This document shows positions 1 to 64,000 of a stretch of 64,000 bases of DNA, in pieces (positions within the stretch are counted from its first letter, which is position 1; the number at the start of each line of letters is the position of its first letter). The DNA comes from Chitinophagaceae bacterium (GTDB lineage: Bacteria; Bacteroidota; Bacteroidia; Chitinophagales; Chitinophagaceae). The notes under the pieces were generated by a model, which was not told the DNA's origin, ran no database searches, and worked only from the letters and a program-made list of their open reading frames with translations. Where the stretch lies: positions 1-64,000 of the forward strand of contig SEAD01000003.1 in assembly GCA_004173355.1 (NCBI GenBank). The letters run 5' to 3'. Made by a program: the position numbers and the translations under genes.

Positions 1-2166
1 TTTGACGACAACCAGTACTTCGATGTAAAAACGACGTACGCCAAACAGAGTGCGCAGGATATTTTTATAAGGATAGAAGTGACCAACAGGTACAGCAAAC
101 CGGCAGAGATTTCAGTGATGCCTACCCTGTGGTTTTACAACCGCTGGAGTCATGGCACCCTGAAGAACAAACCCCTGATCAGCTCTACCGGGAAAACATC
201 CGTGAAGGCCGAACACGAGCGGATGGGTGAATACTATTTTTATTTCCAGCCGGCCGACCGGACCATGTTTACCGAGAACGAAACAAACAAACAGGTCGTG
301 CTCGGGATTCCCAATGACAGTCCGTTTACCAAGGATGCATTCCACAATGCCGTGGTGGATGGCAAACACATGCAGGAAGTCACCAAAAAGAAATCGGGGA
401 CCAAATTTGCACCGCTGTATAAACTGAAAGTACCTGCGGGTGCTACCAAAACCATTTACTGCAGGCTCAGCAGCAAGGAAGCGAATAACCCGTTTGTGAA
501 TGGATTTGCGGAGGTGTTTGATACAAGGAAGAAAGAAGCCAACGAATTTTATGCAGCCATCCTTCCCAAAGGGATGAGTGATGAGATGGCGAATATCCAG
601 CGGCAGGCCCTCGCTGGTGTGTTGTGGAGCAAACAGTATTACCATCTTGATGTGGAGAAATGGCTGGGTACAAGTGACGGCATTACCCCGGTGAGTCCGA
701 TCAAACAATCGGGGCGCAACAATGACTGGACGCACCTGAAGAACCAGGATGTGATCATGATGCCGGATAAGTGGGAGTATCCCTGGTATGCCGCATGGGA
801 CCTGGCTTTCCAGTGTATTTCGATGGCCGTGGTGGATCCCACCTATGCGAAGCACCAGTTGCTGCTGGTGATGCGTGAATGGTATATGAAGCCCGATGGG
901 CAGCTGCCGGCGTATGAATGGAATTTCAGCGATGTCAATCCGCCGGTACAGGCCTGGGCGGCGATGCAGGTCTATAATATTGAGAAGAAGCAGACCGGTA
1001 CCGGGGATATTGCTTTCCTGAAAAGGGTGTTCCAGAAATTGCTGATCAATTTTACCTGGTGGATCAACCGGAAGGATATTGAGGGCAATAATATATTCGA
1101 GGGAGGGTTTCTCGGTCTTGATAATATCGGTGTGTTCAACCGGAGTTTCCATTTCCCTGGCGAAGTACAGCTGGAGCAGGCCGATGGTACCAGCTGGATG
1201 GGTACCTATGCACTCGACATGATGGATATCGCGCTGGAGATTGCCATGTATGACCGCTCCTTTGAGGATACTGCCACCAAATTCTTTGAGCATTTTGTAC
1301 TGATCGCCGGTTCGCTCAATGAACATGGTTTATGGAATGAGCAGGACCGCTTTTTCTATGATGTATTGTGTGTGACCGGTGCGGACCCGGTACCATTGCG
1401 GATCCAGTCGGTGGTGGGTATTACACCACTGTATGCGGTGTCGACGATCAGCAAACGGGTAATGGATCACCTGACAGATTTCAGGAAACGGACCACCTGG
1501 TTTGAGAATTACCGGAAGAAGAATGCGAAGTTCTGGCCCAATGAAGAGCGCAGCAATGATGGTGAGTTGCTGATGTCGCTGGTGCCGAAAGACAAACTCA
1601 TCGACCTGCTGAAAAGGCTGCTGGATGAAGACGGTTTTTTATCGGCCGGCGGGATCCGGGCCCTGTCCAAATACCATGACAAGAATCCCTACTCGGTGAC
1701 GGTGCAGGGTAATACCTATAGTATCCGGTATGACCCGGGTGACAGTACTTCGGATATGTTCGGGGGTAATTCCAACTGGCGCGGGCCGGTGTGGATGCCG
1801 ATCAATTTCCTGATCATCCAGTCGATCCGCCGGTATGGTGAGTTTTATGGTGATTCACTGACGGTGGAATATCCTGAAGGATCGGGTGTGCGGATTGATC
1901 TGCAGGAAGTGGCCGACCGCCTGACGAGACGTGTGATCACCCTTTTTGAAAAGGACAGGGATGGCAACCGTCCACTGAATGGCGATTACAACTGGTTTTA
2001 TAAAATACCCGGCAATGAACACCTGGTTACTTTTTATGAATATTTCCACGGTGACAGTGGTCGCGGGCTGGGTGCCAGTCACCAGACCGGCTGGACGGCA
2101 CTTGTTGCCGAACTGATCAGTGAGTTAGGGGATCGGGAGAACAGGCCTGGTACTGACCCGGAGTGA
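1..2166 (+). CDS. GH63-like glycoside hydrolase (glucosidase), 5' truncated by window edge
   Basis: The frame is open from base 1, so the gene begins outside the window; 721 residues are visible. The C-terminal two thirds look like the (alpha/alpha)6 barrel of GH63/YgjK-type alpha-glucosidases. A YPWYAAWDLAF segment (about base 770-805) would carry the general acid Asp. A WRGPVWMPINF segment (about 1778-1810) and a FYEYFHGDSGRGLGASHQTGW segment (about 2032-2095, Glu at 2038) would hold the base region. It probably hydrolyses alpha-glucosidic or related linkages in oligosaccharides. No signal peptide can be judged because the N-terminus is missing. Its 3' end overlaps the convergent AraC gene by about 50 bases. 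The family is clear, the substrate is not. Confidence 0.85.
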   Translation, partial: FDDNQYFDVKTTYAKQSAQDIFIRIEVTNRYSKPAEISVMPTLWFYNRWSHGTLKNKPLISSTGKTSVKAEHERMGEYYFYFQPADRTMFTENETNKQVVLGIPNDSPFTKDAFHNAVVDGKHMQEVTKKKSGTKFAPLYKLKVPAGATKTIYCRLSSKEANNPFVNGFAEVFDTRKKEANEFYAAILPKGMSDEMANIQRQALAGVLWSKQYYHLDVEKWLGTSDGITPVSPIKQSGRNNDWTHLKNQDVIMMPDKWEYPWYAAWDLAFQCISMAVVDPTYAKHQLLLVMREWYMKPDGQLPAYEWNFSDVNPPVQAWAAMQVYNIEKKQTGTGDIAFLKRVFQKLLINFTWWINRKDIEGNNIFEGGFLGLDNIGVFNRSFHFPGEVQLEQADGTSWMGTYALDMMDIALEIAMYDRSFEDTATKFFEHFVLIAGSLNEHGLWNEQDRFFYDVLCVTGADPVPLRIQSVVGITPLYAVSTISKRVMDHLTDFRKRTTWFENYRKKNAKFWPNEERSNDGELLMSLVPKDKLIDLLKRLLDEDGFLSAGGIRALSKYHDKNPYSVTVQGNTYSIRYDPGDSTSDMFGGNSNWRGPVWMPINFLIIQSIRRYGEFYGDSLTVEYPEGSGVRIDLQEVADRLTRRVITLFEKDRDGNRPLNGDYNWFYKIPGNEHLVTFYEYFHGDSGRGLGASHQTGWTALVAELISELGDRENRPGTDPE

Positions 2167-3076
2167 CCCCTTCCGTTTTCCGGAAGAGCCGTACGAAATA
2201 GTTTACGTCAGTAAAGCCGCATTGCTGGCTCACGGATGTGATGGATTGCCTGCGTGAGCTGAGCAGTTGTTTGGCCAGCTTGATGCGTTCGTTGTTGATG
2301 TATTCAAGTGGCGTTACGCCAAACTGTTCGCGGAACCACCGGAAAAACATATTACGGCTGAGATAAGCTTTGCGGCTCAGTGTATCCACTGCAATTTTTT
2401 CAGTGAGGTTTTCCTGTATATAATGCAGCACATAATGCAGCCTTGTCTGGTTACTGCTGTCCTTTGATTCCCCTGCAACCTGCATCAGGTGCTGGCTCTG
2501 TACCAGCCGGATCAGGAGTTCCTTTACATTAAGGTCGGCAAATACATTTTTGGTAAGGTCGGTACTGCTGCAGATGCGGATCAGTTTGTTGATCAGTTCT
2601 GTTACCTCATTGTCATTGTCAAAATGGTACTGGTTGAGCAGCAGTTTCCATTCCCGTTTTTCATCTTCTGTATTGTAAAAATTATTGAGGTATTGCAGGG
2701 TGCTGTTGACGTACTGTTTGTCCAGTGCCAGTGCGATGCACTGTGAGGGGGTACTTTCCGTTGCTTCCGGAAAATCGATGATCATGGTTTCGTTGGCCGG
2801 TACGATTACGGTTTCGCCCGGCAGGTATTCAAATGCCGGTTTCTCTGCCAGGTGCATGATTTTTTTACCCCGTACCATACTGGTGATCACAAAATCGCTG
2901 AAGGTCAATGGCACACGGTAGGTTTCCTGGTAACTTTCAAAGACGTTCAGTTCACAGTTTTCGAGGTTGAAAATGCGCCGGTTTTCTACCAGTGTCTGCA
3001 GGCGTTTGGGATTGGTGAGGGCTATCGGGGTGAGGTATTGTTTTGCCGGCATGTCGATCATTTTAGGCAGGTTCAA
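2117..3076 (-). CDS. AraC family transcriptional regulator
   Basis: A 319-residue protein. The N-terminal part (about 1-200) has no enzyme motif and resembles the AraC_N-type sensing domain. The last 100 residues are a typical double helix-turn-helix of the AraC/XylS family, with the second-HTH signature (QCGFTDVNYFVRLFRKTEGVTPGQY) near residues 285-309. It is divergent from the aldehyde dehydrogenase gene, and a good promoter for it lies in the gap between them, so regulation of that gene is the natural guess. The effector is unknown. Its 3' end overlaps the end of the GH63 gene. Confidence 0.88.
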   Translation of the reverse strand: MNLPKMIDMPAKQYLTPIALTNPKRLQTLVENRRIFNLENCELNVFESYQETYRVPLTFSDFVITSMVRGKKIMHLAEKPAFEYLPGETVIVPANETMIIDFPEATESTPSQCIALALDKQYVNSTLQYLNNFYNTEDEKREWKLLLNQYHFDNDNEVTELINKLIRICSSTDLTKNVFADLNVKELLIRLVQSQHLMQVAGESKDSSNQTRLHYVLHYIQENLTEKIAVDTLSRKAYLSRNMFFRWFREQFGVTPLEYINNERIKLAKQLLSSRRQSITSVSQQCGFTDVNYFVRLFRKTEGVTPGQYQACSPDPLTH

Positions 3077-3105
3077 AGTACTTTAATTCCCCCGAAAAGG
3101 TAAAC

Positions 3106-3138
3106 CAAAGGTATGATCGTGCTAAAACTAAGTACAAA
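3106..3138 (-). promoter_or_regulatory. Bacteroidota-type promoter of the AraC gene
   Basis: Read on the minus strand, TTTG (3138-3135) and TACCTTTG (3113-3106) are separated by 21 bases. This fits the Bacteroidota consensus TTTG-N19-21-TAnnTTTG. It lies 30 bases upstream of the AraC start codon. Confidence 0.6.
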
Positions 3139-3205
3139 AGTGAGCCGGTTTGGCTGGGAGTAAATCGAAATTGGAGTATTCCTTAACGATTAAAACACTT
3201 GTCAG

Positions 3206-4738
3206 ATGAGCACATCACCAGTCGCGGCCCCCAGGGCCAATTTCGCGAAGCGTCCCGATTTCAAGGCAAAATACGACCACTATATCAACGGGCAGTGGGT
3301 AACTCCCTCCGGTGGCGAATACTTCGACAATATCTCACCCATTGACGGGAAAGTGTTTACCCAGGCCGCCCGTGGCAATGCAAAAGACATTGATAAGGCG
3401 ATAGATGCGGCGAATGCTGCATTTGAGACATGGGGGAAAACTGCCGCCGCCTACCGCAGCAACCTGTTGCTGAAGATTGCACAGGTGGTGGAAGACAATC
3501 TTGAATACCTGGCCATTGTGGAAACGATCGATAACGGGAAGGCGATCCGCGAGACACGTGCGGCCGATCTTCCGCTGGTAGTGGATCATTTCCGGTATTT
3601 CGCCGGGGTGATCAGGAGTGAGGAGGGCAGTCTCAGTGAACACGACGAAACCACGGTCAGTATCAACCTGCACGAGCCGATCGGCGTGGTGGGACAGATC
3701 ATACCTTGGAATTTTCCCCTGCTCATGGCTACCTGGAAAATTGCACCGGCGCTGGCTGCGGGTTGTTGCGTAGTGGTCAAACCTGCAGAGCAGACCCCCA
3801 CGAGTATTATGTGCCTGATGGAACTGATTGGTGATATCCTGCCAAAGGGTGTGCTGAATGTGGTGACCGGTTTTGGTGTGGAGGCAGGCAAACCGCTGGC
3901 TTCATCGCCAAAGGTCAACAAGGTTGCGTTTACCGGGGAAACCACCACCGGCAGGCTGATCATGCAGTATGCTTCGGAGAACCTGATCCCGGTGACGATG
4001 GAACTCGGTGGCAAGAGCCCCAATATTTTCTTTGAATCGGTGATGGACCATGATGATGATTTCCTGGATAAGGCAATCGAGGGTGCGGTGATGTTTGCAT
4101 TGAATCAGGGTGAAGTGTGTACCTGTCCGTCCAGGATCCTGGTGCACGAAAATATATACGAACAGTTTATGGAGCGGGTGGTGCGCAGGACCAGGTCCAT
4201 AAAGATGGGTAACCCGCTGGATGGCACGGTGATGATGGGTGCGCAGGCATCTGAAGACCAGTACAACAAGATCCTCAGTTATTTTGATATCGGCCGCCAG
4301 GAAGGTGCGGAGATCCTTACCGGTGGTGAGGCTTTCCACCAGAACAGCGGACTGGAGCACGGCTACTACATCCAGCCAACCATTTTCAGGGGGAATAACA
4401 GGATGAGGGTATTCCAGGAAGAGATTTTCGGGCCCGTTACATCCGTAACCACTTTCAAAACGACAGAAGAAGCGATTGCTATTGCCAATGATACCCTGTA
4501 TGGACTCGGGGCAGGCGTCTGGACGCGCGATGCACATGAGTTGTACCAGGTACCGAGGGCGATACAGGCAGGCCGCGTGTGGGTGAATTGTTACCATGCA
4601 TATCCTGCGCATGCCCCGTTCGGAGGCTACAAAAAATCGGGCTTCGGCCGCGAAACGCATAAGATGATGCTGAACCATTACCGTCAGACCAAGAACATGC
4701 TGATCAGTTATGGCAAGCAGAAACTCGGATTTTTTTAG
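3206..4738 (+). CDS. NAD-dependent aldehyde dehydrogenase, ExaC/AcoD type
   Basis: A 510-residue member of the ALDH superfamily, of usual length. It oxidises an aldehyde to the acid with NAD(P)+. Visible are the NPW-type segment [10 protein letters not shown], the nucleotide-binding [11 protein letters not shown], the general base Glu266 in MELGGKSPN and the nucleophile Cys305 in GEVCTCPSR. The EVCTCPSR form and the DUF779 gene directly downstream are typical of ExaC/AcoD-like acetaldehyde or alcohol-pathway dehydrogenases. It is divergent from an AraC regulator that probably controls it. A hairpin terminator follows at 4760. The exact aldehyde cannot be read from sequence. Confidence 0.93.
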
Positions 4739-4759
4739 TTCAGGCAGGCAAGAGCTCCA

Positions 4760-4789
4760 GGCAGTGGTCATCAGGCCACTGCCCTTTTT
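4760..4789 (+). terminator. Rho-independent terminator after aldehyde dehydrogenase
   Basis: A perfect 8-bp stem, GGCAGTGG (4760-4767) with CCACTGCC (4776-4783), and an 8-base loop, followed by a CTTTTT tract. It sits between the ALDH and DUF779 genes, so DUF779 may be partly uncoupled from ALDH. Confidence 0.7.
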
Positions 4790-4807
4790 CATTTTTAAAT
4801 AAGGGAT

Positions 4808-5191
4808 ATGGCCACTGAAAAAATTGTTGCTACACCGGAAGCGGTCACGCTTATCAGGAAGCTGAAGACCACACATGGTCCGCTTATGTTTCATCAGAGT
4901 GGTGGCTGCTGTGATGGCAGCCAGCCCATGTGTTTCGCCGAAGGCGAATTCAGGCTTGGCGGGTCGGACCTCCATGTGGGTGATGTGGATGGATGTGGTT
5001 TTTATATGAGTGCCGACCAGTACGAATATGTAAAGTTTACCCAGATGGTGCTCGATGTGTCACTTGGTCGCGGTAGTAGTTTTTCCCTCGAAATCCCGCT
5101 CGGAGTGCGGTTTATTATCCGCTCACGGGTTTTTACCGATGAGGAGGCCGCTGCACTGACCCCGGCCGGACGGGCAACTGGTGTGGACTGA
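4808..5191 (+). CDS. DUF779 family protein, aldehyde dehydrogenase partner
   Basis: A 127-residue soluble protein matching the DUF779 family. It contains HQSGGCCDGSQPMC (about residues 36-49), a Cys/Asp-rich motif suggestive of metal binding, and a C-terminal segment SLEIPLGVRFIIRSRVFTDEE. DUF779 proteins are commonly encoded next to acetaldehyde-type dehydrogenases, as here. Their molecular role is not established to my knowledge. Identification rests on motif and neighbourhood. Confidence 0.85.
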   Translation: MATEKIVATPEAVTLIRKLKTTHGPLMFHQSGGCCDGSQPMCFAEGEFRLGGSDLHVGDVDGCGFYMSADQYEYVKFTQMVLDVSLGRGSSFSLEIPLGVRFIIRSRVFTDEEAAALTPAGRATGVD

Positions 5192-5244
5192 CAGGGACGG
5201 GTAATTCTGGCATACATCTTTCTGTAGGGGGCATAAACAAACGT

Positions 5245-5736
5245 ATGAAAAGTTTATGGATCATACCGGGTGTGCTGCTGGCAATGGCCTGCAACAATCC
5301 GGGCGACAAGATCAATTCGACTGGTACCGATAGTGTGGCGAATACAGGGGAAAATATACCGCCAGTGATTGCTGCTGCAGACACGGGTCTCGCAGGTTGT
5401 TACGGATTTGAAGGGGGCAGGGATACAATTATCCTGCAGCTGGAGCGGAAAGGAGATAATGTGACCGGCCCGCTCAGTTATAACTATTTTGAAAAGGACC
5501 GGAATGACGGCACGCTGCAGGGCGTGGTCAGTGGTGAACTGCTGACCGGGTTTTACCTCTTTAAATCAGAAGGGGTGATGTCGGTGCGGCAGGAAATTTT
5601 CAAACTCGTCAATGGTAACCTTGTGCCTGGTTACGGTGAAGTGATCCAGAGGAATGACTCCACTTTATTTAAAAACCCGGCGGCATTGAAATTTGATGAA
5701 AGCAGGGCCCTGAAAAAAAGGAACTGTACGACTTAG
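5245..5736 (+). CDS. Hypothetical lipoprotein
   Basis: A 163-residue protein with an N-terminal signal sequence and lipobox (LLAMAC, Cys16), so it is predicted to be lipid-anchored. The mature part has a low-complexity linker, then a beta-rich domain with segments such as CYGFEGGRDTIILQLERKGDNVTGPLSYN. Conserved Bacteroidota lipoproteins of unknown role look like this. No function can be assigned. A strong terminator follows it. Confidence 0.75.
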   Translation: MKSLWIIPGVLLAMACNNPGDKINSTGTDSVANTGENIPPVIAAADTGLAGCYGFEGGRDTIILQLERKGDNVTGPLSYNYFEKDRNDGTLQGVVSGELLTGFYLFKSEGVMSVRQEIFKLVNGNLVPGYGEVIQRNDSTLFKNPAALKFDESRALKKRNCTT

Positions 5737-5767
5737 TATAAGGCATTGATTTATTGGACGGTTGATG

Positions 5768-5795
5768 AAAGGCCCACCCAGAGGGCCTTTTTTTA
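5768..5795 (+). terminator. Rho-independent terminator
   Basis: Perfect stem AAAGGCCC (5768-5775) with GGGCCTTT (5783-5790), a 7-base loop and a following T tract. It closes the lipoprotein gene. Confidence 0.8.
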
Positions 5796-5811
5796 TTTGG
5801 TTTCTGCTAAT

Positions 5812-5837
5812 TTATTTAGTAAGTTTATACTAAATAA
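5812..5837. promoter_or_regulatory. 10-bp perfect inverted repeat, candidate operator of the 2H/radical SAM operon
   Basis: TTATTTAGTA (5812-5821) and TACTAAATAA (5828-5837) are exact reverse complements around a 6-base spacer. They end 13 bases before the start codon at 5851. No T tract follows and the position is 5' to the operon, so a repressor operator is more likely than a terminator. The repressor is not encoded next to it. Confidence 0.55.
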
Positions 5838-5850
5838 TTGATCATTTCCC

Positions 5851-6459
5851 ATGCTGTCAGGAATACATAACGCAAACTCAAAGACACCAAAAAACCTTTA
5901 CCGGTACAGCCTCCAGGTTGTGCCTGCCGGGGAAATGGCCGCTGTGCTGGGGGAGGAGAAAACGAAATTTTCAGCAGAGTATCCGCAGCATCGGGGAAAT
6001 GGTTGTCCCCCGGTGGTTACGATAGGGGAGTTCCATGCACGCGAGGAAATGGAGGAGACTATTATCAGATGGCTCCAGCGGATCACGGGTGAGCAGAAGT
6101 CGTTTGGTGTGACGCTGAATAATTTCAGTGGCAGTCCGATGCACAGTGTGTTTATCCGGATCCAGGATGCCGGTCCGATCAGGGAATTAATCACACAGCT
6201 GGAGCCAATTGATGAGTATGTACAGGGTTATGATTGCCCCCCGGTGCATTTCATGCGGCAGCCCCATGTGGCCATTGCCGAGAACCTGCGGGAGGGTTTG
6301 TATGTGCAGGCGATCGCTGACTATGCCCGCAGGGATTTCCATGGGACGTTTGAAGTAAATGAATTGATGCTGGTCCGTTGTGGCGTGGAAGATCATTCAC
6401 CGCAACGTCGCGCAGTGCTGCGGCTGCAGCCCCTTGCCCTCGCCAGCAAAGCAAGTTAA
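5851..6459 (+). CDS. 2H phosphoesterase (2'-5' RNA ligase-like), copy 1
   Basis: A 202-residue protein of the 2H phosphoesterase superfamily. The two histidine motifs are HSVFI (His98) and HVAIA (His139), 41 residues apart. Family members act on 2',3'-cyclic or 2'-5' phosphodiester bonds in RNA or nucleotides. It is followed 10 bases later by a paralogous 2H gene with the same layout, then by a radical SAM gene; the three look like one operon behind the palindrome at 5812. Whether it is an RNA ligase or a cyclic phosphodiesterase cannot be told. Confidence 0.72.
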   Translation: MLSGIHNANSKTPKNLYRYSLQVVPAGEMAAVLGEEKTKFSAEYPQHRGNGCPPVVTIGEFHAREEMEETIIRWLQRITGEQKSFGVTLNNFSGSPMHSVFIRIQDAGPIRELITQLEPIDEYVQGYDCPPVHFMRQPHVAIAENLREGLYVQAIADYARRDFHGTFEVNELMLVRCGVEDHSPQRRAVLRLQPLALASKAS

Positions 6460-6469
6460 AACCGATATT

Positions 6470-7087
6470 ATGCAACAGGAAATGTTACACCTTCCCGGTT
6501 ACCGGGTGAATGACTACCAGCTGGTGCTGGTGCCGCATGAGGAATTGCGTGCAAAAATCCTCCGGGTCAAACAGGAGTTTGCCACGAAGTACCGGCTGCC
6601 ATATAATCCGGTGTCGCGGGCATGGCTGCCGCTGGTTTATTTCACCCAGTACCAGATGATGGAAGAGCGCATCATGAACCGGCTAAAACTTGTGGCTATG
6701 GCCCACTACCCGTTCAAGGTGGAAATGCGTGGATTCGGTAGTTTCCCTTCGCATACGGTATTTATTGATGTACCTACCCGTGCCCCCGTGCAGGAACTGG
6801 TAAGGCAGGTACGTCAGGATACCCAGCGGCTTATGAAGTTTTCCGAGGAGCAGAAGCCCCATTTCATTTCCGACCCGCATATCAGTATTGGTACAAGGCT
6901 TAAGCCCTGGCAGTATGAACAGGGCTGGCTGGAATACAGTCATCGCCCCTTCAGCGGAAAGTTTATTGCTGACAGTATGTTGCTGCTTCGCAAACCGGCC
7001 GGGGAAGCGGGTTTCAGGCCGGTGCAGAAATTCAGTTTCCAGAACCTTCCGGTAAATACAAAACAGGGTGAATTATTTGGCTTTTAA
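6470..7087 (+). CDS. 2H phosphoesterase (2'-5' RNA ligase-like), copy 2
   Basis: A 205-residue paralogue of the preceding gene, with histidine motifs HTVFID (His95) and HISIG (His137). I place the start at ATG 6470 (MQQEMLHLPGY). A longer frame from 6380 overlaps copy 1 and has no family-like sequence there. The 10-base gap on both sides supports co-transcription with copy 1 and the radical SAM gene. Tandem 2H proteins suggest either two substrates or a heteromeric pair; this is inference. Confidence 0.75.
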   Translation: MQQEMLHLPGYRVNDYQLVLVPHEELRAKILRVKQEFATKYRLPYNPVSRAWLPLVYFTQYQMMEERIMNRLKLVAMAHYPFKVEMRGFGSFPSHTVFIDVPTRAPVQELVRQVRQDTQRLMKFSEEQKPHFISDPHISIGTRLKPWQYEQGWLEYSHRPFSGKFIADSMLLLRKPAGEAGFRPVQKFSFQNLPVNTKQGELFGF

Positions 7088-7096
7088 TGTGACGGG

Positions 7097-8206
7097 ATGA
7101 AAAAGGATTTGAAGCAGGACCATTACCGGATCACTTCGGTGGATAAGGAAGAAGGACAACAATACCTGCAGGGAAGGGGTGCACAGATAAATACACCGAA
7201 TCGTTTCCTGAACCAGCAGCAGACGCGTGAGGATATAGAAGGGATTGACGACTGGTCGCTGGATAACCTGCCCACCCAATACATCGAACAGCATTCAAAG
7301 ACGATCGTGAACAAGGTGGAGAGCCCGGATGTGGGAATGGCTTATAGTATGAATGCATATGCAGGATGTGAGCATGGCTGTATCTACTGTTATGCCCGTA
7401 ATGCCCATGAGTACTGGGGTTATAGTGCCGGTCTTGATTTTGAGCGGAAGATCCTTGTGAAAGTAAATGCACCGCAGTTGCTGCGGAAACAATTGATGAA
7501 TCCCAAATGGGAAGTGATGCCGATCATGGTCAGTGGCAATACGGATTGTTACCAGCCTGCGGAACAGAAGTACCGGCTGACCCGGTCGTTGCTGCAGGTC
7601 TGTGATGATTTCAGCCAGCCTGTGGGCATCCTTACCAAGAATGCCGGTATCCTGAAAGATAAAGACCTGCTGGAACGGATGGCAGGCAGGAACCTGGTGA
7701 GTGCGATGGTATCGGTGACCACATTTAACGAGGATCTCCGGAGGGTAATGGAACCGCGGACCACCACCGCTTCGCAACGGATCCGGGTGATAGAGGAATT
7801 GAGCCGGGCGGGGGTGAAGACGGGCGTGATGCTGGGTCCGATGATCCCCGGGCTGAATGACCACGAGATGCAAAGGATCATGAAGTCCGCTTCCGATGCG
7901 GGTGCCAGCTTCAGTGCATACACATTCATACGGCTGAACGGATCGATCAAGCTGCTCTTCCACGACTGGCTTTACAAAAATTTCCCGGACCGCGCTGATA
8001 AGGTCTGGCACCTGATCGAAGACAGCCACGATGGGAAAGTCAATGACACCCGATGGGGCCTGCGGATGCGGGGTGAAGGTTCCGTTGCAGATATGATCAG
8101 CCAGCAATACCATACCTATCGCAGGTTATATGGCCTCGAGGGTGAACGGTATGCCCTTGATACGGAAAGCTTCCGCCGGCCAGGCCAGCAGGGTTCACTT
8201 TTCTGA
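7097..8206 (+). CDS. PA0069/Rv2578c-family radical SAM protein
   Basis: A 369-residue radical SAM enzyme. The cluster motif CEHGCIYCYA has Cys91, Cys95 and Cys98 (CxxxCxxC), expected to bind a [4Fe-4S] cluster and SAM. The family (PA0069/Rv2578c) is related to spore photoproduct lyase-like proteins but its reaction is not established. It is the third gene of the operon with two 2H phosphoesterases. The combination points to nucleic acid damage or RNA-end processing, which is inference from context. Confidence 0.85.
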   Translation: MKKDLKQDHYRITSVDKEEGQQYLQGRGAQINTPNRFLNQQQTREDIEGIDDWSLDNLPTQYIEQHSKTIVNKVESPDVGMAYSMNAYAGCEHGCIYCYARNAHEYWGYSAGLDFERKILVKVNAPQLLRKQLMNPKWEVMPIMVSGNTDCYQPAEQKYRLTRSLLQVCDDFSQPVGILTKNAGILKDKDLLERMAGRNLVSAMVSVTTFNEDLRRVMEPRTTTASQRIRVIEELSRAGVKTGVMLGPMIPGLNDHEMQRIMKSASDAGASFSAYTFIRLNGSIKLLFHDWLYKNFPDRADKVWHLIEDSHDGKVNDTRWGLRMRGEGSVADMISQQYHTYRRLYGLEGERYALDTESFRRPGQQGSLF

Positions 8207-8307
8207 AGGGAATAAAACATTTTTTTGCCGTTTTTTCACGTTGGCCACGGTCCGGCCTCCTTCTAATTTACAGCAGTTAATTATCTCGTCAATTTTAAAC
8301 TGTTTGT

Positions 8308-9147
8308 ATGCGAATGGATGGACATGGACTCAGCCGGCAGGACAGGATCCGGGCCGACAATGATTATATGAAGATGAAGCTGATGCTCGAGCGGGGTGCA
8401 CAATTCGGGATTTCTGCCAACGGACATGATATCCCGCCGGAGCTCGAGAACCGTTTTCTCAGGAATGTGCTTGAGTTCGAATCGATGAATGAGAACACGG
8501 CATTTATTACGGTGTTTGAAAAACTGGGTCGTCCTTCCGCATTCCGTCCATCGGCACAGATACCGGATCATGAAATCGGTGAGGCCTGGAAAGAATTGCT
8601 TGACTGCCTGAATGAGCACCAGGTGACAATCGGGGTCTGCAGTCCGAATGTTGGCCCCCGGGACCTGTACCGTTTTGCCACCGAGGAATTATTTGACATG
8701 CAGGTCAGCAGTATTGATATGCCCGGACTGGTGCATGGTTTTATCTATGACGAATTCCATCCGGATCCGGTATATGATAATCCCCGATCGGTGATTGAGG
8801 GATTTATTGAACCGTTGTTTTCGGACCGGCCGGTGGATTCAATGCATTATTACAGCCGGCTTGACCTGCGGCTGAATGAACACTACCCGCTCAGCCAGCG
8901 GCAATTCATGAACCTCGTCAATCATTTCAAGTCCGGGTATACCGGATTTTCCGATGTACAGTTGTCGGATGTTACCTGTACCGTCGATGGCCGTGACTCC
9001 GTGGTGAGTGGTTGCTATCACGTGAAAGCACATGTGGAAGGGAAGATGCTGCCATTGGGGGGTAACTGGACAGCGACCCTGACCGAACATCCCGCCACTG
9101 GTGTCTGGGACATCCATTCAGTGGAAATCCAGGGAATTCCCTTTTAA
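8308..9147 (+). CDS. Conserved hypothetical protein, NTF2-like C-terminus possible
   Basis: A 279-residue soluble protein that I do not recognise. The C-terminal part (about 200-279) has the alternating strand pattern and closing segment (GVWDIHSVEIQGIPF) often seen in NTF2/SnoaL-like domains; the N-terminal 190 residues are helical and acidic. There is no signal peptide or membrane segment. The start at 8308 is a guess, since another ATG lies at 8314. It is flanked by gaps of about 100 and 80 bases and is probably monocistronic. Confidence 0.6.
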   Translation: MRMDGHGLSRQDRIRADNDYMKMKLMLERGAQFGISANGHDIPPELENRFLRNVLEFESMNENTAFITVFEKLGRPSAFRPSAQIPDHEIGEAWKELLDCLNEHQVTIGVCSPNVGPRDLYRFATEELFDMQVSSIDMPGLVHGFIYDEFHPDPVYDNPRSVIEGFIEPLFSDRPVDSMHYYSRLDLRLNEHYPLSQRQFMNLVNHFKSGYTGFSDVQLSDVTCTVDGRDSVVSGCYHVKAHVEGKMLPLGGNWTATLTEHPATGVWDIHSVEIQGIPF

Positions 9148-9224
9148 TTTTTCCTATCCCTTAGTTGTTATCCATCATCCCGGGTATCCAGTACCGAAGC
9201 TTTGTCAAACAGCTTTACCTATAT

Positions 9225-9539
9225 ATGAAAATCAAACATTCAACTGCCTTTTCCGATATGGAAAAGCCCGACCTGATCCGTGCATTGGTTCTCGGATTCA
9301 GGACAAAGACCCTTACCCTTGCTGACCACCGGAAAATCAGCAACTGGCTGGACGAAAGTGAACAGAACCAGCAGCTTTTTGAAAAATGGATTACTGACCC
9401 CGAATTCCGCGTCTTGCGGAACGACGAAAACAGGGTGGCAAAGTTTTCCACTTATCGCACCCCCCGAAGTGTCTGGATCTTTTTCCTGTTATTTGTCGCC
9501 GGTTTGATTGCCTGTGTCATTTACCTGATCAACCGTTAA
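9225..9539 (+). CDS. Small membrane protein with FecR-like N-terminus
   Basis: 104 residues from ATG 9225 (MKIKHSTAF). Residues about 16-55 (LIRALVLGFRTKTLTLADHRKISNWLDESEQNQQLFEKW) resemble the cytoplasmic N-terminal segment of Bacteroidota FecR-type anti-sigma factors. One transmembrane helix follows at about 83-101, and the protein ends there. The periplasmic FecR domain is absent and no sigma factor gene is adjacent. It may be a remnant or an independent small membrane protein. Confidence 0.55.
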   Translation: MKIKHSTAFSDMEKPDLIRALVLGFRTKTLTLADHRKISNWLDESEQNQQLFEKWITDPEFRVLRNDENRVAKFSTYRTPRSVWIFFLLFVAGLIACVIYLINR

Positions 9540-9611
9540 ATTTGCTGACCGGGTACCAGGCATGTTGCGGGTACAATGTCATAACAAATTACACGAGGTC
9601 GTTATTTTATT

Positions 9612-10175
9612 ATGGTTATTGAAAAATTACGGGCGGGCACGAGACAAACGCATGAGGAGCTGGAACAGGAAATGTTACCCCTGATCCGGGAAGCAACAGA
9701 CACCACCTCGTATGCGCGGCTGCTGCGCCTGTTTTATGGTTATTACCGTCCACTCGAGAAGGGGATCGAAACATACCTCGACAATTCAGTATTACCCGAT
9801 CTGGAAGGGCGGCGGAAAACATCATGGATCCTCGATGACCTTCATTCATTGGGACAGGATGGTCCCGTAGCTGAAGATCCCGGTGCCCCGTTGATAACCA
9901 GCCGGGCGGATGCGCTTGGCGCCTTGTATGTGATGGAGGGATCCAGTCTTGGCGGTAAGGTGATCTGCAAAATGATCGGGGAGAACCTTGGTTTGCAGGC
10001 AACGACAAGCCTGTCATTTTTTTACGGGTATGGTGGCCAGACGGGCTCAAAATGGAAAGAATTCCTGCAGGCGCTTGATAAATTTTCCGGTACCGGGGAA
10101 GAAGAGGCAATCGTGCGGAAAGCCGATGAGGTATTCCTGAAATTCCGCGGATGGCTTCGCGGAAACAAATTCTGA
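9612..10175 (+). CDS. bphO: Biliverdin-producing heme oxygenase
   Basis: A 187-residue bacterial heme oxygenase. The proximal heme ligand is expected to be His14 in RQTHEELE, and the distal-helix region is seen as ALYVMEGSSLGGKVI (about 102-116). It cleaves heme to biliverdin, CO and iron. It lies 43 bases upstream of the bacteriophytochrome gene, which needs biliverdin as chromophore, so this is the classic bphO-bphP pairing. Confidence 0.93.
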   Translation: MVIEKLRAGTRQTHEELEQEMLPLIREATDTTSYARLLRLFYGYYRPLEKGIETYLDNSVLPDLEGRRKTSWILDDLHSLGQDGPVAEDPGAPLITSRADALGALYVMEGSSLGGKVICKMIGENLGLQATTSLSFFYGYGGQTGSKWKEFLQALDKFSGTGEEEAIVRKADEVFLKFRGWLRGNKF

Positions 10176-10192
10176 TTGTGGCCTTTGGTTTG

Positions 10193-10200
10193 TAGATTTG
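10193..10200 (+). promoter_or_regulatory. Possible -7 element of an internal bphP promoter
   Basis: TAGATTTG matches TAnnTTTG and lies 18 bases before the phytochrome start codon. No well-spaced -33 TTTG accompanies it, so it is only a candidate for a second promoter inside the operon. Confidence 0.3.
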
Positions 10201-10218
10201 GCGACTTAAAGATTACGA

Positions 10219-12444
10219 ATGAGTTACCCGGTAGTTGATCTCACGAACTGCGATAAAGAACCCATCCATATCCTTGGCAAAGTGCAGTCACATGCCTGCC
10301 TGGTGGCGGCCGATAAGGACAATTTCTGCATCCTTTACGCCAGCAGTAACCTGGAGATGCTTACCGGTCAGTCTTACGATCAGTTCCTGAACAAAAAACT
10401 GGAGCATTTTTTTTCCGCGCTTGACCAGGAAGACAATGGTGAATCGGCCCTGCAGGTCGTGAAATTCGTGCTGCGGAGCGACCAGGATTCATTGAATCCC
10501 GTACGCATGAATATCGGCGGCCATGTCTTTAACATGATTGTCCACGCGTCGGGCAATTATGTTGTGCTGGAGTTTGAACCTTCTTCCTCTGTCGACAGCG
10601 AACTGCAGAAGTATGTGGGCGCCTCCCTTTCGCGGATTCTGGAAGGCCGTAACCTGCAGGAAACCCTTGACAGTGCTGCTGAGCAGATCCGGGAGCTGAT
10701 CGGTTATGATCGCGTAATGATTTATAAATTCTGGGAGGATGGGCATGGGGAAGTGGTCGCGGAAAAGAAAAAGGATGATCTCGAACCGTTCCTGGGTCTG
10801 CACTATCCGGCATCGGATATTCCCAAGCAGGCCAGGGAGCTCTACAAAATAAACCTGACCCGTGTTATTGCCGACGTGCGGTCTGAGCCTTCGGATATCA
10901 TCGCACACAACGATACAACAAAGGGCCAGCCTCTCGACCTGACGCATGCCGGCAGCCGGGCGGTCTCGACCATCCATATCCAGTATCTCCGGAACATGGG
11001 AGTGGATGCCAGTTTCAGTGTATCACTGATTGCCAACGATGAACTGTGGGGCCTGATTGCCTGTCACAATTACTCACCCCGTTTTATCGATTATAAGGCA
11101 AGGCAGCACGCCAAACTGATCGGACAGGTATTGTCTTCTTCTATCCAGCACCGCAATAGCCGCGAGGATAAGGAGATTAACCTGAATTTCCGGAATGTGG
11201 CGGATGACCTGATCCGGAAGATGCACCAGGACTGGAGTGTGGCCGATGCGCTGATCAATCCAAAAAAAAATGTGCTGAATATAACAGGGGCGGGAGGTGC
11301 AGCGGTCATTTTTGAAGGGCGTACCCATCTCACCGGTACAACTCCGCCAAAAGAGGCAATCGGTCCATTAGTCCAGTGGCTACAGGCAGAAGTAAAGCAG
11401 AATGTGTTTTATACCAGCCAGCTGGGAGAAAGATATCCGGTTGCGGGTTCTTTTTCCGAAACGGGAAGTGGCGTAATGGCATGTGCAATATCCAGGGAGC
11501 TGGGTGAATACATCCTGTTTTTCAAACCTGAATTAATTACTACGGTCAACTGGGCGGGCAACCCCGAGAAACCGGCGGAGCCAGGGGAAGACGGCATCAT
11601 GAAACTCAGTCCGCGCCGCTCTTTTGACATCTGGTCAAAGGAAGTACGTGGGCAATCTGAGGCATGGTCGAGGGCGGAACTGAATTCCGTCTTTAAATTC
11701 CGGGAGGACCTTGTCCATTTTATCAGCCTGAAGGCAAATGAGATCAGGAGACTGAACGCAAAACTCAAGGAAGCCTATGATGAGCTCGATACTTTCAGCT
11801 TTACGATATCACATGACCTGAAAACACCCATCGCATCGGTGAAGAATTATGCAGAAATCCTGCTGGAAGATAATCCGGGGCTGAGCGACCAGGGTAAACA
11901 TTTCCTGTCGCGTATCACAAAAAGCGCTGACAAGATGAATGACCTGATCCGGGAGGTGATGGGTTATTCCAGGGTCAGTCGTCAGGTGATCAGCAAACAG
12001 CGGATCGATATGAAATTATTGCTGGAGGAGCTGGGTACGGAACTGGTTGCTGCGTACAAGCCTAAAAACCTGAAACTTACGATTTCAGGTACGCCGGAAA
12101 TAATGGGAGATAAAGTGATGATTTCCCAGGTTTTCACTAATTTGTTAAGCAATGCTATAAAGTACTCGGCCAAATCAGACCCTTCCATCGTTAATGTCGA
12201 GGGAAACGAAGAAGGGGGCCAGGTGGTTTACAGTATTTCTGATAATGGAATCGGTATCGACATGAACTTCGGGACACACATCTTCGAACTCTTCAAACGA
12301 ATGGACAATGTCCGTGATTACGAAGGTTCGGGGGTTGGGCTCGCAATCGTCAAACGCATCATGGAAAAACATAATGCGAGAATCTGGTACGAGAGCGAAC
12401 CCGGAAACGGCACCATTTTCTATTTATCATTTCAAAGGGATTAA
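10219..12444 (+). CDS. bphP: Bacteriophytochrome sensor histidine kinase
   Basis: A 741-residue photoreceptor kinase with PAS, GAF and PHY domains and a C-terminal HisKA-HATPase. The biliverdin-attachment cysteine typical of BphPs is Cys11 (LTNCDKEPIHI). The GAF motif is HYPASDIPKQAR (His195, Asp200). The dimerisation/phosphoacceptor box is SFTISHDLKTPIASVKN, with His532. The ATPase domain has N-box (FTNLLSNAIKYS) and G-box (DNGIGIDMNFG, GSGVGLAIVKR) motifs. It should switch between red and far-red states and pass phosphate to the following response regulators. It is soluble, of normal length and apparently intact. Confidence 0.95.
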   Translation: MSYPVVDLTNCDKEPIHILGKVQSHACLVAADKDNFCILYASSNLEMLTGQSYDQFLNKKLEHFFSALDQEDNGESALQVVKFVLRSDQDSLNPVRMNIGGHVFNMIVHASGNYVVLEFEPSSSVDSELQKYVGASLSRILEGRNLQETLDSAAEQIRELIGYDRVMIYKFWEDGHGEVVAEKKKDDLEPFLGLHYPASDIPKQARELYKINLTRVIADVRSEPSDIIAHNDTTKGQPLDLTHAGSRAVSTIHIQYLRNMGVDASFSVSLIANDELWGLIACHNYSPRFIDYKARQHAKLIGQVLSSSIQHRNSREDKEINLNFRNVADDLIRKMHQDWSVADALINPKKNVLNITGAGGAAVIFEGRTHLTGTTPPKEAIGPLVQWLQAEVKQNVFYTSQLGERYPVAGSFSETGSGVMACAISRELGEYILFFKPELITTVNWAGNPEKPAEPGEDGIMKLSPRRSFDIWSKEVRGQSEAWSRAELNSVFKFREDLVHFISLKANEIRRLNAKLKEAYDELDTFSFTISHDLKTPIASVKNYAEILLEDNPGLSDQGKHFLSRITKSADKMNDLIREVMGYSRVSRQVISKQRIDMKLLLEELGTELVAAYKPKNLKLTISGTPEIMGDKVMISQVFTNLLSNAIKYSAKSDPSIVNVEGNEEGGQVVYSISDNGIGIDMNFGTHIFELFKRMDNVRDYEGSGVGLAIVKRIMEKHNARIWYESEPGNGTIFYLSFQRD

Positions 12445-12447
12445 ACC

Positions 12448-12879
12448 ATGCAAGTACCCACCGACATCCTCTACATCGAGGACAGTGAAGATTACATAGA
12501 GTTCATGAAAAGGGCCATGGCCAAGGTCAATAATTCGCTCCGCGTGAATGTGCTGACCGATGGCAAGGGTACCCTTCAGTATATTGAACAGGCTACAAGC
12601 CAGGCTTTACCCAAGCTTATCCTGCTGGATATCAACCTTCCGGACTATAACGGGCTTGAGTTGCTGGCGAAAATCAGGGCTTCCAAAGTGACCCGGTATA
12701 TCCCGGTTGTGATGCTCTCCTCTTCAGAAAACCCCAAAGACATCCGCACAGCATTTGACAGCGGGGCCAACGCCTATCTTGTCAAGCCGATGGGTCTTGC
12801 ACCACTCACAGAAACCCTCAACAGTATCTGTAATTTCTGGCTGAATCACCATCAACCTGTGGAGAGATTTGCTGCATGA
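12448..12879 (+). CDS. Single-domain response regulator (Rcp1-like)
   Basis: A 143-residue receiver domain with no output domain. It has the acidic pocket IEDSED (residues 10-15), phosphoacceptor Asp61 in LLDINLPDYNG and conserved Lys113 in VKPMG. It starts 3 bases after the phytochrome stop, as Rcp1-type regulators do after phytochrome kinases. It is probably the direct phosphoacceptor of BphP and acts through protein-protein contacts. Confidence 0.9.
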   Translation: MQVPTDILYIEDSEDYIEFMKRAMAKVNNSLRVNVLTDGKGTLQYIEQATSQALPKLILLDINLPDYNGLELLAKIRASKVTRYIPVVMLSSSENPKDIRTAFDSGANAYLVKPMGLAPLTETLNSICNFWLNHHQPVERFAA

Positions 12880-13232
12880 AGAAAAAGGTCTACATACTGG
12901 AGGATGATCCGGACCTGCGCGATATCCTGGCCCACGTTTTAGGAAAAGAATATGAAATCGGAATGTCGGAGGAACTGGATGTTTCTGACGTAGTCGTATT
13001 CCAGCCTGACCTGATCCTGATGGATCACGGTATCGGGAACAGCACATCCGAACAGAATATCCGCTCCCTGAAGAACAATATCCCTGGTTTCGGCATTCCC
13101 ATCATCCTTTTTTCAGGACATCCTGACATCTCAAGACTGGCCATCGATCCGCTGGTAGCCGGTATTATCCGCAAACCTGCTGGTATCAGTGAAGTCCGGG
13201 CGCATCTCGAAAGTTTTTTTTCAACTCAGTAA
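12876..13232 (+). CDS. Second single-domain response regulator
   Basis: A 118-residue receiver domain. It has EDD at residues 9-11, phosphoacceptor Asp50 in LMDHGIG and Lys100 in RKPAG. Its start overlaps the previous stop by 4 bases (ATGA), so the two regulators are translationally coupled. The loop after the Asp (HGIGNSTSEQN) differs from the first regulator, which suggests a different partner. It may be a phosphate sink or a second output arm of the phytochrome. Confidence 0.85.
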   Translation: MKKKVYILEDDPDLRDILAHVLGKEYEIGMSEELDVSDVVVFQPDLILMDHGIGNSTSEQNIRSLKNNIPGFGIPIILFSGHPDISRLAIDPLVAGIIRKPAGISEVRAHLESFFSTQ

Positions 13233-13234
13233 GC

Positions 13235-14380
13235 CTACACTTTTATATAGATTTTCCGCTTGTCCAGCAGGTAACAGACTGCCCACATAAAGGCGATCAC
13301 AGTCAGCGCGAAAATTAAGGAACCCAGCCGCGGATCGCCCGGCAGTTTTGCATATACCCCCGAATAAAGGATGGACCACGGATTTTCACCATTACCAAAC
13401 CGCAGCAGTGCAAGGGTTTCGGGCAGGAAGGCACTCAGGGCAAATACAAACAGCGGGTTTTTCCCAAACACATCAAAAAAACGGGTCCATACCCCCCGGT
13501 TCCCTTTCAGCTCGATCAGGTAAATCATCGTAGCAAGTACGATAAACGCAAGGCCGGATGTGGCGACGGTAAACGAACTGGTCCAGATCTTCTTATTGAC
13601 CGGGAATACCAGGTCCCAGCAATAACCGGTAGCCAGCAGCACCGTGCCGGCGATAAACAAGCCGGTCACCATTTCAAAACTTTTCCCCTTCACACGGATA
13701 TATTCCCCGGCGAGATAGCCAAAGATCACCGAAACGATCGCGGGTGCAGTGCTGGCAAGGCCTTCAGGGTCAAACGGCACCCCTTCCCCATGGTAGAGGT
13801 GCGCTTCGCCAAGGAGAGGCAGGTCGACCGCTGCGGTCCCGAACCATCCCCCGATGCTGAACGGATCGGCAGGATTCCCGGCCAGGCAGGCCAGCCAGTA
13901 GAGCAGCAGGATCAGCATTCCTGCAAAAAATGCTCTTTTCGGTTGGAGATAATAGATCATTACCGACGCAAAAAGGTAACAGATGGCGATCCGTTGCAGC
14001 ACACCCATGATCCGGATCCCGCTTCCGGGGTTGGCAGCGCTGGTCCATGGCCGGAAACTGATCCCTTCTTCGGTGTGCCCGAAGAAGGGCCACCAGTTCA
14101 GTATAAACCCGATCAGGAAAATCAGCACACTGCGTTTCAGCACTTTGCGCCAGAACACCGAGTCACCTGCCTGTTGCAGGCGGGGTAGTACAAATGCCAT
14201 AGCATTACCCACGGCAAAGAGAAAAAACGGGAAGACCAGGTCCGTGGGTGTGAGGCCATGCCAGGGTGCATGTTCGAGCGGCGGATATATATGGCTCCAG
14301 GACCCCGGGTTGTTAACAAGGATCATAAGGCAGACGGTTGCTCCCCGGAAGACATCTAGTGAATGGAATCGTTGGTTCAA
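13235..14380 (-). CDS. NagX/HGSNAT-like membrane acyltransferase (DUF5009)
   Basis: A 381-residue polytopic membrane protein with about ten hydrophobic helices. The N-terminal RFHSLDVFRGATVCLMILVNNPG and HAPWHGLTPTDLVFPFFLF motifs are typical of the heparan-alpha-glucosaminide N-acetyltransferase-like/NagX (COG4299) family. Such proteins are thought to acetylate amino sugars across the membrane. It converges on the phytochrome operon with a 2-base gap, and is divergent from the capsule operon. The substrate is unknown here. Confidence 0.85.
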   Translation of the reverse strand: MNQRFHSLDVFRGATVCLMILVNNPGSWSHIYPPLEHAPWHGLTPTDLVFPFFLFAVGNAMAFVLPRLQQAGDSVFWRKVLKRSVLIFLIGFILNWWPFFGHTEEGISFRPWTSAANPGSGIRIMGVLQRIAICYLFASVMIYYLQPKRAFFAGMLILLLYWLACLAGNPADPFSIGGWFGTAAVDLPLLGEAHLYHGEGVPFDPEGLASTAPAIVSVIFGYLAGEYIRVKGKSFEMVTGLFIAGTVLLATGYCWDLVFPVNKKIWTSSFTVATSGLAFIVLATMIYLIELKGNRGVWTRFFDVFGKNPLFVFALSAFLPETLALLRFGNGENPWSILYSGVYAKLPGDPRLGSLIFALTVIAFMWAVCYLLDKRKIYIKV

Positions 14381-14451
14381 GAGACAGGCATTAGGGAAAT
14401 GAAGGTAAATAACTGCCCGTTAAATCATTCGTTCTCTGCCCATTTTATTCT

Positions 14452-14481
14452 TTTGCCACTCCCATTGACCCACTATATTTG
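14452..14481 (+). promoter_or_regulatory. Bacteroidota-type promoter of the capsule operon
   Basis: TTTG (14452-14455) and TATATTTG (14474-14481) are separated by 18 bases, close to the Bacteroidota consensus. They lie about 130 bases upstream of the UpxY start, leaving an untranslated leader. Confidence 0.55.
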
Positions 14482-14557
14482 CAACCGGGACATATAATAC
14501 CACTGGCATTTCCGCGTTATAGCAGGCCTGCCAGCCGGTTACACAGGTGTTATCTGG

Positions 14558-14586
14558 CCGGTCATTTTTTAACAGAATGTGACCGG
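14558..14586 (+). promoter_or_regulatory. Leader hairpin upstream of upxY
   Basis: CCGGTCA (14558-14564) and TGACCGG (14580-14586) can form a 7-bp stem with a 15-base loop, ending 28 bases before the GTG start. UpxY/RfaH-type factors act on transcribed leaders, so this structure may belong to that control. It has no proper T tract after it. Confidence 0.35.
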
Positions 14587-14614
14587 AATGGCGAAGCTTT
14601 GAAAATTTCACGAC

Positions 14615-15109
14615 GTGTCAAAGAAATGGTTAGCGGTGTACAGCCGCCCGAGATGGGAAAAAAAAGTGAGCCAGCTCCTTGCGGAGAAGGGAGTGGAATG
14701 TTATTGCCCGCTCAATAAGATCCGCAGGAAATGGAGTGACCGGGTGAAGGTGGTGGAAGAGCCCCTCTTCAAATCTTATGTTTTTGTGCGGGTGAACGAT
14801 GAAGACAGGACCGAAGTCCGCATGACACCCGGCGTGGTGAATTTTGTGTACTGGGATGGCAAGCCGGGAGTAGTGAAGGATCGCGAGATCAATGCCATCC
14901 GGATGTTCCTGGGTGAATATGAAAATGTGGAAGTGCAGTCACTGGAACTTCATCTTAACCAGCGCGTGAAAGTGTTGCAGGGACCGATGATGGACCGTGA
15001 AGGAAAAATTGTGGGTGTTGGTCACAAGACCGTGAAGGTTGCCATTGAGAGCATGGGATATATGCTGGTGGCCCATATCGATAAAACTAAACTAACTTCA
15101 GCCGACTGA
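14615..15109 (+). CDS. UpxY/NusG-like transcription antiterminator
   Basis: 164 residues from GTG 14615 (MSKKWLAVYSRPRWEKKVSQLL). It has the NusG N-terminal (NGN) domain with the WLAVYSRPRWEKK start and CYCPLNKIRRKWSDR, then a KOW-like C-terminal domain (LHLNQRVKVLQGPMMDREGKIVGVG). In Bacteroidota, UpxY-family proteins head capsule operons and prevent premature termination in their own long operons. Its position as first gene of a 29-kb polysaccharide locus fits exactly. Confidence 0.92.
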   Translation: MSKKWLAVYSRPRWEKKVSQLLAEKGVECYCPLNKIRRKWSDRVKVVEEPLFKSYVFVRVNDEDRTEVRMTPGVVNFVYWDGKPGVVKDREINAIRMFLGEYENVEVQSLELHLNQRVKVLQGPMMDREGKIVGVGHKTVKVAIESMGYMLVAHIDKTKLTSAD

Positions 15110-15142
15110 TCATACGCCGGCGTAAACTATCAACACGCGTCA

Positions 15143-15937
15143 ATGAAGTACATACGTTTAATGTTCCTTGTTTCGCTTGCAGTGTACATGTCTTCCTGCG
15201 CCCCGCAGCAGCAGGTGTCAAAATACCTTGGCGAGGCTAGGGATACTTCAGGACTGGAACTTGATATTCCCGAGCTGCTGATCCAGCGCAACGACCTGCT
15301 GTCGATCCAGGTATACAGCCTCGCCACAAAGGCCGAGGTGGATGCATTGTATAACCTGCCCTGTGCGGGTTCGCCTGTCGCGGGCGCTGCGGGGCAGCAG
15401 GGTGCCGTTGGTCCATGCGGGTTCCTGGTTGACGCAGCGGGCAACATCGAATACCCGCGAATCGGCCTCCTGCATGTGCAGGGTCTCAACAAACAACAGC
15501 TCAGTGACCTGATCAAACGGAAAATAAATGAAAAGGATACGGTGCTCAGGGAGCCTTCCGTGATTGTGCGTTTCCAGAACCTGAAAGTGCTGGTGATGGG
15601 GGAAGTAAAATCACCCGGCGTGCAGTCGTTTCCCGGTGAGCGGATCACTATCCTTGAAGCGATCGGACTTGCCGGTGATGTGACTGATTTCGGGATCAAG
15701 GAAAAGGTGAAGGTCATCCGCGAAGTAAATGGCAAACGCCAGATTGCGACCGTCAACCTTTCATCAACTGACCTGTTTACGTCGCCGTTTTATAACCTCA
15801 TGCAGAATGATGTGGTGGTTGTGGATCCTTCTGTGCGCAAGACCAAACAGCAGGACCAGGCACTGGTCTACCAGAAAATCAGCCTTGGCCTGAGCATCAT
15901 CACGGCTTTTGCCCTGATCTATAATGTTTTCCAATAA
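15143..15937 (+). CDS. wza: Polysaccharide export outer membrane lipoprotein (Wza-like)
   Basis: A 264-residue Poly_export/SLBB protein. It has a signal sequence with lipobox (SSCAP, Cys19). A Poly_export domain (RNDLLSIQVYSLATKAEVDAL) follows, then an SLBB domain (VLVMGEVKSPGVQSFPGERITILEAIGLAGDVT). One hydrophobic helix sits at the C-terminus (LSIITAFALIYNVF), as in Wza, where it spans the outer membrane. It is shorter than E. coli Wza and typical of Bacteroidota. It works with the following Wzc kinase in exporting polymer. Confidence 0.9.
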   Translation: MKYIRLMFLVSLAVYMSSCAPQQQVSKYLGEARDTSGLELDIPELLIQRNDLLSIQVYSLATKAEVDALYNLPCAGSPVAGAAGQQGAVGPCGFLVDAAGNIEYPRIGLLHVQGLNKQQLSDLIKRKINEKDTVLREPSVIVRFQNLKVLVMGEVKSPGVQSFPGERITILEAIGLAGDVTDFGIKEKVKVIREVNGKRQIATVNLSSTDLFTSPFYNLMQNDVVVVDPSVRKTKQQDQALVYQKISLGLSIITAFALIYNVFQ

Positions 15938-15966
15938 CCTTATCCTAAAAATCACAAGCCTTTTCC

Positions 15967-18345
15967 ATGGATGAATCGGTTTCTAAAAACAAGAGTGAGC
16001 TTTGGAGCCTCAGCATCAAAGACCTCTTCTATAAATACCTGCGGTACCTGCCGTTGATCCTGCTTTGCGTGCTGATTGCCATGGGTGGCGCGTTCCTTTA
16101 CCTGCGGTATGCTACGCAGATTTATAGTTCGAGCGGACTGATGATCATCCAGCAGGACCAGAAGCAAACCAGCACCGACAAGGTTGAAGACCTCCTTCTT
16201 GGTTCAAACAAAACGCAGAATATCCAGAATGAAATGGAAATCCTGCGGTCCAAACCACTGATGGAAAGGGTGGTGGCGAAACTCGACCTCAGTTTTGATG
16301 TGATCCAGCATGGGAAGATCAAGGACCTGAATGTATACCGGCAGAAACCATTCGCCATCCGCGCCATCAGCATCAATGACTCTTCGCACTCATTTGCCAT
16401 GACCGTACTGTATACGGACAACGAAGCCCTGACGGTGAATGGCCTGAAAGTTCCGTTTGGACAGGCTTTCAAAACCGCAGCAGGTGTATTTGAAATCACC
16501 CGTGTATCCGCTGGAGCGCCGGCACTGGAATACGAGGTGACCTGGTCACCTGTATCGTCGGCCGCCGGCCGCCTGGCAGGTACCATTTCCATATTGCCCA
16601 AAGCGGCAAATTCCGGGATTCTCAATATCGGACTGCTGTCTCCCAACCCGGTGCTTGCGCGGGATGTGGTGAACACCCTGATGAGGGAGTACAGTCTCAT
16701 GAACATTGAGCAGAACAACTTCTCCACCGACCAGATGCTCTCCTTTATCAACGCCCGGCTGGAGATCCTCAACCGCGAACTCGACAGCGCGCAGCAGAAG
16801 TTGCTGGAATACCAGCAGGAGAATGACCTCGTGGATATCGACGCCCAGTTGTCTGCCTATTTCCTAAATATAAACGAAGGGGACAAGGCCATCCTCACCG
16901 AGCAGACGAGGTTTGGCATTGCCGAGCTGATTGAGAAATCGCTGGCATCACCCGAAACGCAGTACCAGGGCCTGGTTGTGCCATCTTCACTGGGCCTCGA
17001 AGACCCGGTGCTGAATGAAATGGTGGGCAGGTACAATACGATACAACTGGAACGGAAAGCATTGCTGGAATCGAATACTCCATCCGGACACCCTTCCATC
17101 AAACTGGCGGAAAGCCAGGTGGAGACACTGCGGGCAACCATCCTCGAGAATATCCGCAATATCAAAACGAGTTACAGTAAAACGATCAATACCCTGCAGG
17201 GCAATACCAGCCGTAACCAGTCAAATCTCAAGGGGCTGCCCTACAAGATCAAGAACTACATTGAGCTCAAGAAGCCGGTGGATATCAAACTTGAACTGGT
17301 CAAACAACTCGAGGGCAAACGGGAGGAAGCAGCCATCGCGCGTTCATCCACTGTGTCGAGTTCACGTGTGATCCAGAATGCGGAAGATGGTGTGCCGGTA
17401 AAACCCAACCGCACAACAGTACAGATCATTGCCCTGCTGATCGGACTCGGTATCCCGGCAGTATTTATATTTATCCGCGAATTGCTGAATGATAAAGTGT
17501 CCAGCCGTAACGATATCCAGCGCATTACCGATGCACCGGTGGTTGGTGAGGTAGGGCATTCATTCAGTGACGATGTGCTGGTGGTTACCCGGACCAGCCG
17601 GTCAATGGTAGCCGAGCAGTTCAGGATCATCCGGTCCAACCTGCAGTATATTATCGGGAAAAACGAGAAGCCGGTTATCATGGCCACTTCTTCGTTCAGC
17701 GGGGAGGGTAAATCATTCGTGAGTACCAATATGGGTGCGGCGATGGCGGTGACCGGTAAAAAAACCGTGATCCTCGAGTTTGATATCCGTAAACCAAAGG
17801 TATTGTCGGGGTTGAAAATGACCCGCAGTTCCGGTATCAGCAATTTCCTCGTTGGAAAAGACAGTCTCGAAAGCCTGATCGTACCCGTTCCTGGCGTCGA
17901 CAACCTGTTTGTACTGCCCTGCGGACCGGTGCCTCCCAATCCTGCCGAGCTCCTGCTCGACCCGCAGGTGGATGTCATGTTTGCCTGGCTGAAAGAAAAA
18001 TTTGATGTGGTGATCATCGATACGGCGCCCGTGGGCATGGTAAGTGATGCGATCACCCTTGGTAAATATGCAGATTGCACGCTTTACCTGGTACGCCAGG
18101 GATATACGTATAAAAAACAGATCGCGCTGGTAGATGAGCTCTATACACAGAAGAAACTCCCCGCGGTTTCGATTGTTGTAAACGACGTCAAGATGAAGTC
18201 GGGTTACGGTTACTATGGTTATGGCCGTTATGGATACGGTTATGGTTACGGAAACAGCTATTATGAAGAAACAGCGCCGGTTACTTTCTTCCAGAAACTG
18301 AAGAAGGCGATTGGTTTGGGTAAGCCACCAAAGGTCAATAAATAA
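15967..18345 (+). CDS. wzc: Wzc-like tyrosine autokinase / polysaccharide co-polymerase
   Basis: A 792-residue membrane protein. It has an N-terminal Wzz domain with TM1 (about 22-42), a long periplasmic coiled region, a GNVR-type segment, TM2 (about 478-498) and a cytoplasmic BY-kinase. The Walker A motif is SFSGEGKSF with Lys582; Walker A' is ILEFDIRKPK; Walker B is VVIIDTAPVG. The tail has ten tyrosines between residues 747 and 766, the autophosphorylation cluster. It controls chain length and export, and cycles against the CpsB-like phosphatase at 42636. Confidence 0.93.
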   Translation: MDESVSKNKSELWSLSIKDLFYKYLRYLPLILLCVLIAMGGAFLYLRYATQIYSSSGLMIIQQDQKQTSTDKVEDLLLGSNKTQNIQNEMEILRSKPLMERVVAKLDLSFDVIQHGKIKDLNVYRQKPFAIRAISINDSSHSFAMTVLYTDNEALTVNGLKVPFGQAFKTAAGVFEITRVSAGAPALEYEVTWSPVSSAAGRLAGTISILPKAANSGILNIGLLSPNPVLARDVVNTLMREYSLMNIEQNNFSTDQMLSFINARLEILNRELDSAQQKLLEYQQENDLVDIDAQLSAYFLNINEGDKAILTEQTRFGIAELIEKSLASPETQYQGLVVPSSLGLEDPVLNEMVGRYNTIQLERKALLESNTPSGHPSIKLAESQVETLRATILENIRNIKTSYSKTINTLQGNTSRNQSNLKGLPYKIKNYIELKKPVDIKLELVKQLEGKREEAAIARSSTVSSSRVIQNAEDGVPVKPNRTTVQIIALLIGLGIPAVFIFIRELLNDKVSSRNDIQRITDAPVVGEVGHSFSDDVLVVTRTSRSMVAEQFRIIRSNLQYIIGKNEKPVIMATSSFSGEGKSFVSTNMGAAMAVTGKKTVILEFDIRKPKVLSGLKMTRSSGISNFLVGKDSLESLIVPVPGVDNLFVLPCGPVPPNPAELLLDPQVDVMFAWLKEKFDVVIIDTAPVGMVSDAITLGKYADCTLYLVRQGYTYKKQIALVDELYTQKKLPAVSIVVNDVKMKSGYGYYGYGRYGYGYGYGNSYYEETAPVTFFQKLKKAIGLGKPPKVNK

Positions 18346-18375
18346 AATATTCATCTAAAAGAATGTAAGCAGCGC

Positions 18376-19428
18376 ATGTCTAAGACAATTGTTATTACAG
18401 GTGGGGCCGGATTTATCGGCTCGCACGTAGTCCGTCTCTTCGTCAGCAATTATCCGGAGTACACAATCGTAAACCTGGATGCCCTCACCTATGCGGGCAA
18501 CCTTGCCAATCTCAGCGATGTGGAATCAGCCGCGAATTATCGTTTTTCCAAAACCAATATCCTCGACACGGATGCCCTCGCGGCGCTCTTTGCGGAGTAC
18601 AAACCGGATGCGGTGATCCATCTTGCGGCTGAAAGCCATGTGGACCGGAGTATCCTGTCCCCGCTGGATTTTGTGTTTACGAATGTGGTTGGAACGGTGA
18701 ACCTGCTGAATGCGGCGAAAACCGCATGGGCAGGTGATTTCAGCGGCAAACTCTTCTACCACGTATCAACCGATGAGGTATATGGGGCGCTGGGGGATAC
18801 CGGCCTGTTTACCGAAACAACCAAATACGATCCGCATTCGCCCTACAGCGCATCAAAAGCATCGTCGGATCATTTCGTGCGTGCCTATGGTGATACGTAC
18901 GAGCTGCCGGTGATCATCAGCAACTGCTCAAACAACTACGGCCCGTACCACTTCCCGGAAAAGCTGATCCCGTTATTTATCAATAATATCATCAATAAAA
19001 AGCCGCTGCCGGTTTATGGCGACGGGCTTTATACCCGTGACTGGTTATTTGTAAAAGACCATGCCCGTGCCATTGATGTGATTTTCCACAAAGGAAAGAC
19101 CCATGATACGTACAATATCGGCGGGTTTAATGAGTGGACCAATATCGCACTCGTGAAACTGATGTGCAGCCTGATGGACGAGCGGCTCGGTCGCAAAGCC
19201 GGTGAAAGCGAAGAGCTGATCACGTACGTGAAAGACCGTCCGGGCCACGACCGCAGGTATGCCATTGATGCAAACAAACTCAACAGGGAACTCGGCTGGT
19301 CGCCGTCGGTAACATTCGAAGAAGGCCTGGCACAGACCATCGACTGGTACCTCAGCAATGAAGACTGGCTGAAGCAGGTGACCAGTGGGGATTACCTGAA
19401 TTATTACAAGGAACAATACGGGAAGTGA
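18376..19428 (+). CDS. rfbB: dTDP-glucose 4,6-dehydratase
   Basis: A 350-residue short-chain dehydrogenase/reductase. It has the NAD motif GGAGFIGSH (9-17), the catalytic triad region STDEVYG (Asp133, Glu134) and YSASK (Tyr157, Lys161). It converts dTDP-glucose to dTDP-4-keto-6-deoxyglucose. RfbA is encoded further on, but no RfbC or RfbD is in this window, so the final dTDP-sugar is not determined. Confidence 0.93.
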   Translation: MSKTIVITGGAGFIGSHVVRLFVSNYPEYTIVNLDALTYAGNLANLSDVESAANYRFSKTNILDTDALAALFAEYKPDAVIHLAAESHVDRSILSPLDFVFTNVVGTVNLLNAAKTAWAGDFSGKLFYHVSTDEVYGALGDTGLFTETTKYDPHSPYSASKASSDHFVRAYGDTYELPVIISNCSNNYGPYHFPEKLIPLFINNIINKKPLPVYGDGLYTRDWLFVKDHARAIDVIFHKGKTHDTYNIGGFNEWTNIALVKLMCSLMDERLGRKAGESEELITYVKDRPGHDRRYAIDANKLNRELGWSPSVTFEEGLAQTIDWYLSNEDWLKQVTSGDYLNYYKEQYGK

Positions 19429-19483
19429 GAATGGGTTGAATCGGCGGTACCGGAAATTCTGGATTCTGTTTAAATACTAACCA

Positions 19484-20554
19484 ATTACCAGACAACTGCA
19501 TACTATCCAATCCCTTCGCGGGATTTCGAGCCTGCTCGTCATGTTGTTTCACTTCAGCAGTGTCACGCGGCAGTATACAGAGCAGTCATTTTTAATGGAT
19601 GTCTTCAGTTTTGGTTTTGCGGGGGTGGATATCTTTTTTGTGATCAGTGGGTTTATTATTTCCTATACAACAATATGCTTACCTACAGGCCTCGCAAACC
19701 TTAAAACCTACCTGTTGAAAAGGATAGTTCGGGTATATGCTATTTACTGGCTGGTGATAGCCTGCTTCCTTTTCTTGCAGTTGACGTTTCCTTCGCAGTA
19801 CAAGACCCCGTTTCCTCTTGATCTGGGGAACCTGGCCGCCACTGTTTTATTGCTTCCAGGACATATCATGTTGAATGGCGTCAGTTGGACATTGACCCAT
19901 GAAATCTTTTTTTACCTGTGCTTCTCGGTGATATTTTTTATTCCCTCGAGAAAAACTTTCCTCGCCTGTACGTCGACAATTGTTATTTTTTTACTGATAA
20001 TTTACTCATTTGGCCTGCATCCACCCGATAGTAATGTCTTGTTTGATCTTTTGTTTTTCCCGATGAATATTGAATTCGGACTGGGCGTTATTGCTGCGAT
20101 GGTTTTCGGCTACCTGCCGGAGCGGCTTTGCATGCCTCTGATTGTAGCGGGTGCGACTATGTTTTTTTTCTTTGCTGCCCATCAACAAAATAATCCACTG
20201 GCAGACCCCGGATCATTCCAGCGAGTCGTCATGTTCGGGATACCCCCGTTTCTGATGGTGGCTGGACTTTGCCGGCTTGAACTTAAAGGTAATGTTGGTG
20301 GGTCAGGCTTTCTGTGGTCGCTTGGCAACGCCTCGTACAGCCTTTACCTCCTGCATCTTCCTGTGGTGGTAGTGGTGGTGAAGTATTCAGATTTTTTTAT
20401 TAATAGCCCATTGATATACAACCTGGTTCTGGTATCAGCCAGTGGAGCGCTGGTCCTTTTCAGCATGTGGTTCTACAGGAAAGTGGAACGGCCGCTGACC
20501 AGAATGCTGAGCCAGCTGATCGTTAAAAGGGTTTCTGCATCAACAATATCATAA
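19484..20554 (+). CDS. OafA-like membrane acyltransferase (acyltransferase_3), start uncertain
   Basis: A polytopic protein of about 340-355 residues from the acyltransferase_3 family, which O-acylates sugars. The first in-frame ATG is at 19541, but the conserved family start ([18 protein letters not shown], with the RG and the His in TM1) is partly encoded before it. The frame is open back to the stop at 19478-19480 with no ATG, GTG or TTG, only ATT 19484, CTG 19496 and ATC 19505. The true start is therefore non-canonical, or an upstream change has removed it. I give 19484 as the outer limit. The product probably decorates the capsule. Confidence 0.75.
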
Positions 20555-20591
20555 TAACCTTTCCGCGGGTATGCGGGATAAACTTTTTTGT

Positions 20592-21467
20592 ATGAAGGGA
20601 ATTATTCTCGCTGGTGGTTCCGGAACGCGACTCTATCCGATCACCAAAGCTATTTCCAAACAACTAATGCCGATTTACGACAAACCAATGATCTATTATC
20701 CATTGTCTACACTGATGATGGCAGGAATCAGGGAAGTGTTGATCATTACGACTCCGGAAGATAACAGCTCTTTTAAAAGACTGCTAGGGGACGGAAGCCA
20801 GGTTGGTTGCAGGTTCGAGTACGCAGTGCAGGAGATACCTAACGGGCTTGCGCAGGCATTTGTCCTTGGGGCTGATTTTATCGGTACTGATAAGGTCGCC
20901 CTGGTGCTCGGTGATAATATTTTCCATGGTACTGGTCTGGGAAGGCAACTTGAATCGCTTAACAACGTGGAAGGCGGATATGTTTTTGCCTACCAGGTTT
21001 CGGACCCGGAACGATACGGGGTGGTTGAGTTTGATGAAAATATGAAGGCTGTATCGATCGAGGAGAAGCCCTCCCAGCCAAAGTCGGATTATGCGGTACC
21101 AGGATTATACTTTTATGACAACACGGTAGTTCAGATTGCAAAGTCGTTGAAACCGTCACCGCGTGGTGAATATGAAATTACGGATGTAAATAAACACTAC
21201 CTGCAGGAAGGAAAGCTGAAGGTTGCCTTACTCGACAGGGGAACAGCGTGGCTGGATACAGGCACCTTTGACTCACTCAGTGACGCCAGTGAGTTTGTGC
21301 GTGTAATTGAAAAAAGGCAGGGCACCAAAATCGGGTGTATTGAGGAGATTGCATACCTGAAAAAATTCATTACTGCCGACGAACTTCAGGTGCTGGCCTC
21401 ACAGCTTGCCAAAAGTGGTTACGGCGCATATCTGAAGGCGGTGCCGGGAAGGCAGTCAATACTTTAA
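20592..21467 (+). CDS. rfbA: Glucose-1-phosphate thymidylyltransferase
   Basis: 291 residues from ATG 20592 ([18 protein letters not shown]); a longer frame from 20571 adds residues unlike the family. The nucleotide-binding GGSGTRL signature and [12 protein letters not shown] are present. It makes dTDP-glucose from dTTP and glucose-1-phosphate, the substrate of RfbB. It is separated from rfbB by the acyltransferase gene. Confidence 0.94.
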
Positions 21468-21478
21468 TACTACAACCA

Positions 21479-22504
21479 ATGCTGGATTTAAATTCAAAAA
21501 GTATCCTTATTACCGGCGGAACCGGATCGCTCGGGAAAGCGCTGACCAAAGAAATATTTTCGAAGTGGCCTGGTGTAAAGCGACTGGTTATCTACTCGCG
21601 GGACGAGCAGAAGCAATACCAGATGGCATTGCAGTACCCTGAATCAAAATACGAAGCAATCCGTTATTTCATTGGCGACGTGCGGGATTATAATCGCCTT
21701 AAGCGCGCGTTTGAAAACATAGATTATGTTATTCATGCAGCTGCAATGAAACATGTCCATATTGCGGAATACAACCCTGATGAGTGTGTGAAAACCAATA
21801 TCGGTGGCGCTGAAAATGTAATCAGGGCCGCGATGGAAACAAAAGTGAAAAATGTGGTCGCATTGTCAACCGACAAAGCTTGTGCACCCATAAATCTTTA
21901 CGGCGCTACCAAGCTTGCTTCCGATAAACTTTTTATCGCAGCCAATAATATAAAAGGCGACCGGGACCTGAAGTATTCCGTAGTCCGCTATGGCAACGTA
22001 ATGGGATCAAATGGATCGGTTATGCCTTTCTTTCTTAAAAAAAGAAAAGAGGGTGTATTGCCTATCACTGATCCCAATATGACGCGATTTAATATTTCGC
22101 TGAGCGGGGGTGTTGAGATGGTGCTTCATGCACTCGATACAGCCTGGGGAGGCGAATTATTTGTTCCTAAAATCCCTTCTTACCGCATTACGGATGTTGC
22201 CAGTGCAATAGGACCCGATTGCAAACAGGAAATCGTTGGTATCCGTCCCGGGGAAAAAGTACATGAGGAAATGATTACTGCATCGGACTCTTTTACAACA
22301 TACGATCTCGGTAAGTATTATGTGATACTCCCTCAACAGCCTGTCTGGTCACTCCCGGACTTTATTAAGAACTTTTCTGCCGTCAAGGTAGCCACGGGCT
22401 TTAGCTATACCTCCGGCGAAAATAGCGAATGGCTGACCGTACCTGAACTTGCGAAGCTGGTAGCCGAACACGTTGAACAGGAGGACGCTGCCGGTAATAA
22501 TTAA
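21479..22504 (+). CDS. pseB: UDP-GlcNAc 4,6-dehydratase (C5-inverting)
   Basis: A 341-residue SDR of the PseB/FlaA1 type. It has TGGTGSLG (12-19), the catalytic segment STDKA (Asp132, Lys133) and YGATK (Tyr141, Lys145), at the same numbering as in H. pylori FlaA1 as I recall it. It forms UDP-2-acetamido-2,6-dideoxy-L-arabino-hexos-4-ulose, the first step to pseudaminic acid. It starts 11 bases after rfbA and is followed 9 bases later by pseC. Confidence 0.93.
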   Translation: MLDLNSKSILITGGTGSLGKALTKEIFSKWPGVKRLVIYSRDEQKQYQMALQYPESKYEAIRYFIGDVRDYNRLKRAFENIDYVIHAAAMKHVHIAEYNPDECVKTNIGGAENVIRAAMETKVKNVVALSTDKACAPINLYGATKLASDKLFIAANNIKGDRDLKYSVVRYGNVMGSNGSVMPFFLKKRKEGVLPITDPNMTRFNISLSGGVEMVLHALDTAWGGELFVPKIPSYRITDVASAIGPDCKQEIVGIRPGEKVHEEMITASDSFTTYDLGKYYVILPQQPVWSLPDFIKNFSAVKVATGFSYTSGENSEWLTVPELAKLVAEHVEQEDAAGNN

Positions 22505-22513
22505 ATTTCAACC

Positions 22514-23653
22514 ATGAAAATCATCCCTTACGGCCGGCAGTCTATCGACGACAACGACATCCATGCGGTGACCGAAGTTTTACGGTCCGATTACCTGACA
22601 CAGGGTCCGGCGATCCCGGCTTTTGAAAAAGCCTTCGCGGAATACATTGGTGCCCGTTATGCTGTGGCGGTATCCAATGGCACGGCCGCATTGCACCTGG
22701 CTGCAATGGCCAACAACCTCCAGCCGGGTGACAAAGTACTTACCACGCCGATCACATTCGCCGCATCTGCCAATTGTGCAAGATACTGCGGGGCGGAAGT
22801 GGTGTTTGCAGACATCGATCCTGTAACCTATACCATTGACCTGGATAAGGTGCAGGAAGCATTTGAAAAGTATCCCGGGATAAAAGGCGTGGTACCGGTG
22901 GACTTCGCAGGATATGCTACAGACCTCGAAAAGTTGAAAGCAATTGCAGACAGGTATGGCGCCTGGATACTGGAAGATGCCTGCCATGCGCCCGGGGGAT
23001 ATTTTACAGACAGCCGGGGAAACAAGCAATTATGTGGCAACGGCCAGTTTGCGGGACAAGCTATTTTTTCTTTCCACCCGGTGAAACACATTGCCACTGG
23101 TGAAGGTGGAATGATCACCACGAACGATAAATCTGTTTATGAGCGGCTGCTTATTCTCCGCACCCACGGTATAACCCGTGACCCGGAGCTCATGGATAAA
23201 AACGATGGTGGATGGTATATGGAGATGCGCGAATTGGGGTATAATTACCGTATGCCGGATATCCTCGCAGCGCTCGGGGTGACGCAATTGAAAAAAGCGG
23301 AAGCGGGGCTTCTGCGGCGTTTTGAAATTGCTGAGCGTTACACCAGCGGACTGGCCGGCCTTCCGCTGACGTTACCGCAATATACGCCGGGCCATGCTTT
23401 CCATCTTTACGTCGTCCAGACAGAAAAACGGAAAGAACTGTATGATTATCTCCGGACACAGGGCATCTATGCGCAGGTCCACTATATCCCCGTACATCTG
23501 ATGCCGTATTACCGGTCTTTTGGTTGGAAAGAGGGTGACTTCCCGGTTGCGGAAGCTTATTACCGGCAATGCCTGAGCCTTCCGATGTACCCCACGCTCA
23601 CGGATGAGGAACAGCAATATGTAATTGAAAAAATAAAATCTTTTTACGCATGA
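22514..23653 (+). CDS. pseC: PseC aminotransferase (UDP-4-amino-4,6-dideoxy-AltNAc)
   Basis: A 379-residue PLP-dependent DegT/DnrJ/EryC1 aminotransferase. It starts with IPYGRQSIDDNDIHAVTEVLRS, typical of PseC, and has the PLP lysine Lys191 in FHPVKHIATGEGG. It transaminates the PseB product at C4. Its stop overlaps the next gene by 4 bases (ATGA). Confidence 0.93.
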   Translation: MKIIPYGRQSIDDNDIHAVTEVLRSDYLTQGPAIPAFEKAFAEYIGARYAVAVSNGTAALHLAAMANNLQPGDKVLTTPITFAASANCARYCGAEVVFADIDPVTYTIDLDKVQEAFEKYPGIKGVVPVDFAGYATDLEKLKAIADRYGAWILEDACHAPGGYFTDSRGNKQLCGNGQFAGQAIFSFHPVKHIATGEGGMITTNDKSVYERLLILRTHGITRDPELMDKNDGGWYMEMRELGYNYRMPDILAALGVTQLKKAEAGLLRRFEIAERYTSGLAGLPLTLPQYTPGHAFHLYVVQTEKRKELYDYLRTQGIYAQVHYIPVHLMPYYRSFGWKEGDFPVAEAYYRQCLSLPMYPTLTDEEQQYVIEKIKSFYA

Positions 23654-24297
23654 AAAACACCAAACAGGAAGATTTCTGGAGTGAAAGCTTTGGCAAGGAA
23701 TACAGTGACAGGAATTCATGGCAGACCGACAATGAGTGGGATCAGTTTTACATAGAAAACTGGGGTAAAACGAAACTGGAAATAAATGACACAGTGCTTG
23801 CAGGTCTTCCCAGGGACATAAAAATCCTGGAAGTCGGTTGTAACATCGGGATGCAGCTGAAAGGTTTCCAGCGGATGGGTTTTAAGGAACTCTACGGAAT
23901 CGAACTCCAGGCGTACGCCGTTGAAAAGGCAAAACGCGTAACTGAAAATATAAACATCATCCAGGGATCGGGTTTTGACCTGCCATTCCGGGAAAATTAT
24001 TTTGATCTCGTATGTACGAATGGTGTGCTGATCCATATAGCACCTGTAGATCATCATCGGATTATGGGGGAAATCCACCGGGTGTCAAAAAAATACATCA
24101 TGGGCTGGGAATATTTCTCACCGAATGTCGTTGATATAAACTACCGGGGAAATCCCGGGTACCTGTGGAAAGCGGATTTTGCGGGGATTTACCTGAACAG
24201 TTTTTCTGATCTCGGTGAAGTCAAACGCACAAAGTTCCCCTATCTCACTGAGAAGGATAAGGGCAATACGGATGAAATTTTCTTACTATCCAAGTAA
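23650..24297 (+). CDS. Pseudaminic acid biosynthesis-associated methylase
   Basis: A 215-residue class I SAM methyltransferase. Motif I is ILEVGCNIGMQLKGF (about 58-72); the acidic strand end is LYGIELQAYAV; the motif IV region is FDLVCTNGVLIHIAP. The start (KQEDFWSESFGKEYSDRN) and the overall layout match the methylases that regularly accompany pseudaminic acid genes (TIGR03587 type). It could methylate Pse or its acetamidino group. The target is not established. Confidence 0.85.
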   Translation: MKNTKQEDFWSESFGKEYSDRNSWQTDNEWDQFYIENWGKTKLEINDTVLAGLPRDIKILEVGCNIGMQLKGFQRMGFKELYGIELQAYAVEKAKRVTENINIIQGSGFDLPFRENYFDLVCTNGVLIHIAPVDHHRIMGEIHRVSKKYIMGWEYFSPNVVDINYRGNPGYLWKADFAGIYLNSFSDLGEVKRTKFPYLTEKDKGNTDEIFLLSK

Positions 24298-24302
24298 AAT
24301 CT

Positions 24303-25445
24303 ATGCAGATAAAATATTGCACACGCTGCCTGTTCCCGGAAACCAAACCGGATCTTTTTTTTGATGAACAGGGCGTTTGTTCAGCCTGTGTTGCTGCGGA
24401 AGAAAAAACCCAGATCGACTGGGAGCAGCGTAGGAAGGATTTCTTTAAGATCATTGAACATTACAGGAGCAAGAACCCAACCGGCTATGATTGTATCGTC
24501 CCGGTGAGTGGCGGCAAGGACAGCACCTACCAGGCGTATTACATGAAAAAGGTGTGCGGGCTTAATCCGCTTTGTGTTTGTTTTGAAACAACGGCTGTGA
24601 CCGAAATCGGACAGCACAACCTGGACAACCTCGCTGAGATGGGCATGGATGTAATCCATTTCAAGAAGAATGATGAGGTTTACCGTAAAATGGTGATTGA
24701 GTCATTCAAACGCGTTGGGGATGAGATGTGGCCCAACCATATAGGAATATTTACGATCCCTGTGATGTTTGCAGTGAAGTTTAATATTCCCCTGCTGATC
24801 TGGGGAGAAAACCCGCAACAGGAATACGGAGGTCCGCTTGAATCAATCCAGAATAAGGTTTTAAGCCGTCGCTGGCTTGAAGAATTCGGCGGATTGCTGG
24901 GCAACAGGATCCAGGATATGATTGGGGTTGACGGGATTACTGAAAAAGAACTTACCCCGTATTTTTATCCGTCTGACGAAGACATTGAACGTGTAGGTGT
25001 GACGGGACTTTTTCTTGGCCACTACTTTTTCTGGGATGCCAGGAAACAACTCGAGATTGTGAAAGAACATGGTTTCAGGGTCAGCGAAACACCGGTTGAA
25101 GGAACCTACACCAATTACGAAAACCTGGATGAAAAAATAGTCGGACTGCATGATTACCTCAAGTTTGTCAAATATGGTTTTGGTCGTGCGACTGATCATG
25201 CTTGTATAGATATCCGGAATAACAGGATTACCCGTGAAGAAGGGCTGGATCTGGTGAAAAAGTACGACGGCAAGTATCCGCATTATGCTGTGGAATCTTT
25301 TATAGAATATACGGGAATGTCAAAACAGGAGGTAGACGAAGTAATCGACTCTTATACCAATACCATTCTTTTTACACAGGATGAGACCGGCAGGTTTTTA
25401 CGTGATTCGGACGGCAACCTCGTGCGCAATTTTGAAATAGCATGA
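24303..25445 (+). CDS. pseA: N-acetyl sugar amidotransferase (PseA/WbpG-like)
   Basis: A 380-residue PP-loop ATPase. It has an N-terminal four-cysteine pair (CTRC at 5-8 and CSAC about 20 residues later), likely metal binding, and the pyrophosphatase loop PVSGGKDSTYQ. The family (WbpG, PseA, LegG-type N-acetyl sugar amidotransferases) turns acetamido groups of nonulosonic or uronic sugars into acetamidino groups, using ammonia from a HisH/HisF-like pair. That pair follows directly here. The PseA symbol is by context; WbpG is the alternative name. Confidence 0.85.
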   Translation: MQIKYCTRCLFPETKPDLFFDEQGVCSACVAAEEKTQIDWEQRRKDFFKIIEHYRSKNPTGYDCIVPVSGGKDSTYQAYYMKKVCGLNPLCVCFETTAVTEIGQHNLDNLAEMGMDVIHFKKNDEVYRKMVIESFKRVGDEMWPNHIGIFTIPVMFAVKFNIPLLIWGENPQQEYGGPLESIQNKVLSRRWLEEFGGLLGNRIQDMIGVDGITEKELTPYFYPSDEDIERVGVTGLFLGHYFFWDARKQLEIVKEHGFRVSETPVEGTYTNYENLDEKIVGLHDYLKFVKYGFGRATDHACIDIRNNRITREEGLDLVKKYDGKYPHYAVESFIEYTGMSKQEVDEVIDSYTNTILFTQDETGRFLRDSDGNLVRNFEIA

Positions 25446-25446
25446 T

Positions 25447-26055
25447 ATGGTTTCGATAATAGATTACGGCCTCGGCAATCTCGCTTCTGTACAGAAAGCC
25501 CTTAACAAGCTTTCCATCGGCAATGTAATTACCGATGATCACAGTGTTATCAGGAGCAGCAGGGCAATCCTCCTGCCCGGTGTTGGTTCCTTCCAGCAAG
25601 GCATGCAGAACCTGCGAAGCAAAGGACTGGACAGACTGCTGACCGAAGAAGTAATGGTAAATAAAAAAAAATTCCTGGGAATCTGTCTGGGTATGCAGCT
25701 GGTGGCTACCCACGGCACTGAACCGGTCGACTGTGAGGGACTTGGCTGGGTTACCGCTACGGTAAAAAAAATTGAGCGTAACACCATGCGAATTCCGCAT
25801 CTTGGATGGAATGATACCAATTTCAGCGAACAGGCCTCTGCTGATCTTGGTGTCAGCACTGAAGGGACAAACTACTATTTTATCCATAGCTACCAGATGG
25901 TACCGGACAACCGTTCGCATATTATCGCTACGGCCGATTACGGAGGGGAGATTGTCGCAGGAATCCGGCACGACAATATTCTCGCATTCCAGTTCCACCC
26001 CGAAAAAAGCCAGGCCACCGGCCTGCATCTCCTTCAGCAATACCTGAGTAACTGA
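25447..26055 (+). CDS. hisH: HisH-like glutaminase subunit for the sugar amidotransferase
   Basis: A 202-residue class I glutamine amidotransferase. It starts VSIIDYGLGNLASV, has the nucleophile Cys80 in GICLGMQL and the dyad His184/Glu186 in FHPEKS, so glutaminase activity should be intact. It overlaps the HisF-like gene by one base. Next to PseA it most likely feeds ammonia to the sugar amidotransferase, not to histidine synthesis; no other his genes are near. Confidence 0.88.
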   Translation: MVSIIDYGLGNLASVQKALNKLSIGNVITDDHSVIRSSRAILLPGVGSFQQGMQNLRSKGLDRLLTEEVMVNKKKFLGICLGMQLVATHGTEPVDCEGLGWVTATVKKIERNTMRIPHLGWNDTNFSEQASADLGVSTEGTNYYFIHSYQMVPDNRSHIIATADYGGEIVAGIRHDNILAFQFHPEKSQATGLHLLQQYLSN

Positions 26056-26810
26056 TGTTAAAGGTCCGTGTTATCCCGATCCTGACATTTAACGGGTTCG
26101 GTCTGGTCAAAACAAAAAGGTTTTCTAATCCGAGAATGGTCGGGAATCCGGTCCAGGCTGCACGAGTATTCAATGCACGTGGCGTGGATGAACTCGCGTT
26201 CGTTGATATAATGGCAACAAGGCAGAAGCGGAAACTTAACCTGAACCTCGTCAGGGATGTTATCAAGGAGTGTTTTATGCCTGTAAGTATTGGTGGAGGA
26301 GTGGAGACGATAGATGATATCAATAACCTCTTGCGGATTGGCGCAGATAAGGTGATTATAAAAACAAAAGCCCTTACGGATCCGGGTTTTATCCGGGAAG
26401 CTGTCCGTTTTTTCGGCAGTCAATGCATAAGCATTGCGGCAGATGTGATTAACGGCGCTGAAGGGTATATGATACAAAATGAGCTGGGATTGTCTGTGCA
26501 GGCAACGGAATTCCTGAGAGAGGTAGAAGGGCTTGGGGCCGGTGAGGTGGTCCTGACGAGCGTGGATCACGACGGGATGATGGAGGGATTCGATACGGTG
26601 CTCGTCCGTACAATGCAGGCCATTACCAATGTGCCTGTAATTGCGGTGGGGGGTGCCGGAAAACCGGCCCACTTCTCCCAACTGCTTGCAGAAACAAATG
26701 TAGAAGCGGTAGGTGCCGCAAGCCTGTACCACTTTACGCAGTTCACCCCGCTGGACGTGAAAAAAGAACTTGCTGCCAATAACAAACCAGTTCGGCTGGA
26801 TCTGCAATGA
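26055..26810 (+). CDS. hisF: HisF-like ammonia-channel subunit (catalytic Asp11 lost)
   Basis: A 251-residue TIM-barrel HisF paralogue. It keeps the barrel features (PVSIGGGVETIDDI, VIAVGGAGKPAH). The position of the HisF catalytic Asp11 is Thr11 in VRVIPILTFNGFG, while the second Asp is kept (SIAADVI). Loss of Asp11 argues against imidazole-glycerol-phosphate cyclase activity and fits a dedicated ammonia-channelling partner of PseA. It overlaps pseF by 4 bases. Confidence 0.88.
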   Translation: MLKVRVIPILTFNGFGLVKTKRFSNPRMVGNPVQAARVFNARGVDELAFVDIMATRQKRKLNLNLVRDVIKECFMPVSIGGGVETIDDINNLLRIGADKVIIKTKALTDPGFIREAVRFFGSQCISIAADVINGAEGYMIQNELGLSVQATEFLREVEGLGAGEVVLTSVDHDGMMEGFDTVLVRTMQAITNVPVIAVGGAGKPAHFSQLLAETNVEAVGAASLYHFTQFTPLDVKKELAANNKPVRLDLQ

Positions 26811-27493
26811 GTGCAATAGCCATTATAACAGCACGCGGGGGAAGTAAAAGGATTCCACGCAAGAATATCAGGCCATTCCTTGGCCGGCCCGTAATCCATT
26901 ACCCGATTGCTGCGGCCCTGGAGTCGGGCTTGTTCGAATTAGTTATTGTTTCGACAGACGATCCGGAAATCGCAGCTGTAGCCGTGGCTGCCGGGGCTGA
27001 AGTACCATTCCTCCGGAGCGCGAAAAATTCGGACGACTACGCTACTACCGCAGATGTCCTGAATGAAGTTCTTGAGTGGTATGGTTCTTCGGGGCGGAGT
27101 TTCACCAGCCTTTGCTGCATCTATCCTACCGCGCCGTTTGTAACAGCCGATAAGCTGAAGGTAGCATTTGAAATGATGACAGCGCGGGATGCAGACTCCG
27201 TTTTTCCGGTAGTGCAGCATAGTCACCCACTTTACCGGTCACTACTGATAAAGGATGAATTGATCAGCCCGGCTTTTCCTGAATATGAAAACGTACGATC
27301 GCAGGACCTGCCTGCTACTTTTTACGATGCCGGACAATATTACTGGTTGAATGCAGAACGGTTCACCCGGAGTGCTAAAATCTATACAGGCAATTCAGTT
27401 CCGCTGGTAGTGTCCGAAATGGAAGTCCAGGACATAGATAGTGAAGCAGACTGGATTATGGCTGAGTTGAAATACGGAATCCTCCATGGTTAA
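26807..27493 (+). CDS. pseF: Pseudaminic acid cytidylyltransferase
   Basis: A 228-residue CMP-nonulosonate synthetase. The CTP-binding signature is ITARGGSKRIPRKNI (7-21), with family motifs STDDPEIA and DYATTADVLNEV. It activates pseudaminic acid to CMP-Pse. It overlaps the next gene by 8 bases. Confidence 0.92.
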   Translation: MSAIAIITARGGSKRIPRKNIRPFLGRPVIHYPIAAALESGLFELVIVSTDDPEIAAVAVAAGAEVPFLRSAKNSDDYATTADVLNEVLEWYGSSGRSFTSLCCIYPTAPFVTADKLKVAFEMMTARDADSVFPVVQHSHPLYRSLLIKDELISPAFPEYENVRSQDLPATFYDAGQYYWLNAERFTRSAKIYTGNSVPLVVSEMEVQDIDSEADWIMAELKYGILHG

Positions 27494-28925
27494 GCCTGTA
27501 GTATTTTTCCGGGCGGATGGCAGCAACACCATGGGCCTGGGTCACATCACCCGCTGCAGCGCACTGGCGGAGATCCTTCGCGGAAGTTTCAGGACAATCC
27601 TGCTTACAGGTGCAGCCACACCAGTTCCGGTCATTGATACCGTCAGGCAATCTTTCAACCGGATTGAGCAGGTTCCCGATTCGAACCTGACGGATGAGCT
27701 CGCGTTTGTTGCCGAAACTATCGGCGCTGGTAGTATAGTTGTGTTGGATGGATACCATTTCGGAACAGCTTATCAGCGGACGGTACGTCAGTCGGGTTGC
27801 CTGCTCGTATGTATAGATGATATCTGCCAGGGATTTTTTGAAGCAGATGTGGTCATAAACACGTCGGGGCATGTCAGTCCTGCCGATTACCGGGCAGCAT
27901 GGTTTACACGACTTTATCTCGGGCCTGCTTACAGGCTGCTCAGGAAGCCGTTCTGGCAGCCTGTAGATGCTAATAAGACTGTAGGGTCTGTGCTTATAAA
28001 TTTCGGCGGAGCCGATCCCGGAAACCAGACGCTGAGGGCGCTTGAGCAATGTGTGGCAAGTGCGCCGGATCATTCTTACGAGATCGTCATTGGCGCCGCT
28101 TACCAGTTTAAGGAGGAACTATATCAGTCCATCCGTCTGCTGAAAGCAAATGTAAGAGTGCATGAGTCTATTAACGCACAGCAGGTTTACGATCTGATGG
28201 CTTCCTGCGAATTTGCCGTTACCGCACCCAGCACTGTGTCATACGAGTACCTTACAACCGGTGGCAAACTCTTTCTCCAGGTGATTGCGGATAACCAGGT
28301 TGGAATGTTTGCATGGCTGGTCAGTAAAGGTTATGCAAAGCCTTTTGATGTGTTCCCGGCCGGAACTTATGCCAGGCTGGAAGCTGGGTTTGTTGATGAA
28401 TTAAGGAAGATATTTTCCCGGCTCGCAACGGAACAAACTGTTCGGATCAGGGAGGTTTTACCCGGGGATGTCCACCTGACTTACGATTGGTATATGGATC
28501 AAGAAGTGCGCAGGCAATCTTATTCAGAAGAGATAGCCGGATTTGACCAACATTCAGATTGGTTTGCGCGGAGAGTCCATCCCGGTCCAGCGGCTACCTG
28601 GTTTATCGCGATGCACGATGACGTGGCAATCGGCCAGGCGCGATTTGATATACAGGGCAAAATTGCAACCATCGGATACCTGGTCGATCAACAGGCAAGG
28701 GGTAACGGATTTGCTCCAATCATTATTAAAAAAGCAATTCAACGTTTAACAGAACTTAATTCTTATTTGTCGGAGGTACGGGGTTATGTGAAAAATCAAA
28801 ACCATGTTTCAGGTAAAGCTTTCCTGAATCTTGGGTTCACCAGATCACCAACCACTGAGTATCCGGATTCGTCAGTATACGTTTTAAAAATAACACATGA
28901 AAACATTCCGCATAGGGGAATTTGA
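27486..28925 (+). CDS. pseG: PseG hydrolase fused to a PseH-like GNAT acetyltransferase
   Basis: A 479-residue bifunctional protein. Residues 1 to about 315 are PseG, the GT-B-like UDP-sugar hydrolase (FFRADGSNTMGLGHITRC at the N-terminus, VLINFGGADPGNQT, TAPSTVSYEYL). From about 320 on there is a GNAT domain (VRIREVLPGDVHLTYDWYMD, with the acetyl-CoA loop region YLVDQQARGNGFAPIII) like PseH. PseH would N-acetylate C4 of the amino sugar, and PseG would remove UDP. No separate pseH is in the window, so the fusion completes the pathway. It overlaps pseI by 29 bases. Confidence 0.88.
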   Translation: MVKPVVFFRADGSNTMGLGHITRCSALAEILRGSFRTILLTGAATPVPVIDTVRQSFNRIEQVPDSNLTDELAFVAETIGAGSIVVLDGYHFGTAYQRTVRQSGCLLVCIDDICQGFFEADVVINTSGHVSPADYRAAWFTRLYLGPAYRLLRKPFWQPVDANKTVGSVLINFGGADPGNQTLRALEQCVASAPDHSYEIVIGAAYQFKEELYQSIRLLKANVRVHESINAQQVYDLMASCEFAVTAPSTVSYEYLTTGGKLFLQVIADNQVGMFAWLVSKGYAKPFDVFPAGTYARLEAGFVDELRKIFSRLATEQTVRIREVLPGDVHLTYDWYMDQEVRRQSYSEEIAGFDQHSDWFARRVHPGPAATWFIAMHDDVAIGQARFDIQGKIATIGYLVDQQARGNGFAPIIIKKAIQRLTELNSYLSEVRGYVKNQNHVSGKAFLNLGFTRSPTTEYPDSSVYVLKITHENIPHRGI

Positions 28926-29937
28926 GATCAGCAAGGATTCCCGGCCATTCCTGATTGCTGAAATGTCAGGTAACCATAACCAGTCCCTCGACAGGGCACT
29001 TGCCATTGTTGATGCGGCTGCTGCCGCAGGTGCAGATGCTATCAAGCTCCAGACCTATACGGCTGAAACAATGACTATCCGGGGAGCGTATACGATCAAT
29101 GACGAGCAAAGTCTCTGGAACGGAAAAGAATTATTCGACCTTTACAGGGAAGCATATACACCATGGGAATGGCATCAGCCAATCTTTGAAAGGGCAAAGG
29201 AAAAAGGGATGCTGGCATTCAGTTCACCTTTCGACGAAACGGCCGTTGACTTTCTCGAGACGCTCGATGTGCCATGTTACAAGATTGCTTCATTCGAAAA
29301 TACGGACTGGCCATTGCTCAGGAAAGTGGCAGCAACTGGTAAACCGGTAATTATGTCTACGGGAGTGAGCAACCTGAACGATATTGATGAGTCGGTCCGG
29401 GTGCTCCGGCAGGCCGGGTGTAATGACCTTATCCTCCTCAAGTGCACCAGCACGTATCCTGCCACACCTGAGAATACAAATCTTACAACCATTCCCTATC
29501 TCGAACAGGTTTTCGATTGTATTGCCGGATTATCCGATCATACCATGGGTATCGGCGCCTCAATCGCAGCCGTTGCCCTTGGGGCGAGGGTAATAGAAAA
29601 ACACTTTACCCTGCGGAGGTCAGATGGGGGCGTAGACAGCGCGTTCAGTCTTGAGCCGGAAGAATTTGCATCGCTCGTTACGGAGTCCGGAAGGGCGTTC
29701 CAGGCCCTTGGTAAAGTGCAGCTTTCGGTGCAGCAGATTGAAACAAAAAGCAAGAAGTTCAAACGCTCTATCTACGCAAAGGAGGATATCCGGCCTGGCG
29801 AAAAATTTAGTCCGGCTAACCTTGCGGTCATTCGCCCGGGTGACGGCCTTGAGCCGAAGTATCTTGATTTGCTGGTTGGACGCGAATCAAAGTTTGCCAT
29901 CCAAAAAGGCACTCCGATTACATGGGAAGTACTTTGA
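28897..29937 (+). CDS. pseI: Pseudaminic acid synthase
   Basis: A 346-residue NeuB-family enzyme. The N-terminal TIM barrel has FLIAEMSGNHNQSLDRAL and AGADAIKLQTYTAETMT; a C-terminal SAF antifreeze-like domain (about 285-346) ends in FAIQKGTPITWEVL. It condenses 2,4-diacetamido-2,4,6-trideoxy-altropyranose with phosphoenolpyruvate to give pseudaminic acid. It overlaps both neighbours (29 and 16 bases), so expression is tightly coupled. Confidence 0.93.
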   Translation: MKTFRIGEFEISKDSRPFLIAEMSGNHNQSLDRALAIVDAAAAAGADAIKLQTYTAETMTIRGAYTINDEQSLWNGKELFDLYREAYTPWEWHQPIFERAKEKGMLAFSSPFDETAVDFLETLDVPCYKIASFENTDWPLLRKVAATGKPVIMSTGVSNLNDIDESVRVLRQAGCNDLILLKCTSTYPATPENTNLTTIPYLEQVFDCIAGLSDHTMGIGASIAAVALGARVIEKHFTLRRSDGGVDSAFSLEPEEFASLVTESGRAFQALGKVQLSVQQIETKSKKFKRSIYAKEDIRPGEKFSPANLAVIRPGDGLEPKYLDLLVGRESKFAIQKGTPITWEVL

Positions 29938-31172
29938 GTGCAGGACCGCAACGGCCTGTAATATTACTCTGCTTCGGTTACCACAGGCAGGGATGGATCA
30001 GGATTTTTGAAGAATTGAATGACGAATTCGAATTCCATTACCTTTTTTATGTTTTTCCGGAATCTGAAACTGTATCGTTCACAGAGCAACCCCGTCACTA
30101 CTGGTCACAATTCCGGAACGCAGGCGGGATTTTAAAAAAAATCCAACCCACGGGAGTTGTGTTTATGGATACCAGCAACCTTTCCAACCTGGCATTGATT
30201 TTTGAGTGCAGGAGAAAGGGTATCAAAACTTTCGTGATGCAACATGGACTGTTCCATGACCTAAAAACAAACATAACAATTGACAAGGCGCTGGCAGCTA
30301 ACCGGTTGAAGGAAGCAGTTCCCGGGGAAGCACTCAAAAGTGTAAAAAATACAACATTCCGCTTTTTTATCAATAGCCTTCGTATCACGGACCTGTTTCG
30401 CTTCTTCCATGTAGTCAGGTGGCAGCTGAACCGCCGCCGGATGCTTGACCTTGAGGCTACAGCACTGAACCGGTTACCTTACCAGCAGGCCGATGAGTAT
30501 ATCGTGTTCACAAAATTCAACGGTCGGTATTTCACAGAAACTGACGGCGTTGGTCCTGAAAGGATGAGGGAAATCGGTATGCCCGAGTTTGATCCATTTG
30601 CACATTACCAGCCTTCATCAATTCCATTGGAAAAGTATGTCCTCGTCATCGACTCTGCGTGGACTTTTAATAAAGAAATGCAGTCCGATGGATTAATGGG
30701 CCAGGGTGAATTCAATCGCATGTTAAGTGAAATCAACGATGCGGCGATTGCGAAGGGTTGCAGGCTGCATGTTAAGCTCCATCCGTATTCCTATCATAAC
30801 GACCGGTTCCTCCAGCATGAAAACATCACCTATTTCCGCGACACTGATGTGGTAAAGCAACTGATGGACGCAGAGGCCGTAGCAGGGTTTGATTCAACAC
30901 TCATGATCTTCGCGCTTTATTTCAAGCCGACGGTAATGATTAACATGGATCCGGATGCCTATCTGGCGCGGGTCGTCCGTCAGGAGTCAGGTCACGAAGT
31001 GCTGCTTCCGGCGGAAGTAACAAAAGAAAGGGTGCTGGGTGGATTTTCCAAAATGCCGGATCTTGCCCTCAGGGAAGTGCTTGAAAAACTTTTCCTCTAT
31101 CGGGTAGATGGGAAAAGCAAGGAGCGTTTGAAAAATCTTCTCGTCGAAAAGCGCCAAACAATTCAGGGCTGA
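29922..31172 (+). CDS. Candidate pseudaminyl (CMP-sugar) transferase
   Basis: A 416-residue soluble protein that I do not place in a named family with certainty. It has a GT-B-like outline: a MQHGLFHD motif in the first half, then HVKLHPYS (His287-Pro288) and FDSTLM (Ser325-Thr326) in the second. HP and S/T motifs of this kind occur in bacterial sialyl, Kdo and polysialyl transferases. Its start overlaps pseI by 16 bases and a flippase follows. The context makes it the best candidate for adding CMP-Pse to the repeat unit. That role is inference. Confidence 0.55.
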   Translation: MGSTLSAGPQRPVILLCFGYHRQGWIRIFEELNDEFEFHYLFYVFPESETVSFTEQPRHYWSQFRNAGGILKKIQPTGVVFMDTSNLSNLALIFECRRKGIKTFVMQHGLFHDLKTNITIDKALAANRLKEAVPGEALKSVKNTTFRFFINSLRITDLFRFFHVVRWQLNRRRMLDLEATALNRLPYQQADEYIVFTKFNGRYFTETDGVGPERMREIGMPEFDPFAHYQPSSIPLEKYVLVIDSAWTFNKEMQSDGLMGQGEFNRMLSEINDAAIAKGCRLHVKLHPYSYHNDRFLQHENITYFRDTDVVKQLMDAEAVAGFDSTLMIFALYFKPTVMINMDPDAYLARVVRQESGHEVLLPAEVTKERVLGGFSKMPDLALREVLEKLFLYRVDGKSKERLKNLLVEKRQTIQG

Positions 31173-32650
31173 TGTCAAAACTGCTGAAGAGCTCTGCTGT
31201 TTACGTTTTACTTGGTTTCCTGCCGGTCGCGATCAATTTCCTCCTCGCCCCGGTCTATACCGCCGTACTTCCACCGGTAGAATATGCCATAATCGGGATC
31301 AGTACGCTGTTCCAGACCTTCCTGACTTTTTTCCTGAGTTTCAGTCTTGACGGCGCCCTGACACGCATTTATTTCGATTATAAAACCAAAGAGGAACAAA
31401 GGAACCTCCTGGGTACACTGATTATAGCAACCAGCGTCATCAGTGCTGCGGTGTTCCTGTTGCTTTTGTTTTTTGGTAACGCAATTTTTACAGTTGCGTT
31501 TAAATCACCGGATTTCACTTTTACCCGTTTGGGAATCTGGGTATTCCTGACAACTTTTGCGCAGGTGATTTATCTTCTATTTCTCGGCTTTTACAGGAAC
31601 GAGGAGAACCTGAAGGCGTACTCCTTCTGGAGTATTGTGTTTTTTGTTTTGCCCGTACTTGGCATCCTTGCAGGACTTCTTTTTTTCAGGTCAGGGCCAT
31701 CGGGTGCTATCATCGGAAGGGGAATAGGCAGTCTGCTGACCGTAGTGGGAATGCTTATTCATTTTTATCGCAGGAGGGCGCCAAAGTTCGTTTCCAGCTA
31801 CCTCCGGGTTTCGTTAAAGTACTCCCTGCCCCTGATCCCTTACCAGATCATGTTTGCTGCATTCTCAAACATTGACCGCATTATCCTTGAAAGGTTTTTC
31901 CTGCAACATGAGTTTGGGGTTTACAATTTTGCTGCAATGGTCAGCGGGCTCGTACCGATCTTTATGAATTCAATGGCCAACGCCCTTAATCCAAGGATTT
32001 ATAAAAGCCTCTCGGGTTCCACCCAGAGTGAGGAAGTCAGGATTTTGAACCAGCTGAACCTCCTGGGAACGGCATTCGTAATCTGCTGCTGCATTGCTCT
32101 GGTTGTGCCCGCTATGCGGATTTTTATCAGTGGTTCCTACTCCGGCAGTTATCCCTATGTCGGTTTACTGTTTCTGGCATACCTGCCTTATACCCATTAT
32201 CTCGTTTACACAGTGCCCTTATTTTATTTCGGCCGCACAAGAAGTTTCCCGGTCATCAGTTTTGTTGCCCTGGTAACAGGCGTGCTGTTCAACCTGGTTT
32301 TCCTACGTTATCTTGGCATATGGTCCGTATGCATTTCCCTTTTTGTCATCCGGGTAATGCAACTGGCAGTCGCCCGTTTCTTCACGCGACGGTATGATTA
32401 CGCTATTCTGGGTTACATAAAGCAGAAAAAAAATATCCTGTCGTCCCTGGTGATCACCAGCTGTTATGCGTTGATCCTGTATTTTAACTACCGGTTTGGC
32501 CTGCTGCCTGTCGATGTGGTCAACCTCGTACCATTACTTGTATTTGCACTGCTCTGTTCATTATATTACCGCAGTGAAATCTCAATGGTTTGCAGGAACC
32601 TCAGGCCGTTGCTGCAACCATTCCTGGCCAAACTCCGCGGGCATGGCTAG
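31172..32650 (+). CDS. wzx: Wzx-type polysaccharide flippase
   Basis: A 492-residue polytopic protein with about 12-14 hydrophobic helices, of the MATE/PST flippase superfamily. It has the N-terminal segment SSAVYVLLGFLPVAINFLLAPVYTAVL typical of Wzx proteins. It would flip undecaprenyl-linked repeat units to the periplasm. It overlaps the preceding gene by one base and the next one by 8 bases. Confidence 0.88.
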   Translation: MSKLLKSSAVYVLLGFLPVAINFLLAPVYTAVLPPVEYAIIGISTLFQTFLTFFLSFSLDGALTRIYFDYKTKEEQRNLLGTLIIATSVISAAVFLLLLFFGNAIFTVAFKSPDFTFTRLGIWVFLTTFAQVIYLLFLGFYRNEENLKAYSFWSIVFFVLPVLGILAGLLFFRSGPSGAIIGRGIGSLLTVVGMLIHFYRRRAPKFVSSYLRVSLKYSLPLIPYQIMFAAFSNIDRIILERFFLQHEFGVYNFAAMVSGLVPIFMNSMANALNPRIYKSLSGSTQSEEVRILNQLNLLGTAFVICCCIALVVPAMRIFISGSYSGSYPYVGLLFLAYLPYTHYLVYTVPLFYFGRTRSFPVISFVALVTGVLFNLVFLRYLGIWSVCISLFVIRVMQLAVARFFTRRYDYAILGYIKQKKNILSSLVITSCYALILYFNYRFGLLPVDVVNLVPLLVFALLCSLYYRSEISMVCRNLRPLLQPFLAKLRGHG

Positions 32651-33773
32651 AACATCGTACCCCACCGTAAAGCCGACCGTTCGTGTCACCCAATTCCTGT
32701 ACAGCGGGCTCGGAGGGCATGGTTCTGTGGTCCTCTCAATGATTTCTGCGGATGAGGGGAAGTGCCTTGACAACAGACTTGTATTTTATGGTATTGAAGC
32801 AACCAGGCAGGAATACATCGATTTCTGTGAGGAACGCAATGTGGCTTTCCAGTCAGTAATCAAAAAACGCGGTATTGATATCGCTTCCGTATTGCAAATT
32901 TTCCGTGTCCTCCGCAGGTTCCGGTCGGAGATAACTGTATTACACAGCACCACACTCATTCCCTTACTCGTCCTTTACCGGATTTTCTTCAGGACCAGGC
33001 TTGTCTTCGTTGAACATAACCCAAACCAGGTAAAAAAGCGGATTGAATGGCTTTGGTCATGGATGGGACTCGCTTTTGCAAACAGGACAATATACCTGAC
33101 AAACGAATACAAGGAAGAAGTCAGGTCCCGGCTGGGATGGTGGATGAAAGACAGGAAGGTTGCAGTAATTCCCAACGGTATTGATACCTCGCTGTTTGCC
33201 CCTTCAATTGCCCCACCTGAGATCGGACGGCCACACCGCCTGACTATGATCGCCAGGTTCACTCCGACAAAAGACCAGTCTACTTTGGTCCGTGCATTTG
33301 CTATCCTTTGTAACATCCAGCCAGACAATAACGCAGAACTCATACTTGCAGGGGATGGCAGCACGAAGGAATCAGTTATGAACCTGGCAGAAGAACTTGG
33401 AGTCGGCCAGCGGGTGAAATTTCCGGGATTGCTCGGTGAAAACAGTATTGTGACATTATTGAAGGATACCGATATCTATGTACACGCTTCGCATGGTGAG
33501 ACCATGAGTACTTCGATTATGCAGGCCATGGCATGTGGTCTTCCCGTTATTGGAAGTGATGTGATGGGGATCAGGAACATAATCGATGGGAAAAACGGGT
33601 TCCTTTTTCCTGACGGTGATGGACCCGCGCTTGCATCAGTGCTGTCCCGCCTCCTCGGCGACGAATCGGCATGTAAGGAAACATCATTGATCGCAAGGGA
33701 CTATGCGCTACGGCATTTTTCCGCAACTGCGATGCTCGAAAAATACATTGCTGCTTTTACTGCTGATGAATAA
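32643..33773 (+). CDS. Glycosyltransferase family 4
   Basis: 376 residues from ATG 32643 (MARTSYPTVKPTVRVTQF); the longer frame from 32496 is shadow sequence inside wzx. It has GT-B GT4 features: a glycine-rich acceptor-side loop (YSGLGGHGSVVL) and the donor-site segment HASHGETMSTSIMQAMACGLPVIGSDVMGIRNII. The sugar is unknown. It overlaps its neighbours by 8 bases on each side. Confidence 0.88.
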   Translation: MARTSYPTVKPTVRVTQFLYSGLGGHGSVVLSMISADEGKCLDNRLVFYGIEATRQEYIDFCEERNVAFQSVIKKRGIDIASVLQIFRVLRRFRSEITVLHSTTLIPLLVLYRIFFRTRLVFVEHNPNQVKKRIEWLWSWMGLAFANRTIYLTNEYKEEVRSRLGWWMKDRKVAVIPNGIDTSLFAPSIAPPEIGRPHRLTMIARFTPTKDQSTLVRAFAILCNIQPDNNAELILAGDGSTKESVMNLAEELGVGQRVKFPGLLGENSIVTLLKDTDIYVHASHGETMSTSIMQAMACGLPVIGSDVMGIRNIIDGKNGFLFPDGDGPALASVLSRLLGDESACKETSLIARDYALRHFSATAMLEKYIAAFTADE

Positions 33774-34962
33774 AACGGGGAAGTCAATAAAAATCCTGCA
33801 TGTAATCCATATAGGGGGAATCGGCGGGGCTGAGAAACTCCTCTTGCAGCTTTTGCCTGCGCTGCAACCAGAAACAATTGTTGAATGCCTGGTTATTCAC
33901 CGCCACTCCGCCGCAGATAAAGCTGTTTCGGAAATTGCCAGTGGCCTGAATGCAATGAATGTCAAAGTCCATACGGTTGGTTACAGCAGCTTGTTCCGCA
34001 ATGAGGTAATGCCGAAAATCATGAAGGTAATCGCGGATGGCAGATTCGACATTGTGCATAGTCACCTCAAATATGCCGATACCTGGCTGGCGTGGCTGAA
34101 GCTGAGAGGTAAACTGCGGCTGCCTGTCGTAACTACTGTACACAGTTTCAGGGACGAATACGAAAGCCGCTTCGGGATTGCGGTGGCTCCTGCACTGTAC
34201 CGTTCAGCCTACTACTGGGTTACCAGATTCATATACCGGAGATTCCAGGGATTTGTCCTGATTTCGGAGGTTATTGATCGCTTTACCAAAGAAGCTAAGC
34301 TTATCAAAAAAACGCAGGCTTCAGCTGTGATACCCCATGGCTACAGGACTCACGAGAATGCCGGTTTGCAGAAACACCCTGCCGGGCGACAGGGAGGCAT
34401 CGCGGTGCCGGGACGACTCCTTGCAAGGAAGGGGCAGCATTTGGCAATTGAGGCACTGCAACACCTGGACATAGCAGGTACCCCGATACTACTGCACCTG
34501 TATGGGGAAGGTCCGGCAAAAGATGATCTTCAGCGTCTGACGCAACGACTTGGACTTGTCGATCAAGTAATATTCCATGGTTATGTAACAAATCTTCCTG
34601 AAAGACTTTCAGAGGCAGCTGTTGTTGTCATCCCATCCCTGTCAGAAGCCTTTGGACTTGTTTTCCTTGATGCTTTTGCTGCAGGTACTCCCGTGGTGGC
34701 ATTTGATGTGCCTGCCTCCAACGAAATTGTTGTACACGGGCAAAGTGGATTGCTGGCTGGAAAAGCGGATCCTGTGGCACTGGCAGCGGCCATCCGGGAA
34801 ATACTTGTAAATCCGCAAGTGGGGGAAAAACTCACCGCCGGTGCATCGGAAAGACTGGCAACGGTGTACGCAATGGGCCGGATGACTCAATCTTATATAC
34901 AACTCTACCAAACCGTGATTGATAAATACGGTGCACGCCCGAACCATCGGGACGCTAAATAA
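33766..34962 (+). CDS. Glycosyltransferase family 4
   Basis: 398 residues from ATG 33766 (MNKTGKSIKILHVIHIGGIGGAEKLL), overlapping the previous stop by 8 bases. It has GT4 motifs: the GGAEKLL loop at the N-terminus, and the donor-binding PSLSEAFGLVFLDAFAAGTPVVAFDVPASNEIV. It is retaining GT-B by family; donor and acceptor are unknown. It is part of the same repeat-unit assembly line. Confidence 0.9.
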   Translation: MNKTGKSIKILHVIHIGGIGGAEKLLLQLLPALQPETIVECLVIHRHSAADKAVSEIASGLNAMNVKVHTVGYSSLFRNEVMPKIMKVIADGRFDIVHSHLKYADTWLAWLKLRGKLRLPVVTTVHSFRDEYESRFGIAVAPALYRSAYYWVTRFIYRRFQGFVLISEVIDRFTKEAKLIKKTQASAVIPHGYRTHENAGLQKHPAGRQGGIAVPGRLLARKGQHLAIEALQHLDIAGTPILLHLYGEGPAKDDLQRLTQRLGLVDQVIFHGYVTNLPERLSEAAVVVIPSLSEAFGLVFLDAFAAGTPVVAFDVPASNEIVVHGQSGLLAGKADPVALAAAIREILVNPQVGEKLTAGASERLATVYAMGRMTQSYIQLYQTVIDKYGARPNHRDAK

Positions 34963-34967
34963 TCGCC

Positions 34968-36350
34968 ATGTGGGAATTTATTGATCAGCCGTTTTTCCAG
35001 CAACAGGATCTTTACCTGGTTCCTGCATGCCTGCTCTTATTGTTCATGATCAGCTATTCGATCAGGAAAAAATATGACGGGAGCCCACTGCGCCGTTATT
35101 TCCTCCCGGCTCTCTTCCTCCGCTTCTTTTTTGCGGTATTGTATTCTCTCGTCGTTTATTATTATTATGGTTTCGGTGATACTTCCGTGTACTACCGGAG
35201 TATAGGCGATCTCAGGAATGCAGTGGCCACAGACAGTTCACTGTTGCTGGATATATATTTCACGCTCAACCTTGACGCAGAAAGCCCGTTGTATACTTTT
35301 TTCATGTTTGATAATGGCATAGGTACACATGCATATATGCTGAACCTGAGCAACTATACCGTTCCGAGGTTTGCCCTGCCTTTTTCGTTTCTTTTCAACA
35401 ACAGTTACCTCTGTATTTCATTCTGCATGGGATTCTTTTCGTTTGGCGGATGCTGGAGGGTTTTCCGGATGTTTACGGAAATGTACCCTCATCTCCACAA
35501 AAAGATGGCGGTTGCAGTGCTCTTCCTCCCTTCCGTTTTGTTCTGGGGAGGTTCACTCATGAAAGATTCAATAAGTATTGGTTGTCTCGGATACATGCTT
35601 TATGCCCTCTATAACCTGACAATAGTCCGCCGCAAAATTGTTAGCTCGGCTGTTATCGTAATCCTTTCAGGAGCGCTGCTTTATTTCGTAAAACCCTACA
35701 TTCTCCTTTGTGCATTTCCAACGTTCCTGGTATGGGCATTCCTGCGTAATCAGTTCCTGATTAAAAATGATTCGGTGCGCATGGCTTCAGCGGTTTTTGT
35801 TGGCGGTCTTGCATTGGCGGCGGGAATTTTTACCGTCCAGTTTTTGACAAAGTCGGAGGCCGCATCCCAGTATTCGTCCGACAAGATCCTTCAAACGGTA
35901 CAATCGCTCCAGGGAAGTTTCAGTGCCGACGAAGGCGGCTCGTCATTTACAGTGCAGCAGATTGATAATTCGGTGCTCCAGTTTATACTTCTTTTCCCTA
36001 TGGGTGTGGTATCTACGTTGTTCCGGCCATTTCTATGGGAAGTCAGGAATCCACTTATGGTCCTGAGCGCACTTGAGGCGCTGGCATTTTTATACCTGAC
36101 CATAGTTGCATTCCGGGGTGCTGGCATCGCCGGCTTCATGAAAATAGTTTTCAAAGACCCGGTGCTTATTTTTTGCCTGACATTTTCAATCCTGTTTGCG
36201 GCAATCATTGGATCCACTACCACAAACTTTGGTGCGCTTGTGCGTTACAAAATACCATGCATCCCGTTTTACCTGATCATGGTGTTTGTGGTGATGGACC
36301 GGACGGGTAAATTTTCACCGGATGTTGTCCTTCACAGGAAGCTATTCTGA
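34968..36350 (+). CDS. Polytopic membrane protein, candidate Wzy polymerase
   Basis: A 460-residue protein with about 10-11 hydrophobic helices and a large central loop. The segments YYYYGFGDTSVYYRSIGDL (after TM2) and FLPSVLFWGGSLMKDSISIGCLGYMLY stand out. There is no match to a named family that I can support. It sits among glycosyltransferases and a flippase in a Wzx/Wzy-type locus that otherwise lacks a polymerase, so Wzy is the leading guess. A GT-C type transferase is the alternative. Confidence 0.5.
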   Translation: MWEFIDQPFFQQQDLYLVPACLLLLFMISYSIRKKYDGSPLRRYFLPALFLRFFFAVLYSLVVYYYYGFGDTSVYYRSIGDLRNAVATDSSLLLDIYFTLNLDAESPLYTFFMFDNGIGTHAYMLNLSNYTVPRFALPFSFLFNNSYLCISFCMGFFSFGGCWRVFRMFTEMYPHLHKKMAVAVLFLPSVLFWGGSLMKDSISIGCLGYMLYALYNLTIVRRKIVSSAVIVILSGALLYFVKPYILLCAFPTFLVWAFLRNQFLIKNDSVRMASAVFVGGLALAAGIFTVQFLTKSEAASQYSSDKILQTVQSLQGSFSADEGGSSFTVQQIDNSVLQFILLFPMGVVSTLFRPFLWEVRNPLMVLSALEALAFLYLTIVAFRGAGIAGFMKIVFKDPVLIFCLTFSILFAAIIGSTTTNFGALVRYKIPCIPFYLIMVFVVMDRTGKFSPDVVLHRKLF

Positions 36351-36358
36351 TCTGTAAA

Positions 36359-37510
36359 ATGGCTGTAAACAATACATTAAAAATAATCCGTATTACCACG
36401 GGGGGTATGTTCCAGGACATCCTGCTGAAAGGCCAGTTACGATTCCTTTCACTTCACTTTGACATGGTATCCATTTCGGACCCTGACCAGCATCTCGTGA
36501 ATGTGGCAAATCGCGAAAGGGTACGGACCATTGGGGTTGAAATGAGCCGTGAAATATCCCCGGGTAAAGACCTCGTATCAATCAGGACGCTAAGGCAGGT
36601 TTTCCGGCGCGAAAAGCCCGACATCATCCATGTGTCCACACCCAAAGCCGGCTTGTTGGCGATGATTGCGGGAAAGTGGACCCGCGTTCCGGTACGGATG
36701 TTAACCCCGACAGGTTTTCGCTTCGTCGGACTTACCGGCCTGAAAAGGAAAATCGTTTTCTTTTTTGAAAAACTGCCACTGAGTTTTGCCACCCATATCT
36801 TTCCGGAAAGCCAGGGCGTTATCAACACCATCCGGCAGTACAAGATGACCAGGAAACCGCTGATGCTGATAGGTTCAGGGTCGGTGAACGGGGTCAACCT
36901 TGGGATATTCAGCGAGGGAGCAATCGATGCTGGAAAAATGGCAATCCTGAAAAAAGAAATCGATTTCGACCCATCATATAATTACCTGCTTTTCGTTGGA
37001 CGGATAGTAAAAGATAAAGGCATTACGGAACTGGTCGGCACATGGAAAAAGATCCCGGGAAAAAACAAACTAGTGGTCCTGGGACCCTTCGAGAAAGGAG
37101 ATCCGGTTCCCGGGCACATAGAGGACGAAATAAGGAATAATCCCGACATCATCCACATTGACTGGACCGATGACGTACATTATTTTATGGCACTGGCTAC
37201 TTTGCTGGTACACCCTTCCTACCGCGAAGGCTTACCTAATGTACTGCTTCAGGCAGGAGCCATGGGTTGTCCCATAATCTGTACGGCCATTGAAGGCAAT
37301 ATGGATATTGTGGACGATAAAATCAACGGTTTGCTTTTCCAGCCCCGTGATATAGGAACACTGGAAAAAACACTGGCTTTTGCGCTCGCCAATCCGGCTA
37401 CAATGCAGCAGTACGCAGGCAAACTGCGACAAAAGATTGAATATAAATTTGACCAGAAGTTGGTGCTTCAAGCCCTTGTGCGGCAATACCAGGAAGTTGC
37501 CGGAAAATGA
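36359..37510 (+). CDS. Glycosyltransferase family 4 (PglA/CapM-like)
   Basis: A 383-residue GT-B enzyme. It has TPKAGLLAMIAGKWTRVPVRMLTPTGFR, typical of the PglA/WcaA-like GT4 group acting early on lipid-linked amino sugars, and the donor motif HPSYREGLPNVLLQAGAMGCPIICTAIEGNMDIV. It overlaps the NeuD/PglD-like gene by 4 bases. With the PglC-like transferase at 41919, it probably adds the second sugar. Confidence 0.88.
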   Translation: MAVNNTLKIIRITTGGMFQDILLKGQLRFLSLHFDMVSISDPDQHLVNVANRERVRTIGVEMSREISPGKDLVSIRTLRQVFRREKPDIIHVSTPKAGLLAMIAGKWTRVPVRMLTPTGFRFVGLTGLKRKIVFFFEKLPLSFATHIFPESQGVINTIRQYKMTRKPLMLIGSGSVNGVNLGIFSEGAIDAGKMAILKKEIDFDPSYNYLLFVGRIVKDKGITELVGTWKKIPGKNKLVVLGPFEKGDPVPGHIEDEIRNNPDIIHIDWTDDVHYFMALATLLVHPSYREGLPNVLLQAGAMGCPIICTAIEGNMDIVDDKINGLLFQPRDIGTLEKTLAFALANPATMQQYAGKLRQKIEYKFDQKLVLQALVRQYQEVAGK

Positions 37511-38136
37511 ATAGTATGCAGAAAAAAGGAATAATCATAGTCGGATACTCCGGCCACTCTTACGTAGTAATCGACGCTTTCCGTCTCGCGGGATATGTAA
37601 TAGCCGGATACTGCGATAACGAAGAAAAAACAAACAACCCCTATGACCTTGCCTACTTTGGCCGGGAATCAGAGGCTGCGGAAAAAATAAGAGACTTTGG
37701 TTTTTTCGCAGCAGTAGGTCATAATGGCATCCGTGAAAAAATCCACAACTCACTCCGGCCAACTCTTGGCGATGCGGCGAACGCGATCCATCCCTCAGCG
37801 ATTATTGACTCCACTGCCGTGATAGGATCCGGTGTACTCGCCGCTGCCAATGTGGTAATCAACGCACAGGCATGGATCGGGGAAGGGGTGATCTGTAATA
37901 CTTCGTCAACGATCGAACATGAGTGCTTGATTGGCGGGTTTACCCATATTGCACCGGGCGCGGTGCTTTGCGGTAATGTAAAGGTAGGAGCCCGGTCATT
38001 TATCGGTGCCAACTCTGTGATAGCCCAGGGAATTACCATCGGTTCAGATGTAACTATCGGTGCGGGATCTGTGATCCTGAAGGATGTGCCGGACAATGTA
38101 ACAATGATTGGTAATCCCGGCCGTCAACCAACCTGA
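37507..38136 (+). CDS. NeuD/PglD-like sugar acetyltransferase
   Basis: A 209-residue protein. Its N-terminal Rossmann-like domain (IIIVGYSGHSYVVIDAFRLAGYVIAGYCDN) is followed by left-handed beta-helix hexapeptide repeats (about 90-205; segments such as IGANSVIAQGITIGSDVTIGAGSVI). PglD-type enzymes N-acetylate 4-amino UDP-sugars; NeuD types O-acetylate sialic acids. The LegC-like aminotransferase at 40745 could supply a 4-amino substrate. The choice between roles is open. Confidence 0.85.
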   Translation: MNSMQKKGIIIVGYSGHSYVVIDAFRLAGYVIAGYCDNEEKTNNPYDLAYFGRESEAAEKIRDFGFFAAVGHNGIREKIHNSLRPTLGDAANAIHPSAIIDSTAVIGSGVLAAANVVINAQAWIGEGVICNTSSTIEHECLIGGFTHIAPGAVLCGNVKVGARSFIGANSVIAQGITIGSDVTIGAGSVILKDVPDNVTMIGNPGRQPT

Positions 38137-38188
38137 TGCAGGCGAAACAAACTAAATTTGAAGGTCAAAACCGAATAATCCAAGCACT

Positions 38189-39712
38189 ATGTCCACACCT
38201 ATGATCGCAGGTTCACCAGTGAAGTCAGTCAACCCGTTAACGGGAAAACAATATGAGATCCCGCAAAACCACCGTGATACCGAAGGCATCGATGCCTTCC
38301 TCGCTTTACACCAGGGTAAAAAAGTGGTCCTGGTGCAAGGATTGGGTTTTGTCGGTGCCGTAATGAGCCTTGTGGTGGCTAATGCACTGACAGAAGAATA
38401 TGCTGTGATAGGTATTGATCTTCCCAGCCAGGCTGCCTGGTGGAAAATACAGGCAATTAATGAAGGAATGTTTCCCGTGATTGCTGACGATCCGAAAATC
38501 GAATTGTTTTACCAGGAGGCCCGTCGCAAAAAAAATCTTTATGCCACATCCGACCCGTACGCCTACGGGAAAGCAGATGTAGTGGTCGTGGATATCAACC
38601 TTGACGTCCAGAAAAAATCAGCTGGCGGCAACCTGGAGGATTTTGACGTGGACCTTACTCCGTTCAGAAAGGCTATTGAAAGTATAGGCACCAGCTGTAA
38701 ACCGGATGTGCTGGTTCTCGTCGAGACTACTGTGCCTCCGGGTACATGCGCAAAGGTGGTCAAACCTATTCTTGAAGAAAAGCTCCAGGCGCGCGGTCTC
38801 CCAACAGACGAGATACTTGTAGGCCATTCTTATGAGCGGGTGATGCCTGGCCCAAAATATATTGATTCCATCCAGAATTTCTTCCGTGTTTTTTCCGGGG
38901 TGGATGAACGAAGTGCCGTCGCAACTGAAAATTTCCTGCGCACCATTATCCGTACGGACGAGTATCCCCTGACGCGCCTGGGAGTCACCCATGCTACCGA
39001 AATGGCAAAAGTGCTGGAGAATTCTTACCGGGCAATGAACATCGCCTTTATTGTGGAATGGAGCCGATTTGCGGAAGAAGCAGGGGTGGACTTGTATGAG
39101 GTGGTGCACGCTATCCGCATGCGACCGACGCACAAAAACATTATGCTGCCCGGGCTTGGAGTGGGAGGATACTGTCTCACCAAAGACCCCCTGATGGCCA
39201 GCTGGGCGAAGATGAATCTTTTCGGCAGCGATACCGGCCTTGCACAAAGCGAAACCGGTGTGCGGATCAACGATCGCATGCCTTATCATGCCTACCATTT
39301 TCTGGTATCACAATACAATGACTCCCTCGCGGGGAAAAAAGTCCTGTTGCTCGGAGTCAGTTACCTTAACGACGTGGGGGATACCCGTTACACACCGGTC
39401 CAGGGTTTTTACGAGGAACTTGAAAAGGCGGGTGCGGATATCAGCCTGCATGATCCACATGTGGTATACTGGGAAGAAAAAGACCTGCAGGTTGTAAAAG
39501 ATCTTGACAAACTGCTGGATCAGTCACCTGACATTGTAGTGATAACCACGGGTCATAAAGAATATCGTAATAACCTTTCATTGCTGAATAAGCTTCTCGC
39601 CCTTCCGAAACTCTTCATTTACGATACAATCGGGATACTTACAGCAATGGAAATAAGCCTGCTTGCCGACAAACACAAAGTCCGCGTGATCGGACGGGGC
39701 GACCTTGTTTAA
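38189..39712 (+). CDS. Nucleotide sugar dehydrogenase (UDP-hexose/HexNAc 6-dehydrogenase)
   Basis: A 507-residue protein with an extra N-terminal stretch of about 45 residues. It has the NAD motif GLGFVGAVMS, the ETTVPPGTC segment and the catalytic Cys329 in GLGVGGYCLTKDP. It oxidises C6 of a UDP-sugar to the uronic acid in two steps. It is longer than typical Ugd (about 440). UDP-glucose or UDP-GlcNAc/GalNAc are possible substrates. The epimerase that follows probably uses its product. Confidence 0.88.
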   Translation: MSTPMIAGSPVKSVNPLTGKQYEIPQNHRDTEGIDAFLALHQGKKVVLVQGLGFVGAVMSLVVANALTEEYAVIGIDLPSQAAWWKIQAINEGMFPVIADDPKIELFYQEARRKKNLYATSDPYAYGKADVVVVDINLDVQKKSAGGNLEDFDVDLTPFRKAIESIGTSCKPDVLVLVETTVPPGTCAKVVKPILEEKLQARGLPTDEILVGHSYERVMPGPKYIDSIQNFFRVFSGVDERSAVATENFLRTIIRTDEYPLTRLGVTHATEMAKVLENSYRAMNIAFIVEWSRFAEEAGVDLYEVVHAIRMRPTHKNIMLPGLGVGGYCLTKDPLMASWAKMNLFGSDTGLAQSETGVRINDRMPYHAYHFLVSQYNDSLAGKKVLLLGVSYLNDVGDTRYTPVQGFYEELEKAGADISLHDPHVVYWEEKDLQVVKDLDKLLDQSPDIVVITTGHKEYRNNLSLLNKLLALPKLFIYDTIGILTAMEISLLADKHKVRVIGRGDLV

Positions 39713-39738
39713 ATAAATTCAAACTGCAAGAAATAATT

Positions 39739-40734
39739 ATGAAGAAAAAAGTCTTACTCCTCGGGGGTGCCGGTTTTATCGGGTACAACATCGGGAAATA
39801 CCTTGCGGAAAACCGCGATTATGAAATCACAATCGCCGACAATTTTGCCCGTGGGAAACAGGACCTGCTGTTTAATGAACTCGTGTCAACACATTCCATC
39901 AAGGTAGTGGAGGGTGATTATACAGATCCGGCTACATTCAATAAACTCGACACTACTTACGACCAGGTGTATATGCTTGCGTCGGTTGTGGGGGTAGACA
40001 ATGCCAATTCGATCCCGCATGAAATTATCCGGATCAATACGGCGCTGATCTATAACACGCTCGAATGGGTGCGCCGGTCCCGTATTGGCAAGGTACTCTT
40101 CACCTCCACCAGCGAGTGTTATGCAGGTACCATTGATGCATTCGGTTACAAGGTGCCCACACCGGAGGAAGTGCCATTGTGCATCGAGGATATCAGCCAC
40201 CCGCGTTTCACGTATGCCGTCACCAAGATGCTGGGTGAATCGGGTTTCCTGAACTATTCGCGCATCCTTGGTTTTGAAACAACCATCGTCCGCTACCACA
40301 ATGTATACGGTCCGCGCATGGGCTTCAAACACGTGATCCCGCACCTGGTTGTCCGTTTCAGGGATAAGGAAGATCCGTTTAAAGTTTACGGGCACGACCA
40401 GACCCGCGCTTTCTGTTATATCTCCGATGCAGTGGAAGGCACCGTGCTTGCCATGGAAACCGCCAATACCAACGGACAGATCTATCATATCGGCACCCAG
40501 GAAGAGATCACTATTGGCGAACTGATACATTTTACCGGTGACCATCTCGGCTACACCGGCAGCTACGAAAACGCACCCACGTATCCGGGTTCGGTATCCC
40601 GCCGTTGTCCCGATATTACCAAGGCACGCACGCAGCTTGGGTTTGAGCCAAAGGTCAGCTGGCAGCAGGGATTGTCACAGACAATCGACTGGTACAACAA
40701 TTATCTTGAAGAAGGCAACAAGGTTTACGAATAA
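39739..40734 (+). CDS. NAD-dependent sugar epimerase/dehydratase
   Basis: A 331-residue extended SDR. It has the NAD motif GGAGFIGYN (9-17), TSTSECY (catalytic Ser/Thr region) and the Tyr-x-x-x-Lys motif in FTYAVTK. It lies 26 bases after the UDP-sugar dehydrogenase and 10 before the LegC-like aminotransferase. It could be a uronate epimerase, a decarboxylase, or the dehydratase preceding transamination; sequence alone does not decide. Confidence 0.82.
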   Translation: MKKKVLLLGGAGFIGYNIGKYLAENRDYEITIADNFARGKQDLLFNELVSTHSIKVVEGDYTDPATFNKLDTTYDQVYMLASVVGVDNANSIPHEIIRINTALIYNTLEWVRRSRIGKVLFTSTSECYAGTIDAFGYKVPTPEEVPLCIEDISHPRFTYAVTKMLGESGFLNYSRILGFETTIVRYHNVYGPRMGFKHVIPHLVVRFRDKEDPFKVYGHDQTRAFCYISDAVEGTVLAMETANTNGQIYHIGTQEEITIGELIHFTGDHLGYTGSYENAPTYPGSVSRRCPDITKARTQLGFEPKVSWQQGLSQTIDWYNNYLEEGNKVYE

Positions 40735-40744
40735 CAAACACAGC

Positions 40745-41896
40745 ATGGCCAACGAACAACTGATACCCCTCAGCCTTCCGAATATTTCCGGTAATGAATG
40801 GAAGTATGTGAAAGATTGCCTCGATACCGGGTGGATATCCTCCGTAGGAGCCTATGTTACGCAGTTTGAACAGATGGTTGCCGATTTCGCCGGTGCCCGG
40901 TATGGAGTGGCGGCAGTAAACGGTACCGCTGCATTACATATTTCCATGCTGCTCTCCGGGGTAAAGCCGGGGGATTATGTGATTGTATCAAACCTCACTT
41001 TTGTAGCATCAGCCAACTCCATCAGATACCTCGGCGCAGATCCATTACTGATCGATGCAGATAATGATCTCTGGCAGATGGACCTTGACCTGCTGGAGGA
41101 ATTCCTTGCATCGGAAACGGAGACAAGGGGTGAAGAACTGTTCTTTAAAAAAGACGGACGCCGCATCGGTGCGATTATGCCGGTGCACATCCTGGGGAAT
41201 ATCTTCGATGTGGACCGGTTCCTGTCCATTGTCAGCGGTTACCCGCTCCCGGTGGTGGAAGATGCCACGGAAGCACTCGGGTCAACCTATAATGGAAAAC
41301 ATGCCGGCACATTCAGTTCGCTTGGCTGTTTCAGTTTTAATGGCAACAAAATCATATCCACCGGTGGCGGCGGAGTGATAGTAACCGATGATGAGGCACT
41401 GGCGAAACATGCAAAACATATTACCACTACGGCAAAGGCAAGCGCAGATGAATACTACCACGATGAAGTCGGCTACAATTACCGCCTGGTGAATATCCTG
41501 GCGGCAGTTGGTGTGGCGCAGATGGAGCAACTGCCGGGGTTTATTGAGCGGAAAAAACAGATCGTCAGTTTTTACAAGGATGCATTCAGGGATATCGATG
41601 ACATCACTTACCAGCAGCAACTGCCGGAAGTGGATACCAATGGCTGGCTCTTTACGATCCGGAGCAGCCGTTCCGCTGAAATCCTTTCACACCTGAATGC
41701 CAATAAAATCCTGAGTCGCCGGTTCTGGATGCCTATGAACAAACTGCCGATGTATTCAACGGCTCCGTATATCACAAGGAAAGACCTGTCAGACAGCATA
41801 TACAACAGCTGCCTGAGTATCCCGAGTTCGACCAATATCACCGACGCGGAGCTCGAAATTGTCGCCCGCGAAATCAGGTCTGTATTCAACAAATAA
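40745..41896 (+). CDS. LegC-like PLP aminotransferase
   Basis: 383 residues from ATG 40745 (MANEQLIPLSLPNISGNEWKYV). It is of the DegT/DnrJ/EryC1 family, close to the LegC type (LSLPNISGNEWKYVKDCLDTGWISSVG). The PLP lysine is Lys202 in FNGNKIISTGGGG. It would aminate C4 of a 4-keto-6-deoxy sugar nucleotide. No LegB, LegI or LegF is present, so a UDP-diamino sugar (bacillosamine-like) is more likely than legionaminic acid. Confidence 0.87.
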   Translation: MANEQLIPLSLPNISGNEWKYVKDCLDTGWISSVGAYVTQFEQMVADFAGARYGVAAVNGTAALHISMLLSGVKPGDYVIVSNLTFVASANSIRYLGADPLLIDADNDLWQMDLDLLEEFLASETETRGEELFFKKDGRRIGAIMPVHILGNIFDVDRFLSIVSGYPLPVVEDATEALGSTYNGKHAGTFSSLGCFSFNGNKIISTGGGGVIVTDDEALAKHAKHITTTAKASADEYYHDEVGYNYRLVNILAAVGVAQMEQLPGFIERKKQIVSFYKDAFRDIDDITYQQQLPEVDTNGWLFTIRSSRSAEILSHLNANKILSRRFWMPMNKLPMYSTAPYITRKDLSDSIYNSCLSIPSSTNITDAELEIVAREIRSVFNK

Positions 41897-41918
41897 AGCC
41901 CCTTCCATAACAGTTACC

Positions 41919-42602
41919 ATGTACCCATTTTTCAAGCGGCTTGCGGATATCATTTTCTCCCTCACTGCACTCATCATCCTTTCTCCCTTGCTGGTGCCGG
42001 TTGTGATCCTGCTGGCCATTACAGGAGAACATTATATTTTTTACCGGCAGGACCGGGTGGGTCACCGCAACAGGATTTTCGGGATCCTGAAATTTGCAAC
42101 CATGCTCAGGGACAGTCCAAATATGGGAGCAGGTGACATGACCACACGGAATGACCCGCGTGTTACTTCCATGGGACGTTTCCTTCGCAAGACAAAACTC
42201 AATGAACTGCCGCAGCTGCTGAATATCCTCCTGGGTGATATGTCATTTGTTGGCCCCCGCCCCCTGATGAAGGTGGGATTTGACCGGTACTCGGAAGAAA
42301 TGAAGGCAAAAGTGTACCTGGTCAAACCCGGACTGACCGGGATCGGTTCCATTGTTTTCCGGGATGAAGAGCTGATCCTCACCCGCAGCAAACTCCCGCC
42401 CCACGAGTGTTACCGCGATATTATACTCCCCTACAAAGGTGCCGTGGAAGTCTGGTACCAGCAGCATTATTCCTTCTACACAGACTTTATGATCCTTTTC
42501 CTGACCGCCTGGTATATCATTTTTTCAAAAAGCCAGCTGGTTTACAGGGTCTTTCCGGGTCTACCGCAACAGCCCGCAGAGATGCTGGCCGCGACCGTTT
42601 AA
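41919..42602 (+). CDS. PglC-type phosphoglycosyl transferase (initiating sugar transferase)
   Basis: 227 residues from ATG 41919 (MYPFFKRLADIIFSL). It is a small monotopic phosphoglycosyl transferase with one membrane helix (about 8-28), YRQDRVGHRNRIFGILKFATM, and the signature SFVGPRPLM. It transfers a sugar phosphate to undecaprenyl phosphate and so starts repeat-unit synthesis. The gene sits at the distal end of the locus, next to the genes likely to make its sugar. Confidence 0.92.
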   Translation: MYPFFKRLADIIFSLTALIILSPLLVPVVILLAITGEHYIFYRQDRVGHRNRIFGILKFATMLRDSPNMGAGDMTTRNDPRVTSMGRFLRKTKLNELPQLLNILLGDMSFVGPRPLMKVGFDRYSEEMKAKVYLVKPGLTGIGSIVFRDEELILTRSKLPPHECYRDIILPYKGAVEVWYQQHYSFYTDFMILFLTAWYIIFSKSQLVYRVFPGLPQQPAEMLAATV

Positions 42603-42635
42603 TAAGTTGTATTTTCGGCCGTATAAATCCACCAT

Positions 42636-43382
42636 ATGTTCGGGCTGTTCTCCAAAAAATCATCAAAGACGGGCGAAGCTTTTGCCTTCAGCGACCTGGC
42701 GATCGATATGCACTCGCATATCCTGCCGGGTATCGATGATGGTTCCCCCGATCTCGACACTTCGCTGCAGCTCATCCGTGGCCTGCAGGAACTCGGCTAT
42801 AAAAAACTCATCGCCACACCCCATGTACTCTGGGACATGTTCCGCAACACCCCCGACACGATCCGTGAAAAACTCGATCTGGTACGCAAGGCAGTGCAGA
42901 AAGAGGGTATAGATATCGAGATCGATGCGGCTGCAGAATACTTCCTTGACGAACATGTAAATGAATTACTGGCAAAAAAGGAGCGCCTGCTGACCATCAG
43001 CGGCAACAAGGTATTGTTTGAATTTTCCATGGCGTATCCCCCTTTCAATGTCAAGGACACGTTGTTTGAAATGCAGATGCAGGGATACGAACCGGTTTTT
43101 GTACATCCGGAGCGCTACAGTTACCTGCTGCGTAACAAGGAATTTTATGATGAGATGAAAGAGATCGGCTGCACCTTCCAGCTGAATATCCTGTCCCTCA
43201 GCGGACAGTACGGGAAAGGGGTAACGGAGCTCAGCCACCATCTCCTCAAAAAAGATTATTACGACCTGCTGGGTACCGACCTGCACCACAGCAATCACCT
43301 TGCACTGCTGCGCCAGTTCCATACCGGACTCTTTCCCGCCGGCTTTGAATTCGAGGGCCGGTTCATTAACAACCGGTTGTAA
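42636..43382 (+). CDS. CpsB/YwqE-like PHP tyrosine-protein phosphatase
   Basis: A 248-residue PHP-family metallophosphatase. The metal-binding start is IDMHSHILPGIDDGSPD (His26, His28, Asp34/Asp35), followed by KKLIATPHV and later GTDLHHSNH. It should dephosphorylate the tyrosine tail of the Wzc-like kinase. It is the last gene of the capsule operon. Confidence 0.9.
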   Translation: MFGLFSKKSSKTGEAFAFSDLAIDMHSHILPGIDDGSPDLDTSLQLIRGLQELGYKKLIATPHVLWDMFRNTPDTIREKLDLVRKAVQKEGIDIEIDAAAEYFLDEHVNELLAKKERLLTISGNKVLFEFSMAYPPFNVKDTLFEMQMQGYEPVFVHPERYSYLLRNKEFYDEMKEIGCTFQLNILSLSGQYGKGVTELSHHLLKKDYYDLLGTDLHHSNHLALLRQFHTGLFPAGFEFEGRFINNRL

Positions 43383-43423
43383 AATCACCGAACTTTTTTA
43401 GTTTTCCAGCGTAGTACTGACAG

Positions 43424-44299
43424 ATGAATGCCTTTACCATCAAGGATCTGGAGAATCTCTCCGGTATTAAAGCCCACACTATCCGTATGTGGGAACAGCG
43501 GTATACTTTCCTCAAGCCAAGGAGGAGTGATACCAATATCCGCTACTATAGTAATGACGAATTAAAAACGCTGCTGAACATCGCGTTACTCAACCGTTTC
43601 GGTTTCCGTATTTCGCACATCGACAAAATGGATAACAGCGAGATCTGTGAAAAGGTGCTCTCACTCAGGGATGCGGAAGCACTCCAGGAGCGGGTGGTCA
43701 ATACACTGGTCAGTCAGATGATCGACCTGCAGACGGACAATTTTGAAATGACACTCGGCAAGTATATCCGTTGCAACGGGCTTGAACAGTCGATCCGCGA
43801 AATCATTTTCCCCTTCCTTGAAAAGATCGGCATACTGTGGCAGACAGGTCATATCATGCCCGCACAGGAACATTTCGTTTCCAACCTGATCCGGCAGAAA
43901 GTAATCGTTGCAATTGATAATCTCGGGATCTGTGATGGCGATTCCACCTGTATCCTCTTCCTTCCCGAAGGGGAACATCACGAGATCGGCCTGCTCTTTT
44001 TATCTTACCTGCTCAAGCAGCGCAATCATAAAGTTATTTACCTGGGCGCCAATGTTCCCTTTGCCGATTATGTAAGTATTGTGGACACCATGAAGCCACA
44101 ATATGCCTTTATCCACCTGACTGCCACAAGCGCCAGTTTCAACTTCGACCGGCTGGTCAGCAATATCCGGCTGCAGGCAGGCCATATCCCCACAATTATC
44201 TCCGGTTTCCCCACCCATGCGTACTACAAACCCCTTCCGGCCTGCGTACAGTTCAAAAAAAGCTACCGGGAGATTTCGGAATTTATCTCAACCCTCTGA
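43424..44299 (+). CDS. carH: CarH/LitR-like B12-dependent MerR photoreceptor regulator
   Basis: A 291-residue protein. It has a MerR HTH (TIKDLENLSGIKAHTIRMWEQRYTFLKPRRS, 5-35), a four-helix B12-cap domain and a C-terminal cobalamin-binding Rossmann domain. The cap has Trp139 and Glu149-His150 in the exact W-x9-EH spacing that marks CarH/CarA sensors. The B12 ligand motif E-x-H-x-x-G is E184-H-H186-E-I-G189. The residue after Trp139 is Gln, where T. thermophilus CarH has His132. In the family, light cleaves adenosylcobalamin and lifts repression. It lies directly before the sigma factor and crt genes. Confidence 0.9.
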   Translation: MNAFTIKDLENLSGIKAHTIRMWEQRYTFLKPRRSDTNIRYYSNDELKTLLNIALLNRFGFRISHIDKMDNSEICEKVLSLRDAEALQERVVNTLVSQMIDLQTDNFEMTLGKYIRCNGLEQSIREIIFPFLEKIGILWQTGHIMPAQEHFVSNLIRQKVIVAIDNLGICDGDSTCILFLPEGEHHEIGLLFLSYLLKQRNHKVIYLGANVPFADYVSIVDTMKPQYAFIHLTATSASFNFDRLVSNIRLQAGHIPTIISGFPTHAYYKPLPACVQFKKSYREISEFISTL

Positions 44300-44344
44300 T
44301 AATCAATACATAATTGGCAGGTTGACGAAGTAATGTTAAAGTTC

Positions 44345-44358
44345 CAACATTAATTAGC
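44345..44358 (+). promoter_or_regulatory. Candidate operator shared with the desaturase promoter
   Basis: CAACATTAATTAGC, 53 bases before the sigma factor start codon. Thirteen of fourteen bases recur, in the same orientation and at a similar distance, upstream of the desaturase gene (56407-56420). It lies where a -33 element would be for the TATTTTTG box at 44368. Confidence 0.45.
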
Positions 44359-44367
44359 TAACGGTGT

Positions 44368-44375
44368 TATTTTTG
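44368..44375 (+). promoter_or_regulatory. -7 element of the sigma factor promoter
   Basis: TATTTTTG matches TAnnTTTG, 36 bases upstream of the start codon. No TTTG stands 19-21 bases before it, so the promoter may depend on a bound regulator. Confidence 0.45.
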
Positions 44376-44411
44376 TTTAATTTTACGATCTAATAAATTA
44401 AACAATCAAAT

Positions 44412-44912
44412 ATGTCCTCCAAAGATTTTGACGAAGTATTGGTCGAAAATGCCGACTTCCTCAAGCCCTTTGCCATTAACCTGACAAGGGACACCGAGGC
44501 TGCCAACGACCTGTACCAGGAAACCCTGTACAAGGCATTAGCAAATAAAGAGAAGTATTACACAGGCACGAACATCAAGGCCTGGTTGTTTACCATCATG
44601 CGTAATATTTTTATAAATAATTACCGCAGGAAGGCCAAACAGAAAACGATTTTTGACAATACCCCGAACGAGTTCCTGATCAATATGAAACAGGTCTCGG
44701 TAACTAATAACGCAGAAAGCGCGTTAAGGTTGAAAGAGATCCAGACTGCGATCGAGGGATTGCCCGAAATTTTCAAAACACCATTCCTCCTGTATTTTGA
44801 CGGTTACAAATACCAGGAGATCGCTGACGTGCTCGCGGAACCCCTTGGTACCGTAAAAAGCCGGATCCACTTTGCCAGGAAACTCCTGAAAGAGCGGATC
44901 AGCAGGTATTGA
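44412..44912 (+). CDS. ECF-type RNA polymerase sigma factor
   Basis: A 166-residue sigma-70 family protein with region 2 (DLYQETLYKALANKEKYYTGTNIKAWLFTIMRNIFINNYRR) and region 4 (GLPEIFKTPFLLYFDGYKYQEIADVLAEPLGTVKSRIHFARKLLKE). There is no adjacent anti-sigma gene. It sits between the CarH-like regulator and crtI, like the light-induced ECF sigma factors of other carotenoid systems (LitS, CarQ). It probably drives crt transcription, which is inference from position. Confidence 0.9.
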   Translation: MSSKDFDEVLVENADFLKPFAINLTRDTEAANDLYQETLYKALANKEKYYTGTNIKAWLFTIMRNIFINNYRRKAKQKTIFDNTPNEFLINMKQVSVTNNAESALRLKEIQTAIEGLPEIFKTPFLLYFDGYKYQEIADVLAEPLGTVKSRIHFARKLLKERISRY

Positions 44913-44950
44913 TTTTACAGCCGGTCGGCTATCCGATCATGCTGATGCAG

Positions 44951-45021
44951 AACAGATTGTCTGTTCGTTGAATAAAGCCCGCTTTTTTGCCGGATTTCGT
45001 TCAACGAATACACAATCTGTT
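44951..45021. promoter_or_regulatory. 22-bp imperfect inverted repeat in the crt promoter region
   Basis: The left arm (44951-44972) begins AACAGATTGT and ends GTTCGTTGAA. The right arm (45000-45021) begins TTCAACGAA and ends ACAATCTGTT. The arms are reverse complements at 20 of 22 positions, with a 27-base spacer. The right arm ends 29 bases before the crtI start. It could be an operator, or a weak terminator of the sigma gene (TTTTCGTTTT follows). Confidence 0.5.
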
Positions 45022-45050
45022 TTCGTTTTGGGGGTATATTACAAGCAGGA

Positions 45051-46547
45051 ATGAGTATAAAACCCGACCGGAACAGAGTGATAGTGATTGGTAGCGGATT
45101 TGCCGGCCTCTCGGCGGCATCTTTCCTCGCTAAGGCGGGATGGGATGTAACCGTACTTGAAAAAAACGCGACCGCCGGTGGCCGGGCAAGGCAATGGAAA
45201 TCGGATGGGTTCACCTTCGATATGGGACCCAGTTTTTACTGGATGCCCGATGTGTTTGACCGGTACTTCGCACAGTTCGGCAAAAAGACAACCGACTATT
45301 ACAAACTTACCAGGCTCGATCCTTCGTACCGTGTGTACTGGAAAGAAGGATATACCGATATCCCCGCATCAACAGACGAACTGAAAATCATTTTTGATTC
45401 GATTGAACCCGGTTCCGGTGCAAAGCTCGACGAATACCTTGAAGGCGCACGGTACAAGTACGAGGTGGGGATGAAACGCCTCGTTTACAAACCCGGTCGT
45501 TCGCTCACTGAATTCATGGACTGGCCAACCATCAGCGGTGTATTCCGGCTGGATGTTTTTTCGAGCATGAGCAAGCATATCCGCAGGTATTTTACCAGCC
45601 CCAAACTGCGGCAGCTGATGGAATTCCCGGTACTGTTTTTGGGAGCTTTACCCGAGGATACACCAGCGCTGTACAGCCTGATGAACTATGCCGATATCAA
45701 GGGTGGCACATGGTTTCCTGAAGGTGGTATGTACTCGGTGGTGAAAGGAATGTATGAGCTTGCGCTTGAGCTGGGTGTACAGTTCCGGTTTAATGAGGAA
45801 GTAACAGGAATCAGTATTGTAAAAAACAGTGCAAAACAGGTAACGACGATCTCCGGGACTTACGAGGCTGATGTTGTGGTGAGCGGAGCGGACTACCAGT
45901 TTACCGAATCGGCCCTGCTGCCGGAAGCAAGTCGCTCCTACAACGATAAATACTGGGATAAACGCGTGATGGCTCCTTCCTGCCTGCTTTATTATGTAGG
46001 GATTAATAAAAAACTGGCGGGATTACCTCATCACTCCCTGTTCTTTGATGCCGCATTTGACCAGCACGGACACGAGATTTACCGGGATCCGAAATGGCCG
46101 GCTGATCCGCTGTTTTATGCCAGCATCGCATCTGTGACGGATAAAGACGCTGCACCGGAAGGCATGGAAAACCTTTTTTTCCTGGTACCCGTGGCCGCCG
46201 GTTTGCAAAACGATACGGAGGAATTGCGGGAACGTTATTTTAACCAGATCATGGATCGGTTTGAAACCCGCACCGGACAGGTAATACGTGATTCAATCGT
46301 TTATAAAAAAACCTACAGTGTATCCGATTTCGTAAATGATTACCATAGTTTCCGCGGCAATGCTTACGGTCTCGCCAATACCCTGATGCAGACAGCTGTT
46401 TTCAAACCATCCTGTAAAAGCAAAAAAGTAAAAAACCTTTTTTATACCGGGCAGCTGACAGTACCCGGACCTGGCGTACCGCCATCGCTGATAAGTGGTG
46501 AGGTAGTAGCCAGTGAAGTAATTAAAACATTTGTGCAGCCAATATGA
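45051..46547 (+). CDS. crtI: Phytoene desaturase
   Basis: A 498-residue FAD-dependent carotenoid desaturase. The dinucleotide fold is VIVIGSGFAGLSAASFLAKAGWDVTVLEK followed by GGRARQW; the C-terminal CrtI signature is FYTGQLTVPGPGVPPSLISGEVVA. It desaturates phytoene to lycopene. It overlaps crtB by 4 bases and is the first gene of the crtI-crtB-idi-crtZ-crtY operon. Confidence 0.95.
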   Translation: MSIKPDRNRVIVIGSGFAGLSAASFLAKAGWDVTVLEKNATAGGRARQWKSDGFTFDMGPSFYWMPDVFDRYFAQFGKKTTDYYKLTRLDPSYRVYWKEGYTDIPASTDELKIIFDSIEPGSGAKLDEYLEGARYKYEVGMKRLVYKPGRSLTEFMDWPTISGVFRLDVFSSMSKHIRRYFTSPKLRQLMEFPVLFLGALPEDTPALYSLMNYADIKGGTWFPEGGMYSVVKGMYELALELGVQFRFNEEVTGISIVKNSAKQVTTISGTYEADVVVSGADYQFTESALLPEASRSYNDKYWDKRVMAPSCLLYYVGINKKLAGLPHHSLFFDAAFDQHGHEIYRDPKWPADPLFYASIASVTDKDAAPEGMENLFFLVPVAAGLQNDTEELRERYFNQIMDRFETRTGQVIRDSIVYKKTYSVSDFVNDYHSFRGNAYGLANTLMQTAVFKPSCKSKKVKNLFYTGQLTVPGPGVPPSLISGEVVASEVIKTFVQPI

Positions 46548-47410
46548 TCGGACTTTTCCATACCAGCAGCTCGAAGTGCAGTAAGGTGATTACTGAAACC
46601 TACAGCACTTCTTTTGCATCGGCCATCCGCCTGCTGCACCGGGACCTGCGTGCGCCCATCTGCCATATCTACGGCTTCGTACGACTGGCAGACGAAATTG
46701 TTGATACATTCCATGAACATGATAAGGCAACACTGCTTGCGGAATTCAAAACGGAAACATTCAATGCTATCAAACGCGGCATCAGTCTTAACCCGATCCT
46801 GGAGAGTTTCCAGCTGACGGTAAATGAGTACAAGATCGGCCACGACCTGATCCATGCTTTCTTCAAAAGCATGGAAATGGATTTATCCCGGTCGACCTAC
46901 GACAGGAACGGGTATGATGAATATATTTATGGTTCGGCAGAAGTAGTCGGATTAATGTGCCTCCAGGTTTTCTGTGAAGGCAAACGTGAGCTCTACGAAA
47001 CACTGGTGGCACCTGCAAGGGCGCTGGGTTCTGCCTTCCAGAAGGTGAATTTCCTGCGGGATATCAGGGCTGACCATATGGATCTTTCGCGTACGTATTT
47101 CCCGGCGGTTGACCTCAGCAATTTTACGGAATGTGACAAGCGTGAGATTGAAACACAGATCCGGGCTGAATTCCACGAAGCTTACCGCGGTATCATCCAC
47201 CTGCCGCTGAAGGCGCGCTTTGGGGTTTACGTGGCATATAAATATTACCTGAGCCTGTTTAACAAGATCACCCGTATTAAACCTGCACGGATGATGGAAG
47301 AAAGGATCCGGATCCCGGATTACTACAAGGTGATGATCCTGCTGCGCGCGGGGATTAAAAACAAGCTGAACCTGATTACGCCCCAGGCCGTTGGGCAGGC
47401 ACATAAATAA
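46544..47410 (+). CDS. crtB: Phytoene synthase
   Basis: A 288-residue trans-isoprenyl diphosphate synthase (head-to-head). The aspartate-rich motifs are DEIVD (in VRLADEIVDTFHE) and DIRAD (in NFLRDIRADHMDLSRTYFP). It joins two geranylgeranyl diphosphates to phytoene. No GGPP synthase gene is in the window. Confidence 0.94.
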   Translation: MIGLFHTSSSKCSKVITETYSTSFASAIRLLHRDLRAPICHIYGFVRLADEIVDTFHEHDKATLLAEFKTETFNAIKRGISLNPILESFQLTVNEYKIGHDLIHAFFKSMEMDLSRSTYDRNGYDEYIYGSAEVVGLMCLQVFCEGKRELYETLVAPARALGSAFQKVNFLRDIRADHMDLSRTYFPAVDLSNFTECDKREIETQIRAEFHEAYRGIIHLPLKARFGVYVAYKYYLSLFNKITRIKPARMMEERIRIPDYYKVMILLRAGIKNKLNLITPQAVGQAHK

Positions 47411-47452
47411 ACAGTTCCGGAAGGGATTTGAATCCGAAAACAAAGGGCACAC

Positions 47453-47983
47453 ATGAGTCAGGAACTGGTACTGGTAAACGAACAAGACGAGCAGACGGGT
47501 ACAGGCGAAAAGATGGCCGTGCATCGTGAAGGACTGCTGCATCGCGCTTTCAGCGTATTTGTTTTCAATAAGCGGGGCGAAATGTTATTGCAGCGCCGGA
47601 GCCTCTCAAAATATCACAGTGGTGGTTTATGGACAAATGCCTGCTGCAGCCACCCTGCCCCGGGTGAAGCCGTGGCAGATGCCGCGACCAAACGACTGGT
47701 GGAGGAAATGGGATTCAGTGTGCCACTTGAAAAAGTATTTGATTTTATCTATAAGGCAGGATTTGGCAACGGCCTTACGGAATATGAATTTGATCATGTA
47801 TTGGTTGGTGAGTATGAGGGATCGATTGACTATAACCCGGACGAAGTGATGGAATTCCGTTACCTGCCAATGGATCAGCTGGAAGCTTCGATTGAAGCGG
47901 AGCCGGGAATTTATACCGAATGGTTCAAACTCGCGTTTCCGCGGGTCGCTGCCTGGTGGATGGGTCGTTATAAAAATGTTTAG
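47453..47983 (+). CDS. idi: Isopentenyl-diphosphate delta-isomerase, type I
   Basis: A 176-residue Nudix-fold isomerase. The active-site cysteine segment is TNACCSHPAPGE, and the acidic metal-binding segment EYEFDHVLVGEYEG holds the second catalytic residue region. It interconverts IPP and DMAPP and raises precursor supply for carotenoids. Its stop overlaps the crtZ start by 8 bases. Confidence 0.93.
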   Translation: MSQELVLVNEQDEQTGTGEKMAVHREGLLHRAFSVFVFNKRGEMLLQRRSLSKYHSGGLWTNACCSHPAPGEAVADAATKRLVEEMGFSVPLEKVFDFIYKAGFGNGLTEYEFDHVLVGEYEGSIDYNPDEVMEFRYLPMDQLEASIEAEPGIYTEWFKLAFPRVAAWWMGRYKNV

Positions 47984-48494
47984 TATGGTCGTGTTGTATT
48001 TTATACTCGTTTTAATTGCCACTTTCCTCGTGATGGAAGGGATCACATGGCTGACGCACAAATATGTGATGCACGGTTTCCTCTGGTACCTGCACAAGGA
48101 CCATCACCAGGTGCAACCCGGCTTTTTTGAAAAGAACGATGCGTTTTTTGTGATTTTTGCAGTCCCGAGCATGGCCCTGATTTTCCTGGGTACATTTAAC
48201 CATGTATGGTGGATGCAGGCTATCGGTTTTGGAATCATGGCTTATGGCGCTGCTTATTTCATCGTGCATGATGTGATCATCCACCAGCGTTTCAGGTGGT
48301 TTACCAGGAGCAACAGTTCATACATCCGGTCCATCCGCTGGGCACATAAGATGCACCATAAACACCTTGACCGCTTTGACGGTGAAAGTTTCGGTATGCT
48401 GCTGGTTGCCCGTAAATACCGCGACAAAGTGAGGAAAGACAAAAAACTCATGGCGGGTTCAAAAAAAGTCGGTTACGCACCGGAAGCCGATTAA
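47976..48494 (+). CDS. crtZ: Beta-carotene hydroxylase
   Basis: 172 residues from ATG 47976 (MFSMVVLYFILVL); ATG 47985 is an alternative start. It is a membrane di-iron hydroxylase with histidine clusters HKYVMH, HKDHH, HDVIIHQRF and HKMHHKH. It adds hydroxyls to the beta rings, giving zeaxanthin from beta-carotene. The upstream frame to 47892 lies inside idi and is rejected as a start. Confidence 0.92.
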   Translation: MFSMVVLYFILVLIATFLVMEGITWLTHKYVMHGFLWYLHKDHHQVQPGFFEKNDAFFVIFAVPSMALIFLGTFNHVWWMQAIGFGIMAYGAAYFIVHDVIIHQRFRWFTRSNSSYIRSIRWAHKMHHKHLDRFDGESFGMLLVARKYRDKVRKDKKLMAGSKKVGYAPEAD

Positions 48495-48504
48495 ACCATC
48501 CACT

Positions 48505-49653
48505 TTGCAGGAATCATCCTCATACGATTTTATTATCGCCGGCAGCGGTTGCGCCGGACTCAGCCTCCTGGTGCAAATCCTGGCCGAGCCATCACTGCGG
48601 GATAAAAAAATCCTGCTTATTGACCGGGAACAGAAAAACAGCAACGACCGGACCTGGTGTTTCTGGGAAACAAAACCCGGCCCATTTGAAAGCGTGGTAA
48701 AAAAACAATGGGATGAACTCTGGTTCCGGTCCATGACCCTGTCGAGGTTATTTAAACTCCACCCATACAAATACAAGCTGATCCGCGGGCTTGATTTCTA
48801 CCAGTACTGTGAATCGCTGATCAGCCGCGCATCAAACGTTGAACGGCGTATTGAAACGGTCACCGATGTTGGTGAGGATGCCCGTGGCCCTTATGTGGAG
48901 AGTGAAGCGGGAAAAGTCTATGCTACCTATGTTTTTAACAGCCTGCTTTTTGAAAAGCCCGTGATGGGCAAAAATGAGTATTACCTCCTGCAGCATTTCC
49001 GGGGATGGCTGATTGAGACCCCGGTGCCGGCTTTTGATCCGAAACAGGCAACCATGATGGACTTCCGTACCAGCCAGCACCACGGCGCTACATTTGTGTA
49101 TGTAATGCCATTTTCGGAAACAGAGGCGCTGGTGGAGTACACTCTTTTCAGCCGCGACCTGTTGCAGGATGGGGAGTATGTGTCAGGCCTCAAAAATTAT
49201 ATCGAACAGCGGCTTGGCATTACAGACTACCAGGTAAAGGAAGAGGAAAACGGTGTGATCCCGATGACCAATTTTGCTTTTTCCCGTGGGCGCGGCGGGC
49301 TGGTGAATATCGGTACGGCGGGTGGCCAGACCCGGGGGTCATCCGGGTATACCTTCCAGTTTATCCAGCGCCATTCAGCCGCTATTGTCAGGGCGCTCAG
49401 GCAGGGCAAAAGTCCATTGCTTCCACTGACAGGCCGTGAAAAACGCGCTGCCTTCTACGACAGCGTCCTGCTCGATATACTTTACAACGAAACGTTGCCG
49501 GCACATGAAATCTTTACGCGCCTCTTTGCACGCAACGAGCCGGTAAAAGTGCTGCGATTCCTCGATAAGGATAACACTATACCCGAAGACTTCCGGCTGG
49601 TGTCCTCCCTTCCCACCATGCCCTTCCTGAAAGCAGCCATCAAACAATTCTGA
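48505..49653 (+). CDS. crtY: Lycopene cyclase
   Basis: 382 residues from TTG 48505 (MQESSSYDFIIAGSGCAGLSLLVQIL). It is a FAD/NAD-fold CrtY-type lycopene beta-cyclase with DRTWCFWE near residue 50 and the GTAGGQTRGSSGYTF segment. It forms the beta rings of beta-carotene. It is the last gene of the operon and converges on a minus-strand membrane protein gene with no gap. Confidence 0.9.
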   Translation: MQESSSYDFIIAGSGCAGLSLLVQILAEPSLRDKKILLIDREQKNSNDRTWCFWETKPGPFESVVKKQWDELWFRSMTLSRLFKLHPYKYKLIRGLDFYQYCESLISRASNVERRIETVTDVGEDARGPYVESEAGKVYATYVFNSLLFEKPVMGKNEYYLLQHFRGWLIETPVPAFDPKQATMMDFRTSQHHGATFVYVMPFSETEALVEYTLFSRDLLQDGEYVSGLKNYIEQRLGITDYQVKEEENGVIPMTNFAFSRGRGGLVNIGTAGGQTRGSSGYTFQFIQRHSAAIVRALRQGKSPLLPLTGREKRAAFYDSVLLDILYNETLPAHEIFTRLFARNEPVKVLRFLDKDNTIPEDFRLVSSLPTMPFLKAAIKQF

Positions 49654-50094
49654 TTACTGGTCCGGGTCCATCTGCATGAACTCCCGTTTCACTGCCTTCA
49701 GCATGCTGAACAGCTGCGCCACCTGGATCAGCAGCATGACCACCAGTGCCAGTAACACATACCAGGGCAGCGTTACTTTTTCAACGTTGGCAATGTGCTG
49801 GAATTTTTCCAGGTGGATCCCTGCAAGTGCCGCCCCGAATGCCATACCTACCAGCAGGAATGAGATCAGTGAGTAGATGACCTTGCGGAACATCACCTTC
49901 ATCGTGGAATACCCGATCTTGAAATTCTCGAAGATGGCCGCGGGGATAATCAGTATAAGTGTAATCCAGCTCCAGTTCGACCCGAACCAGGTGCTGGAAA
50001 GGAAAAGGTTGAGCGCGAGGATCAGCACGATGGAAAGCAATCCCCAGGGGAATAACAGGAAGGAGGAGGTTTTCTGGTTATTAGTGACGGCCAT
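49654..50094 (-). CDS. Hypothetical four-helix membrane protein
   Basis: 146 residues from the ATG at 50094 (MAVTNNQKTSSFLLFPWG). It has four predicted membrane helices (about 13-31, 38-53, 67-86, 108-130) and a short charged tail. I do not recognise the family. The longer frame to 50322 would run into the TetR promoter and is unlikely to be used. It abuts crtY tail to tail. Confidence 0.7.
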   Translation of the reverse strand: MAVTNNQKTSSFLLFPWGLLSIVLILALNLFLSSTWFGSNWSWITLILIIPAAIFENFKIGYSTMKVMFRKVIYSLISFLLVGMAFGAALAGIHLEKFQHIANVEKVTLPWYVLLALVVMLLIQVAQLFSMLKAVKREFMQMDPDQ

Positions 50095-50154
50095 AAGGAT
50101 CAGTTTGACCCTAAAATAAGCAATTCCCGGCTTGCAGGATTTTAACAGTAATTG

Positions 50155-50186
50155 TTTTGGAAAATATACCAATCGGTATAAATTTG
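50155..50186 (+). promoter_or_regulatory. TetR gene promoter with embedded operator
   Basis: TTTTG (50155-50159) and TAAATTTG (50179-50186) are 19 bases apart, a good Bacteroidota promoter. Between them, overlapping the -7 box, lies TATACCAATCGGTATA (50165-50180), palindromic except for one position pair. This placement predicts autorepression. Confidence 0.7.
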
Positions 50187-50203
50187 TGCTCTCAAACGTC
50201 ATT

Positions 50204-50788
50204 ATGTCAAAAGCAGAACAGACAAAAGCCTTTATTATCGAGCGCACCGCGCCGGTCTTTAACCGGAAGGGATACGCCGGTACGTCGCTGTCTGACCTGA
50301 CAATGGCCACGGGCCTGACCAAAGGCAGTATCTATGGAAATTTCGCCGATAAGGATGCGGTAGCCCTGGCAGCTTTTGACTTCAACCTCGCGAAAGTAAA
50401 TGCGTTGTTTGCTGCGGAAATGGCACGGGAGGCAACCAGCCGGGAAAAACTCCTGGTTTATGTGCGGCTGTACTCGCGCTTTCACAAGTATCCGTTCCCC
50501 GCAGGCGGCTGCCCGGTCATGAATACCGGTATTGAATCCGATGATACACATCCCGGGTTAAAGGCAAAGGCGAGCGAAGCATTGGTGGCCTGGAAAAACC
50601 AGATAGCCGGACTGATCCGCAAAGGCATAAAGGAGCGGGAATTTTCCGGTCACACGGATGTTGAACAGTCTGCCTTGTCCATACTCGCACTGATAGAAGG
50701 TGCAACCCTTATCGGTGGCACCACAGGTAACAGTGCCTACCGCAATACTATTATGCGCACAGTAAAAAATATAATAGAAACTCTCTGA
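50204..50788 (+). CDS. TetR family transcriptional repressor
   Basis: 194 residues from ATG 50204 (MSKAEQTKAFIIERTAPVFNRKGY). The N-terminal HTH is TSLSDLTMATGLTKGSIYGNFADKDAV; the C-terminal domain (GGCPVMNTGIESDDTHPGLKAKA) resembles AcuR/YxaF-like regulators. Matching palindromes flank it, at 50165 and 50806. It probably represses itself and the SDR-fabF genes; the ligand is unknown. Confidence 0.9.
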   Translation: MSKAEQTKAFIIERTAPVFNRKGYAGTSLSDLTMATGLTKGSIYGNFADKDAVALAAFDFNLAKVNALFAAEMAREATSREKLLVYVRLYSRFHKYPFPAGGCPVMNTGIESDDTHPGLKAKASEALVAWKNQIAGLIRKGIKEREFSGHTDVEQSALSILALIEGATLIGGTTGNSAYRNTIMRTVKNIIETL

Positions 50789-50805
50789 GCATTTTTTTAA
50801 CCAAA

Positions 50806-50825
50806 AATATACCGATCGGTATATT
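50806..50825. promoter_or_regulatory. Perfect 20-bp palindromic TetR operator
   Basis: AATATACCGATCGGTATATT is its own reverse complement and shares the TATACC-N4-GGTATA core with the site in the TetR promoter. It ends 14 bases before the SDR start codon. Confidence 0.75.
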
Positions 50826-50839
50826 ATAAAACAGGCAAT

Positions 50840-51577
50840 ATGTTACTCACAGGAAATACCATTCTCATCACAGGCGGCAGCGCGGGCATCGGGTTTGAAA
50901 TGGCAAAACAATTATCAGTGTCAAACAGGGTAATCATTACCGGCCGGGATGAGGCGCGTCTCCGGCTTGCCCTTGAAAGACTGCCGGGTGTTACCGGCAT
51001 CCGGTCCGATATCTCCGATCCAGCGGCGGCCGCAAGCCTGGCCGGCCGGCTGGCTGGAGAATATCCGGATCTCAATATCGTGGTCAACAATGCCGGGCGT
51101 GCCATCGTACACCGGCTTGGGGTTAACAACGCGGCTTACGAATATGCAAAAGACGAAATGATCACCAACTACCTCTCGGTAGTAGGCTTTAACGAAGCAC
51201 TGATTCCACTGCTACGGACAAAACCCGCAGCAGCAATAGTCAATGTATCATCGATCGTGGCTTTCGCAGGCTCCGGAGCCATCCCGACCTATTCAGCCAG
51301 CAAGGCTGCGCTGCATTCCTATACCCAGCTGCTGCGTCTGGCACTCGGCGATAGCAGCGTCAAAGTGTTCGAACTGATGCCCCCGCTGGTAAACACCGAT
51401 TTTTCAAAAGCGATTGGTGGTGAAAAAGGGATGTCGCCCGTGACCCTCGTCGAATTTCTGCTGGACGCAATAGCGGCCGACCAGTATGAAATCCGTCCGG
51501 GTGCTACGGAAGATATCTACCGGCTCTCACTTGCTTCGCCGGAGAAGGCGCTCGAAACCATGAATCCGCTCGCTTAA
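50840..51577 (+). CDS. SDR family oxidoreductase (DltE-like)
   Basis: A 245-residue classical short-chain dehydrogenase. It has the cofactor motif GGSAGIGFEMA (12-22), NNAG, and the active-site Tyr-x-x-x-Lys in YSASKAAL. Substrate unknown. It is controlled by the palindromic operator just upstream and followed 10 bases later by a fabF gene. The pair under TetR control suggests a lipid-related or detoxification function, which is inference. Confidence 0.88.
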   Translation: MLLTGNTILITGGSAGIGFEMAKQLSVSNRVIITGRDEARLRLALERLPGVTGIRSDISDPAAAASLAGRLAGEYPDLNIVVNNAGRAIVHRLGVNNAAYEYAKDEMITNYLSVVGFNEALIPLLRTKPAAAIVNVSSIVAFAGSGAIPTYSASKAALHSYTQLLRLALGDSSVKVFELMPPLVNTDFSKAIGGEKGMSPVTLVEFLLDAIAADQYEIRPGATEDIYRLSLASPEKALETMNPLA

Positions 51578-51587
51578 ATTTTAATTT

Positions 51588-52835
51588 ATGAAAAGGGTAG
51601 TTGTAACAGGACTGGGTGTGATCAGTCCATTGGGTAACTCCACGCCGGAGACCTGGAAAAAACTGGTCAGTGGCCAATCCGGTGCAGGTCCGATCACGCG
51701 GTTTGACCATTCACTGTTCAAGACACATTTTGCGGCAGAGGTCAAAGGTTTTGACCCGCTGTTGTATGTCGATAAAAAAGACCTGAAGAAATATGATCCC
51801 TTTACCCTCTATGCGCTTGCGGCGACGCAGGAGGCAGTGACGGATGCAGGTATTGATTTTGCCTCCATGCCCGAAGCGGAACGTCGCCACACCGGTGTCA
51901 TCTGGGCTTCGGGCAATGGCGGGATTTCAACCTTTGAAGCGCAACTCAAGGAATTTAATGATGGCGACGGCACACCACGGTTCAACCCGTTTTTCATTCC
52001 AAAAATGATCGTTGATATCGCAGCGGGCGTGATTTCCATAAAATACAAACTGCATGGGCCTAACTATTGCACCGTATCCGCCTGCGCATCCTCCAATACC
52101 GCGATAATCAGCGCCTTTGATACGATCCGTCTTGGTCGTGCCGACCGGATGATCGCAGGTGGTTCCGAGGCTGCAATCACCGAAGCATCCGTCGGTGGAT
52201 TCAACGCCTCGCAGGCCCTGTCGAAAAATAACGAAAACCCTGCAGGGGCTTCCCGGCCATTTGATGCCAACCGGGACGGTTTTGTAATGGGGGAAGGTGC
52301 GGGCGCATTGGTGCTGGAAGAACTGGGACATGCACTGGCACGCGGGGCAAGGATTTATGCTGAGTTAAAAGGGGGTGGCATGGCGGCAGATGCCTACCAT
52401 CTTACCGGGACTGCACCTGATGGGATCGGTGCCGCACTCGGGATGCAACAGGCACTGGATGATGCAGGCCTCAGGGCTTCCGATATCACTTACGTCAACG
52501 CACATGCCACTTCCACGGCTATCGGCGACCTGAGTGAACTGCAGGGAATCCGCCAGGTATTCGGCGACAACGAAGTACTGGTTACCGCCCCAAAATCAAT
52601 GACCGGACACCTGCTGGGGGCAGCCGGGGCAATCGAATCCGTGATCTCGGTGCTGTCCGTTTACCACGACCTGATCCCGGGCACCATCAACCTGTCCGAC
52701 CCTGACCCCGGCATCCCGGCATCTATCAAAATCATGCAGGAAACACTGGCAACCCCTGTCAGTTATGTACTCAACAATACATTCGGGTTTGGCGGACATA
52801 CTGCCAGTTCCCTCTATGGCAAATACAAATACTAA
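51588..52835 (+). CDS. fabF: Beta-ketoacyl-ACP synthase II
   Basis: A 415-residue thiolase-fold condensing enzyme. The nucleophile is Cys166 (VSACASSN), with His306 (NAHATSTAIGD) and Lys336/His341 (APKSMTGHLLGAAGA). The C-terminal gate loop is NNTFGFGGHTAS. It elongates acyl-ACP chains. It is co-located with the TetR and SDR genes instead of the main fab genes, so it may be a second, conditionally expressed FabF. Confidence 0.9.
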   Translation: MKRVVVTGLGVISPLGNSTPETWKKLVSGQSGAGPITRFDHSLFKTHFAAEVKGFDPLLYVDKKDLKKYDPFTLYALAATQEAVTDAGIDFASMPEAERRHTGVIWASGNGGISTFEAQLKEFNDGDGTPRFNPFFIPKMIVDIAAGVISIKYKLHGPNYCTVSACASSNTAIISAFDTIRLGRADRMIAGGSEAAITEASVGGFNASQALSKNNENPAGASRPFDANRDGFVMGEGAGALVLEELGHALARGARIYAELKGGGMAADAYHLTGTAPDGIGAALGMQQALDDAGLRASDITYVNAHATSTAIGDLSELQGIRQVFGDNEVLVTAPKSMTGHLLGAAGAIESVISVLSVYHDLIPGTINLSDPDPGIPASIKIMQETLATPVSYVLNNTFGFGGHTASSLYGKYKY

Positions 52836-53224
52836 ATAGCCGGCTGCTCGTACAACTCAAGTGGAAGACCGTCCGGATCGGCAAAGAATGTAAACTTCCG
52901 GCCAGTGAACTCATCGGTCCGTATTTCTTCCAGCACAACACCTTTGCTTTCCAGGGATGCTTTGGCGGAAGCCACGTCCCTGGTGGCAAATGCCAGGTGG
53001 CGAAGACCCAAAGCTTCCGGTCGTGACGGGCGCGCCGGGGGATCCGGAAAGGAAAACAGCTCGATGATATAGTGGCCGTTCAGCTCCAGGTCGAGTTTAT
53101 AACTTTTCCTTTCCTCCCTATACACCTCCCGGAGAATCTGCAGCCCCAGGGTGCCGGTGTAAAACTGTTTCGAGCGCTGGTAATCCGAACAGATAATGGC
53201 GATATGATGCACGCTGTCAAGCAT
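52832..53224 (-). CDS. VOC family protein (YaeR/glyoxalase-like)
   Basis: 130 residues from the ATG at 53224 (MLDSVHHIAIICSDYQRSKQFYT). It is a two-module vicinal oxygen chelate fold with likely metal ligands in VHHIAI, YIIELFSFP, LRHLAFAT and LPLELYEQP. The closest general type is YaeR/SMU1112c. The substrate is unknown. It overlaps the fabF end by 4 bases, tail to tail. Confidence 0.87.
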   Translation of the reverse strand: MLDSVHHIAIICSDYQRSKQFYTGTLGLQILREVYREERKSYKLDLELNGHYIIELFSFPDPPARPSRPEALGLRHLAFATRDVASAKASLESKGVVLEEIRTDEFTGRKFTFFADPDGLPLELYEQPAI

Positions 53225-53294
53225 AGTTCCCTTTTTTGCAAAACTACAGCCTTTTGCCCTGGCTGGACAGCACATATGTGTGAATCCTGCAAAT

Positions 53295-53315
53295 CATTGT
53301 TTGAATTTTGAAAGT
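53295..53315 (+). repeat. 21-bp direct repeat, copy 1 (candidate AraC-type operator)
   Basis: An exact 21-base sequence starting CATTGTTTGAA and ending TTTTGAAAGT. It is identical to 54255-54275 and lies 35 bases before the AraC gene start. A TAATTTTG box (53335-53342) follows 19 bases later. Confidence 0.65.
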
Positions 53316-53350
53316 GACGGTGACCGGGAATCTGTAATTTTGGAAGAGTA

Positions 53351-54253
53351 ATGGCAAAGACCGAATCCATAGAAGATTTTTACCGCCAGAAAATCAGCTG
53401 GCTGCCGGACAACCTGCAGGAAGAAGTAGGGCACTTCAACGTGTTCCGCCTCGAAGACTGCATCGGACCCACACCCGCCAACCCGGTCCGTTATGCCCGT
53501 CGCGACTTCTACAAAATCTCGCTGATGCGTGGCAAACACCTTTACCATTATGCAGACAAAAGCCTGGAGACGAATGGCACGACCCTGCTTTTCTTCAATC
53601 CGCAGGTGCCTTACACGTACGAACAGCTGAGCCCGGATCCCAGCGGGTTTTTCTGCATTTTCAAGGAAGCATTTTTCACCGAAAAAATCCGGGGCGGCAT
53701 CCGGGACCTTCCGATGTTCCAGCCGGGCGGACAGCCGGCATTTGTACTGAATAAAACGCAGGACAAACATGTGACGGCAATCTTCAAAAAAATGCTGGAA
53801 GAGATCGGTTCGGACTACACCTACAAATATGATCTCATCCGCAACTATATCACGGAGATGATCCATTATGCCCTCAAGATCAAACCGAGCGAAACCCTTT
53901 ACCAGCATACAGATGCAAACACCCGGATTACATCGGTGTTTACCGAATTACTCGAACGGCAGTTTCCGATTGAAACACCTGGCCAGCGTTTTACGCTTCG
54001 ATCTGCGCGCGACTTTGCTGACCAGCTGGCGGTGCATGTCAATCACCTCAACCGTGCCGTTCGTACCACCACCGGTAAAACAACGTCCTCACATATCTTT
54101 GAACGGCTGACAAGCGAAGCCAAATCGCTGCTCCGTCATACAGACTGGAATATTTCCGAGATCAGCTACTCACTCGGTTTTGAGGAACCCGCACATTTCA
54201 ACCAGTTCTTCCGGAAGCAGACCAATCTCACACCCACCGCTTTCCGTCACTGA
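53351..54253 (+). CDS. AraC family transcriptional regulator
   Basis: A 300-residue protein with an N-terminal cupin-like sensing region (KISLMRGKHLYHYADKSLETNGTTLLFFNPQVPYTYE) and a C-terminal double HTH ending GFEEPAHFNQFFRKQTNLTPTAFRH. An identical 21-bp element lies upstream of this gene and of the following SDR gene. The simple reading is that the regulator binds both sites and controls itself and the SDR. Confidence 0.9.
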   Translation: MAKTESIEDFYRQKISWLPDNLQEEVGHFNVFRLEDCIGPTPANPVRYARRDFYKISLMRGKHLYHYADKSLETNGTTLLFFNPQVPYTYEQLSPDPSGFFCIFKEAFFTEKIRGGIRDLPMFQPGGQPAFVLNKTQDKHVTAIFKKMLEEIGSDYTYKYDLIRNYITEMIHYALKIKPSETLYQHTDANTRITSVFTELLERQFPIETPGQRFTLRSARDFADQLAVHVNHLNRAVRTTTGKTTSSHIFERLTSEAKSLLRHTDWNISEISYSLGFEEPAHFNQFFRKQTNLTPTAFRH

Positions 54254-54254
54254 C

Positions 54255-54275
54255 CATTGTTTGAATTTTGAAAGT
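54255..54275 (+). repeat. 21-bp direct repeat, copy 2 (candidate AraC-type operator)
   Basis: Identical in all 21 bases to copy 1. It lies 95 bases before the SDR start codon and 41 bases before a TAGCTTTG box (54317-54324). Confidence 0.65.
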
Positions 54276-54370
54276 ATTGGTTTGGCGCTTGTAATAGCCA
54301 CAAGCCTTTACCACACTAGCTTTGTACTATCAGATCTGGTTCATATTATCAAACTCAAACAACAATTATC

Positions 54371-55207
54371 ATGGACAATCAAGTATGGTATATCACGGGT
54401 GCATCCAAAGGACTTGGACTCGTGCTGGCAAAAAGGCTGCTGAAAGAAGGGCACAGGGTAGCGGCTACATCACGTAAACTGGACGACCTCATGAAAGCGA
54501 TCGGAAACAAGTCCGGTTCGTTCCTGCCGCTGCAGGTGGATCTAATCAATGAACCCAGTGTGCAGGCAAGTATCGATGCTGCCCTGGAGCATTTCGGACA
54601 GATCGATGTAGTGGTGAACAATGCGGGCTATGGGCTGATCGGCGCACTTGAAGAACTGTCGGATGCGGAGTCCCGTATCAACTTTGATGTAAACGTATTC
54701 GGTACACTGAATGTATTACGTGCGGTCCTGCCATCGCTTCGCAAACAGCGCGCAGGACGGATTTTCAACATTGCTTCTATCGGCGGATTCGCGGGGGGTT
54801 ATCCCGGCTTCGGCATTTACTGCGCTACAAAATTTGCAGTACATGGGTTCACCGAGGCACTTGCAGTGGAGGCGAAGGAGTTCAATATCCAGGCAACCGT
54901 TGTGTCGCCGGGTTATTTCCGGACCAATTTCCTTGAAGCAGGATCACTTGCAGTGCCGTCAAGGGAGATCGCAGATTACACCAAAGTGAGGGAAGTACAG
55001 CAACTGCACCAGCAGGATATCAATAACAACCAACCCGGTGATCCTGAAAAAGCGGCAGCAGTGCTGATCAGCGTTGCTGCGGCTGAAAACCAGCCGGTAC
55101 ACCTGTTCCTTGGGGCTGATGCCTACACTACAGCCGAACAAAAGATCAGTGCAGTACAGGCTGATCTCGAGACCAACCGGGCGATTGCCACGGCTACAGG
55201 TTTCTGA
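54371..55207 (+). CDS. SDR family oxidoreductase
   Basis: A 278-residue classical short-chain dehydrogenase. It has TGASKGLGLVLA (9-20), NNAGYG, and the active-site YCATKFAVHGFTE with Tyr-x-x-x-Lys. Proteins of this kind next to AraC regulators are common in Bacteroidota; substrates are mostly unknown. A strong bidirectional terminator follows. Confidence 0.9.
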   Translation: MDNQVWYITGASKGLGLVLAKRLLKEGHRVAATSRKLDDLMKAIGNKSGSFLPLQVDLINEPSVQASIDAALEHFGQIDVVVNNAGYGLIGALEELSDAESRINFDVNVFGTLNVLRAVLPSLRKQRAGRIFNIASIGGFAGGYPGFGIYCATKFAVHGFTEALAVEAKEFNIQATVVSPGYFRTNFLEAGSLAVPSREIADYTKVREVQQLHQQDINNNQPGDPEKAAAVLISVAAAENQPVHLFLGADAYTTAEQKISAVQADLETNRAIATATGF

Positions 55208-55220
55208 CGGGGCCAGACAA

Positions 55221-55257
55221 AAAAACGGTCGCACTCATTTGAAGTGCGACCGTTTTT
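55221..55257. terminator. Bidirectional terminator between SDR and desaturase
   Basis: A perfect 15-bp stem: 55221-55235 (AAAAACGGTCGCACT) pairs with 55243-55257, with a 7-base loop and T tracts in both directions. It serves the convergent SDR and desaturase genes. Confidence 0.9.
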
Positions 55258-55271
55258 TTATCATGGAAAAA

Positions 55272-56348
55272 TTATCCGACTTGTTGTAATCGTTGTGGTT
55301 CAACGATGGTTTCACGAACCGGTTCCTTCACTTTTTGTGCTTCCACGTACCTGCGGATAAAATCCTTTTTGGAGTCATGGAAGGAAGTAACCGCGCCGAT
55401 TTTATGCAGGCAGTAAATATAAATCCAGGGAATGTCAAGCTGCCCGGGAAGGAATCCCGCACGTGCACTACCCGGATAGAGATGGTGGTTGTTGTGCCAC
55501 TCGCCGGCAAACAGACCCGGACGCGACTGGTTCAGGCTGAGATTGCTGCGGTCAAAGTCAAGACCATGTACATGTTTCTCTTCACCCTTGCCGTGACCTG
55601 TATAGTTGAATGCACGTACACCAACAAACCAGATCACTGCGGCACTGAAAATAGCACATGCCAGTGAATGGCCACCGATGAGATACAGCGCGCCGTACCA
55701 GAAACCCCAGTTAAGCAACCAGAGCCCGATTGTATAAACGGGCGAAGCGACAGAACCCCATTTTTTGTACTGCTCGTAACTGTTGATCCAGACGCCGGTA
55801 TGCTGCATAAAAAATGCTGCACGTTTATAGTCTGATTCACTCAGGTTTTTATTGATGCTCTGGTGGTTGACATCAGACAGCATGCAATAAAGCCAGCCGC
55901 CCTTTGGATTGTAAGGATCACCGGGCATATCACTTTTCACGTGATGCACATGATGCGATAACACATATATTTCTTCAGGGAACGTCTTGATAGCAAGGTT
56001 CTGCGTAATGATCCGGAATATCGGATGGCTGAATTTGTAAGCCTTGTGGGTACAGTAGCGGTGGAACCAGATGGTGCCATGTGAACTGATCATCACAAAT
56101 GTATACAGCACAGCGAGCGCAAGCATCGGCCAGGAAAAATGGAAAAAGAAAAATGCAATCACAAAAGGAACCATCAGCGTGGCCATCAGCCAGCTGGTCA
56201 TGGTGATCCAGTTGCGTTTGTCCCTGAATACGTTGATGCGTCTGAACGCCTCAGCCCATAATTGTTTGGGGGTCGGCTTTACAAGTTCGCCGTTTTCGTC
56301 CTTCCATCCGTAGGATGGAGTGTCAAGGATATTGTCAATAAAAGCCAT
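55272..56348 (-). CDS. Acyl-CoA/acyl-lipid fatty acid desaturase (stearoyl-CoA 9-desaturase-like)
   Basis: A 358-residue membrane di-iron desaturase. It has the three histidine boxes HRYCTH (96-101), HHVHH (132-136) and HNNHH (285-289) and about four membrane helices. It introduces a double bond into acyl chains and so tunes membrane fluidity. Its promoter shares a 14-base element with the sigma factor gene of the carotenoid module, which hints at light-linked control. Confidence 0.92.
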   Translation of the reverse strand: MAFIDNILDTPSYGWKDENGELVKPTPKQLWAEAFRRINVFRDKRNWITMTSWLMATLMVPFVIAFFFFHFSWPMLALAVLYTFVMISSHGTIWFHRYCTHKAYKFSHPIFRIITQNLAIKTFPEEIYVLSHHVHHVKSDMPGDPYNPKGGWLYCMLSDVNHQSINKNLSESDYKRAAFFMQHTGVWINSYEQYKKWGSVASPVYTIGLWLLNWGFWYGALYLIGGHSLACAIFSAAVIWFVGVRAFNYTGHGKGEEKHVHGLDFDRSNLSLNQSRPGLFAGEWHNNHHLYPGSARAGFLPGQLDIPWIYIYCLHKIGAVTSFHDSKKDFIRRYVEAQKVKEPVRETIVEPQRLQQVG

Positions 56349-56406
56349 AAATCAGATCCAGAATTAAATGGTGGTGCCTCCCCTGAGGCGATTGCCGTAA
56401 ATCTAG

Positions 56407-56420
56407 GCTAATTAACGTTG
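56407..56420 (-). promoter_or_regulatory. Candidate operator shared with the sigma factor promoter
   Basis: Read on the minus strand, CAACGTTAATTAGC, 58 bases before the desaturase start. It matches the sigma-promoter site (44345-44358) at 13 of 14 bases, in the same orientation relative to its gene. Confidence 0.45.
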
Positions 56421-56544
56421 CAAAACCCAGACCAGATGTAAGACATAACTATCACAAGTCCAATATACTAACCCGGCAGAAAGTATTACAAATTTACAAA
56501 AGCCCAAGTGACTGAAAGTCAATCATTTGTGTTTTTTTCCGCTT

Positions 56545-56556
56545 TTAGCTAACGGT
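56545..56556 (+). repeat. 12-mer TTAGCTAACGGT, also in the sigma factor promoter
   Basis: TTAGCTAACGGT occurs here, in the 266-base gap upstream of the desaturase, and at 44354-44365, overlapping the candidate operator of the sigma gene. Apart from these sites I see nothing defined in the gap 56349-56614. Confidence 0.35.
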
Positions 56557-56614
56557 CCGGCACAATAAAAAATATTGACCTGTTTTCAAAGGCGTGACAC
56601 GGATCCCCTCCAGC

Positions 56615-57166
56615 TCAGCTCCGGCGCCACAAACCACGGAATTTTTCCTGGTGTTTGAGATTGGTTTCCCTGCCGATCAGTTCCATTGCTTTTTCCTTGA
56701 TTGATTCCTCGCGGAACTGGTCGAAAATCTTGCGCAGGTTCTCGAGGATATCATACCGGATGGACGTGATATTATCGTCTCCCGCTGCCTCTTCGTATCG
56801 TTTGAGCAGGCTGGCCGTGACAAGGTCCTGGTGTTCGCGATCGATAATTCCCACCTTCCAGAAAAGCTGGAGGGTATTGCGGGCAGTGACAAATTTGGGA
56901 TCGTGGGTCTGCCGGACCAGCAAATCAAAATCGCGCAACATCCGTTTTTCGGGATCACTCTTCGCGAGATTGGCCAGCAGGTGGGCACCAATACCCCGTT
57001 CGTGGTTGTTGCCGGTGCGGATCATTCCGGTGAGCTCGTCCCATACTTCATATGCCCAGCTGACCGGTTCCTGTGTTTCTTTCTGCAGGTACCTGAAAGC
57101 CTCATACCGTATATCGGCATCACCGGAATGTAGGTCATCAAAATATTTCCTGCTGAGATCGTCCAT
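56615..57166 (-). CDS. HEAT-like helical repeat protein, function unknown
   Basis: A 183-residue all-helical soluble protein. Segments such as DADIRYEAFRYLQKET and RGIGAHLLANLAKSDPEKRM resemble HEAT/armadillo-like repeats. No catalytic motif is seen. It may be a protein-interaction scaffold. It is divergent from the efflux operon. Confidence 0.65.
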   Translation of the reverse strand: MDDLSRKYFDDLHSGDADIRYEAFRYLQKETQEPVSWAYEVWDELTGMIRTGNNHERGIGAHLLANLAKSDPEKRMLRDFDLLVRQTHDPKFVTARNTLQLFWKVGIIDREHQDLVTASLLKRYEEAAGDDNITSIRYDILENLRKIFDQFREESIKEKAMELIGRETNLKHQEKFRGLWRRS

Positions 57167-57273
57167 ATGGCAATGTTTCAGGCAATGTTAAGCAAAAAAA
57201 GGATTAACATATCATTATGCGCCTTCGGGCATACAGGTTTTGCAATACGTGGACTATCTTCGCGCCGTTCACC

Positions 57274-57660
57274 ATGAAAAAGATCATACATCATTCCCTG
57301 TTATGGCTCATCGCGCTGTCGGTACTCAACACGAGTGTCGACATCACCGAGTGGCCTGACTTCCGGGTACCGGCAGGCAGTCTGGCTGATGTGGAATACA
57401 ACGAAATCGAAAGTATCGTTGAGATGGTGATGGATGAAACAAGCGATCATGAGCAGCAGTTGCCTGACCAGAATGGCAACGACCAGCAAAGCTTAGTAAA
57501 GAAAGCAAGCTTTTATGATTTCTCCCTGCCGGTAAAAAAACTGAACCTGCTTTCACCGTTCCTGGTCGCGCTCAACGCCCGGCCGGAAGAAGTTACTTCA
57601 CGAAATGATCTTGCAGCAGGTTATGTGCTTCGTCTTACGCAACCGCCCGACCAGGGCTGA
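57274..57660 (+). CDS. Small secreted or membrane-anchored acidic protein, efflux-operon leader
   Basis: 128 residues from ATG 57274 (MKKIIHHSLLWLIALSVLNTSVD). It has one N-terminal hydrophobic segment or signal, then an acidic middle with conserved-looking DYI-type composition (WPDFRVPAG, EYNEIESIVEMVMDE). I do not recognise it. Its place 135 bases before the TolC-like gene suggests a role with the metal efflux system. Confidence 0.6.
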   Translation: MKKIIHHSLLWLIALSVLNTSVDITEWPDFRVPAGSLADVEYNEIESIVEMVMDETSDHEQQLPDQNGNDQQSLVKKASFYDFSLPVKKLNLLSPFLVALNARPEEVTSRNDLAAGYVLRLTQPPDQG

Positions 57661-57795
57661 TTCCCACCTTTTACCGGTTTCTACCCGGCACTCCCGATTA
57701 CTGATGTAACAGGACGGCGCGTGTTACCTGTGTGTGTACGTTAAACAACGTGCGGCCGCATGTGACAGTCACGCCTGTTTCCAAAACCCAGCAAC

Positions 57796-59040
57796 ATGCG
57801 AAAACTATTTTCGATGGTCTGCTGTCTCCTTGCCACCTGTATACTGTCCGCGCAGGATCGCGACAGTATCCGGCTGACACTGGCGGAGGCGGAGCAGATT
57901 TTCCTTGAAAAAAATTTACAACTGCTCGCACAGACCTACCAGGTTGATGTGGCGAAAGCAAATGAACTGCAACAGAAATTATTTGACAACCCGGTGTTCT
58001 CGGCGGAACTCGCAACCTACGGCGATAACCATAAATGGTTTGATATCGGCGGGCGCGGACAGAAAGTTTTCAGCATCGACCAGCTTATCACACTCGCAGG
58101 CAAACGCAACAAACGTGTGGCGCTGGCGCGTGAAGTTTCCGCCGGGTCAACATTCCAACTGCAGGAACTGCTGCGCACGCTGAAGTATGAACTCCGGCAG
58201 CAGTTCTATACAGCCGACTATGCAGCCGATGTTTTAGTGAAGTACGATGAACAGATCGAATGGCTGCAACGGGTGATCCGTTCCTATGATGCCCAGGTGG
58301 TAAAAAGGAATGTGTCACTGAAAGACGCCGTGCGGCTGAAGTCGGAACTCATCCAGCTGAATGCCGACCGCAATGGGATCATGAATGAACTCATCACGGC
58401 CAGGCAAAACCTGAGTATTCTGCTCGACACCGCAGCGGCCGTAATTCCCATACATGAAGAGTTGCAGGTACTGGTCACCGCCCCACTTCCGGACCTTCTC
58501 GAACTCGCGCGGAATAACCGCGCCGACCTGCAACTGTCACAAAGCATGGAGAAACAGGAGGAACTCAATTTCAACCTGCAGAAAGCGATGGCGAAACCCG
58601 ACCTCACCCTTGGGGCAGCATACGACCAGCAGGGATCGTACATCAGCAACTACTATTCACTGCGCGCAGCCATCGACCTGCCATTGTTCAACAGGAACCA
58701 GGGCAATATCCGCGCAGCGCGTACTTCGGTCAAAGCCGCAGCGGCCACAACCGGATATAAACTGAATGAAGTTGCCCGTGAAGTCCAGGGCAGTTACGAA
58801 CGGTGGAAAGAAGCGGAAAGGGAGTATGCGGTGTCCAACCTCACATTCAATACCGACTTCCCCGAAGTAAACCGTGCCGTTATGGAGAATTTCAACAAGG
58901 GCAACCTGAACCTCCTTGAGTTTATGGATTTTTTCGAAAACTATAACATGGCCATCCGCCAGATCAACCAGCTGCATAAACAACGCCGTATCGCATGGGC
59001 CGACCTCGAATTCACCGTGGGCACGCGTATCGGCAACTAA
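57796..59040 (+). CDS. TolC-family outer membrane efflux protein (CusC/CzcC-like)
   Basis: A 414-residue protein with signal sequence (MRKLFSMVCCLLATCILSAQD) and two outer-membrane-factor repeats rich in coiled coil. The typical segments are LTLAEAEQIFLEKNLQLLA and IDLPLFNRNQGNIRAARTSV. It forms the outer membrane channel of the tripartite pump encoded with the next two genes. Confidence 0.92.
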   Translation: MRKLFSMVCCLLATCILSAQDRDSIRLTLAEAEQIFLEKNLQLLAQTYQVDVAKANELQQKLFDNPVFSAELATYGDNHKWFDIGGRGQKVFSIDQLITLAGKRNKRVALAREVSAGSTFQLQELLRTLKYELRQQFYTADYAADVLVKYDEQIEWLQRVIRSYDAQVVKRNVSLKDAVRLKSELIQLNADRNGIMNELITARQNLSILLDTAAAVIPIHEELQVLVTAPLPDLLELARNNRADLQLSQSMEKQEELNFNLQKAMAKPDLTLGAAYDQQGSYISNYYSLRAAIDLPLFNRNQGNIRAARTSVKAAAATTGYKLNEVAREVQGSYERWKEAEREYAVSNLTFNTDFPEVNRAVMENFNKGNLNLLEFMDFFENYNMAIRQINQLHKQRRIAWADLEFTVGTRIGN

Positions 59041-59050
59041 AACAAGATGT

Positions 59051-60142
59051 ATGAAACAGTCCCATTTTTACCGGATCATATTTTTGACCGCCACCGCCGC
59101 CAGCCTGCTGGCCTGTGGTCATAAAACAGAAGAAACAACCATCCCGGGGTTCCGGCTGACGGATACTATGTCCGCCCGTATCGAACTGGATACGGCCAGG
59201 ATGGAAAAGGTGCGCTCGGAACTTAAATTCTCCGGTTCCGTTACCCCGCAGGATAATAAAATGACCACCGTCTATCCCGTGGTGGCTGGTTATGTAACCA
59301 ACATCAACGTCACACTCGGGGACTATGTCAGCAAAGGACAGGTACTCGCCACCATCCGCAGTACGGATATTGCCGATTTTGAAAAGCAACGCCGTGATGC
59401 GGAAAACGATCTCAGTGTGGCGAACCGCAACCTGCGGTCCGCACAGGAACTCTATGATTCCAAACTCAGCACCGAACGCGATGTGGCAGGGGCACAGAAA
59501 GAGGTGGAAAATGCGAAGGCAGAGCTGAGCAGGGTAAACGAAGTGTTCACCATTTACCATATCCGCAAGGGATCCAACTACAATATCGTGGCGCCGATCA
59601 GCGGATTTGTAATCGAAAAAAAGATCAATGCCGACATGCAGCTGCCGTCGGGTTACAGCGAAAGTATTTTCACCATTGCCCAGATCGATGAAGTGTATGT
59701 GACGGCAAATGTGTACGAGACAGATATCGCCAAACTGAAACCGGGTATGCCGGCCGAGGTGGAGCTGGTCAGTTATCCGGGAAAACGGCTTACCGGTAAA
59801 ATTGACAGGATCCTGCATGTGCTTGATCCGGAAACCAAAACACTCAAGATCCGGATCAGGTTGCCCAATCCCGGATATGAACTCAAACCCGATATGGCAG
59901 CAACGGTATTTGTGTTCCGTGAGGAAGAACAGCAGTTACCCGCTGTGCCCTCCGCCGCGATCGTATTTGATAAAAGCCGGAATTATGTGCTGGTATACCA
60001 TGCAAAAGACAGCATAGAAACCAGGCTGGTAGAGACTTCCCGGGCTACCGGACAGATCACCTACATCACTTCCGGGATCGAGCCGGGGGAGAAAGTGATA
60101 GTTAAAAATTCCTTACTGGTGTATGATGCGATCAACGACTGA
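59051..60142 (+). CDS. RND efflux periplasmic adaptor (CusB/CzcB-like), lipoprotein
   Basis: 363 residues from ATG 59051 (MKQSHFYRIIFLTATAASLLACG), with lipobox LLAC (Cys22). It has barrel-sandwich (VVAGYVTNINVTLGDYVSKGQVLATI), alpha-hairpin and beta-barrel regions of the membrane fusion protein family. It links the inner membrane pump to the TolC-like channel. There is no obvious His- or Met-rich N-terminal metal motif. Confidence 0.92.
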   Translation: MKQSHFYRIIFLTATAASLLACGHKTEETTIPGFRLTDTMSARIELDTARMEKVRSELKFSGSVTPQDNKMTTVYPVVAGYVTNINVTLGDYVSKGQVLATIRSTDIADFEKQRRDAENDLSVANRNLRSAQELYDSKLSTERDVAGAQKEVENAKAELSRVNEVFTIYHIRKGSNYNIVAPISGFVIEKKINADMQLPSGYSESIFTIAQIDEVYVTANVYETDIAKLKPGMPAEVELVSYPGKRLTGKIDRILHVLDPETKTLKIRIRLPNPGYELKPDMAATVFVFREEEQQLPAVPSAAIVFDKSRNYVLVYHAKDSIETRLVETSRATGQITYITSGIEPGEKVIVKNSLLVYDAIND

Positions 60143-60163
60143 TCATCGCCATAAAATTTTATC

Positions 60164-63100
60164 ATGAATAAGTTTATCCGGAACATAGTCGCGTTCTCAC
60201 TGAAGAACCGCGTTTTCATATTTTTTATGACGGGTGTACTGGTGATCGCCGGTGTGGTGAGTTTCCTGCGTACACCCATCGAGGCTTTTCCCGACGTCAC
60301 CAATACCCAGATCGTAATCGTTACCCAATGGCCTGGCCGGAGTGCAGAGGAGGTAGAGCGGTTTGTGACCCGCCCCGTTGAGATTGCCATGAACAGCGTA
60401 CAGAAAAAAACCAATGTGCGCAGCATCACCATGTTTGGTCTCAGTGTAATGAAAATCATTTTTGAGGATGGTGTGGAGGACTTCTTCGCACGGCAGCAGG
60501 TAAACAACCAGTTGCAGACTGTTGATTATCCCGGGGGAGTGGATCCTGAAGTGCAACCACCCTACGGACCCACCGGGGAAATTTTCCGTTACGTACTCCG
60601 CAGCAAAACCCGTAACAGCCGCGACCTGCTGACGATCCAGAACTGGACCGTCGACCGGCAGCTCCGTGCCGTGCCCGGTGTGGCTGATATCGCTGCATTT
60701 GGCGGGGAAGAAAAGATCTATGAAATCCAGGTCAATCCCACCCTGCTCCAGAAATACGAGATCACACCCCTGCAGGTTTACGATGCCGTGTCAAGAAGTA
60801 ACCTGAACGTGGGCGGCGATGTCATTGAAAAAAATAACCAGGCATACGTGGTCCGCGGTATCGGATTGCTGAATGACCCCGATGATATCGGGAATATCAT
60901 TATCGATAAGGCCGGGGATGCGCCGGTGCTGGTGAAACATGTGGCGTCGGTGGTGGAGAGTGCGTTGCCACGCGTGGGACAGGCTGGCCTCGATGATGCC
61001 GGCGACGTGGTGGAAGGCATCATCATCATGCGGAAAGATGAAAACCCATCGGCGGTGCTGAAAATGGTAAAAGAAAAGATCGCCGAGATCAACGAAAAAG
61101 TACTCCCCTCCGATGTAAAAATGGAAACATTTTATGACCGTGATACGCTTATGGATTACTGTACCGAAACCATCTCCCACAATGTGCTGGAAGGAATTGT
61201 ACTGGTAACGGTGATCGTGCTCATTTTTATGGCGGACTGGCGGACTACGGTGATTGTATCTGTGATCATCCCGCTCTCCCTGTTGTTTGCATTCTTTTGC
61301 CTGAGGTTAAAAGGCATGAGTGCCAACCTGATTTCCCTGGGGGCAATCGACTTCGGGATTATCATCGATGGGGCAGTGGTCATGGTGGAGGGGATGTTCG
61401 TCGCCATGGCGCACCTCAGCCACAAAACAGGTATGGCGAAATATAACAGGCTGTCCAAACTCGGGCTGCTCAAACGCAAGGGTGGTGAACTTGGAAAGGC
61501 TGTGTTTTTTTCCAAACTGATCATCATCACAGCCCTGTTGCCCATTTTTACATTCCAGAAAGTGGAAGGAAAAATGTTTTCACCGCTGGCCTGGACCCTT
61601 GGCTTTGCCTTACTTGGCGCACTGTTATATACCCTTACACTGGTGCCTGTATTGTGTTCGATCCTGCTTAATAAAAACGTGAGGGAGAAAGAAAACTTTG
61701 TGGTCCGGTTTTTCAACACCTCGGTCAGCCGGGCATTCCAATGGTGTTTCCGGAACAAACGGACAAGCCTGGCTATATCCATGGGCTTCATGCTGCTGAC
61801 ATTCGGATCTGCAAAGTTCCTCGGATCAGAATTCCTGCCTGAGCTGAACGAGGGTGCATTATGGGTTACAGCAGAGTTGCCCATGAGTACTTCACTTAAG
61901 GAATCAATGAAGATTACTGAAACCCTGCGCGGCAAGCTGAACCAGTTCCAGGAAGTGAATAGCGTTTTGTCACAGACCGGCCGCAGCAATGACGGCACCG
62001 ATCCCAATGGTTTCGGATTTGTGCAGTTCCAGGTAAATCTCAGGCGGGAGAAGGAATGGGAGACCGGTCGCAGCAAGGAGGAACTGATAGATGCCATGGA
62101 CAGGGAACTCAGCCAGTACCAGGGAATCACATATAACTATTCGCAGCCGGTGGTCGATAATGTGGCTGAAGCCGTAGCGGGATTCAAAGCGTCGAACGCG
62201 GTGAAAATTTTCGGGGACGACCTGGATAAACTGGATGGAATAGCACAGCAGGTGTACGGGAGTATCCGCAACATTGATGGTATCCGGGATGCCGGGGTGC
62301 TCAGGAATATCGGGCAGCCGGAAATCAGCGTGGTATTGAATGAGGAACGTATGGCCGTGTATGGTGTGGCTGTAGCTGATGCGCAGGCCGTGATCGAAAT
62401 GGCCATTGGCGGCAAGACTGCAACCGGCAAATATGAAGACGAGAAGCGTTTTGATGTCCGGATCCGGTATAATCCCGAATACCGCAAGGATGAAAATGAT
62501 ATCATGTCGCTGATGGTGCCCACCATCAAAAACGGGAAGATCCCGCTGGGCAGTATTGCGGACCTGAAAAAAGTGACTGGTCCTGCTTATATCTACAGGG
62601 ATGCGAACAAACGGTTTATCGGTGTGAAGTTCACCGTCCGTGGGCGCGACCTGGGCAGTACAATCCGTGAAGCGATGTCGGAAGTGGAGAAGACAGTTAA
62701 AGTACCAAAGGGATACTCCATACAGTGGGCGGGTGAATTTGAGAACCAGGTGCGCGCCAGCGGCCAGTTGGCAACTGTAGTACCCATCAGCCTGGTAGCC
62801 ATCTTTGTAATCCTGTTTATTGCTTTTGGCAATATTAAAGATGCAGGGCTGGTGCTGGTCAATGTCCCCTTTGCATTGATAGGAGGAATCCTCGCTTTGC
62901 ATGTGACGGGGATCAACTTTGGAATTTCCGCAGGGGTGGGATTCATCGCCCTGTTCGGGATCTGTGTACAGAATGGTGTGATCCTGATTTCGGTGTTTCA
63001 CCAGAATCTCCGGGAAAAAATGAACCTGCGCGATGCGATCAGTGAAGGCGTGGCTTCCAGGATCCGACCGGTGGTAATGACGGCGATGATGGCGATGCTT

Positions 63101-63283
63101 GGTTTGTTACCGGCCGCATTGTCGTCCGGGATCGGATCGGAAAGCCAGAAGCCGCTGGCAGTGGCGATTATCGGGGGACTGATCACCGCAACTATCCTTA
63201 CGTTGCTGGTTTTCCCGATTTTCTTCTGGATCTTTTACCGTACCTCAGGTAAAAACAACCGGTTGGTAATCCCGGCCGCATAA
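60164..63283 (+). CDS. Heavy-metal RND efflux pump (CusA/CzcA family)
   Basis: A 1039-residue, 12-TM inner membrane pump. The proton-relay motif of the heavy-metal RND group is in TM4: DFGIIIDGAVVMVE, with Asp396, Asp402 and Glu409. The N-terminus (RTPIEAFPDVTNTQIVIVTQWPGRSAEEVERFVTRPVE) is also typical. It exports divalent or monovalent metal ions with the two proteins encoded upstream. The ion (Co/Zn/Cd or Cu/Ag) cannot be fixed from what I can see. Confidence 0.94.
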   Translation: MNKFIRNIVAFSLKNRVFIFFMTGVLVIAGVVSFLRTPIEAFPDVTNTQIVIVTQWPGRSAEEVERFVTRPVEIAMNSVQKKTNVRSITMFGLSVMKIIFEDGVEDFFARQQVNNQLQTVDYPGGVDPEVQPPYGPTGEIFRYVLRSKTRNSRDLLTIQNWTVDRQLRAVPGVADIAAFGGEEKIYEIQVNPTLLQKYEITPLQVYDAVSRSNLNVGGDVIEKNNQAYVVRGIGLLNDPDDIGNIIIDKAGDAPVLVKHVASVVESALPRVGQAGLDDAGDVVEGIIIMRKDENPSAVLKMVKEKIAEINEKVLPSDVKMETFYDRDTLMDYCTETISHNVLEGIVLVTVIVLIFMADWRTTVIVSVIIPLSLLFAFFCLRLKGMSANLISLGAIDFGIIIDGAVVMVEGMFVAMAHLSHKTGMAKYNRLSKLGLLKRKGGELGKAVFFSKLIIITALLPIFTFQKVEGKMFSPLAWTLGFALLGALLYTLTLVPVLCSILLNKNVREKENFVVRFFNTSVSRAFQWCFRNKRTSLAISMGFMLLTFGSAKFLGSEFLPELNEGALWVTAELPMSTSLKESMKITETLRGKLNQFQEVNSVLSQTGRSNDGTDPNGFGFVQFQVNLRREKEWETGRSKEELIDAMDRELSQYQGITYNYSQPVVDNVAEAVAGFKASNAVKIFGDDLDKLDGIAQQVYGSIRNIDGIRDAGVLRNIGQPEISVVLNEERMAVYGVAVADAQAVIEMAIGGKTATGKYEDEKRFDVRIRYNPEYRKDENDIMSLMVPTIKNGKIPLGSIADLKKVTGPAYIYRDANKRFIGVKFTVRGRDLGSTIREAMSEVEKTVKVPKGYSIQWAGEFENQVRASGQLATVVPISLVAIFVILFIAFGNIKDAGLVLVNVPFALIGGILALHVTGINFGISAGVGFIALFGICVQNGVILISVFHQNLREKMNLRDAISEGVASRIRPVVMTAMMAMLGLLPAALSSGIGSESQKPLAVAIIGGLITATILTLLVFPIFFWIFYRTSGKNNRLVIPAA

Positions 63284-63286
63284 TAA

Positions 63287-63318
63287 AAAACCGCCGGCAT
63301 ATCCCTGCCGGCGGTTTT
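63287..63318. terminator. Bidirectional terminator after the efflux operon
   Basis: A perfect 13-bp stem, AAAACCGCCGGCA (63287-63299) with TGCCGGCGGTTTT (63306-63318), and a 6-base loop, between convergent genes. Confidence 0.9.
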
Positions 63319-63322
63319 ATTC

Positions 63323-63601
63323 TCATCCCTGTTCCTTAAAAAGTTTGTCCGGGATATTCACCGATGTACCCATTTTCGCTTTGTTGTCCCAGCGGAGACG
63401 GTTCACATATTTTTTGGGTGTCATACCTGTGGCCTCGTGCCGTGCATCAAAAGTCCGTTCACTCAGCGGGTTTTTTTTGCCGACCAGCACGCCCTTCTGG
63501 CCTCCCTGGATGGTCATCGACCTCCCTGTTTCAGGGTTGGTACCTACTGCCTTCCAGGTTTTTCCCTTTGCGGTTGACCGCATGATTTTAAATGTTGCCA
63601 T
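63323..63601 (-). CDS. Small basic hypothetical protein
   Basis: 92 residues, lysine-rich, with short polar segments (MATFKIMRSTAKGKTWKAVGTNPETGRSMTIQGGQKGVLVGKKN, then a charged C-terminal half). I do not recognise the family. Basic composition and a 5-base gap to the histone-like gene upstream suggest co-transcription and perhaps nucleic acid binding, which is inference. Confidence 0.65.
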   Translation of the reverse strand: MATFKIMRSTAKGKTWKAVGTNPETGRSMTIQGGQKGVLVGKKNPLSERTFDARHEATGMTPKKYVNRLRWDNKAKMGTSVNIPDKLFKEQG

Positions 63602-63606
63602 GATCG

Positions 63607-63933
63607 TTATTTTGATTTACCCCAGTTGTCTTCCATTTTGTCGTACGACTCTTTGTCTACTGTGGATTTTTTCTTTGACTTTGAAGTACCCTTCTTCTTT
63701 TTAGCGTTGATATTATTAACCAGCGAATTTTTTACACCGAGTTTATTCTTTTTCGCGGTGCCTTTTTTCTTGGCCGTTTTCTTTTTCGCGGTTTTTTTTG
63801 CTGCTTTTTTAGGGGCAGACTTTTTTGTCGCTGCTTTTTTTGGAGCTGCCTTCTTAGCGGTCGAACCGCTTGTTTTTTTTACCGGCGATTTTTTCGCCAT
63901 TTTCTTTTTTGCTGTTTTCTTTTTTGTTGCCAT
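63607..63933 (-). CDS. Histone H1-like Lys/Ala-rich DNA-binding protein
   Basis: 108 residues. Residues 1-65 are repeats of KKxAxKK and PKKAA type (for example KKAAPKKAATKKSAPKKAAK); the C-terminal part is less repetitive and ends MEDNWGKSK. The composition is that of bacterial H1-like proteins, which bind DNA non-specifically and compact the nucleoid. The 67 bases upstream to the window end hold its promoter region; I see no clear -7 box there. Confidence 0.85.
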   Translation of the reverse strand: MATKKKTAKKKMAKKSPVKKTSGSTAKKAAPKKAATKKSAPKKAAKKTAKKKTAKKKGTAKKNKLGVKNSLVNNINAKKKKGTSKSKKKSTVDKESYDKMEDNWGKSK

Positions 63934-64000
63934 GGGTTTAGTTTAATGTATAAACCCTAAAGAATATGCCAGAAGCAGATCCGGGGGTTTGTGCAACAAA

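Follow-up and report, generated by a model that had tools for sequence, protein, structure and literature searches.

A predicted CarH-type regulator in a Chitinophagaceae bacterium, the variable Trp+1 position of its Bacteroidota relatives and a candidate inverted-repeat operator

The protein encoded at positions 43424-44299 of the window (the whole stretch of 64,000 nucleotides analysed here, from contig SEAD01000003.1 of a Chitinophagaceae bacterium) is probably a Bacteroidota variant of CarH: an adenosylcobalamin (AdoCbl) photoreceptor that would act, through an inverted repeat, as a light-released repressor of an ECF sigma factor gene and whose light state would not be bis-His ligated. The histidine that follows the conserved tryptophan in Thermus thermophilus CarH (TtCarH His132) is replaced in this protein by a glutamine and is nearly absent from the Bacteroidota homologues that we compared. 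Within the literature searched this near-absence is apparently undescribed. No paper searched names both CarH and a Chitinophaga-type organism, although such an absence is no proof of absence from the literature at large. The phylum-wide count of the residue following the tryptophan (Trp+1) and the predicted operator are new to this study.

A CarH-type protein with glutamine in place of His132

The open reading frame, which the sequence-only reading had delimited identically, encodes 291 amino acids followed by a stop codon, with the following features.

43424..44299, + strand: CarH-type regulator with a MerR DNA-binding and a cobalamin-binding domain, 291 aa (ORF and translation, Pfam, TtCarH match, predicted domain compared with TtCarH)
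43433..43633, + strand: MerR helix-turn-helix domain, residues 4-70, with an RxWExRY recognition helix (Pfam PF13411, MerR_1, E 2e-14, above cut-off)
43700..43903, + strand: four-helix bundle capping the adenosyl side, residues 93-160 (Pfam PF02607, B12-binding_2, above cut-off)
43838..43843, + strand: Trp139-Gln140, equivalent to TtCarH Trp131-His132 (alignment columns)
43868..43873, + strand: Glu149-His150, the EH of W-x9-EH (alignment)
43964..44224, + strand: Rossmann B12-binding domain, residues 181-267, with E184-x-H186-x-x-G189 (Pfam PF02310 and fold match)

Likeness to TtCarH (reference: the T. thermophilus HB8 plasmid copy) is beyond chance, since phmmer matched the two proteins with E ~2e-21. 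Pfam and structure comparison revealed the CarH/LitR class I architecture, namely a MerR helix-turn-helix followed by a four-helix bundle and then by a Rossmann B12 domain, the PF02310 (B12-binding) score of 31.4 bits being slightly below the cut-off of 32.1. When aligned with TtCarH, W139/W131, Q140/H132, E149/E141 and H150/H142 share columns, as do G183/G174, H186/H177, G208/G199 and P212/P203. The adenosyl-contact motif W-x9-EH (W139, E149, H150) is intact in this alignment, the D/ExHx2G lower-ligand motif is present (E184, H186, G189) and the light signature is complete (G136xxW139, E149H150, G183xxH186, G208xxxP212), GxxW/EH/GxxH/GxxxP being the signature published for cobalamin domains that respond to light (PMC11796333). 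The sequence-only reading had noted a glutamine directly after the tryptophan, where TtCarH has His132, and the alignment agrees: Gln140 sets the protein apart from the TtCarH-like bis-His subtype, which carries histidine at Trp+1. The exact spacing of Trp139, Glu149-His150 and His186 had been ascribed to both CarH and CarA, but W-x9-EH is a feature of CarH and not of CarA, as Myxococcus xanthus CarA is devoid of this tryptophan (PMC9304148). Trp139 being present, the protein does not display the loss that marks the B12-independent CarA-type paralogue.

Other TtCarH features have diverged. The alignment does not recover the full form of the classical DxHxxG-SxT/V-GG motif: TtCarH Ser222-x-Val224 is replaced by His231-x-Thr233 and Gly247-Gly248 by Ser260-Gly261, both changes being frequent among Bacteroidota homologues. 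These changes alone do not exclude CarH membership because both parts lie outside the validated light signature. The Arg176-Asp201 salt bridge of the TtCarH head-to-tail dimer is absent as well, with His and Asn in those columns, and the Arg176/Asp201, SxV and GG columns are usually altered in Bacteroidota as a whole too. Since dimer-interface residues and the SxV and GG parts are changed, the oligomer state or the binding of the cobalamin tail may differ, and a dark tetramer as in TtCarH cannot be assumed for this protein. The NCBIfam equivalog TransRegCarH (NF052513) gave 110.7 bits against the 400 or more required, a cut-off that the 14 named control genomes all fail as well.

In an AlphaFold2 model built from 22 family members (mean pLDDT 85.9), the predicted cobalamin domain best matched TtCarH crystal structures (Z 19.0, 2.5 A over 194 residues for chain 8C37_C, the TtCarH H132A variant), followed by the photoreceptors SasPcob (Z 17.6) and CtMerR (Z 17.3). 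Fold likeness is by itself no proof of the same function; in this model it is consistent with the conserved residues. TtCarH (PDB 5C8D/5C8E/5C8F, 8C31-8C37) and the present protein are alike in domain order, fold (Z up to 19), W-x9-EH, ExHxxG with a His lower ligand, GxxxP and linkage to carotenoid genes, whereas Gln for His132, His/Asn for Arg176-Asp201, HxT and SG for SxV and GG, a candidate operator that is inverted and not composed of tandem direct repeats, and an ECF sigma gene as the predicted target distinguish the protein studied here. The same genome encodes a cobalamin adenosyltransferase of the PduO type (PF01923, E 4e-63), and two cobalamin riboswitches in it exceed the gathering score, which indicates that the host regulates B12-related genes and can probably produce AdoCbl. 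The prediction of an AdoCbl photoreceptor made by the sequence-only reading is well supported by sequence, predicted fold, light signature, neighbourhood and AdoCbl supply, and we consider it most likely that the protein binds the cofactor and responds to light.

The Trp+1 position in Bacteroidota and its expected photochemistry

CarH homologues were found in 94 of the 149 sampled family genomes. Our unfiltered alignment of 218 sequences, from the Chitinophagaceae family, other Bacteroidota, Thermus and a few proteobacterial relatives, retains W139 in 210 homologues, E149 in 210, H150 in 207 and H186 in 203. The Trp+1 position was then counted among 177 Bacteroidota representatives thinned at 90% identity and required to carry the W, EH and H residues, so that the zero entropy of the W/E/H columns in this set is by construction. 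Gln was found in 49 representatives, Leu in 42, Met in 19, Gly in 16, Ile in 11, Val in 10 and His in 3, and the column ranks 199 of 260 by entropy. A FastTree tree with 184 tips requires at least 65 changes of the residue (3 changes for His/non-His, 15 for Gln/non-Gln). We conclude that the site of the TtCarH bis-His ligand is among the freely varying sites in Bacteroidota, beside a near-invariant pocket. Covariation of position 140 with pocket positions was also considered; the strongest links (z up to 4.7) were to the N-terminal DNA-binding domain and most likely reflect shared ancestry. Gln at Trp+1 is real but, judging from these alignments, not peculiar to the protein, nearly all of its Bacteroidota relatives also being devoid of His. 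With His nearly absent, the textbook light-response mechanism of CarH is probably inapplicable to this whole branch. Degenerate CarH paralogues, in which several of the residues Trp, EH and His are gone, were observed in Chitinophagaceae (loci L127, L149, L155, L156, L157 and L158) and are possibly B12-independent regulators like CarA.

Published systems indicate what may be expected from a CarH protein devoid of this histidine. TtCarH H132A undergoes photolysis, does not form the bis-His state and is mostly tetrameric in light, an earlier report of its disassembly being mentioned in the same paper (PMC10442372). The residue equivalent to Trp+1 is Arg in CtMerR, Gln in SasPcob and Tyr in AbDPcob (PMC11796333), for which the authors proposed distinct photochemical mechanisms in which ligation is water-mediated or by hydroxide; natural CtMerR and SasPcob end as water/hydroxide-ligated cobalamin (PMC11796333, PMC10979010). 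SasPcob of Saccharothrix syringae (PDB 8J2W/8J2X, fold Z 17.6) resembles the present protein by its AdoCbl domain and by Gln at the His132 position (PMC11796333), but it is a photocobilin with a bilin-binding domain and not a MerR DNA-binding regulator. CtMerR of Chloracidobacterium thermophilum (PDB 8JBS/8JBT, fold Z 17.1 to 17.3) is a MerR-type AdoCbl photoreceptor likewise devoid of His, but it has Arg instead of Gln and comes from another phylum. Myxococcus xanthus CarH and CarA share the MerR and B12 domains, carotenoid control and TnnACA half-sites, and differ in that His is present in many myxobacterial CarH proteins while CarA is the Trp-less, B12-independent form (PMC9304148).

Variation at the His132 site, natural Gln included, has been in print since 2024 (PMC11796333, PMC10979010), and the variation and its likely consequence are already known. 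By analogy, photochemistry without bis-His ligation is likely for the protein at 43424-44299, yet expected, because non-His light states, including that of SasPcob with its Gln, have been published. The suggestion of the sequence-only reading that the photoproduct may differ was reasonable in view of TtCarH H132A, CtMerR and SasPcob; the idea is sound, not specific to this protein, of which Gln is no special trait, and partly anticipated by these publications.

Carotenoid gene neighbourhood and a candidate CarH operator

As previously noticed, the MerR gene lies beside carotenoid genes. The gene order is carH-ECF-crtI-crtB-idi. The features downstream of carH are the following.

44374..44404, no strand assigned: candidate CarH operator, perfect inverted repeat TGTTTAA-N17-TTAAACA (conservation in the carH-ECF intergenic region; one of three genome copies)
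44378..44385, + strand: TAnnTTTG-like box TAATTTTA within the operator's left arm, a putative Bacteroidota -7 promoter element (TAnnTTT[GA] register in family sites)
44412..44912, + strand: ECF sigma factor gene, likely direct target (Pfam Sigma70_r2/r4; conserved carH-ECF-crtI-crtB-idi order)
45051..46547, + strand: crtI/crtD-type phytoene desaturase (NCBIfam CrtID above cut-off)
46544..47410, + strand: phytoene synthase, crtB (Pfam SQS_PSY, E 1e-41)
47453..47983, + strand: isopentenyl-diphosphate isomerase, idi (NCBIfam PRK03759 and TIGR02150 above cut-off)
47976..48494, + strand: putative carotene hydroxylase, crtZ-like and rich in His (name given on inspection only; position in the crt cluster; no match in Pfam or NCBIfam)
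48505..49653, + strand: lycopene cyclase, crtY-like (Pfam Lycopene_cycl, E 6e-53)

Most close family loci keep the order carH-ECF sigma-crtI-crtB-idi-crtZ-(crtY), often preceded by cpsB. Terrimonas ginsenosidimutans NA20 (L035), a species that can be cultivated, shares the gene order seen here. Directly upstream, at 37507-43382 of the window, are exopolysaccharide-type genes (sugar dehydrogenase, epimerase, aminotransferase, sugar transferase and CpsB), and cpsB adjoining carH recurs in many relatives. A 31-nt inverted repeat, 81% complementary and present as a single copy in the genome, lies at 44951-45021 between the ECF gene and crtI; it may form an RNA stem-loop or act as an attenuator upstream of crtI. 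The nearest relative (locus L160) has by eye a similar arrangement, with arms that have changed yet still mostly pair.

Among 73 carH-ECF intergenic regions, 64 contain an inverted repeat of the operator type with at most one mismatch, whereas shuffled sequences would yield 1.4; the spacer is 16-17 in 63 of the 64 positive loci. Two copies are present in about half of the carH-ECF loci, ~55-57 bp apart among the pairs listed. The Bacteroidota -7 promoter element is TAnnTTTG, and we take the operator-overlapping box at 44378..44385 to match it; the left arm of the operator runs into TAnnTTT[GA] at the same register in 45 of 55 aligned family sites. The repeat also precedes crtI in several loci that have no ECF gene, it stays before ECF-crtI where these genes sit apart from carH in the genome, and among other Bacteroidota (mostly Flavobacteriaceae) 15 of 22 loci have it directly at the start of carH or slightly overlapping that start. 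Its presence in 78 of 94 genomes with carH versus 8 of 55 without is a contrast inflated by relatedness; within genera, all 8 discordant pairs go in the expected direction (sign test p 0.008).

The half-sites TTAAACA and TTAGACA contain TAAACA and TAGACA, in agreement with the published CarH half-site TnnACA, which forms tandem direct repeats in the TtCarH, BmCarH and myxobacterial operators (PMC9304148). Tandem 11-bp TnnACA direct repeats in the style of TtCarH were found two in register in 6 of 69 carH-ECF regions (1.0 expected). The tandem design was rejected as an explanation of these loci because the other 63 regions have at most one repeat. The inverted repeat at 44374-44404 is proposed as a candidate CarH operator of inverted and not tandem design.

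Three copies of the repeat with spacer 16-17 are present in the genome, one before the ECF gene and two before genes for fasciclin-domain proteins. A fourth genome-wide match, on contig C209 with spacer 20, is located within an ORF and was treated as chance. The fasciclin-domain genes (secreted or lipoprotein; L159:6073-6591 and L271:390-1367) are directly downstream of the repeat, and both adjoin a second copy of crtB and also a second CarH-like gene, which is truncated at a contig end. The latter runs off the end of contig C255 (L159, 80000-88789) beside the second crtB and a LytTR response regulator, contig C95 (L271, 1-222) starts with the apparent C-terminal end of a CarH-like protein, and the two contigs may adjoin. 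Fasciclin genes follow the repeat in two other genomes too (L309, L317). The same inverted repeat standing directly upstream, co-regulation of these genes with carotenoids is likely, and since algal fasciclin domains can bind carotenoids (PMC10147662), the analogy suggests carotenoid-binding proteins as targets. On a plasmid of Eleftheria terrae (L227), a CarH-like gene adjoins a fasciclin gene. Elsewhere, two genomes have the repeat close to group 2 sigma factor genes of the RpoD/RpoS-like kind (L324:1541, L312:1490), where the regulon may extend to a general stress sigma factor, and the repeat also lies upstream of a SOUL heme-binding-like protein gene (L318:1520).

Proposed light switch and competing explanations

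In the dark, the protein would bind AdoCbl base-off with His186 as the lower ligand and with Trp139 and Glu149 packing the adenosyl group. As a dimer or higher oligomer it would sit on TGTTTAA-N17-TTAAACA, covering the -7 element and the start region of the ECF gene, and this occupancy would silence the ECF gene and, with it, the crt genes downstream. Illumination with green or blue light would cleave the Co-C bond, the adenosyl group would leave and the operator would be released, upon which the ECF sigma factor would turn on crtI-crtB-idi-crtZ-crtY. Because Trp+1 is not His, the light state would most likely resemble that of SasPcob, CtMerR and TtCarH H132A, with His186 holding a Co(III) that is ligated by water/hydroxide, and would not be a bis-His state. 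Direct operator binding and repression are likewise most likely.

The assignment of the repeat is the point at which a different explanation weighs most, although we still regard it as unlikely that the site serves another regulator while the CarH protein binds elsewhere. The genome does contain further regulators, including the second CarH-like gene, 9 of 73 carH-ECF loci are devoid of the repeat and some copies lie near unrelated genes; however, the repeat tracks carH across genomes and within genera, abuts carH in Flavobacteriaceae and has a half-site that fits the CarH consensus. Activation of the ECF gene in light, instead of repression, has a published counterpart in Streptomyces coelicolor, where the B12 light regulator LitR controls a sigma factor, LitS, that drives crt transcription, and where LitR is described as promoting litS transcription in light (PMC12705666). 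That system, which belongs to Actinobacteria, shares the regulator, sigma factor and crt logic, yet the candidate operator described here overlaps a -7-like box and the presumed start region, a position suiting repression, and a light-dependent activator appears distinctly unlikely.

It is also quite unlikely that light is not the signal at all and that the protein, with or without bound cobalamin, responds to B12 levels or to singlet oxygen. Motif presence is no proof of light sensing, the dimer interface and the tail-binding motif are altered, and CarA provides a precedent for the loss of B12 dependence (PMC9304148). But CarA has lost the Trp (PMC9304148), while this protein and ~95% of its relatives retain Trp and EH, and the linkage to carotenoid genes is strong. 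Finally, a CarH-type photoreceptor could still form a bis-His state if another histidine (e.g. His143 at Trp+4, His150 or His185) replaced His132. In the AlphaFold2 model, in which residues 120-140 form a helix, His143 lies in the loop directly after the Trp helix; 62 of the 177 representatives have His in this column, and His150 is near-invariant. Against such a replacement, Trp+4 is mostly Lys, Thr, Asn or Arg in the other representatives, there is no compensation with Trp+1, all three proteins with His at Trp+1 also having His143, and SasPcob with its Gln gives a water/hydroxide state (PMC10979010). An alternative ligand is therefore very unlikely in our opinion.

We give about even chances to the broader proposal that Bacteroidota CarH proteins form a distinct subclass, in which light release proceeds without bis-His ligation, the oligomer interface of the dark state is altered and a symmetrically bound TGTTTAA-N16/17-TTAAACA operator controls an ECF sigma factor, the carotenoid genes and fasciclin-domain proteins that are secreted. 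In the current CarH model, ligation by His132 is the step that drives oligomer disassembly. If the distinct-subclass proposal is true, the published His132-driven switch would be a lineage-specific refinement and not the general CarH mechanism. A widespread, conserved family that keeps the adenosyl-contact residues while varying Trp+1 amounts to a natural experiment on the His132 model, and the Bacteroidota CarH family may yield green-light switches whose photoproducts differ.
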